This document shows, one piece after another, positions 1-33,869 of a stretch of 33,869 nucleotides of DNA. The DNA is from Alphaproteobacteria bacterium (lineage in GTDB: Bacteria; Pseudomonadota; Alphaproteobacteria; JAEUKQ01). How positions within the stretch are numbered: position 1 is the first letter of the stretch; each line of letters begins with the position of its first letter. The notes beneath the pieces were generated by a model, which saw only the letters and a program-made list of their open reading frames with translations, was not told the DNA's origin and searched no databases. The translations under genes and the position numbers were made by a program. The stretch is from NCBI GenBank assembly GCA_016794225.1, contig JAEUKQ010000012.1:1-33869 (forward strand), read 5' to 3'.

Positions 1-167
1 AGTACGATAGAGGCTTGGTACATAGAAATAGGCATAATTATTCCTTTTAGATAAAAAGCTATATAGATAATACGATTAAACGTTCAAATGATGCAAGAAA
101 AACTAAAAATATTTAGCCAACTGGCGGTGGCAGGGTGGATACAACGCCGTAAAAATATTATTTTTAT

Positions 168-857
168 TCAAAACAGCAGGGTAACATCTAGTTTTCGCGT
201 TGCTTCCTTGCGGGCAACGGGTTTTAGTATTTTCCAATGTTGTTTTAAAAATTTAAGCACCCGTTCTGGGTTATGCTTTCCCAAATCACGTAACCACCAG
301 CCAATAGCTTTTTGAATAAACCATTCCGGGTCTGTGGCATATAAGCCTGCCCATTGTAGCATACGTTCAGGATTTTTGCCAATTTTTGCGTAGGGTAAAG
401 TAAAAATAAGTGCCGCCCGCCGCATCCAAAAATTGGGGTGTTTGGTCCATGCCTCAACCTCATCTAACCATTTCTCATCAGCTTCAATACATTTCCAGGC
501 CGTGCGCGCCAAATGATCCTCAAGCGCCCAACCATCAATAACTGCTAAATATTGGGTAACCCGTTGCCAAAGTTCAGCACATGGCCTTATTTTGGGAAGT
601 GCCATTATTTTCAAGGCCGCGGTCATGGCATCAAAAATGTTAGTGTGCCATAATTCATCGGCCAGTTTTATTAACGCAGCCTCATCCAATGATTTGCCAA
701 ATTGGTGGGCTAATTTTTCGATATTCGGGACACTAACACCCCAATGTTGCCGTGTTGATTTATGATATTTTTGTTCAACGACCGCGCGCGCCGGGTTTTT
801 AAAAGCAGCTAATTGATTAAGAAATTCTGCCCCAATCGGTGATAAGGTATAATTCAT
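168..857 (-). CDS. AlkD-like DNA alkylation repair protein (HEAT-repeat DNA glycosylase)
   Basis: The 229-residue protein looks like an AlkD/AlkC-type DNA glycosylase, a family that removes N3- or N7-alkylated purines and is built from helical HEAT-like repeats. Residues that matter in the family are in place: W110 and D114 in the segment DGWALED, R147 in WMRRAALI, and W187 in KAIGWWLRD. These spacings almost match those reported for Bacillus cereus AlkD (W109, D113, R148, W187). There is no signal peptide, which fits a cytoplasmic enzyme. The start ATG follows an AGGG-type ribosome site about 8 bases upstream. The gene is divergent from the SRPBCC gene that begins at 935, so the 77 bases between them must hold both promoters. 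Length is normal for the family. The exact substrate is inferred from the family. Confidence 0.88.
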   Translation of the reverse strand: MNYTLSPIGAEFLNQLAAFKNPARAVVEQKYHKSTRQHWGVSVPNIEKLAHQFGKSLDEAALIKLADELWHTNIFDAMTAALKIMALPKIRPCAELWQRVTQYLAVIDGWALEDHLARTAWKCIEADEKWLDEVEAWTKHPNFWMRRAALIFTLPYAKIGKNPERMLQWAGLYATDPEWFIQKAIGWWLRDLGKHNPERVLKFLKQHWKILKPVARKEATRKLDVTLLF

Positions 858-934
858 TGAAAAGCCCTATTTTTCTAGTCAATAATTCTTTTTAATGGTA
901 CTGATATCAAAAGGATGTTTTTAGGATTTTATCA

Positions 935-1372
935 ATGGCTTATGAAATTCGCACCCAAATTATCATTCAATCCCCGGCCGCCAAAATTTGGCAGGTTTTA
1001 ACTGATTTCCCGTCTTACCCAAATTGGAACCCTTTTATCCGTTCAATTAGCGGATCTTTAAGCGTTGGGCAGCGGTTAAAAGTTGAGATTCAACCACCTG
1101 GGCAAAAAGCCATGCGTTTTAAACCACGCTTGTTGCAAGCAAAAACAATGGAACGCCTGGCTTGGAAAGGTAGGGTATTGTTGCCCGGTCTTTTGGACGG
1201 CGAACATATTTTTGAACTTGCACCTACCGCCTATCAAACAACCCATTTTACACACCGAGAGATTTTCACAGGTATATTCGTTGGAATGTTGATAAAGCCA
1301 AACGCCCAATCAATAAAACAAGGCTTTGAACAAATGAACGAACAGCTTCGCTTAAAGTGTCAGCAAAGCTAA
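935..1372 (+). CDS. SRPBCC (START-like / polyketide cyclase-dehydrase) family protein
   Basis: This 145-residue protein has the SRPBCC signature near its start: an EIRTQIIIQSPAAKIWQVLTDF strand-helix pattern followed by YPNWNPFI, typical of the START-like fold that encloses a hydrophobic pocket for lipid-like ligands. No signal peptide or membrane segment is visible, so it is probably cytoplasmic. An AGGA ribosome site lies about 9 bases before the ATG. The family has no single reaction and the ligand cannot be predicted. A decayed copy of its first 20 codons occurs about 530 bases downstream (1459-1527), and a membrane-anchored SRPBCC protein lies at 4796-5389, so this stretch contains several relatives of the fold. 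Confidence 0.8.
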   Translation: MAYEIRTQIIIQSPAAKIWQVLTDFPSYPNWNPFIRSISGSLSVGQRLKVEIQPPGQKAMRFKPRLLQAKTMERLAWKGRVLLPGLLDGEHIFELAPTAYQTTHFTHREIFTGIFVGMLIKPNAQSIKQGFEQMNEQLRLKCQQS

Positions 1373-1458
1373 TTTTGCATATGTTGGAACAATATTGTTG
1401 GGTAGGTTTTATTGCCTTGTTCTATTCTTTTTAAGCATAGCGAACAGGATAAAGAAAG

Positions 1459-1527
1459 ATGAATTTAGCCTATGAAATTCGTACCAAAATTGTTATTTAT
1501 GCGCCTTAAATAAAAGTTTGGATTAAA
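1459..1527 (+). pseudogene. Decayed duplicate of the SRPBCC gene start
   Basis: Read in frame from an ATG at 1459, this stretch gives MNLAYEIRTKIVIYAP, then a stop (TAA, 1507-1509), then IKVWI. It aligns without gaps to the first 20 codons of the SRPBCC gene at 935 (AYEIRTQIIIQSPAAKIWQ), with several differences at third codon positions, as expected of a once-coding copy. Similarity disappears after about 1527. The fragment lies antisense to the last codons of the acetyltransferase gene, whose stop codon falls inside it. It is best read as the remnant of a duplicated SRPBCC gene. Confidence 0.6.
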
Positions 1528-2028
1528 CCAAGCAAGCGGAATATCAGATGTAATGTTCCCATCATGCGTGCGGATTTTACCAATCATTTTACCTTCACGG
1601 TTAAAACCCATTTTGTCATAAAGTGCCAAAGCATGGTGATTGCTTTCATTTGTATAAAGCTCGACCCGCAAAATATCGGGTCTCTTTTGTTCAACAAAGT
1701 TTAATAATTTTTGCAGGAGCATCTTACCAATCCCCTGTCCTTGAAAATCAGGATCAATAGCAATTGTTAGCGCGCCCAATACATGGCTAAAAGCCTTGGG
1801 GCTTAATGTTTGGCAATGCAGGTCGCCAACAATCCTTTCCCCGTCATGGGGATGATCGACAACTAAATGAAAGCCAGAAGCCGCAGCCCCCTTCATAAAT
1901 TTACGAACATAAGTTGTAGTAATTTCTTTTTCCCGTCTTGCGATACCACCACTGAGACGGGCAACCTTGCGGTATAATTGTCTAACTTTATCAAGGTCAT
2001 CCAAGGTAGGCGAACGAAATTTTAACAT
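1465..2028 (-). CDS. GNAT family N-acetyltransferase
   Basis: A 187-residue GNAT acetyltransferase, using acetyl-CoA to acetylate an amine on an unknown small molecule or protein. The acetyl-CoA-binding motif A is clear at residues 96-101 (QGQGIG), preceded by the beta-4 strand LTIAIDPDF, and motif B follows as NESNHHALALYDKMGF (127-142). I place the start at the ATG at 2028 (MLKFRSPTLDD), where family similarity begins; an in-frame start at 2115 would add 29 residues that do not look like the family. The last 20 or so residues are encoded antisense to the decayed SRPBCC copy at 1459-1527, so the native C-terminus may have been replaced or extended. The gene is transcribed away from tRNA-Lys. 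Confidence 0.8.
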   Translation of the reverse strand: MLKFRSPTLDDLDKVRQLYRKVARLSGGIARREKEITTTYVRKFMKGAAASGFHLVVDHPHDGERIVGDLHCQTLSPKAFSHVLGALTIAIDPDFQGQGIGKMLLQKLLNFVEQKRPDILRVELYTNESNHHALALYDKMGFNREGKMIGKIRTHDGNITSDIPLAWFNPNFYLRRINNNFGTNFIG

Positions 2029-2108
2029 GGTAATGTCAATTGTTGGGTTGGTTGTTGCTATCTTACTTAAAAAATCACAATAATAGGTTTTACAAAAAAC
2101 ACAAATAC

Positions 2109-2137
2109 TTGACATTAACCAAGGAAAAGAATACCAC
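2109..2137 (+). promoter_or_regulatory. Candidate sigma-70 promoter for tRNA-Lys
   Basis: A perfect -35 hexamer TTGACA (2109-2114) is followed after 17 bases by a weak -10 hexamer TACCAC (2132-2137). This places transcription start about 16 bases before the tRNA-Lys 5' end at 2160. The -10 is only a partial match. Confidence 0.45.
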
Positions 2138-2159
2138 TGGGCTGCTAATTAGTTAGTTT

Positions 2160-2235
<76 letters not shown>

Positions 2236-2398
2236 GCATGGCAAAGCAATTTATATAAGAAATTGGGGTTGCTATGAATTTTGTTCCATCACATACGGAT
2301 TTCTTCCAAGAAATTATTCATTTTGTTCTCGGGCAATTGCCTGTTATCAAAACCTTCTGGTTCCTCATTTTTGGATAATAAGTAAGGTGAAGAGGCGT

Positions 2399-3022
2399 TT
2401 AAAATTGCTGGTTAAGCTGTAAACGTATTTCAGCAAGAGATAGCCGAAAAATACGAACTGAGCTGCTGATAAACAGGGCAACTAAAATACCTGCTGCCAG
2501 CAAATCGGGCCAACCAGCTTGTAATAAATAGACAAGGCCAGCTGCAATCATAACACCCACATTACCAATTGCATCGTTACGGCTGCACAGCCAAACTGAT
2601 TGAATATTGGCATCACCTTCCCGAAATTTGTATAAAAGCACCGCAGAACTAATGTTAACCACTAGAACCAGGGTTGCAACCCATCCCATCGTTAGTGGGA
2701 TAGGGGTGTGTGCAGCAAAAGTGCGCATAACGGTATCAACTAAAATAACCAGGGCGAATATCAGTAAACTAAAGGCTTTGAGCATGGCAATATAACTTCT
2801 TCTGCTGGCTGATTGATTAATTGCCCACAAGCTAAGCCCATATGTCAAACCATCGCCCAATAAATCCAGTGAGTCGGCTAACAACGCTTGGGAAGAGGCA
2901 ACGATACCCCAACCAAGTTCAACAAAAAACATCACAAGATTAAGCACAATAACAGTTACAAGGATACGCTTATAGGAACGTGATTGACCGGTGAATACAC
3001 AATCGTGGCAATGAGCAGACAT
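2399..3022 (-). CDS. Cation diffusion facilitator-type metal exporter
   Basis: A 207-residue inner-membrane protein with about six hydrophobic segments, of the short cation-transporter branch of the CDF family (proton-driven export of divalent metals such as Zn, Co or Mn). The second segment carries LLADSLDLLGDGL, with D53 and D57 in the usual DxxxD metal-site spacing. The fifth carries SRNDAIGN, with D150 and N154 in the matching position. The N-terminus has a small Cys/His cluster (HCHDC, residues 4-8) that could bind metal. The long cytoplasmic C-terminal domain of classical CDFs is missing, as in this branch. Start chosen at 3022, where a GGAG ribosome site lies 8 bases upstream; an upstream in-frame start at 3085 lacks this. 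It is divergent from mntP at 3223, suggesting shared control. The metal is not predictable. Confidence 0.85.
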   Translation of the reverse strand: MSAHCHDCVFTGQSRSYKRILVTVIVLNLVMFFVELGWGIVASSQALLADSLDLLGDGLTYGLSLWAINQSASRRSYIAMLKAFSLLIFALVILVDTVMRTFAAHTPIPLTMGWVATLVLVVNISSAVLLYKFREGDANIQSVWLCSRNDAIGNVGVMIAAGLVYLLQAGWPDLLAAGILVALFISSSVRIFRLSLAEIRLQLNQQF

Positions 3023-3141
3023 TTTTAATACTCCAGAAATTAATAAAAATATGCTAAGCTTTGCCTTGGGGGAAAGGTCAAACAAATATTAACCATGGTT
3101 GTTTTTTATATTTAACTTGATCATCTCATGTATACGCTAGA

Positions 3142-3170
3142 TTGACTTTGATCCAATATTATTTTATCAG
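3142..3170 (+). promoter_or_regulatory. Candidate promoter for mntP
   Basis: TTGACT (3142-3147) and TATCAG (3165-3170) are separated by 17 bases and lie about 50 bases before the mntP start. This is a plausible sigma-70 promoter. I do not recognise a yybP-ykoY manganese riboswitch in the short leader. Confidence 0.3.
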
Positions 3171-3222
3171 AATTTACAAATCAATCGATGGCCAATAAAG
3201 GTAATATCCAAGGAAATAATTG

Positions 3223-3786
3223 ATGTTTTCGATTGTTATTTTAGCTTTTAGCCTATCAACCGATGCCTTTGCAGTGTCGCTCGCACGCGGAGCAGGCCTG
3301 AAAGATGTTGAATGGCATAAAATCATCAAAACAGCAGCACTTTTTGGTATTATGGAAATGTTGGCTCCATGTTTGGGATGGGTACTTGGGGTCATTATCG
3401 GGCATTATATAGCCGTGATAGACCATTGGGTGGCTTTTATCTTATTGGCTGGTCTTGGAATAAAAATGATGAGCGAGGCAATTACAAATAAACCTTTGTC
3501 ACCATCAGCTAAAAAGCCTGAAACAAATTTTTTTGTCTTATTTTTAACCGCCCTTGGGACAAGCATTGATGCTTTTGTTATAGGACTAACCCTTGCTTTA
3601 GTAGAGGCACCCATTTTACTAAGCGCCGCGATTATTGGCTTTACAACATTTTTTATGTCTCTGGCCGGTTTAGTGCTTGGGCGTTTTATAACCTCAACCT
3701 TAGGAAAAATAGCCGAGGTTGCCGGTGGCATAATATTGATTGGGGTTGGCGGACATATCCTGCTTAGCCATTTGGGTTACTTGTAA
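3223..3786 (+). CDS. mntP: Putative manganese efflux pump MntP
   Basis: A 187-residue polytopic membrane protein with the two internally repeated motifs of the MntP (YebN) family: LSTDAFAVSLARG near residue 11 and GTSIDAFVIGLTLAL in the second half, each with a membrane-embedded Asp preceding Ala-Phe. The family exports Mn(II) from the cytoplasm. About six membrane helices are visible and the length is normal. The ATG at 3223 has AAGGA 8 bases upstream; the TTG just before it at 3220 would be too close. It is divergent from a CDF exporter and ends 2 bases before the converging dehydrogenase gene, with no visible terminator between them. Confidence 0.92.
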   Translation: MFSIVILAFSLSTDAFAVSLARGAGLKDVEWHKIIKTAALFGIMEMLAPCLGWVLGVIIGHYIAVIDHWVAFILLAGLGIKMMSEAITNKPLSPSAKKPETNFFVLFLTALGTSIDAFVIGLTLALVEAPILLSAAIIGFTTFFMSLAGLVLGRFITSTLGKIAEVAGGIILIGVGGHILLSHLGYL

Positions 3787-3788
3787 TC

Positions 3789-4646
3789 TTATTTTAAAGC
3801 GGCAATTAAACCCGCAATATCTTGATCCTGCATTCCCGCATTAACCAATTGTTGAAACAAAAGTTGGCTTACCTGAGTGCCAGGAAGATGAATCCCCAAT
3901 TTTTTTGCTTCGGCAAGACAAATTTCCAAATCCTTAAGACCAATTTTGATACTGGCTTGTGTTTTAAAGTCCTTGTTTAACATGCGGGGGCCGCGTTGTT
4001 CCAGTTGCCGCGATTGAGCAGATCCTTGCACCATTAGTTTTAGTAAACGTGCACCATCTAGGCCAGCTGCCTCAATAAATTTTATGCTTTCTGCCACTCC
4101 TTGCAGGGCGCCAATACCACAAATTTGATTAGCCATTTTAGCAAGGCACCCTGAACCGGCTGGCCCCATCCATTCATAACATGTGGCATAGTGATGAAAT
4201 AGCCTGCAGGCTTGGTCATAATAGGTACGATCGCCCCCAGCCATTATGGTAAGTTTTCCAGCGTCTGCCGCTATTTTCCCACCAGAAACCGGTGCATCTA
4301 AAAAACCAATTTTATTTTCTGCGGCAATCTTGCCTATTTTTTGGCTTATTTCGCGTGAAACTGTTGAATGATCAATCACCAATGTTCCTGGCTTTAAGCT
4401 TGGTAATATGCCGGAATCTAGTAAAACATTACTTAGGGCATCATCATCGAGCACACAAGTATATACAACATCTGCACCCAAAGCAATTTCGGCCAAACTG
4501 GTGGCTATTTGACCGCGATATTGCTTAAGCCAAGCCTGTGCTTTGTTTAATGTACGGTTAAAAACGGTTAATTTATGCCCGGCATTGGCCAAGTGACCCG
4601 CAATAGGATAGCCAATTAACCCAAGGCCAATAAAAGATATGTTCAT
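3789..4646 (-). CDS. NAD(P)-dependent oxidoreductase, beta-hydroxyacid dehydrogenase family
   Basis: A 285-residue cytoplasmic enzyme of the 3-hydroxyisobutyrate / tartronate-semialdehyde reductase type. The N-terminal Rossmann fold opens with ISFIGLGLIGYPIA (dinucleotide motif at residues 7-12). The substrate-binding signature DAPVSGGKIAADAG lies at 118-130, and the catalytic lysine is K170 in GCLAKMANQ, with N173 following. These are the family's expected landmarks in the right order and spacing. The substrate (3-hydroxyisobutyrate, tartronate semialdehyde, succinic semialdehyde or another) cannot be told from sequence, and neighbouring genes give no pathway. It converges on mntP with a 2-base gap. 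Confidence 0.85.
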   Translation of the reverse strand: MNISFIGLGLIGYPIAGHLANAGHKLTVFNRTLNKAQAWLKQYRGQIATSLAEIALGADVVYTCVLDDDALSNVLLDSGILPSLKPGTLVIDHSTVSREISQKIGKIAAENKIGFLDAPVSGGKIAADAGKLTIMAGGDRTYYDQACRLFHHYATCYEWMGPAGSGCLAKMANQICGIGALQGVAESIKFIEAAGLDGARLLKLMVQGSAQSRQLEQRGPRMLNKDFKTQASIKIGLKDLEICLAEAKKLGIHLPGTQVSQLLFQQLVNAGMQDQDIAGLIAALK

Positions 4647-4795
4647 TAAATTGCCCCGATTTTTAGATAAAATCTTGCATAAATTTTATGCCTGAACACA
4701 CAGTTTATCAAGTAATCAAACCATTTACAGTAAACAACACCATATTAGTATTTTCTAATACCCCTAATGCCACAAGCAGCATCACAAAAGCGAAC

Positions 4796-5389
4796 TTATT
4801 TTTGAAGGCCAATTCCATAACTTTTGGCAAGACCACCGGAAAATTTTTCTATCATAATCATGGCTGGTTTATCAAAAAGTAAATTGTTATGCATTATACC
4901 TTGAACATCAATTTCGGTAGTTACCGATAGCGTTATCTTAGATTGACTGCGTCTGTCTTTGCTGATGGATTTTGTTTGCAGAACATTAAAATGCAATAAA
5001 ATAGGCGCAAGAAATATTTCATGGGTTATCTTGCGCGAAATTAAATAACCTGGGCGGTTAATTTCTTCAAACTTTAGGATTATACCTTTTTTTATTTCCT
5101 CTTCATAAATCAGCGGCGTTTTACTTAAAATAGTTATTTTTTGTACGTCTTTACGCCATGTTGGGTAGTTTTCAATGTCCTTCAGCATTTTTATTACGGT
5201 TTCACGCGTTTTATTGACTATAATAAAATCTTGCTGATGTTGGGATACACCTTTTTTTATGTCAAAAGTTGGTGCCTTAATGTACGAACTAGTGGTGGTA
5301 TTGCGCCGCCGCATAAAACGAAAAACTGCAAATAAAATGAACATATCCAAAACAATAAAAGCGATAATATATATGTAATAATTTTCCAA
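4796..5389 (-). CDS. Membrane-anchored SRPBCC/START-like protein (TTG start)
   Basis: A 197-residue protein with one N-terminal membrane helix (about residues 4-24, YIYIIAFIVLDMFILFAVF) followed by basic RFMRRRN, which would leave the rest in the cytoplasm. The following domain reads like SRPBCC: a TRETVIKMLKDIENYPTWRKDV segment, then alternating strands, then a C-terminal amphipathic helix. The start is a TTG at 5387-5389: AAGGAGGG, a near-perfect Shine-Dalgarno, sits at 5395-5402, 5 bases upstream. An earlier in-frame TTG at 5422 would place that ribosome site inside the gene. Ligand and role are unknown. It is AT-rich and weakly related to the SRPBCC gene at 935. Confidence 0.65.
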   Translation of the reverse strand: MENYYIYIIAFIVLDMFILFAVFRFMRRRNTTTSSYIKAPTFDIKKGVSQHQQDFIIVNKTRETVIKMLKDIENYPTWRKDVQKITILSKTPLIYEEEIKKGIILKFEEINRPGYLISRKITHEIFLAPILLHFNVLQTKSISKDRRSQSKITLSVTTEIDVQGIMHNNLLFDKPAMIMIEKFSGGLAKSYGIGLQK

Positions 5390-5574
5390 AATTTCCCTCC
5401 TTAGATATATTTCGGGGAACAAATATTTTTACGCAACATAATAACAACATTACAAAAAATTTTCTAAATAAGATACATTAGAAGATTCGTACCCAGTGAC
5501 AAAAATTGTTAAGTGTGTTATGATTAAAACATATAGTTAGCTATATTAATCAATATAACTGCAAGGGTGCTTAC

Positions 5575-6066
5575 ATGAAATTATTAAAAACTTTATCATT
5601 TGCTTTGCCAGCCGCGCTGTTGGCACATATGGCTTTTGCCCAAGAAAGCAAAAACGTTGTTGTTTATAATAGTATGACGGGTACAGAGATGGTCCGTCTT
5701 ATGCAAGAGGCAGGATACCGCGCAACTTTAAGCAAGGATAGCGACGGTGAACCAACGATTGCCTCGGCTGATTCGGGGTTAGATTTTAACGTCTATTTTT
5801 ACGTGTGCGACAAAGTTACAAAAGATAACTGCAAAACCATTATGTTTGTTCGTGGTATTGATTTAAAAAATGGCACCACCTTATCGACAATTAATGATTG
5901 GAATGGTGACAGCCTTCATGGTTCAGCATGGCTCGACGATGAAAATGACCCATATTATGGGCTAGCCCTAAGCTTCTCAGGCGGTATAACCAAAGAACAC
6001 CTAATTGAGCAAATTTCTCTTTTCACCAGGAATATGCGTCGCTTTGAAAAAGCAGTAAATCCCTAA
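5575..6066 (+). CDS. Secreted YbjN domain-containing protein
   Basis: A 163-residue protein with a clear signal peptide (MKLLKTLSFALPAALLAHMAFA, probable cleavage before QES) followed by a YbjN-like domain: a short helix TGTEMVRLMQEAGYRA, then strands with DGEPTIAS and FNVYFYVCD, and a C-terminal helix EHLIEQISLFTRNMRRF. YbjN in Escherichia coli is cytoplasmic and has been tied to stress and motility control, but exported versions are common in alphaproteobacteria and have no known role. Two cysteines (in YVCDKVTKDNCK) could form a disulfide in the periplasm. Upstream, 5535-5560 contains an imperfect inverted repeat (AGTTAGCTATATT / AATATAACT) that may be regulatory. A terminator-like hairpin follows the gene. 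Confidence 0.75.
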   Translation: MKLLKTLSFALPAALLAHMAFAQESKNVVVYNSMTGTEMVRLMQEAGYRATLSKDSDGEPTIASADSGLDFNVYFYVCDKVTKDNCKTIMFVRGIDLKNGTTLSTINDWNGDSLHGSAWLDDENDPYYGLALSFSGGITKEHLIEQISLFTRNMRRFEKAVNP

Positions 6067-6094
6067 TATAATTAAGTGCTTTAAAGTTCATTAT

Positions 6095-6131
6095 ACAAAA
6101 CCGCTTATTATGAATTGGTAGGCGGTTTTGT
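6095..6131 (+). terminator. Terminator-like hairpin after the ybjN-like gene
   Basis: ACAAAACCGC (6095-6104) pairs perfectly with GCGGTTTTGT (6122-6131) around a 17-base loop. The T residues lie inside the right arm and the T-tract is short, so it is moderately convincing as an intrinsic terminator. Confidence 0.55.
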
Positions 6132-6337
6132 GTTGTCTTAGGCTTTATATTTTATGAACATTATGGGTGCTTAATGTAATAAAAGCAGAATTTCCAAGAT
6201 GACGATGCGGATATATAAAGTACGATTATATTTTGCGGTATTATAACAAATTGGCTGCCTTATTTTTGCCTTATTTATGGTTAAAATAACGATCAAAACA
6301 TTTTTGAATTTTACTTGAAATTTATAAGAGGTCACAA

Positions 6338-7768
6338 ATGGCGCGCATGATCTTTGTTATGCTTCTATCAATGGTAATTGGCACGGGCCAGGTAATGGCT
6401 GCTGAATGGCAGAAGGTGCAACTGCCAACGCCTCCAGCAAATTTGATAAAGGGGCGCAGCTTGTTGGCATGTGAAATAAAAAATTTGGATGATCGTTTTT
6501 TTTATGCTTGTCGAGTAGGGGTTAGTACACCTGCACCAAAAGCCGATGATAAGATTGACTATTGGGTGGTGGAGCTGGACAAGGATGGCCAAAAAAAGCA
6601 GGAATGGGTTATCAAAAACATAAGCACGCATAATAACCTATTTTCAGCTGCAATTATTGCTGCTGACGCGCAGGATTTTTACCTTGCAGTGGCAGAGCTG
6701 GATCATGAAATGAATAAAAAATATGTTCAGCAACATACCCTATCTTCCTGGACAATTAAGACCTTAAAAACCTATCGTGTTTCCAAAAATAATCGTCAAG
6801 AAGCTATTGATTATGGGTATATAAAAGGTTCATTGACAAATTTACCAGCCATTATGTTACATCCGACGACTGTTGGGCGTAAAATATCCTGTTTGTGGGT
6901 TTTTATTCAACGCCCTTCCGAGGCTTCGGATAACCAAGATGGGGATTTTTTTGAAATTGTTGAACAATGTCCGTATCGCCTGGATAAAGAACGTTTAAGA
7001 ATTGTAACAAACTGGAAAGAAAGTATAGAAACAGGAAAATGGTACGAGCCTTCTTTTATTAACTATGATGGTACATTAACAGTTGGGGCGCTTGAATTAC
7101 AATCAGGTAAGGTGATAAACGAAGTTGGTATTAATTTGTGGGAATTTTCGCATCTCCCTGGGAACCCAATGGTTTGGGAACAAATGGGTTTTCAAAAGCC
7201 TGTGCAAAAAAAATACGCCTATGCAAACCCGATTCCAGCGCACGAAATTGCAAACCTGCAGACACGATTTTTTATCAAATTACCTTCAGGTACTGAACGG
7301 TTACGGCGGCAATTGGTTGTTCCCCAATTAGTTGATCATCATTTAAAACTGCTGCTTAGAACCGAACCCATTGGTGACTGGAAACGATTATCTGATGCTG
7401 AATGGCCGGTAACAACCATTTTAGATGTTTCACAGCTAATCCTTAATAATTCCCTAGAATTTAACACCCATCCATATATTAATCTATTCTCTCGACAAAA
7501 TAACAGTTGGTTATTAACTTTCTTTCATTTTGATCATAAGAAGGCACATTCCACAAAAGGTAGCGGCTATATCAGCATGATGCAGCTAGATCAATCGGGC
7601 AAATTATCTCAAAAACCTATTACACAGCAGTTGAATAGTAGTGATCGTAGCCCCATGATGTCTCAAGCCCAATTGGCACTATTCAATAGTCAAACTATCT
7701 TTCTGCTGTTGAATGAAACAGTCCAAAATAACCGCTTTAGTTTATGGCGCTTGCATTTGGGTCAATAG
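6338..7768 (+). CDS. Unrecognised secreted protein, 476 residues
   Basis: I do not recognise this protein. It starts with a signal peptide (hydrophobic residues 3-20, probable cleavage after VMA at about 21) and has no other membrane segment, so it should be periplasmic or outside the cell. The mature part is rich in beta-strand-like stretches, Trp and Tyr, with recurring patterns such as DYWVVELDKDGQ and ISMMQLDQSGK, a style seen in beta-propeller or sandwich folds; this is only an impression. It has exactly four cysteines (45, 58, 185, 211), all in the first half, which would suit two disulfides. The ATG at 6338 follows AAGAGGTCAC. It stands alone, with a terminator-like hairpin upstream at 6095 and another downstream at 7877. 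Confidence 0.7.
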   Translation: MARMIFVMLLSMVIGTGQVMAAEWQKVQLPTPPANLIKGRSLLACEIKNLDDRFFYACRVGVSTPAPKADDKIDYWVVELDKDGQKKQEWVIKNISTHNNLFSAAIIAADAQDFYLAVAELDHEMNKKYVQQHTLSSWTIKTLKTYRVSKNNRQEAIDYGYIKGSLTNLPAIMLHPTTVGRKISCLWVFIQRPSEASDNQDGDFFEIVEQCPYRLDKERLRIVTNWKESIETGKWYEPSFINYDGTLTVGALELQSGKVINEVGINLWEFSHLPGNPMVWEQMGFQKPVQKKYAYANPIPAHEIANLQTRFFIKLPSGTERLRRQLVVPQLVDHHLKLLLRTEPIGDWKRLSDAEWPVTTILDVSQLILNNSLEFNTHPYINLFSRQNNSWLLTFFHFDHKKAHSTKGSGYISMMQLDQSGKLSQKPITQQLNSSDRSPMMSQAQLALFNSQTIFLLLNETVQNNRFSLWRLHLGQ

Positions 7769-7876
7769 ACTTTAGTATGGTCAATTTAATGATTAATAAA
7801 TAACTGCGCTAGCCACAATGTTATGATGGGCGTAAGATATAAATTTTAAGTTCTTAAACTCATTTTTTTGAGCATT

Positions 7877-7905
7877 GGCAGTCATTCTCACATGGAGTGA
7901 CTGCC
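7877..7905 (+). terminator. Hairpin downstream of the 476-residue secreted protein
   Basis: GGCAGTCA (7877-7884) pairs with TGACTGCC (7898-7905) around a 13-base loop and is followed by TTTAATCTTTC. The weak T-tract makes it a plausible but imperfect terminator; it lies 109 bases after the stop codon. Read on the other strand it has no T-tract, so it is unlikely to end the tRNA-Val transcript. Confidence 0.45.
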
Positions 7906-7988
7906 TTTAATCTTTCAATAAATAGTACAATGTATCAATTTATTGTTTGAATTTAGAGAATTGAAAGAAGAAAAAGCGGCCTATTCTA

Positions 7989-8063
7989 TGGTGGGCGCGA
8001 CAAGGATTGAACTTGTGACCCCATCCGTGTGAAGGATGTGCTCTTCCACTGAGCTACGCGCCC
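7989..8063 (-). tRNA. tRNA-Val (anticodon CAC)
   Basis: On the minus strand the 75 bases fold as a cloverleaf. The acceptor stem is GGGCGCG/CGCGCCC and the D-arm TAGCTCAGTGGAAGAGC. The anticodon stem CATCC/GGATG encloses TTCACAC, giving CAC (valine codon GTG). The T-arm contains AGTTCAATCCT. Discriminator A and an encoded CCA complete it. Confidence 0.95.
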
Positions 8064-8088
8064 GCAGTATGCAGCCGAGATGTTGGGT

Positions 8089-8117
8089 ACCATAAAAATC
8101 TTCTAGAAGCTGGTCAA
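8089..8117 (-). promoter_or_regulatory. Promoter for tRNA-Val
   Basis: On the minus strand, TTGACC (complement of 8112-8117) is followed after exactly 17 bases by TATGGT (complement of 8089-8094). This would start transcription roughly 20 bases ahead of the tRNA 5' end at 8063. It is a good sigma-70 match. Confidence 0.55.
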
Positions 8118-8323
8118 TCAGAATCTGACATATATCGTATTTTTGTATCCTAACCAATTTACAATATTTAATAATTAAATGTTACAAAATTACCACATTC
8201 GACTATTAAAACGCGTTCAAGTTTAATCAAATATTGCTATCAACACTGTTTTCTGACAAGATCACTAGCGGGAAATATTGTTCCCTTTTGTATCAAACTA
8301 AAACCTTAACAAGGAATTATATA

Positions 8324-8533
8324 ATGCGTTTATTGACAAAAGTAGCCCTTGCCGGGTTTGTTGCTTTTAGTGTGCTTGGTTTGGCCGCTTGTGGTGAAAG
8401 CGATGTTGACAAAGCAAAAAGACTAGGCAAAGAGGCTTGTGAAAAGAATATTACTACCAATATCCCAAAAGAACAACGCGATAAACTGGTTGAAGATTGT
8501 AAGAAAGCGGTTGATTCTGCTACATATCGCTAA
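8324..8533 (+). CDS. Small cysteine-paired lipoprotein (first of two)
   Basis: A 69-residue protein with a lipoprotein signal peptide ending in the lipobox LAAC (lipidated Cys at 23), followed by GESD. The mature part is a short charged helical stretch with two more cysteines, C39 (KEACEKN) and C59 (VEDCKKA), which could link two helices. The start is the ATG at 8324, preceded by AAGGA at 8311-8315; an upstream in-frame start at 8234 would bury the signal peptide. Family and function are unknown. A second lipoprotein of the same plan follows at 8688, separated by a long hairpin terminator. Confidence 0.75.
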   Translation: MRLLTKVALAGFVAFSVLGLAACGESDVDKAKRLGKEACEKNITTNIPKEQRDKLVEDCKKAVDSATYR

Positions 8534-8568
8534 AACATTCATAATATTTTAACAATCAAACGTCTTGG

Positions 8569-8656
8569 CCACCCGCAAGAATAAATTAGCACCCTGTTTT
8601 GCCGGTATTGTTTTTAAACAAGTCAGGGGCTGTTGTGTTTTGCGGGTGGTTTTTTT
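8569..8656 (+). terminator. Long layered hairpin terminator between the two small lipoprotein genes
   Basis: CCACCCGCAA (8569-8578) pairs perfectly with TTGCGGGTGG (8640-8649), which is followed by seven T residues (8650-8656). The 61-base interior contains further complementary arms, CCCTG (8592-8596) with CAGGG (8624-8628), and an inner TTGTTT/AAACAA. It has every mark of an intrinsic terminator, but with an unusually long structured loop. Confidence 0.75.
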
Positions 8657-8687
8657 ATAAAACCAAAGCCTATAAAAGAGGATAAAA

Positions 8688-8903
8688 ATGAAAAAAAATC
8701 TGATAACGACCTTAATTCTAGCTAGCATGGGTTTACTGTCAGCATGTGGCGATAGCAACGAAAAACTTGCACGCCAAGTATGCGAAGAACAAATGGGCAA
8801 GGATTCGCGCGTGGCTTCAATGAGCCAGGCCGAGAAAGATTTAGCTTTGAAATTGTGCGTTGAGCTTGCAACAGAAGCCCTTAAGAATGGTGCAAAGCCA
8901 TAA
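8688..8903 (+). CDS. Small cysteine-paired lipoprotein (second of two)
   Basis: A 71-residue protein with lipobox LSAC (lipidated Cys at 20) followed by GDSNEKLARQVC. As in the gene at 8324, the short mature helix-rich region has two further cysteines (C32 and C57) and many charged residues. The residue after the lipidated Cys is Gly and then Asp; Asp in the +3 position does not by itself decide inner or outer membrane retention. The ribosome site AGAGGA lies just before the ATG. The gene starts 31 bases after the T-tract of the preceding hairpin, so it needs read-through or its own promoter. Function unknown; probably a diverged paralogue of its neighbour. Confidence 0.75.
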   Translation: MKKNLITTLILASMGLLSACGDSNEKLARQVCEEQMGKDSRVASMSQAEKDLALKLCVELATEALKNGAKP

Positions 8904-8963
8904 TATTGTGCATAGTATAAATTTAGCAGCTAAGATTGATCAATTTTTTGTTATTCTTGGGTG

Positions 8964-9584
8964 CTAATTGGTTTTGGCAGCAACTTTTTGTTTTAAAAGC
9001 TCGATAAGCTTTGTTAAATCGTTGCTGCCTTTTAGTATCGTTGCAAAATCATCCCGAAGGGTTGCTGCCTGGCTCAGTCCTTCAACAACAAAATCGGTAA
9101 TTAGATAGCGCTCTTGTTCAAGACGTAATTGCCAATCAATTTGTAACCTATCTGAAGCTGTTTTACCGGTGATAACGGTAACAACAATATAAGAATTCTG
9201 ATTCTTGGTTGTTCGGATTATGTCAAGCTTCTGCCCTGAATATGCGGCCAGAAGTGCTGCAAAATTTTTGGCATTGTATAGCCGGAATATCGTAACATAT
9301 TCCTGTTTCTGTTGGTCGGTTGAGCGGTTCCAATATCTTCCAACAACAAACTTGGCTAAACCCGGTATGTCTGAATATTTATCAAGGAAGGTGAGCATCC
9401 GCTCTTCCCGCGTTTTTTTATCTATGCCCGCAATAGTTAATGAATTAATAGCTTCGTCAGCAATACTGCGAATAAAGTCTGCCGGGCTTGGCGGTGTTTG
9501 AGCCGATAATTGTGGAGCAACGAAAAACAAAGCCCCCAGAATAACCAGTTTTTTATATAGCCCAATAGGCGACAAGTTTACCAA
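8964..9584 (-). CDS. MlaC/Ttg2D-like phospholipid-binding periplasmic protein
   Basis: A 206-residue exported protein of the MlaC (toluene-tolerance Ttg2D) family, which carries phospholipids across the periplasm between outer-membrane and inner-membrane Mla complexes. The signal peptide ends near QLSA, before QTPPSP. The mature part shows family features: FIRSIADEAINSL, then ERMLTFLDKYSDIPGLAKFVVGRYW, then LRLEQERYLITDFVVEGLS. The start is a TTG at 9584, supported by a GGGAGGG ribosome site (complement of 9589-9595) 4 bases upstream. No mlaD/E/F genes are in the window. It lies 66 bases after dppF on the same strand without a visible terminator, so some co-transcription is possible, but its own strong ribosome site suggests independent expression. 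Confidence 0.85.
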   Translation of the reverse strand: MVNLSPIGLYKKLVILGALFFVAPQLSAQTPPSPADFIRSIADEAINSLTIAGIDKKTREERMLTFLDKYSDIPGLAKFVVGRYWNRSTDQQKQEYVTIFRLYNAKNFAALLAAYSGQKLDIIRTTKNQNSYIVVTVITGKTASDRLQIDWQLRLEQERYLITDFVVEGLSQAATLRDDFATILKGSNDLTKLIELLKQKVAAKTN

Positions 9585-9650
9585 GCTACCCTCCCATCAA
9601 CAGATGGGCTGATTGTATCATAAAATAAAACAGGGCACAAGTTTTGTGAA

Positions 9651-10664
9651 TTACTTTAAGCCGGTTTGGACAAATTTTTCAGCATGATGGCATGAAACCT
9701 GGTGACCATTCACAGGTCGCAACTCTGGGATCATTTTTGTACATATATCTGTTGCATATGGACAACGTTTATGAAAAGTACACCCTGGTGGCGGTGCAAG
9801 CGGTGAAGGCATTTCTCCCTTCAAAACAATTCGCCCAGATTGTTTAGGATTATCAACAGAGGGCGTACTTGCCAAAAGCGCATGGGTATAAGGATGGAGC
9901 GCACCTGAAAATATTTGATCTTTGGTACCATGTTCAACAATTTTGCCAAGGTAAAGGACGGCAACGCTATCAGCAATATGTTTAACAACTGTTAGGTCAT
10001 GTGAGATAAAAATATAAGAAAGTTTTAGCTCTTGTTGTAGGGATGCCATCAGGTTTAAAACCTGCGCACGAACTGACACGTCCAGTGCTGAAACAGGCTC
10101 GTCGGCAACAACAATTTTTGGGTTAAGCATTAACGCGCGGGCGATAGCAATACGTTGGCGTTGACCGCCTGAAAACATATGTGGATATCGCTGCGCGTGT
10201 TCAGGGCGTAATCCAACCTTTCCAAGCATTGTTATAACCTTTTCGCGCCGTTCAGATAGCTTAAGGGGGGTATTAATTTTTAATGGTTCAGCAAGTAAAT
10301 TACCAATTTTATGTCTTGGGTTCAGTGAACCATAAGGATTTTGAAAAATCATCTGAACAAATGGTCGAAATTGTTTCAACGTCGATCTATTAGGGTTACT
10401 GACGTCTTGCCCTTGTAAAAATAGTTGCCCTAGGGTGGGGCGTTCAATAAGCGTAATCATTCGGGCCAAAGTTGATTTTCCTGAGCCCGATTCCCCAACG
10501 ATTGCAAGCGTTTGTGCTGTTTTTAATGATAAATGCACACCGTTTACGGCTTTTAGTGTTTGAACCTTACCAAAAAAACCATTTTTTAGGTTATAGTATT
10601 TGGCAAGATTAACGGTTTTTAGTACAACATCATCAATTTCTTGGGAGCTATTTTGTAGATTCAT
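9651..10664 (-). CDS. dppF: Dipeptide/oligopeptide ABC transporter ATP-binding protein DppF
   Basis: A 337-residue ATPase that, with DppD, powers peptide uptake through the DppBC channel. It has Walker [13 protein letters not shown] signature [14 protein letters not shown], Walker [15 protein letters not shown] and the H-loop ISHDLTVV. The C-terminal extension of peptide-transporter ATPases is present ([10 protein letters not shown], then a cysteine motif [14 protein letters not shown] and a final CHH) and in this family can bind an iron-sulfur cluster. Start chosen at 10664, where its ATG overlaps the dppD stop codon (ATGA, 10661-10664), a tight translational coupling; an in-frame start at 10694 is less likely. 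The transported peptide or other solute is not determined by sequence. Confidence 0.92.
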
Positions 10665-11635
10665 GATTGAGGTTGACCTAAGGGATAGTGACAACGAACA
10701 TGTTGCTTTTTTTCATTTTCTTTCAATGCAGGTGAATTAATCCGGCATGTTTCTTGAACTTTCTGGCAACGTGGGTGAAACAAACAACCGCTTAAGCGAT
10801 CATAAGCACCTGGAACAGTACCAGGGATAGATAATAAGCTTTCTCCTTGGCGGCTACGTTCGGGCAGGGCTTGCAGCAAGGCCGCGGTATAAGGATGCTG
10901 GGGATTTTTAAACAACCGATCTGCTGGTTGCTTTTCAACAACCTGACCGGCATACATTACCATAATCTGTTCAGCCATTTCGGCAACCACACCCATATCA
11001 TGGGTTATCAAGATTAGTGCCATACCGGTTTCTTGTTGCAATTTGCGCAGTAAATCAAGAATTTGTGCCTGAATCGTGACATCAAGAGCAGTTGTTGGTT
11101 CGTCTGCAATAAGTAATTTGGGATTACAAGCAATTGCCATTGCAATCATAACCCGCTGATTCATGCCCCCAGATAATTGGTGGGGGTATGAATCAAGCCT
11201 TTTATCTGGTGCGGGAATGCCAACGCGTTCTAATAATTCAATTGCTTTTCGACGTCTATCGCGTTTATTACCACCTTGGTGAATGGCCAAGGTTTCCATG
11301 ATCTGATACCCGATGGTAAAGCATGGGTTAAGGCTTGTCGTTGGTTCTTGAAAGATCATGGCCACATCTTTGCCAAGCATGCTGCGTCTTTTGGGTGCAG
11401 AAATGCGCAATAAATCCACCTGATTAAATTGCAAAATGTCGGCACGAACCTGACCAGGCCAAGGAACAAGGCCCATCGCAGCAAGCATCGTAACACTTTT
11501 TCCTGAACCAGATTCACCAACAATTCCAAGGGTTTGACCTGATTCAATCGACAAATTTAGTCCATCAACAGCACGGAATGCACCGCGCATGGTCGGGAAT
11601 TCAACTGTTAGATTGCGAATTTCCAATAAAGGCAT
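10661..11635 (-). CDS. dppD: Dipeptide/oligopeptide ABC transporter ATP-binding protein DppD
   Basis: A 324-residue ATPase, partner of DppF on the cytoplasmic face of the transporter. Motifs in order: Walker [11 protein letters not shown]-loop [12 protein letters not shown], signature [16 protein letters not shown], Walker [16 protein letters not shown]-loop ITHDMGVV, then the peptide-transporter C-terminal region with [12 protein letters not shown] and a cysteine motif ([14 protein letters not shown] and a later RCH). The ABC signature has MN where most relatives have QR or MR, a tolerated variation. It begins one base after the dppC stop codon and ends in a 4-base overlap with dppF, so the ATPases are translated with the permease genes. 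Confidence 0.92.
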
Positions 11636-11636
11636 G

Positions 11637-12542
11637 TTATGTCCGCTTTAATTTGGGGTCTAGGGCATCACGCAATCCATCACCCATTAGGTTAAAGGCT
11701 AATACGGTTATCAAAATACATAATCCAGGCAGAGTAACAATCCAGGGATGCTGCGTAATAAAACTGCGGGCTTCAGATAACATAGTTCCCCATTCGGCTG
11801 TTGGTGGTTGTGCGCCGTATCCCAAAAAACCAAGAGCTGCTGCATCAAGAATGGCGCTTGAAAAACTTAAAGTTGCTTGCACAATTAATGGCGGAAGACA
11901 GTTTGGCAGCAATGTTATTAACATAAGTCTTAATGAACCAGCGCCAGCAACACGTGAAGCAATAACATATTCTTTGTTAATTTCAGATATAACAGCAGCC
12001 CGGGTTAAGCGGGCATAATGCGGTAAAACTGTAATAGATATAGCAATCATGGCGTTTGTTAGACTTTTTTCTAGGATTGCAATAATTACCAAGGCCATGA
12101 GAAGGCTAGGAAGTGCTTGAATAATATCCATAAGACGCATGATCATAAAATCAACCCAGCCACCAAAATAACCGGCAATCAACCCAAGTGATACACCAAA
12201 AATCAGCGAAAGTGTAACAACGATTAACCCGATAATAAGAGATAAACGTGCACCATGAATAAGACGCGATAAAATATCACGTCCAACGTTATCTGTGCCC
12301 AAAAAATGATCAACCATACTGCCTTCTACCCAGGCGGGTGGTAACAGAAAACGTCCTTCAAACTGGTACGCAGGATCATAAGGGGCCAATAAATCGGCTA
12401 AAATCGCAACGATAATTAGGGCAACAATCAGAAAAAAACCAACTAGTGCCCCTTTGTTTCTTGAAAAGTTGCGCCAAAATTCTGCAAAAACACTTGGAAC
12501 TATTACTTGATGAGATGTTTTTTGGTCTATTTCAGCGGCCAT
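11637..12542 (-). CDS. dppC: Dipeptide/oligopeptide ABC transporter permease DppC
   Basis: A 301-residue inner-membrane permease. The N-terminal OppC-type segment ([18 protein letters not shown]) is followed by a periplasmic stretch containing the usual [24 protein letters not shown]. Then come about five more helices and the ATPase-contacting EAA loop around [20 protein letters not shown]. Length and order are standard. Its ATG overlaps the end of dppB by 11 bases and its stop is one base from the dppD start, as expected of a tightly packed operon. Confidence 0.93.
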
Positions 12543-13542
12543 GGCGAATCCTTGGGTTTATAAGCCCATATAAAATATCGATTATGAAGTTAACAATCAT
12601 GATAAAACTGGCAACCAGTAAAACTGCACCTTGCAAAACAGGGTAATCACGCCGGTCAAGCGAATCGATAAGCCATTTACCAATACCAGGCCAAGAAAAT
12701 ATTGTTTCTGTCAATACGGCACCTGCGAGCAGCGAGCCTGTTTGAAGGCCTATAACAGTAATAACCGGTATCAGGGCATTGCGCAGGCCATGGATTAAAA
12801 CGATCCTTTTGGGGTTTAGCCCCTTAGCTTTTGCTGTTCTTATATAATCTTCACCCATTACCTCGATCATCGACGAACGAGTCATGCGCGCAATAATGGC
12901 AAGTGGAATTGTTCCAAGCGCCAATGTTGGAAGTATAAGGTGGTGTATGGCCGAATAAAAAGCCGGCCAATCATTGCTCAGGATACAATCTAACAATAAA
13001 AAGCCTGTGATTGGTTCGACATAAAATTCAAAAGATAAGCGACCTGATACAGGTGTCCAGCCAAGCGTGATGGAAAATAACAATATCAACAAAAGACCCC
13101 ACCAAAAAATTGGTAGTGATTGTCCTGTCAAAGCTGTGCCCATGGTTAGATAATCGCTAACTTTACCGCGTCTTAGGGCTGCAATAATTCCAAGCGGTAT
13201 GCCAAAAACAATACCAAACAACATGGCAGATAGGGCAAGTTCTATTGTTGCAGGAAACAAATCCCAAAATTCACTAAGAACTGGTTTGGATGTAACAATA
13301 GAATTACCCAAATCGCCCTGCACAACCTGATTAATGTAGATGCCATACTGCACAATTAACGGCTGATCCAAACCAAGTCTTGCCTTGGCTTCTTCAACCC
13401 AGCGCGGGTCAACGGCGCGTTCGCCAAGCATTGCGGTAATTGGGTCTCCCTTTATTAGGCGGACCATGGAAAACGTCAGCAGTGTAACACCAATAAAAGT
13501 TGGTATTAATAATAAAAAGCGATTTAGAAAAAAACGCAACAT
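12532..13542 (-). CDS. dppB: Dipeptide/oligopeptide ABC transporter permease DppB
   Basis: A 336-residue inner-membrane permease with six hydrophobic helices. It begins MLRFFLNRFLLLIPTFIGVTLLTFSMVRLIKGDP, typical of DppB/OppB. It contains the RLGLDQPLIVQYGIYINQVVQGDLGNS segment and the EAA-type loop EVMGEDYIRTAKAKGLNPKRIV that docks on the ATPases. It is slightly long because of a periplasmic insert around VEPITGFLLLDCILSNDWPAF, as in glutathione/dipeptide relatives. A terminator hairpin lies between dppA and this gene, so its expression is probably much lower than that of the binding protein. Confidence 0.93.
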   Translation of the reverse strand: MLRFFLNRFLLLIPTFIGVTLLTFSMVRLIKGDPITAMLGERAVDPRWVEEAKARLGLDQPLIVQYGIYINQVVQGDLGNSIVTSKPVLSEFWDLFPATIELALSAMLFGIVFGIPLGIIAALRRGKVSDYLTMGTALTGQSLPIFWWGLLLILLFSITLGWTPVSGRLSFEFYVEPITGFLLLDCILSNDWPAFYSAIHHLILPTLALGTIPLAIIARMTRSSMIEVMGEDYIRTAKAKGLNPKRIVLIHGLRNALIPVITVIGLQTGSLLAGAVLTETIFSWPGIGKWLIDSLDRRDYPVLQGAVLLVASFIMIVNFIIDILYGLINPRIRHGR

Positions 13543-13727
13543 TTGTCTGCTTTAATCTTTCAACGGGGTCATCAATAACAATTATGCAATCAATAAACAG
13601 ACTTCTGAGGAAAAAGTAAACTATTCTTTTTAGTTATTCCATATTTATAACGAAAAACTAATCTTGTGGCACATTAATTTTATGAAACACGTATGTTTAC
13701 ATCATATAGAACCGCTATAAAATAAAA

Positions 13728-13756
13728 AAGGGCTTTACCTGAAAGATAAAGCCCTT
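13728..13756 (-). terminator. Terminator hairpin between dppA and dppB
   Basis: On the minus strand, AAGGGCTTTA pairs perfectly with TAAAGCCCTT around a 9-base loop and runs into TTTTATTTTAT. It sits 21 bases after the dppA stop. It should end most dppA transcripts and let a fraction continue into dppBCDF, unless those genes have their own promoter in 13543-13727, where I see no strong match. Confidence 0.75.
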
Positions 13757-13776
13757 GGCAATTTAAGAAGTAAAAA

Positions 13777-15372
13777 TTACTTCAATTCAACACCATAAAA
13801 ATCATGCGAACCAAACGGGCTAATTTGATAACCCGTCACATTGGACCGGGTAATCTCGGTAGCTATCGAGTGCGCAATAGTAAACCATGGTGCTTCTTCC
13901 TTAAATATAACCTGTGCTTGTTCGTAAAGCTTTGTACGTTCGGCTTGATTACTTACTTGCCGTGCTTTAACAATTAGGTCATCAAAGGGTTTATGGCACC
14001 ACCGAGCTGTGCTGGAGCCAGCAGCAGCGCATGACAACAGGTTACCAAAGAAGTTGTCTGGATCACCATAGTCACCTGTCCAGCCAAGCAAGCCCATATC
14101 ATGTTCGCCTTTGCGCAAACGGTCTAAATATTCACCCCATTCATAGCTAACTAGGCGAACTTTAATACCAACCTTTGCCAAATCGGCCTGCATTAATTCA
14201 GCCATTGCCTTGGCATTTGGGTTGTATGGACGTTGAACTGGCATCCACCACAATGTTGCTTCAAAGCCATTAGGATAACCGGCAGCAGCCAATAATTCCT
14301 TGGCCTTGTTAACATTATACTGATAGTCTTTTACGCTTTTGTTATAAGACCAAAGAGTTGGTGGGATTGGGTTTGTTGCTGGAGTTCCCGAACCAAGATA
14401 TACGGCCTTAACAATATTGGCTTTGTTTAAAGCCATGTTGATAGCCTGCCGTACACGTTTGTCATTAAACGGCTTCTTTTCTGTGTTAAAAGCAAGATAA
14501 CCAATATTGAAACCTTCTTGTTGTAAAACACGCAGATTTTTATCGGCTTTCATTGACTCGATCTCGGCCGGATTGGGGTATGCCATCACATGGCATTCAC
14601 CTGCACGCATTTTCTGATAACGAATTGAAGCATCTTTCGTGATTGCAAAAACTAAAGTATCAATTTTAGCTGCACCACGCCAGTATTTATCATTCTTCGT
14701 ATACCGGATTGCCGAGTCCTTTTGGTAATTCACTAAGACGAAAGGACCTGTTCCAACTGGGTCGGTGTCCAGTCTTTCCGGTGTACCCGCTTTCAATAAT
14801 TTATCAGCATATTCAGCCGACAGAATTGAAAATGAATGCAACGTTAAAATGCTGATGAAGGTAGCATCAGGTTTGGTCAAGGTGATTTTTACAGTATAAT
14901 CATCAACTTTTTCGACTGATTTAATTAAATTTGGTCCATCTACTTCGTTAAAATAGATGTAGTTTCCGCCTGAAACCTTATGATAAGGATGTTTTTCATC
15001 CATCATCCGTTTAAAGCTGAATAAAACATCATCAGCGTTAAATGGTCTTGTTGGTGTAAAGTTGCGTGTTGTATGCCACTGAACGCCGCGGCGTAGATAA
15101 AATGTATAGGTTAGGCCATCATCAGAAACTGTCCATGATTGGGCTAAGCCTGGTTCTGCTTCAGTCTTGCTGCCACGCACCTCAACCAAACGATTGTAAA
15201 TGGCTATTGACGAAGCATCAAATGTTGTGCCCGAAGTTGCCAATTGTGGGTTGAATGTTTCTGGACTGCCTTCTGAGCAGTATACAAGTGTCTTGTTCTG
15301 CGCTTGCACGGGTGCAATTGCTGATAGCGTAAGCCCAGCAACGGCAAGTGCTTGCCACAAATATCTTTTCAT
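13777..15372 (-). CDS. dppA: Dipeptide/oligopeptide ABC transporter substrate-binding protein DppA
   Basis: A 531-residue periplasmic binding protein of the SBP_bac_5 family. The signal peptide MKRYLWQALAVAGLTLSAIAPVQA is probably cut before QNK. Family signatures include YNRLVEVRGSKTEAEPGLAQSWTVSDDGLTYTFYLRRGVQWH, DPVGTGPFVLVNYQ, and a C-terminal GWTGDYGDPDNFFGNLLSC (the DY/D-P-D-N region) consistent with DppA of the dipeptide/haem type. The ligand is inferred. Start is supported by AAGGGAG 8 bases upstream. It is the first gene of the operon, has a strong hairpin in its leader (15392-15422) and is followed by a terminator-like hairpin before dppB, a common way to make binding protein in excess. 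Confidence 0.93.
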   Translation of the reverse strand: MKRYLWQALAVAGLTLSAIAPVQAQNKTLVYCSEGSPETFNPQLATSGTTFDASSIAIYNRLVEVRGSKTEAEPGLAQSWTVSDDGLTYTFYLRRGVQWHTTRNFTPTRPFNADDVLFSFKRMMDEKHPYHKVSGGNYIYFNEVDGPNLIKSVEKVDDYTVKITLTKPDATFISILTLHSFSILSAEYADKLLKAGTPERLDTDPVGTGPFVLVNYQKDSAIRYTKNDKYWRGAAKIDTLVFAITKDASIRYQKMRAGECHVMAYPNPAEIESMKADKNLRVLQQEGFNIGYLAFNTEKKPFNDKRVRQAINMALNKANIVKAVYLGSGTPATNPIPPTLWSYNKSVKDYQYNVNKAKELLAAAGYPNGFEATLWWMPVQRPYNPNAKAMAELMQADLAKVGIKVRLVSYEWGEYLDRLRKGEHDMGLLGWTGDYGDPDNFFGNLLSCAAAGSSTARWCHKPFDDLIVKARQVSNQAERTKLYEQAQVIFKEEAPWFTIAHSIATEITRSNVTGYQISPFGSHDFYGVELK

Positions 15373-15391
15373 CGAGTTTCTCCCTTAAGGT

Positions 15392-15422
15392 TGATCCACC
15401 ACCATCAAATGATGATGGATCA
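15392..15422 (-). promoter_or_regulatory. Leader hairpin upstream of dppA
   Basis: In the dppA mRNA direction, 13 bases beginning TGATCCATCATCA pair with TGGTGGTGGATCA across a 5-base loop. The stem has 11 Watson-Crick pairs and two G-U pairs, and the G-U pairs work only in RNA of this strand. It ends 19 bases before the start codon, just ahead of the ribosome site, and has no T-tract, so it is not a terminator. It could be an RNA control element, or an operator if read as DNA. A TTGACA-like -35 (complement of 15446-15451) lies upstream, but its implied start point would fall inside the hairpin. Confidence 0.45.
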
Positions 15423-15477
15423 GCCTATGACGATCAAGTAAGGTATGTCAATATCAAAACGGGAGACATAAGCTGAA

Positions 15478-15502
15478 TAAAAAGACACAAAATGTCTTTT
15501 TA
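15478..15502 (-). terminator. Terminator after tRNA-Thr
   Basis: TAAAAAGACA and TGTCTTTTTA form a perfect 10-base-pair stem around a 5-base loop. On the minus strand it lies 54 bases after the tRNA-Thr 3' end and its descending arm ends in TTTTTA, so it could end that transcript. It is symmetrical enough to work in either direction. Confidence 0.6.
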
Positions 15503-15555
15503 TGCCAATCCACTAACGGAATGAAGATATAAAGTGTTCGGTTTTGTAACTTAAA

Positions 15556-15630
15556 TGGTGCCGGATGCAAGATTCGAACTTGCGGCCTACTGATTACAAA
15601 TCAGTTGCTCTACCACTGAGCTAATCCGGC
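15556..15630 (-). tRNA. tRNA-Thr (anticodon TGT)
   Basis: The 75 bases on the minus strand fold as a cloverleaf. The acceptor stem is GCCGGAT/ATCCGGC and the D-arm TAGCTCAGTGGTAGAGC. The anticodon stem ACTGA/TCAGT encloses TTTGTAA, giving TGT (threonine codon ACA). The T-arm contains AGTTCGAATCT. Discriminator A plus an encoded CCA end it. A truncated integrase lies about 100 bases away on the 5' side of this tRNA. Confidence 0.95.
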
Positions 15631-15675
15631 GTATGCCCCTTATAAACTTGGTTTCCGGCATAATAACGTAAAAAA

Positions 15676-15710
15676 AGTTTTACACATTTTTGACCGAGTT
15701 TTACACATTT
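15676..15710. repeat. Pair of 14-bp direct repeats beside the integrase remnant
   Basis: AGTTTTACACATTT occurs at 15676-15689 and again at 15697-15710, a centre spacing of 21 bases or two helical turns. A related 10-base core, TTTTACACAT, occurs in reverse orientation at 15956-15965 inside the integrase fragment. Regular spacing beside an integrase stump suggests arm-type integrase-binding sites of a vanished element, but this is inference. Confidence 0.5.
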
Positions 15711-15730
15711 GTATTAAACCCACCCTCAAT

Positions 15731-16052
15731 CTATTTGTATTTTTCCAATTTTTCAACTGCTGATTTTGCCATTTTTGAATTTCTTGGTAAATACACTTCT
15801 AAAATTCGTTGGCAACGGTCAATAGTATGTCCACTGATTGATGCAATTTCTGGAACAGTTGCGCCGGCTTCAGCTAATCTGACAATGGCCGTGCGTCTTA
15901 AATCACGGAACTGTAGGTTTTTTAAACCAGCTTTTATCATTGCTCTTTTCCACACATGTGTAAAATAGTGTGTTTTCCATGAGTACCCAGTTTTGGTTGT
16001 AAGAATAAGAGGAGATTTTTTTACGAGTCTCTCTGCTATCAAGAATTGTTTA
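15731..16052 (-). pseudogene. C-terminal remnant of a tyrosine recombinase (phage-type integrase)
   Basis: About 107 residues match the C-terminal catalytic half of alphaproteobacterial phage integrases. Visible landmarks are LQFRDLRRTAIVRLAEAGATV with the second conserved arginine in DLRR, then IASISGH with the conserved Gly-His, then ILEVYLPRN with the tyrosine nucleophile, ending in MAKSAVEKLEKYK. The N-terminal DNA-binding domain and the first catalytic arginine are missing, because similarity stops right at the ispDF stop codon (16053-16055). An in-frame ATG at 16084 lies within ispDF, so the fragment could still be translated, but it cannot be an active recombinase. It looks like scar tissue from a lost prophage or island. 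Confidence 0.8.
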
Positions 16053-17216
16053 TCAATGATTGATTGGCAGAGCAATACTAACAACTGCTTGTGCTGCTAT
16101 TCCCTCTTCACGACCTGTAAAACCAAGTTTTTCTGTTGTTGTGGCCTTAATATTCACCCGATCATGTGATATGTGAAGAAGGGCAGCGATTTTTTCAGCC
16201 ATCGCCTGACGATGCGGGCCAATTTTTGGGTTTTCGCAAATAAAGGTTATATCAGCGTTAGTAACGCGGGCTGATTTTTTAAAAACCATTTCCATGATGT
16301 GTTTAATGAAAATGCTAGAATCGGCCCCACGCCACCGCATATCTTTGGGTGAAAAATGCTGGCCAATGTCACCCGCACCAATCGCCCCTAAAATAGCATC
16401 AGCCAAGGCATGTAAGCCAACATCAGCATCGGAATGTCCCTCAAGAGCATGATGGTTGGCAATTTTTATGCCACCTAAGGTAACATAATCGCCGGTTTTA
16501 TAAGCATGAACATCAAAACCCATACCACAACGATATTCATAAATTGAAGTTGCAGCCAAAATTCTTTCTGCCTTTGCCAAATCTTGTTCAAGCGTTATTT
16601 TGATATTGTCATCATCACCAATAACAATCAAGGGTGAAATCCCTTGGGCCTCGAACAGACTGGCGTCATCTGTAAAATTATGTTCTGTATATTGTTCATG
16701 TGCTGCATATATCAACGGGTAATCGAATGCTTGCGGTGTCTGCGCCCGCCATAATGATTGACGATCAACTGTGTCTGTAATCCGCAATTGATGATCAGTG
16801 CGCTTTAACGTATCAACAACTGCTGTTGCCGGAATAACCGCTGGCGATTCTTTAAGGCCATCAATTAAACGTTGAATCAGCTTTGGTGTAACAAAAGGTC
16901 GCGCTGCGTCATGAATAAGTACATGGGTTGGCTTATAAATTTGTATTGCTTCAAGGCCTTTTTTAACCGATTGCTGCCGGGTTTGACCACCGGCAATAAA
17001 AGGCAAAAGCTTAAGACCGTTTATTGCGTTCTTATAGAAATCAGCGTGGTCGGGTTGTCCAACAACGGCGACAGCATCAATGTGCGGGTTATTGGTTAAT
17101 ATTTCCAAACTGTATCTAATAACCGGCTTTCCAGCAAGTAAACAATATTGTTTTGGCAGTGATCGGCCAAAACGCTCACCACGACCAGCTGCTACAACAA
17201 GGGCGATTGTTTTCAT
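16053..17216 (-). CDS. ispDF: Bifunctional IspD/IspF isoprenoid enzyme
   Basis: A 387-residue fusion typical of alpha- and epsilonproteobacteria, catalysing two steps of the MEP pathway for isopentenyl diphosphate. The IspD half (residues 1-220) makes CDP-methylerythritol from MEP and CTP: LVVAAGRGERFGRSLPKQY with the CTP-binding loop and lysine K22, LIHDAARPF at 101-108, and TDDASLFE at 182-189. The IspF half (about 228-387) cyclises the CDP-ME 2-phosphate: GMGFDVH with metal ligands D235 and H237, HSDADVGLHALADAILGA with H269, and TTTEKLGFTGREEGIAAQA at the C-terminus. Both halves are complete. It follows xthA by 108 bases. The sequence immediately after its stop is an integrase remnant. 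Confidence 0.96.
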   Translation of the reverse strand: MKTIALVVAAGRGERFGRSLPKQYCLLAGKPVIRYSLEILTNNPHIDAVAVVGQPDHADFYKNAINGLKLLPFIAGGQTRQQSVKKGLEAIQIYKPTHVLIHDAARPFVTPKLIQRLIDGLKESPAVIPATAVVDTLKRTDHQLRITDTVDRQSLWRAQTPQAFDYPLIYAAHEQYTEHNFTDDASLFEAQGISPLIVIGDDDNIKITLEQDLAKAERILAATSIYEYRCGMGFDVHAYKTGDYVTLGGIKIANHHALEGHSDADVGLHALADAILGAIGAGDIGQHFSPKDMRWRGADSSIFIKHIMEMVFKKSARVTNADITFICENPKIGPHRQAMAEKIAALLHISHDRVNIKATTTEKLGFTGREEGIAAQAVVSIALPINH

Positions 17217-17324
17217 GTGATCAATTCATTCTTATGTAAATGATAAAAACACTACAACAGCTAAAGATTTTAAGTTTTCAAGTCAAGATAAAGACGGTGA
17301 AGGTAATAATTAGTACAATCGCTT

Positions 17325-18164
17325 TTAATGTGCTGCAGAGTGCATAGTGATATTTGGGATATTGCTATAATCGCCAAATTTGCCAACAATTGCAACATGA
17401 TCGGATGGTTTATCATCGGCACGCAGATATTTATCAACTTGAACATCTTTTAAAACATCGGCAGCTTGTGGAGATAACAGTAAATGATCGATGCGTAGTC
17501 CGGCATTGCGCGGCCAGCAACCACCCTGATAGTCCCAAAATGTATAAATTTGATCTTTAGGGTATAATAAACGCAAAGCATCACTATACCCAAGATGTAA
17601 CAATTGCCGGTAAAATTGCCTGCTTTCAGGGCGGCACAAGGCATCGTTCTGCCAACCAGCAGGGTCATATACATCAAAATCTTGCGGGGCTATATTAAAA
17701 TCACCTCCGATAATCGTTTTCTCTTCGTAAGATAGAATATTCTGTGCGTGTGTGCAAAGACAATGAAGCCATCGCAGTTTGTAATCGAACTTGTCACCTG
17801 GGTAGGGATTGCCATTGGGGACATAAACATTGGCAATCCGCCAAACACTTTTTTGTGCTTCAACGATGACTTCAAGATAACGTGCCTGATCATCTGCTGG
17901 TAACCCAGGCAACTTGTCATGCTCGATCTGGACGGGAAATTTACTTAAAACAGCAACACCATTATAGGTTTTCTGCCCTACAATACGTAAATTGTAGCCA
18001 AGTTCTTCAATTTCTTGGGTTGGAAACTGCAATTCAAGACATTTAATTTCTTGCAGTAAAACAACATCTGGTCGTTTTTGCTGCAGCCAATTGGTAAGCT
18101 GGGGTAAATGCGCTCTAATCGAATTAATATTCCAGCTAGCGATTGATATCAATTTTTCGTTCAT
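17325..18164 (-). CDS. xthA: Exodeoxyribonuclease III
   Basis: A 279-residue apurinic/apyrimidinic endonuclease and 3'-5' exonuclease of the ExoIII/APE1 type, active in base-excision repair. Catalytic motifs are all present: WNINSIRA (N12, N14), LLQEIK with the metal-binding E39, NVYVPNG with Y114, GGDFNIAP with D155 and N157, RIDHLLL with D226, and PSDHVAIV with the general base H256. A short tail after residue 264 (ending MHSAAH) is not conserved in the family. It sits between erpA and ispDF on the minus strand and is probably co-transcribed with erpA, 80 bases upstream. Confidence 0.95.
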   Translation of the reverse strand: MNEKLISIASWNINSIRAHLPQLTNWLQQKRPDVVLLQEIKCLELQFPTQEIEELGYNLRIVGQKTYNGVAVLSKFPVQIEHDKLPGLPADDQARYLEVIVEAQKSVWRIANVYVPNGNPYPGDKFDYKLRWLHCLCTHAQNILSYEEKTIIGGDFNIAPQDFDVYDPAGWQNDALCRPESRQFYRQLLHLGYSDALRLLYPKDQIYTFWDYQGGCWPRNAGLRIDHLLLSPQAADVLKDVQVDKYLRADDKPSDHVAIVGKFGDYSNIPNITMHSAAH

Positions 18165-18244
18165 GGGTGCCGTTCTATAACCTATTAGGTAGAGGTAAAT
18201 AAATTAAAACAACCAACCAGCTTGGTAACTAGGTGCGTAATTGG

Positions 18245-18622
18245 TTATATTTTTGGTGCAAAAGAATTACCACAACCACAGGATGCCTGGGCATTAGGAT
18301 TGTTAATATGAAATCCAGCCCCAGATAAATCTTCAACAAAATCAAGTACACAATTCACCAGAAATGGCAACGAGGTTGTATCAACAACAACACCTCTGCC
18401 AGCTTTGCCAATCAAGATGTCATCAGTTTCTTGGCTGGTTGTAATTGTATAATGATACTGAAAACCAGAACATCCACCACCTAAAACAGCTATTCGGAGG
18501 TATCCGTCTGTTTTCTGTTCCTGAGCTAGGATTGATTCAATCTGTTGAAAAGCCTGTGGTGTCACATGCAGTGATTCTGTATTGATTATGTTAGGGGCCG
18601 TGGAATGATGAATCGATTTCAT
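18245..18622 (-). CDS. erpA: Iron-sulfur cluster insertion protein ErpA
   Basis: A 125-residue A-type carrier that delivers Fe-S clusters to target enzymes, including IspG/IspH of the isoprenoid pathway in other bacteria. The three cluster-binding cysteines are present: C51 in GGGCSGFQY and C115/C117 in the C-terminal SCGCGNSF. The middle reads GFHINNPNAQASCGCG as in ErpA and IscA. The N-terminus has a 15-residue extension before LHVTPQAF. It is divergent from dgt; a TATAAT box (complement of 18653-18658) lies about 30 bases before the start, without a good -35. Placement of erpA and xthA beside dgt is a usual alphaproteobacterial arrangement. Distinguishing ErpA from IscA relies on that context. 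Confidence 0.9.
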   Translation of the reverse strand: MKSIHHSTAPNIINTESLHVTPQAFQQIESILAQEQKTDGYLRIAVLGGGCSGFQYHYTITTSQETDDILIGKAGRGVVVDTTSLPFLVNCVLDFVEDLSGAGFHINNPNAQASCGCGNSFAPKI

Positions 18623-18792
18623 AATTTGGTATCCTGGGAATCGGGTGCTTTTATTATACTTGTATATATAGGTTTATTTTACAAAAAATAAAGATAATAA
18701 ATCTTACCGGAACGGTATGCTTTCTTTGGGTTTGCTATTTATCTTTAACTGTTCTATCTTTTTTCTAAAGATTCTTTTTAAAGAAAGTGTTC

Positions 18793-19998
18793 ATGTCTGT
18801 GTCCTTTACTATCATTCAATTGCAACCTTATGCCAGTAATGCGGAACGAGATGCAGCACGGCTTTATGTTGAAGCTGATAGCAATTTGCGCACACCGTTT
18901 CAGCGTGATCGCGATCGTATTATTCATAGCATGGCATTTCGGCGATTAAAACATAAAACACAAGTCTTTATAGCACACGAAGGGGATCATTATCGAACAC
19001 GTCTAACCCATAGCCTTGAGGTTGCCCAGATTGCCCGAACAATAAGCCGAATTCTTGGGGTTGATGAAGACTTGGCCGAGGCCTTAGCTTTGGCACATGA
19101 TTTAGGGCATACCCCATTCGGTCATGCTGGTGAAGATGCACTGGCAGCATCGATGCAACCATATGGCGGGTTTAGCCATAACGAGCAAACATTCCGGATT
19201 TTGGTTGAACTGGAAAAACGTTACCCAAGCTTTGACGGTCTTAACCTTAGCTGGGCATGCTTAGAAGGGGTTATTAAACATAATGGACCACTGACCAATA
19301 AAGCGAATCAACCAACCAACGCAACCAATATAATTTCGGCTTATATTATGGCGTATTCGTCAGAAAAACAGGATTTACGTCTTTCAGACCGGCCAGGATT
19401 AGAAGCACAAATAGCTGCTGTCGCCGATGACATCGCCTATAGCAGCCATGATATCGATGATGGTCTTAGGGCCAGCCTTTTTACAATGGATGAACTGGCA
19501 GCTATTTCAATTATTGGCGATATATTAAAAGAGGTTTTAAAAAAATACCCATCTCTTCATGGGGCTAGGCTGCGACATGAATTGGTACGTCAATTGGTAC
19601 ATAGTATGGTTAGCGATGTTATTCGTTACAGTTTGAAGCAAATTGATTGCTACCAGATTAAAAGCACCGAAGACATCAGAACATGCCCAGAAGATATAGC
19701 ACATTTTTCACCTAACTTCCGGATTCAGGCACAAGAATTAAAATCATTCCTTTTTCGTAGAATGTATCGCCACTATCAGGTGAACCGTACGGCAGTTAAG
19801 GCAAAAAAAATAATACATGATCTTTTCGATTATTATATTCAGCTTCCAGCTTCCTTACCAAATGAATGGCAAATAAAAGATTTACAACCTGGCCAGATGC
19901 GAACGGCACGTCATATAGCAGATTATATTGCCGGCATGACCGACCGTTTTGCCTTAACCGAGCATCGCCGTCTTTTTGATTTACAGCGCATGGAATAA
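18793..19998 (+). CDS. dgt: Deoxyguanosinetriphosphate triphosphohydrolase-like protein
   Basis: A 401-residue HD-domain enzyme of the dGTPase family, splitting dNTPs into nucleoside and tripolyphosphate. The core is clear: LRTPFQRDRDRIIHSMAFRRLKHKTQVF (nucleotide site), THSLEVAQIARTI with metal ligand H73, LAHDLGHTPFGHAGED with H102 and D103, and VADDIAYSSHDIDDG with the final metal Asp. The C-terminal half carries the usual helical region ending MTDRFALTEHRRLFDL. The ATG at 18793 is chosen; a GTG at 18787 is an alternative, and neither has a strong ribosome site. It starts the long rightward cluster and is separated from argS by 72 bases. Confidence 0.92.
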   Translation: MSVSFTIIQLQPYASNAERDAARLYVEADSNLRTPFQRDRDRIIHSMAFRRLKHKTQVFIAHEGDHYRTRLTHSLEVAQIARTISRILGVDEDLAEALALAHDLGHTPFGHAGEDALAASMQPYGGFSHNEQTFRILVELEKRYPSFDGLNLSWACLEGVIKHNGPLTNKANQPTNATNIISAYIMAYSSEKQDLRLSDRPGLEAQIAAVADDIAYSSHDIDDGLRASLFTMDELAAISIIGDILKEVLKKYPSLHGARLRHELVRQLVHSMVSDVIRYSLKQIDCYQIKSTEDIRTCPEDIAHFSPNFRIQAQELKSFLFRRMYRHYQVNRTAVKAKKIIHDLFDYYIQLPASLPNEWQIKDLQPGQMRTARHIADYIAGMTDRFALTEHRRLFDLQRME

Positions 19999-20070
19999 CG
20001 TTGCAAATTACAAAAGCTAATTTATTAATTAGGCATTAGTTTTAAATTTTTCTGTTTAAGGCATGCAACT

Positions 20071-21852
20071 ATGGATTTATTTAGGGTTTTTTATCATCAG
20101 TTGATGAAAAGCATTGCTTTGATTTGGCCGCAAGCCTATCAATCTGGCGATTTGGGTGCTGTACAGGTCGAACAGCCTCGTGATAGTAAATTTGGTGATT
20201 TAAGCACCAATGCAGCACTAATCATAGGTAAAAAGTTGCGTTTACCACCGATCGAGGTTGCCAATAAGCTTATACAGCATATTAAAACCTATGATGATGT
20301 TGCTGCGGTTGAAGTGGTGGCACCAGGTTTTCTTAATTGCCGTTTGCATGAACAAAGTTGGCGCCAGGTTCTTCACCATATTATTAAGTCCGATATGAAT
20401 TATGGTGATAGCCAAATTGGGCAAGGCCAACATATTAATGTTGAATATGTTTCTGCCAATCCAACTGGTCCGTTGCACTTGGCACATGCACGTGGTGCGG
20501 TTGTGGGTGATGCATTGGCATCGTTGCTGCTGAAGGCTGGATACCATGTTACCAAAGAATATTACATAAACGATGCTGGTGCTCAGGTCGATGTATTGGC
20601 TAATTCAAGCTATTTGCGCTATCAAGAAGCATTAGGGGTCGATATTGGTGAAATACCAAGTGGTTATTACCCTGGTGAATATTTGAAAGATGTTGGTGCT
20701 GCTATTGCTAAGAAAGACGGGCGCAGATGGTTAAACCAAAGCCCCAAGGATTGGGTGCCTGTTTTTCGTCAATATGCTGTTCAGATGATGATGCAAAATA
20801 TTAAAACAGATTTGCTTGAACTTGGTATCAAACATGATCTTTTTTCGTCTGAAAAAGCACTTATTGACACAGGTGGGGTGGATCAGGCAATCGCTGAGTT
20901 AGAAAAAATGGGTTTAATCTATACGGGTATTCTCGAAGCACCCAAGGGTACAAAAGCCCCTGAAGATTGGGAACCAAGACCACAAATGCTGTTTCGGTCA
21001 ACTTCTTTTGGTGATGATGTAGATCGGCCACTGCGTAAATCCGATGGAAGTTGGACGTACTTTGCAACGGATATAGCCTATCAATTTAGTAAATTTCGGC
21101 GCGGTGATAAGGTGCTTATTAACGTTTGGGGTGCCGATCATGCCGGATATGTTAAAAGGTTACAGGCGGCTGTTGCGGCAATAACCGCAAATCAAGCGCG
21201 ATTTGAAGCCAGAATCTGTCAGATGGTACGTCTTTTGCGTGATGGTCAACCAGTTAAAATGTCAAAAAGGGCTGGAACTTTTGTAACTTTACGAGAAGTA
21301 ATGGATGAAGTTGGTCGGGATGTCGTACGTTTTATTATGCTGACCCGCAAAAATGATGCACCTCTTGATTTTGACCTAACAAAAGTCATTGATCAATCGC
21401 GGGACAATCCGGTTTATTATGTTCAGTATGCCCACGCCCGAACATGTTCTGTATGGCGCAGGCTGAAAAAAGATTTTCCACAGTTGTTGATTGATGAGCG
21501 TGATTTGCCAAAGGCTCAGTTCAATCGGTTAACTGATGAGGCCGAAATGACCTTGATAAAAATGTTAGGAACTTGGCCTAAAGTTGTTGAGTCAGCAGCT
21601 CAAGCCCAAGAACCACACCGTATTGCATATTATCTTTATGAGGTGGCGCATCTTTTCCATGTGCTGTATACAAAAGGAAAGGGTAAAGACGAAAGTAATC
21701 TGCGTTTTATTGTCCCCGAGCAAACAGATGTAACATTAGCGCGATTGGCACTGGTGCATAGTGTTGGAATTGTGATAAGATGTGGTCTGAAAATCATGGG
21801 TGTTGAACCGGTTACGGAGATGCAATATGAGTCCAGCACAACCAGCCTATAA
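20071..21852 (+). CDS. argS: Arginyl-tRNA synthetase
   Basis: A 593-residue class I aminoacyl-tRNA synthetase that charges tRNA-Arg. The N-terminal additional domain (about 1-115) includes KFGDLSTNAALIIGKKL. The HIGH-type motif appears as SANPTGPLHLAHARGA (HLAH at 136-139). The KMSKS-type loop is VKMSKRAGTFVTL (KMSKR, 396-400), and the C-terminal DALR anticodon-binding domain begins near DNPVYYVQYAHAR. Length is normal. Its last 26 bases overlap the start of the next gene (21827), suggesting translational coupling with the SPOR-domain protein. Confidence 0.97.
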   Translation: MDLFRVFYHQLMKSIALIWPQAYQSGDLGAVQVEQPRDSKFGDLSTNAALIIGKKLRLPPIEVANKLIQHIKTYDDVAAVEVVAPGFLNCRLHEQSWRQVLHHIIKSDMNYGDSQIGQGQHINVEYVSANPTGPLHLAHARGAVVGDALASLLLKAGYHVTKEYYINDAGAQVDVLANSSYLRYQEALGVDIGEIPSGYYPGEYLKDVGAAIAKKDGRRWLNQSPKDWVPVFRQYAVQMMMQNIKTDLLELGIKHDLFSSEKALIDTGGVDQAIAELEKMGLIYTGILEAPKGTKAPEDWEPRPQMLFRSTSFGDDVDRPLRKSDGSWTYFATDIAYQFSKFRRGDKVLINVWGADHAGYVKRLQAAVAAITANQARFEARICQMVRLLRDGQPVKMSKRAGTFVTLREVMDEVGRDVVRFIMLTRKNDAPLDFDLTKVIDQSRDNPVYYVQYAHARTCSVWRRLKKDFPQLLIDERDLPKAQFNRLTDEAEMTLIKMLGTWPKVVESAAQAQEPHRIAYYLYEVAHLFHVLYTKGKGKDESNLRFIVPEQTDVTLARLALVHSVGIVIRCGLKIMGVEPVTEMQYESSTTSL

Positions 21853-23266
21853 GCCAGGCTATTTAGACAATTCACAGGTAAATGAAAATGGTACAAAAAC
21901 AGTGCCTGTTGATGAATTTCCGAATCAGTCATACCGCCATACATCAGGTAATCCGAGGATTAACCGCCATATTGATATGGAAGACTGGCGTGAAGATAGC
22001 CCGGTTGCAAAACAGGGGCTTACGCTTCAATTGGATGAAGCATCTTTTCCTATTCAGCAAGCTGCCTATACCCTTGATGATCATCAAGAAATGCAGGTTG
22101 GTGAAGTAAATGTTGATCAACATGAGGTAGTAGGGGAAGACGATTATTCGATTAATAACAACCAGGATATACACCAAGATTATCAACCTCATGCCGGCTA
22201 TAACAAAACAAATCTTCATACAGCATCGACCAGTGGCAAGACAGAAACACCTTTTGTCAACCAACCAAAATATCAGCAGCCCATCCAACAGCCAAACTCT
22301 GCTTACGATTCAGGGCGTGATAATGATGAAGCGGGTAATTTGGATGAATATGACGAATATCAAGAAAATATGTCAGCCGATGATGTCGACAGTGTGACAA
22401 GCCAAATTCAACCGGAATCCACGGATAGTTATGAAGATAATGTACCCCAATTCTTGCAGGGTGGATCTGCAACAACCAATCATTCTGCTGGGCAAGTTAA
22501 GCCAGAAGCTGCACATAACAATCGGCATAGGATTGTAATTTTTTCTGGTGTTGGCGCACTTTTAGTGATTGTAGTTGCGGTGATTGCATGGCCGGGAAGT
22601 CGAAACCAAGTTCCTGTTAACCCCGATTCATTACCAATTATTACAGCGGAAGCAACGCCCATCAGGGCTAAACCTGTGGCTGGGGAAAACAATGCTCAAG
22701 AGTTACAAATTTATCAAGGTATAACTGGCTCTAACACCAATCCTGAGCGTGTTGAAACATTATTACCCGGACCCGAAAATCCAATGAATCCAGGAGAACC
22801 AGTTGCTGTTAACCCAAATAGTGGAGATGGTAATCCTTCGAATGTAACTGGTGTTTCTGCTGGGAATACAGCAGGTGCTTCTATGGCAACAATTGTTATG
22901 GAATTGCCGCCATTGAAACCAGCTGCGCAGAATGCCGGTCTTCAAACACCGGTTGTCAGTAACGCGAATAATAACGTCGTTAATAATACCCAAATAACGT
23001 CTAGTCCTGCTGGAATTTATTATGCCCAATTAGCCTCGGTACGGTCACCTGATGGTGCCCAAGCCGCTGCCACTAAGTTTGAGCGCGATTTATCGGCTGT
23101 ATTGGGAACGGTAAAAATGCAAGTAAAGAAAGTTGATTTGGGTGCGAACAAGGGGTTTACCTACCGCGTCGTTGCGGGACCAGTTGCAGATCGCAATACA
23201 GCCAATGTTCTTTGTCAAAATATTAAGAACAAGGGTCAAGATTGCATTGTTGCGTCAATGCCATGA
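21827..23266 (+). CDS. SPOR domain-containing membrane protein
   Basis: A 479-residue single-pass membrane protein. Residues 1-230 are a long, low-complexity cytoplasmic region rich in Asn, Gln, Asp and Tyr. One membrane helix follows at about 233-252 (IVIFSGVGALLVIVVAVIAW), then a flexible Pro/Asn-rich periplasmic linker, then a C-terminal SPOR domain (about 394-479: GIYYAQLASVRSPDGAQAAATKF to GQDCIVASMP). SPOR domains bind septal peptidoglycan stripped of stem peptides, so a role in division or wall remodelling is likely. The ATG at 21827 has GGAG 9 bases upstream and overlaps argS by 26 bases; its stop overlaps the nagZ start (ATGA). Pairing with NagZ, which handles peptidoglycan sugars, fits. 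Confidence 0.88.
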   Translation: MSPAQPAYKPGYLDNSQVNENGTKTVPVDEFPNQSYRHTSGNPRINRHIDMEDWREDSPVAKQGLTLQLDEASFPIQQAAYTLDDHQEMQVGEVNVDQHEVVGEDDYSINNNQDIHQDYQPHAGYNKTNLHTASTSGKTETPFVNQPKYQQPIQQPNSAYDSGRDNDEAGNLDEYDEYQENMSADDVDSVTSQIQPESTDSYEDNVPQFLQGGSATTNHSAGQVKPEAAHNNRHRIVIFSGVGALLVIVVAVIAWPGSRNQVPVNPDSLPIITAEATPIRAKPVAGENNAQELQIYQGITGSNTNPERVETLLPGPENPMNPGEPVAVNPNSGDGNPSNVTGVSAGNTAGASMATIVMELPPLKPAAQNAGLQTPVVSNANNNVVNNTQITSSPAGIYYAQLASVRSPDGAQAAATKFERDLSAVLGTVKMQVKKVDLGANKGFTYRVVAGPVADRNTANVLCQNIKNKGQDCIVASMP

Positions 23267-24225
23267 TCGCACCAATTATTGTTGGATTAGGTAGCCTTGT
23301 TTTAAGTTCGGCTGAAAAACAGCTTTTAAAACATTTTCGTCCAGCAGGTTTTATTATTTTTGGCCGCAATATTGATGAACCCAAACAAGTGCGGCACCTA
23401 ATATCATCGATCTGTCAGTTTTACGGTAGCCATAAATTCCTTTTTCTTATTGATCAGGAAGGTGGTCGTGTTTGTCGGTTAAAACCACCCCATTGGCGGC
23501 TTCCTCCACCTGCAAGATATTTCGGCGATTTATGGATTAAGGATCCACAAAAAGCGAAACAAGAATTGGCTAATAATGCGGTGTTAATTGCCCGCGAACT
23601 TACCGATCTTGGGCTTAATGCGGTTTGTGCCCCCGTGCTTGATTTGATTATTGATGGACAAGACCCAATTATTGGTGATAGGGCTTTTTCATCAGACCCA
23701 GATATTGTTGCCAAGCTTGGTCGTTGTATGGCCGAGACTTATTTAAATCAGCATATTTTGCCAATAATAAAACACATTCCAGGTCATGGACGTGCAAAGG
23801 TTGACAGCCATCACCATCTGCCGCGTATTACGGAAGATTTGACGCTGCTGAAAAAAACCGATTTTAGGCCATTTCAGTTGCTGGCCGATATGCCTATGGC
23901 TATGACCGCCCATATTCAGATTGATGGGATTGACCCTGACCGACCAGTAACAACATCGCCAGCTCTTATTAAAAAAGTTATTCGCGATATCATTGGGTTT
24001 CAAGGAATATTGTTGTCGGATGATCTTTCTATGAAAGCTTTATCAGGTACAATAGCCGAACGTACCCGACAATCGCTGTTAGCCGGATGTCAACTGGTTT
24101 TGCATTGTAATGGCGATTTGGGCGAGATAGAACAGGTTGTGACAGCGGCTGGATCAATCGATGCGACAACCGAACATTTGTTGAATACATTGCATCATCA
24201 ATACTTGTTGACCCAAGGTATATAA
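23263..24225 (+). CDS. nagZ: Beta-N-acetylhexosaminidase NagZ
   Basis: A 320-residue cytoplasmic glycoside hydrolase of family 3, removing N-acetylglucosamine from muropeptide fragments during peptidoglycan recycling. It shows LIDQEGGRVCRL with D64, the mobile catalytic loop KHIPGHGRAKVDSHHHLP (170-187) carrying the family's Asp/His dyad, and the nucleophile region LLSDDLSMKAL (250-260). Only one domain is present, normal for NagZ. The start at 23263 overlaps the stop of the SPOR gene in an ATGA; an in-frame ATG 21 bases earlier lies inside that gene. In many alphaproteobacteria scpA and scpB follow; here a beta-barrel gene does. Confidence 0.94.
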   Translation: MIAPIIVGLGSLVLSSAEKQLLKHFRPAGFIIFGRNIDEPKQVRHLISSICQFYGSHKFLFLIDQEGGRVCRLKPPHWRLPPPARYFGDLWIKDPQKAKQELANNAVLIARELTDLGLNAVCAPVLDLIIDGQDPIIGDRAFSSDPDIVAKLGRCMAETYLNQHILPIIKHIPGHGRAKVDSHHHLPRITEDLTLLKKTDFRPFQLLADMPMAMTAHIQIDGIDPDRPVTTSPALIKKVIRDIIGFQGILLSDDLSMKALSGTIAERTRQSLLAGCQLVLHCNGDLGEIEQVVTAAGSIDATTEHLLNTLHHQYLLTQGI

Positions 24226-24364
24226 TATTTTGGTTATGTTTTTTGTAATGATACGCAAAAAAATTACGTAATATACTGTAACAAAAGGTTATTTGCTTTG
24301 GGAGGAAGAAAATTAATAAAAATACTAGTCTGAACGGATGAGTTATTAGGGATATTTAGTCATC

Positions 24365-25027
24365 ATGAAAAAATCATGTTTTATATTTGGTATTTTAATG
24401 GGGGCTTTTATAGTGAATTCTGCGGCTCAAGCACAGGAAAAAGACTATAGAAAAGGGATATATGTTGGATTAAAGACTTCCATGTTTTTTAGCCCTAGCT
24501 GGCAGAATACTTTAGAAATTAATGGATTAGGAAATTTTCATCAAAAATCTAAACTTGGTTTTGCTTTGCAAGCTTCAGTTGGTTATGATTGGGGTAAACA
24601 TCTGCGCTCGGAGATCGAGGTTGGATACAAATTTCATCAAACAAAAAATCTAATTGGCTCTGGCGCTACCATTGAAACAGGCGGACGTATTAACCAAATT
24701 ACCTTGAAAGAAAACTTGTATATTGATATTCCATTAGGGCATAAAATTGAATTTTTTGTTGGTGGTGGGTTTGGATTATCAATTGTCAGTTCAAAAAATT
24801 ACCATATAGAAAGTACCAATCAAAAAATTATTAAAGGAAGTACTATTGCCTTTTCTTATCAATTCATGACGGGTCTTGGCTATCAAATGACAAACGATAT
24901 AGTGTTAAGTTTTGAATATCGTTACAGTCAGACACGAGAAAAGCGTCTTAAGAATAATTCTGGTCTTAAGGTGGATGGCGATTTTAATGCCCACCAAATT
25001 GGTTTTGGAATTCGTTATACTTTCTAA
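24365..25027 (+). CDS. Outer-membrane beta-barrel protein
   Basis: A 220-residue protein with a signal peptide (MKKSCFIFGILMGAFIVNSAAQAQ) and a mature part of about eight amphipathic strands, of the OmpA/OmpW-like porin-family barrel type. Examples are GIYVGLKTSMFFSP, KLGFALQASVGYDWG, LRSEIEVGYKF, EFFVGGGFGLSIVS, FSYQFMTGLGYQM and IVLSFEYRYSQT. It ends HQIGFGIRYTF, with the terminal Phe typical of outer-membrane proteins recognised by the BAM machinery. Function is unknown (adhesion, small pore or stress). It sits in the nagZ-tatA junction, where scpA/scpB usually lie, with its own terminator. The start has only a weak AGGG site; a strong GGGAGGAAG at 24300-24308 precedes no start codon. Confidence 0.8.
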   Translation: MKKSCFIFGILMGAFIVNSAAQAQEKDYRKGIYVGLKTSMFFSPSWQNTLEINGLGNFHQKSKLGFALQASVGYDWGKHLRSEIEVGYKFHQTKNLIGSGATIETGGRINQITLKENLYIDIPLGHKIEFFVGGGFGLSIVSSKNYHIESTNQKIIKGSTIAFSYQFMTGLGYQMTNDIVLSFEYRYSQTREKRLKNNSGLKVDGDFNAHQIGFGIRYTF

Positions 25028-25060
25028 TAAGTTAAAATTTTTGGAAAAAGTATTTTAATG

Positions 25061-25091
25061 AAAACCGGAAGTGATAGCTTCCGGTTTTTTT
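25061..25091 (+). terminator. Intrinsic terminator after the beta-barrel gene
   Basis: AAAACCGGAAG (25061-25071) pairs perfectly with CTTCCGGTTTT (25078-25088) around the loop TGATAG, followed by further T residues. It ends the barrel gene's transcript 33 bases after its stop, so the tat genes downstream need their own promoter in 25092-25258, which I could not pin down. Confidence 0.85.
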
Positions 25092-25258
25092 CTTGTGTAA
25101 TGGATTGAGTTTAATTTATGATGTAAATGTATTATCGATAATTAAAATTGTTCTTCGACATATATGATAAGGTAAAATATGGGCGTGCATATGTCCGGCT
25201 TATGGGTTTTGTATGGTGCCAGGTTGGTGCAGTTGGAACGTTTTTGATGGAGTAATAA

Positions 25259-25480
25259 ATGGGCAGTTGGAGTTGGATCCATTGGTTAATTGTGCTTGTT
25301 GTTGTATTGGTGCTGTTTGGTGGTGGCGGTAAGATTCCTAAACTTATGCGCGATTTAGGCCAGGGGATTACAGCATTCAAAAAAGGGTTGAAAGAAGATA
25401 AATCTGCCAGCAATAACCAAGAAAAGCAAGCTGTTGAAAATGCCAAGCAAAACAGCAAGGACGAAGAAAAAACATCCTAG
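25259..25480 (+). CDS. tatA: Sec-independent protein translocase subunit TatA
   Basis: A 73-residue pore-forming subunit of the twin-arginine export system. It has a short N-terminal membrane helix ([15 protein letters not shown]), the hinge GGGGKIP, then an amphipathic helix [20 protein letters not shown] and a charged tail. Length and pattern match TatA rather than TatB. A GGAG ribosome site precedes the ATG. It starts the tatABC cluster, 37 bases before tatB. Confidence 0.94.
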
Positions 25481-25517
25481 GTTTTTTGACAGCCACAATT
25501 GTTAGGGGTGTCTGCGT

Positions 25518-25880
25518 ATGTTTGACATTGGTTGGAGCGAAATTTTTATTATTGCCCTTTTGGCGCTAGTTTTGCTGGGGCCAAAAGAGATACCCGATGT
25601 ACTAAAGGCTGTTACTGGTTTTATCCGTCGTGTTCGTGGGTTAGCCGGTGATTTTCAGCGTGGCGTCAATCAAATTATTCACGAAACCGAATTAGACGAG
25701 GTACGCCGCACCCTCGAAAAAACAAACCCAAATACCATAACCCAGCAGGTTCAGGAAGAAATGGGGTTGCCTAACATGCAAGACGTACCTGTTTTGGATA
25801 AGGCCGATAACCTAACAAACAATGCAAATAACCAACCACAAAAAACAACCAGCACTGCAGATGGTCGTAAGGAATCATGA
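25518..25880 (+). CDS. tatB: Sec-independent protein translocase subunit TatB
   Basis: A 120-residue subunit that, with TatC, recognises twin-arginine signal peptides. It begins MFDIGWSEIFIIALLALVLLGPKEIPDVLKAVTGFIRRVR, with the LGPKEIP turn diagnostic of TatB, then an amphipathic helix and an Asn/Gln-rich tail. It overlaps tatC by 4 bases (ATGA, 25877-25880). Confidence 0.94.
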   Translation: MFDIGWSEIFIIALLALVLLGPKEIPDVLKAVTGFIRRVRGLAGDFQRGVNQIIHETELDEVRRTLEKTNPNTITQQVQEEMGLPNMQDVPVLDKADNLTNNANNQPQKTTSTADGRKES

Positions 25881-26647
25881 CAAAAACGGGTGATGATAAG
25901 TCAATGCCCTTGATGGATCATGTGCTGGAATTGCGGCGCAGGTTATTGTACAGCCTGTTGATCTTTATAATTATTTTTATCATTTGCTTTTATTTTGCCC
26001 AAGAAATTTTTAACTTTTTAGCACAACCGCTTGCAAATATCCTTATGCAACAAACAGGACGTCGTTTTATTTTTACCGACCTTACCGAATTTTTATTTAC
26101 TCAGATCAAATTGGCTTTTTTTACCGCACTATCGCTTTCCTTTCCTTTATTTGCAAACCAGTTCTGGAAATTCATTGCCCCAGGTTTGTACCGGCAAGAA
26201 AAATTGGTGGTGCTTCCATTTTTAATTGCAAGCCCCTTGTTATTTGTGTTGGGGGCAGCTTTATTGTATTACATTTTACTGCCATATGGGTGGGAATTTT
26301 TACTTAGTTTTCAGACCGGTGGCAACATAGGGACTTTGCCGGTCGAGTTTGAAGGCAAGGTTAGCGAATATGTCGGGCTTATTATTAAGTTAATTTTTGC
26401 TTTTGGCATTTGCTTCCAATTACCTGTTTTGTTGGTTTTATTGGTCAGAGCAGGGATTATGAAGGCTAAAACCCTGTCACAAAAAAGACGTCATGCCATT
26501 GTTTTGGTCTTTATTGTTGCAGCGATTGTAACCCCACCTGATCCTTTCAGCCAAATTGCCTTGGCCGTCCCTTTGGTTTTATTATACGAAATTGCCATAA
26601 TCGCAGCACGAATTATTGAACGTAAGCGCTTAAACAACGAAAAATGA
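25877..26647 (+). CDS. tatC: Sec-independent protein translocase subunit TatC
   Basis: A 256-residue six-helix membrane protein, the core of the twin-arginine receptor. It begins with a cytoplasmic MPLMDHVLELRRRLLYSLLIF, containing the conserved HxxELRxR element. It goes on to PLFANQFWKFIAPGLYRQEKLVVLPFLIASPLLFVLGA, with the FAPGLY-type motif and conserved Glu, and the conserved late segment ATPPD-like VTPPDPFSQ. Fully intact, translationally coupled to tatB. Confidence 0.95.
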   Translation: MTKTGDDKSMPLMDHVLELRRRLLYSLLIFIIIFIICFYFAQEIFNFLAQPLANILMQQTGRRFIFTDLTEFLFTQIKLAFFTALSLSFPLFANQFWKFIAPGLYRQEKLVVLPFLIASPLLFVLGAALLYYILLPYGWEFLLSFQTGGNIGTLPVEFEGKVSEYVGLIIKLIFAFGICFQLPVLLVLLVRAGIMKAKTLSQKRRHAIVLVFIVAAIVTPPDPFSQIALAVPLVLLYEIAIIAARIIERKRLNNEK

Positions 26648-26731
26648 TAACATCGCGCATCCGGCGCTTGACAAAAAGCTGGAACACCTGACACTTAAAA
26701 GCATATTTTTGAACGTAATGGCGGAACCAAC

Positions 26732-28000
26732 ATGATTGATATAAAATTTGTGCGTGATAATCCAAAAGAATTTAAAGAATATCTTATCAAACGTCATGTT
26801 AAGGTTGATGTTGATGAGATATTAAAAATTGATGGTGAGCGTCGCACCACCATAACTGAATTGCAAAACCTGCAGCAAAAGCGCAATGATTTGTCTCGAG
26901 AAATTGGCCAATTGCGACAAAATAAGGAACTGGCAGATAAATTAATGGTTCAGGTTGCCGATATCAAAGCCAGGATGGAAAGTTATGAAAAAAAAGAACG
27001 CGAATTAAGTGAACGCCTGGATCAATTTTTGCTGTATCTTCCAAATATTCCGGCCAAAGATGTTCCCTTTGGTCATAACGAAACCGGAAATGTGGAGATA
27101 AAAAGATGGGGTAAATTAACCAACTTTGCCTTTACACCCAAACTGCATGATGAGTTGGGTGAAAAATTGCGTTTAATGGATTTTACAAGTGCCGCCAATT
27201 TGTCGGGTGCTCGCTTTGTAGTTCTTAAGGGGATTTTGGCTAAACTTGAAAGGGCGTTGGCTTATTTCATGCTTGATATTCATACCAACGAATTTGGTTA
27301 TACCGAAATATTGCCCCCCTTTATGGTGCGTGATCAGGCGTTAATTGGCACCGGCCAATTGCCAAAATTTGCAGATGACCTTTTCAGAACAACCAGCGGT
27401 TTGTGGCTGATACCTACGGCCGAGGTGCCATTAACCAACCTAGTTGCAAGCCAAATACTTGATGAAACCCAATTACCACTCCGCGTAACGGCCTGGACAC
27501 CTTGCTTTCGTTCAGAAGCCGGGGCTGCAGGGCGAGATACCAAAGGTATGTTGCGCCAGCATCAGTTTAGCAAAGTCGAATTGGTTAGCATTGCGGCCCC
27601 TGAACACTCGGTTGCCGAGCACGAGCGTATGACAAGCTGCGCTGAAGCGGTGCTTGAGCGCTTAGAGCTGCCCTATCGTCGGATGTTATTGTGTTCAGGT
27701 GACATGGGTGCAACATCACAAAAAACCTATGATTTAGAGGTTTGGCTACCCGGGCAAAAACTGTACCGTGAAATTTCCAGTTGTTCTAATTGTGGCGATT
27801 ACCAGGCGCGACGTATGCAATCCAAGTTTCGCAGTAAGGGTCAAAAAAATACCCAGTTTGTTCACACACTTAATGGGTCGGGGTTGGCGGTTGGGCGTAC
27901 CATGATTGCCGTTCTTGAAAATTATCAGCAAGCTGATGGAAAGATTGCGGTGCCAGACGCTTTACAGCCATATATAGGTGGGTTAAAGGTGATCGGCTAA
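26732..28000 (+). CDS. serS: Seryl-tRNA synthetase
   Basis: A 422-residue class II aminoacyl-tRNA synthetase charging tRNA-Ser (and tRNA-Sec where present). The N-terminal coiled-coil arm that grips the tRNA spans about residues 28-100 (repeating charged heptads, [18 protein letters not shown]). Class II motif 2 is [27 protein letters not shown], and motif 3 is [19 protein letters not shown] near the C-terminus; TAEVPLTN is the serine-pocket segment. Length is standard. The next gene begins directly at the following base. Confidence 0.97.
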
Positions 28001-28786
28001 ATGGTGAAGAATCTAGAAAATCTTGAAAAATTGCGTATTCTGGTAACCAATGATGATGGTATTTTGGCGCCCGGGATTAAAGTGTTACAAAAGGCGGTAC
28101 AATCCATCACGAAAGATATTTGGGTATCCGCACCAACAACCGAACAAAGCGCAACCAGCCATTCTTTAACCATTCGGCGACCGATTGAGGTAAGACACCT
28201 ATCGTCACGTCGCTTTGCTGTTGAAGGAACACCAACAGATAGTGTTTTACTGGCTGTTAATCACCTTATTACAGGGCGCAGGCCAGATTTAGTTGTATCA
28301 GGGGTTAATCGCGGGGCAAACCTAGCCGAAGATATTGGCTATTCTGGAACGGTAGCAGCCGCTATGGAAGCAACTTTGCTTGGGATTCCAGCCATTGCCT
28401 TTAATCAACTGCGTCATGAACAGCATGTTTACTGGACAATAGCCGAACATTATATTCCCGTCGTTCTTGAAAAACTTAGGCATTTTGATTGGCCTAGCGG
28501 CGTGTTGCTCAACGTCAACTTTCCGCATTGTCCGGTTGCTGACGTTAAGGGCATAAAGCTGACAGCGCAGGGGTGGCGTGCCGGAAACGTCCAGGTTCAT
28601 CCTGTCAAAGACCCAACAGGCAGGCCATATCTTTGGATTGGTGATTTTAGTGATCACGCATCAAGGCAAAATGGGCAAATGGACGATTTAACTGCGGTTG
28701 ATAATCATTATATTTCAATTACACCTTTGCATCTTGATTTTACCCATTATCCAACATTCAAGAAATTACAGCAGGTTTTTGCATGA
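28001..28786 (+). CDS. surE: 5'/3'-nucleotidase SurE
   Basis: A 261-residue metal-dependent survival protein that dephosphorylates nucleoside monophosphates. The signature ILVTNDDGILAPGI carries the two metal-binding Asps. APTTEQSATSHSLTI supplies the conserved serine, and SGVNRGANLAEDIGYSGTVAAAMEATLLGIPAIAFNQ contains the conserved Asn. The start ATG immediately follows the serS stop, so translation probably continues from serS; a few N-terminal residues before LRILVTNDD are not conserved. It overlaps pcm by 4 bases (ATGA, 28783-28786), the classic surE-pcm pairing. Confidence 0.95.
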   Translation: MVKNLENLEKLRILVTNDDGILAPGIKVLQKAVQSITKDIWVSAPTTEQSATSHSLTIRRPIEVRHLSSRRFAVEGTPTDSVLLAVNHLITGRRPDLVVSGVNRGANLAEDIGYSGTVAAAMEATLLGIPAIAFNQLRHEQHVYWTIAEHYIPVVLEKLRHFDWPSGVLLNVNFPHCPVADVKGIKLTAQGWRAGNVQVHPVKDPTGRPYLWIGDFSDHASRQNGQMDDLTAVDNHYISITPLHLDFTHYPTFKKLQQVFA

Positions 28787-29469
28787 GTTTAGAAGCACGC
28801 AAGATTAGGTTAATCATGCTGCTGCGGCGATCGGGTATTTCTGATACCCAGGTGTTATCTGCAATTGAAAAAATCCCGCGTGAGGCTTTTGTTCCGCAAT
28901 CTTTTCATGATCGTGCCTACGAGAACGAGACATTACCAATAGGTTTTGGCCAAACTTTAAGCCAGCCACAGGTTGTTGCCCTAATGACACAATCGCTGTC
29001 CATTAATAAATCGCATAAAGTGCTTGAAATTGGAACGGGGTCGGGCTATCAGGCGGCCATTTTGTCGTGCGTTGCCCGGCGGGTTTATACGATTGAACGT
29101 TATAAACCATTGTTACAACAGGCCGAGGAACGGTTTGCAGCTTTGCGCATTCATAATATCGTAACAAAATATGGTGATGGTAGCCTTGGATGGCCTGAAC
29201 AAGTTCCTTTTGACCGTATTATTTTAACCGCTGCTGCTGGAGATATGCCGGAAAAGCTTTATCAACAGCTTGCGGTTGGTGGAATTATGGTTTTGCCAAT
29301 CGGGCCAGAGCGCGGTGAACAAAAAATTTTGCGCGTAATCAGGACAGAACAAGGACCCACCTATGAAGAAGGACCTACCGTATTTTTTGTTCCCTTGATT
29401 AGTGGTGCTTTGCCCGATCAACGTCCACCAAACGCGGTTGGCAGAGCAACACAAAAAAAAGAAATTTAG
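28783..29469 (+). CDS. pcm: Protein-L-isoaspartate O-methyltransferase
   Basis: A 228-residue enzyme that methylates L-isoaspartyl residues in damaged proteins to start their repair, using S-adenosylmethionine. Conserved parts: PREAFVPQSFHDRAYENETLPIGFGQTLSQPQVVALM (active-site region), VLEIGTGSGYQAAILSCVARRVYTIE (SAM-binding motif I and its acidic end), YGDGSLGWPEQVPFDRIILTAAAGDMP and QQLAVGGIMVLPIG. A short polar C-terminal tail follows PLISGAL. Usually an nlpD-like peptidase gene separates pcm from yajC in alphaproteobacteria; here the gap is only about 100 bases. Confidence 0.96.
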   Translation: MSLEARKIRLIMLLRRSGISDTQVLSAIEKIPREAFVPQSFHDRAYENETLPIGFGQTLSQPQVVALMTQSLSINKSHKVLEIGTGSGYQAAILSCVARRVYTIERYKPLLQQAEERFAALRIHNIVTKYGDGSLGWPEQVPFDRIILTAAAGDMPEKLYQQLAVGGIMVLPIGPERGEQKILRVIRTEQGPTYEEGPTVFFVPLISGALPDQRPPNAVGRATQKKEI

Positions 29470-29496
29470 ACATGAAGTCGCATGGTGATGACCCCA

Positions 29497-29524
29497 TTGC
29501 AATTTTACATTGTCAGGATATAGT
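29497..29524 (+). promoter_or_regulatory. Candidate promoter for yajC-secD-secF
   Basis: TTGCAA (29497-29502) and TATAGT (29519-29524), 16 bases apart, lie about 50 bases ahead of yajC and would let the Sec accessory genes be transcribed apart from the serS-surE-pcm block. The -10 is a good match and the -35 moderate. Confidence 0.4.
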
Positions 29525-29573
29525 ACCGTTTTTAATAAAATTGATAACAGAACTTAGTTAAGGAAATGAATAG

Positions 29574-29987
29574 ATGTGGATTAGTCAGGCTTTAGCCCAA
29601 ACAACCGATGGCGCGCCAGCAAATAATCAAAGTACGGGCGGTTCCGGTGCATTGATGCAGTTTTTGCCCCTGATACTGATTTTTGTGATTTTTTATTTTC
29701 TGCTTATTCGTCCACAACAGCGTAAAATGCGTGAACACCGAGCTATGATTGCTGGATTGCGTCGTGGTGACAAGGTTTTAACTTCGGGTGGGTTAATTGG
29801 CACAGTTAATAAGGTAGTAAGTGATACCGAAATTTTGCTGGAAATTGCAGAAAACGTTCGGATTAGAGTAGCACGCAGTGCCGTTAATGAAATTCTGTCG
29901 CGCACAAACGAAGGAAAAGAACAAGATCAGTCCGTTGACGACAAAAAAGAGAAAGATAGTGGTGTTGCGACTGCAACAAAGAAATAA
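29574..29987 (+). CDS. yajC: Preprotein translocase subunit YajC
   Basis: A 137-residue single-pass inner-membrane protein associated with SecDF. A short periplasmic N-terminus is followed by the helix LMQFLPLILIFVIFYFLLI. Then comes the hallmark RPQQRKMREHRAMIAGLRRGDKVLTSGGLIGTV, and a charged Lys/Asp/Glu-rich cytoplasmic tail somewhat longer than the E. coli version. It precedes secD by 28 bases, as usual. Confidence 0.96.
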   Translation: MWISQALAQTTDGAPANNQSTGGSGALMQFLPLILIFVIFYFLLIRPQQRKMREHRAMIAGLRRGDKVLTSGGLIGTVNKVVSDTEILLEIAENVRIRVARSAVNEILSRTNEGKEQDQSVDDKKEKDSGVATATKK

Positions 29988-30015
29988 CCCTTTATTGAGA
30001 TTCAGGTGACCAAGC

Positions 30016-31587
30016 ATGCGTTTATATGTTAGCCGCAGGAATAGTGTTATCATTTGCCTTATTCTGCTGATTGCCACTTTTATTGCGGCGCAGAATCTGG
30101 TTACCAAAGAAGATCTGGCTAAATGGCCAAGCTGGTTGCCAAAGGGCCACGTAACCCTTGGGCTGGATTTGCAAGGCGGGGCACAATTATTGCTCGAGGT
30201 TGACACAGATTCTGTCTTGCGTACGCAGCTAAACAACGCTTCGGATACAGTACGCAACACCCTGCGTGACGAGAAGATAGCCTTTAAACCCGTCACCATA
30301 AACAATAATCAACTAATCGTTAGTTTAACGCGTCAGGCCGATAGTGCCTTGGCCCAACAAAAACTGCGCGAAGCACTTCCAGATTTTGCCATCACCGCCG
30401 AAGACCCGTTAAATTTTGCATTGGTGCTGCAACCCACAGCATTAAGCCGAATTGAAACACAGGCAGTCAACCAATCAATAGAGGTTATCCGTCGGCGTGT
30501 TGACGAAACCGGAACCCTCGAACTTAGTATTCAGCGTCAAGGTGCTAACCGCATTATGCTTCAGGTGCCCGGCATTAAAGATCCCAAGCAAATTGAAGAA
30601 CGCCTTGGTAAAGTAGCCAGATTGACATTTCACCTTGTGGATGAAACCGTTAGCCCCGAGGCGATCCGTTCAGGCCAGGTTCCTGCCTCGTTACAGATTG
30701 TACCAATGGACCAAAGTTCGGAAATGGACGGGGCATTGGCGCTTCAGCGCCGCGTTATTGTAACGGGTGCTGATTTGACCGGTGCAACTTATACCCTGCA
30801 TCAGAATACGCCAGCGGTTAGTTTTCAGTTGAATTCGCTTGGTGCAAGGCGTTTCGGCGAGATGACCCGCGAAAACTTAAAGCGGCGCTTTGCCATTGTT
30901 TTGGATAACAAAATTATCAGTGCACCGCGGATTGACAGCCCAATTTTTGGTGGTTCTGGTGTTATTTATGGTAGTTTTACCGAAGAAAGTGCTGCCGAAC
31001 TTGCTTTGCTACTGCGTGCTGGCGCGTTGCCCGCCCCGCTAAAGGTTGAACAGAATGTCCTAATCGGCCCTGATTTGGGTGCTGATTCGATTGAAGCGGG
31101 TAAAATTGCTTCGTTAATTGCCTTGGTGATGATTGGTGTTGCCATGGTAGTTTTTTATGGGCTTTTGGGAATGTTGGCCAATATTGGCCTTATTTTTAAC
31201 GGAATTATGCTTTTGGCATTGTTATCGTTGCTTGGGGCAACCTTAACCCTGCCTGGTATTGCTGGAATCGTTCTTACCTTAGGCATGGCGGTTGATGCAA
31301 ACGTCTTAATCTTTGAACGTATTAGGGAAGAAATGCGTAACGGTCGTAGCGCAATTTTGGCCTTGGACTATGGTTTTAATGCTGCCCGCGGCACAATTAT
31401 TGATGCTAATTTAACTACCCTTATTGCCGGTCTTATTCTGTTTTTGCTGGGGGCTGGCCCTGTTCAGGGATTTGCCGTAACATTGTCGCTTGGCATTTTA
31501 ACATCGGTTTTCACCTCGGTTACGGTAACCCGTATGGTGATTGGCTGGTGGCATAAATTGGCACGGCCACAGACAATTCCCCTATAA
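30016..31587 (+). CDS. secD: Protein translocase subunit SecD
   Basis: A 523-residue RND-type membrane protein that uses the proton gradient to pull exported proteins through the Sec channel on the periplasmic side. It has one N-terminal helix (VIICLILLIATFIAA), a large periplasmic domain opening with LGLDLQGGAQLLLEVD, and five C-terminal helices including the conserved LTLGMAVDANVLIFERIREEMRNG with its charge-relay Asp. Complete and of standard length. It is followed 21 bases later by secF. Confidence 0.97.
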   Translation: MRLYVSRRNSVIICLILLIATFIAAQNLVTKEDLAKWPSWLPKGHVTLGLDLQGGAQLLLEVDTDSVLRTQLNNASDTVRNTLRDEKIAFKPVTINNNQLIVSLTRQADSALAQQKLREALPDFAITAEDPLNFALVLQPTALSRIETQAVNQSIEVIRRRVDETGTLELSIQRQGANRIMLQVPGIKDPKQIEERLGKVARLTFHLVDETVSPEAIRSGQVPASLQIVPMDQSSEMDGALALQRRVIVTGADLTGATYTLHQNTPAVSFQLNSLGARRFGEMTRENLKRRFAIVLDNKIISAPRIDSPIFGGSGVIYGSFTEESAAELALLLRAGALPAPLKVEQNVLIGPDLGADSIEAGKIASLIALVMIGVAMVVFYGLLGMLANIGLIFNGIMLLALLSLLGATLTLPGIAGIVLTLGMAVDANVLIFERIREEMRNGRSAILALDYGFNAARGTIIDANLTTLIAGLILFLLGAGPVQGFAVTLSLGILTSVFTSVTVTRMVIGWWHKLARPQTIPL

Positions 31588-31608
31588 ATTATAAGAAAGG
31601 AAGCAACA

Positions 31609-32547
31609 ATGTTTCGTGGAATAAAGCTGATTCCAGCGAATACCAAAATTGACTTTATGCGTATTCATAAGGCTGCTTTAGTCTTTTTCGGATTTATTCT
31701 ATTTGCAAGCTTTGCCCTTTTTGCAACCAAAGGGCTAAAATTTGGTATAGATTTTGATGGTGGTATTGTTATTCAAATGCGCAGCAAACAGGGTATAACA
31801 ATTGATATAGCAGATATCAGGGCGCAATTGGCAAAAGTTGGGCTGGCCGAATCGGCATCAATTCAAAAAATTGAACAAAAAGATGATGTTCTTATCCGCT
31901 TACCAGTGATCGACAATAAAACCCAAGACGTTATTGTTAACGAAGTGCGCCAAATATTAAACCAACAATATGATTATCTTGGCAGCGAATTTATTGGCCC
32001 AAAAGTTGGCGCCGAGCTTGTTCAAACCGCAATCCTTGCCTTAATTATGGCTTTGCTTGGAATATGCTTATATATTTGGTTTCGCTATGAATGGCAATTC
32101 GGGGTTAACGCCATTACGACCATTTTATATGATTGTGTTACGATGGTTGGCTTGTATTCGTTGCTTGGGCTTGAATTTGATTTAAACGCGGTCGCAGCCA
32201 TTTTAACCATTGCCGGTTATTCCATGAATGACAAGGTGGTTTTGTACGACCGGGTTAAGGATGAAATGAAGCGCTATAAAAAAATGCCCCTGGTTGATAT
32301 TTTAAACCTATCAATTAACCGTACCCTGTCGCGGACCACAATGACAGGCGGGTTGACTTTGTTATCGGTTGTTGCCTTATACTTTTTTGGGGGTAAAACC
32401 CTTGAAAGCTTTTCCCTAGCTCTGATGTGGGGTATTGTTATTGGCACAAGTTCGACAATTTATGTTGGAACGCCAATTTTACTGTATATGGGTATTCGGA
32501 AAGGCCAGGCTGCAAAGGCTGATTTCGAAGTATCGGCACCAACCTAA
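31609..32547 (+). CDS. secF: Protein translocase subunit SecF
   Basis: A 312-residue partner of SecD. The N-terminal helix is followed by the family start GLKFGIDFDGGIVIQMRSK. The C-terminal helices contain AAILTIAGYSMNDKVVLYDRVKDEM, the SecF form of the conserved charged motif (Asn-Asp in the membrane), and TLSRTTMTGGLTLLSVVALYFFGG. An AAAGGAAG ribosome site precedes the ATG. It closes the rightward cluster, ending at a terminator hairpin. Confidence 0.96.
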   Translation: MFRGIKLIPANTKIDFMRIHKAALVFFGFILFASFALFATKGLKFGIDFDGGIVIQMRSKQGITIDIADIRAQLAKVGLAESASIQKIEQKDDVLIRLPVIDNKTQDVIVNEVRQILNQQYDYLGSEFIGPKVGAELVQTAILALIMALLGICLYIWFRYEWQFGVNAITTILYDCVTMVGLYSLLGLEFDLNAVAAILTIAGYSMNDKVVLYDRVKDEMKRYKKMPLVDILNLSINRTLSRTTMTGGLTLLSVVALYFFGGKTLESFSLALMWGIVIGTSSTIYVGTPILLYMGIRKGQAAKADFEVSAPT

Positions 32548-32582
32548 AACCAACAATATATTGTATCAAAAAACTTTTAATT

Positions 32583-32612
32583 AAAAAAAGGGCACGTAAT
32601 TGTGCCCCTTTT
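32583..32612 (+). terminator. Bidirectional terminator between secF and the convergent gene
   Basis: GGGCAC (32590-32595) pairs with GTGCCC (32602-32607), flanked by an A-run on the left and C-TTTT on the right. It lies between two converging genes and could end transcripts from both sides, since the A-run reads as a T-run on the other strand. Confidence 0.7.
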
Positions 32613-32641
32613 ACTGTCTTATTTAGTATAGCTTTTCAGGC

Positions 32642-33241
32642 TTAGTAGATATTTTGCGTTGCAACCATAGCAAACAACATGGGAATAGACAACATGGTGT
32701 TGGTACGCGAAAACAGCATGGCCATGCGTGCGGCTTTTGCCTTTTCAGCGGCTTCTACGGTTACTATTCCTAGGGCTTTCTTTTGATTTGGCCATATCAC
32801 AAACCATACATTAAACCACATAATTGTTGCCAACCACATGCCAATACCAATTGCTAGGTGACGTGGTGCATATTCATAAAGTCCAAGCGAATAAGCTTGC
32901 AGTAAATAATCATTCAGATGGGCTAAAACCAGGCCAGTGATAATGGTGAACATGGCCGCCCAACGGAACCAAAACAACGCTCTTGGGGCAATAACTTTGG
33001 AAATGGCTGGTTTTTGTTCATCAGGAATTTTCGGCATGCTTGGCATTTGAACAAAATTAAAATACCACAATAATCCAATCCACATTACGCCAAAAATAAC
33101 ATGTAACCAGCGAAAAACAAAAGCCCAAAAGTTCGTATCTAAATGAAAACCTTGTAATACAAAATATAATGCAAAAGACAGAGCGGCCAAAACAAAACCA
33201 GCGGTAACTGTTTTGGGTAGCGAGGTTAAAATTTGTCCCAT
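32642..33241 (-). CDS. Urate_ox_N / PuuD-like membrane protein
   Basis: A 199-residue protein with about five membrane helices, resembling the N-terminal (Urate_ox_N) domain of bacterial urate hydroxylase PuuD. Landmarks are FRWLHVIFGVMWIGLLWYFNFVQ with H47, RALFWFRWAAMFTIITGL, VWFVIWPNQKKALGIV and ARMAMLFSRTNTMLSIPMLF. PuuD proteins normally add a C-terminal cytochrome c domain with a CXXCH haem site; this protein ends before that and no such motif is present, so calling it a urate oxidase is unsafe. Start at 33241 is chosen because AGGA lies 9 bases upstream; an in-frame start at 33304 is poorer. No purine-degradation genes are nearby. Confidence 0.7.
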   Translation of the reverse strand: MGQILTSLPKTVTAGFVLAALSFALYFVLQGFHLDTNFWAFVFRWLHVIFGVMWIGLLWYFNFVQMPSMPKIPDEQKPAISKVIAPRALFWFRWAAMFTIITGLVLAHLNDYLLQAYSLGLYEYAPRHLAIGIGMWLATIMWFNVWFVIWPNQKKALGIVTVEAAEKAKAARMAMLFSRTNTMLSIPMLFAMVATQNIY

Positions 33242-33461
33242 AAAATATATCCTTATTATTGATGGTGATGTTATTTGGCAGTTATTGTAGTGATGGTTCA
33301 TCAATAATCAAGTGGGCGCGGTCATGCTCGTGCATGTGTTATGATTATTGAACCAACAATTACCCATAGAAAACCTGTAGCCAATGTTCATTTTTTGTGG
33401 CAAATTTAGGCCAAATACCTACAAATAAGTAAATGTTTCCACCCACCCAAAAGGATAATCC

Positions 33462-33869
33462 GTGCACAACACAACATTCATCACCAAAACATACCGTCCC
33501 AAGGGTTTTTCAACATTGTCGCCTTATTTGGTTCTTAAGGATGTTAGCGCTTTTCTGGATTTCAGCCAAAAAATTTTAGGTGCCAGGATTCTTGAACAAA
33601 CGGTTAGTAACAGCGGTGTAATAAAACATGCGGCGCTAAAAATTGGCAACAGTGTTTTAATGGTTGGAGCAGGGTGGCAAGATGCCGATCTTAAGCCAGC
33701 TTATATGCACTTATATATCCCAAATGTCGATGCAGCATATCAACTGGCGATACAAGCGGGCAGTACAACAATTGAAACACCAGCAATGCAGCCTTATGGT
33801 GATTACCGGGCGGCGTTTAAAGATAGATGGGGAAATGTTTGGTGGATTGCCCAGCATCGGCAAGCAGCC
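33462..33869 (+). CDS. VOC family protein (glyoxalase/PhnB-like), partial at the right edge
   Basis: An open frame of at least 136 codons runs off the window end. The sequence has the VOC (vicinal oxygen chelate) pattern of PhnB/glyoxalase-type proteins: TLSPYLVLKDVSAFLDFSQKILGARIL, HAALKIGNSVLMVGAGW, LYIPNVDAAYQLAIQAGSTTIETPAMQPYGDYRAAFKDRWGNVWWIAQH. The fold usually binds a divalent metal and handles small electrophiles or confers resistance, but the substrate is not predictable. The start is a GTG at 33462 with AAGGA at 33451-33455, 6 bases upstream. What remains is close to the normal family length, so only a short C-terminus is missing. Confidence 0.8.
   Translation, partial: MHNTTFITKTYRPKGFSTLSPYLVLKDVSAFLDFSQKILGARILEQTVSNSGVIKHAALKIGNSVLMVGAGWQDADLKPAYMHLYIPNVDAAYQLAIQAGSTTIETPAMQPYGDYRAAFKDRWGNVWWIAQHRQAA

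Follow-up and report, generated by a model that had tools for sequence, protein, structure and literature searches.

The Smc-ScpAB condensin is usually described as nearly ubiquitous. Alternative condensins of the MukBEF and MksBEF types are also known (PMC4255302). There are precedents for the loss of Smc-ScpAB, and the genome described here shares with other Smc-less genomes a small chromosome in which no Smc, kleisin or kite subunit was found. It differs from them in bearing a clear, lineage-specific scar, readable at a conserved locus whose intact arrangement survives within the same order. Two further differences are that the loss seems to have recurred within one class and that ParB was not found either.

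The locus lies between nagZ and tatA. A sequence-only reading of the window, by which we mean the whole stretch of 33,869 nucleotides analysed here, held that in many alphaproteobacteria nagZ is followed by scpA, scpB and tatA, and that in this junction an outer-membrane barrel gene takes the place of scpA and scpB. It left two possibilities: the two genes are encoded elsewhere or they have been lost. Gene order and profile searches now argue strongly for loss. A segment carrying a gene for an M50-type protease, scpA and scpB was very probably deleted as the whole Smc-ScpAB complex was lost, and the barrel gene sits in the gap.

Results

The nagZ-tatA junction holds a single beta-barrel gene

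The window is one contig (C33) of an assembly that we label G000. This assembly comprises 1,624,798 bases (1.62 Mb) in 147 contigs, with completeness and contamination estimated by tool at 100% and 1.65. On the + strand, which carries every feature given below, the genes run argS, SPOR-domain gene, nagZ, barrel gene, tatA, tatB, tatC, serS, surE, pcm; the names argS, serS, surE and pcm are our assumption from gene order and similarity. The conserved block starts with argS (20071 to 21852), which shows blastp synteny with locus L105 of G001, the other genome of the order among those compared. The SPOR-domain gene follows (21800 to 23266; PF05036, E = 1.3e-7) and has an equivalent position in G001. 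Its stop is overlapped by the ATG, at 23263, of nagZ, which encodes beta-N-acetylhexosaminidase and forms the left border of the junction (23263 to 24225; PF00933, E = 1.8e-52; NCBIfam NF003740, 218.7 bits against a cut-off of 207).

At the right border lies tatA (25259 to 25480; PF02416, E = 1.2e-12; TIGR01411, 69.3 bits, cut-off 53.9). It is followed by tatB (25518 to 25880; TIGR01410, 76 bits, cut-off 56.5) and tatC (25877 to 26647; PF00902, E = 4.4e-69). The genes serS and surE (26732 to 28786) extend the block common to G001; they are 62% and 54% identical to their G001 counterparts and stand in identical order.

Between these borders the barrel gene stands alone (24365 to 25027). It encodes 220 amino acids, with a signal peptide, eight predicted beta-strands and a C-terminal F, and has a GC content of 33.8% (PF13505, E = 1.7e-17). 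Its intergenic leader (24226 to 24364; 139 bases, 27% GC) contains a promoter-like site at 24248-24277, although such sites are not above chance in the region (7 found against 8.9 expected). Behind the gene is an intrinsic terminator (25060 to 25089) with a 13-pair stem and a T run; its predicted fold has an energy of -18.4 kcal/mol (z -5.5), equalled by 0 of 200 shuffles. Open reading frames, profiles and the terminator fold thus bear out the gene order and coordinates of the earlier reading.

Because the contig is unbroken across the junction, the absence of scpAB there is no assembly gap. Nor did the junction yield remnants of scpA or scpB (best tblastn E values 0.24 and 0.29). The same is true of the M50 protease: one tblastn match at E = 0.006 falls within the intact barrel frame and rises to 0.22 on the whole window.

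The sequence-only reading had also pointed to an orphan Shine-Dalgarno sequence as what might be left of a deleted gene. The purine run GGGAGGAAG does lie at the stated place (24300 to 24308), without a start codon at the usual distance; the next ATG, at 24338, opens a frame of 3 codons. As a relic it does not hold up. Allowing one mismatch, the window has 2 matches to GGGAGGAAG against 3.0 expected, which is chance level, and no coding trace of scpA, scpB or the M50 gene accompanies it. The run may simply be part of the 5' leader of the barrel gene.

Relatives retain scpA and scpB at this position

The expected order holds in 26 named alphaproteobacterial loci, which were chosen by similarity to the window's NagZ and so are not a random sample. 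In all 26, scpA is the next gene after nagZ, with an M50 gene detected between the two in 4; scpB is then present in 25. We found tatA downstream in 13, and the remainder run out of contig or flank or give no match.

The closest comparison is G001. Its block reads argS, SPOR, a 135-codon gene, nagZ, M50, scpA, scpB, tatA, tatB, tatC, serS, surE, pcm, where we name the M50-type protease from its sequence and not from a profile match. This protease gene, the third that G001 carries between nagZ and tatA along with scpA and scpB, is likewise missing from the window's junction; the search for it in G000 covered 803,494 bases. The order to which the window belongs is represented by two genomes only among those compared, G000 and G001, so 'loss' rests on this one close comparison together with the class-wide pattern.

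Could the barrel gene be ancestral at the junction and scpAB an insertion in other lineages? The present order of G000 is all that speaks for this, and we give it almost no credence. The G001 junction has M50-scpA-scpB and no barrel gene. A barrel query found no match in any of the 26 named junctions, where scpA invariably follows nagZ, and none of the other matches listed for it adjoins a listed nagZ. The comparison of sister lineages thus turned up no relatives that share the junction without a history of scpAB.

Loss from an intact block, the reading we prefer, can also be placed in time. In a NagZ tree G000 is sister to G001 (support 97/98); since the two group together, the loss came after their split. 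Elsewhere the tree is poorly resolved, with 20 of 31 inner branches open. Counting losses on it left their number unsettled: 5 changes are needed and only 2 are forced.

Other genomes without ScpAB have scars of their own. In G011 nagZ is joined to tatA with 7 bases between them. G006 and G021 keep nagZ-M50 with no scpAB after it, the G006 contig ending soon afterwards. These scars differ from nagZ-barrel-tatA, which would fit separate deletions.

ScpA, ScpB and Smc were not found in the genome

We searched G000 and 40 other genomes with profiles for the three subunits. For ScpA (PF02616) G000 gave 0 matches and 0 first-look candidates, and a repeat of this search by itself agreed; the profile was positive in 26 of the 41 genomes and in 9 of 14 controls. 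ScpB (PF04079) likewise gave 0 matches and 0 candidates in G000 and was positive in the identical 26. For Smc (TIGR02168), an ATPase of about 1150 amino acids, 12 of 17 candidates in G000 were scored. The best reached 22 bits, where the cut-off is 567, and came from a coiled-coil frame of 406 amino acids. Full-length Smc scores about 700-870 bits in most ScpAB-bearing genomes and 813.5 bits in G001.

A broader SMC_N search of G000, with all 43 candidates scored, returned frames of 382 and 566 amino acids as its best two matches, the other 23 being weaker. The first is RecF, adjoining dnaN and gyrB; the second, by its size, is presumably RecN. Neither smc nor an scpAB block was found in the stretches of G000 that we read (803,494 bases, 49.5% of the genome).

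The three proteins tend to be absent together. All 15 genomes without ScpA are also without ScpB, and in 14 of these no Smc match surpasses about 1e-9. G024 stands apart: it is 71% complete and has, at C6:31853-34267, a Smc that is short at about 820 codons. Conversely, TIGR02168 found Smc in 24 of the 26 genomes with ScpAB, G030 and G033 having no detectable full Smc. In G030 (100% complete) nagZ and scpAB are on different contigs, and scpAB adjoins what by eye is a UvrA-like frame.

The three genes might instead be present in unassembled parts of G000, scpAB having moved away from nagZ. The assembly is in 147 contigs, many under 1 kb, and only the scpAB site was read directly, which leaves room for Smc above all to fall in a gap; G030 and G033 may be cases in which assembly has dropped such genes. 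Against this, the completeness of G000 is put at 100%. Two separate gaps would be needed, since scpAB and smc are on different contigs in G001, as well as the move of scpAB. Moreover, all three proteins are missing together in 13 of the 14 other ScpB-less genomes among the 41. We consider this explanation improbable.

Slightly less probable still is replacement of the condensin by a diverged complex of the MukBEF or MksBEF type that our models missed. That such complexes exist as alternatives gives the idea its appeal. Yet PF13835, which we take to be the MksE family (MksE/JetB), was found in none of the 41 genomes, G000 included, while the control, Corynebacterium glutamicum, was positive. 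As for the MksB or MukB ATPase, on which the SMC_N search is the sole evidence, the best two of its 25 matches in G000 are frames of RecF and RecN size.

Of the two possibilities left by the earlier reading, then, loss stands and a location elsewhere does not. The genes scpA and scpB have gone from the junction, and searches across the genome found neither of their products in G000, nor Smc.

ParB was not found either

The ParB profile (TIGR00180) gave 0 matches in G000, with 4 of 4 candidates scored. It was positive in 37 of the 41 genomes; among the 31 high-quality genomes G000 alone had no match, the other 30 being positive. ParB is kept in eight other high-quality genomes lacking Smc-ScpAB (G006, G007, G011, G014, G020, G021, G025 and G039).

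In G001 the locus reads mnmE-mnmG-rsmG-parA-parB and has an exact parS site and one with a single mismatch, by the parS consensus that we assumed. Exact sites number four in G006 and two in G021, with none in the region of G011. With up to two mismatches, G000 has 0 sites in 803,494 bases; these include the whole 58-kb dnaA-dnaN-recF-gyrB contig, and the rsmG-mnmG region was not met there. With three mismatches there are 7 against 6.0 expected.

The genes rsmG, mnmG, parA and parB were not found in the 49.5% of G000 that was read. Matches there to mnmE, rho, pmbA and ccrM were weak only, and we took them for paralogues. Since neither mnmG nor rsmG is in the half that was read, a gap or an unread locus could hide parAB. 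We put the chance that ParB has been lost at about even. That G000 has lost both the Smc-ScpAB loop extruder and the loader and partition system ParABS, and copies its 1.6-Mb chromosome without either, has a little under an even chance.

The barrel protein

The barrel protein is an ordinary one of its kind: it matches PF13505 (OMP_b-brl) with 64.6 bits, above the curated cut-off of 28.7. AlphaFold2, from a seven-row alignment, predicts eight long strands (mean pLDDT 76.3, pTM 0.69). The signal peptide was recognized by eye and agrees with a predicted N-terminal helix. In Foldseek the best structural matches are Legionella Dot/Icm porin III (6e-9), OmpA and NspA. With these and OmpX/Ail, all OMP_b-brl proteins, it has in common a signal peptide, eight predicted strands and a terminal phenylalanine; unlike OmpA, it has no OmpA-like periplasmic domain. 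Identity to the solved structures listed as matches is below 20%, and a search by sequence found no solved structure at E up to 1. The best NCBIfam match is the Rickettsia adhesin Adr (NF052636; residues 55-218, E = 1.9e-10), but at 40.7 bits against a curated cut-off of 210 the barrel is a distant relative at most. Most likely it is a Sec-exported surface protein inserted by BAM, to judge from these models.

Where did the gene come from? It is AT-rich: the barrel gene has 34% GC, its leader spacer 27% and the other spacer 32%, against 42-44% for argS, spor, nagZ and tatA and 39-45% from tatB to pcm. A foreign origin need not be the cause: the composition usual for a membrane protein, or rapid evolution, could explain it instead. 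No close relative was found outside G000, the best being 33% identical. Within G000 the sole matched relative is a paralogue, 25-28% identical, on contig C66 (L118:1866-2588). By eye it lies between IspH-like and RNase H-like genes and is followed by terminator-like sequence. Phage cargo was considered and dropped, since neither 50,697 phage records nor PHROGs gave a match. Plasmid cargo was dropped too: of 11 plasmid matches 8 were listed, and these contain only relatives of 23-27% identity. Nothing ties the barrel to condensin function, and we read it as filling the gap, not as replacing the condensin.

Smc and ScpB are missing from many genomes of the class

In a sample of 385 genomes of the class, 254 have both ScpB and Smc, 107 neither, 10 Smc without ScpB and 14 ScpB without Smc. 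Two ScpB matches below the cut-off were counted as absent, and Smc was called absent if its best E value was above 1e-40. Two Smc candidates were scored per genome, which makes single absences of Smc provisional. For ScpB all candidates were scored in the entries listed, and 95 of the genomes without it were deduced from the list of positives.

Among the 107 double negatives are 82 with completeness of 90% or more and contamination of 5% or less; their median size is 1.5 Mb, and 72 of them are no larger than 2.0 Mb. Five families (f28, f45, f72, f81 and f108) have high-quality members of both states. Even one genus label, g183, holds both: G211 and G301 (1.5 Mb, one contig) on one side and G379 (5.6 Mb) on the other. 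With both states in five families and even in one genus label, several independent losses are likely, and loss of Smc-ScpAB seems recurrent in the class.

G282 (4.8 Mb), G287 (3.4 Mb) and G365 (4.4 Mb) are large and nearly complete, with no ScpB and no Smc among the two candidates scored. In their families, f72 and f81, the rest of the sampled members have both proteins.

Discussion

The history we propose starts from an ancestor with the order argS-spor-nagZ-M50-scpA-scpB-tatABC-serS-surE, as it still stands in G001. In the G000 lineage the M50-scpA-scpB segment would have been deleted. An unrelated barrel gene, self-contained with a leader and a terminator of its own, would have come into the gap, in one event or two. 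The deletion would then be the visible scar of losing the whole condensin. Smc and its two partners would go together because they form one working complex, as the pattern of joint absence suggests.

How would such a chromosome be segregated? At 1.62 Mb it would do without Smc-ScpAB and perhaps without ParABS, and no MksE was found. We infer that separation driven by replication and transcription, nucleoid proteins and clearance by FtsK, Xer and TopoIV may suffice for a chromosome this short.

Among the open-access papers listed by our searches we saw no survey reporting such loss for Alphaproteobacteria; most subscription papers fall outside that scope. The 107 of 385 genomes of the class that seem to be without ScpB and Smc, mostly of 2 Mb or less, speak against the view of near-ubiquity. 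If ParB is missing from G000 as well, this genome would represent segregation at a natural minimum. A loss that seems recurrent opens to testing the question of when a chromosome can dispense with loop extrusion.
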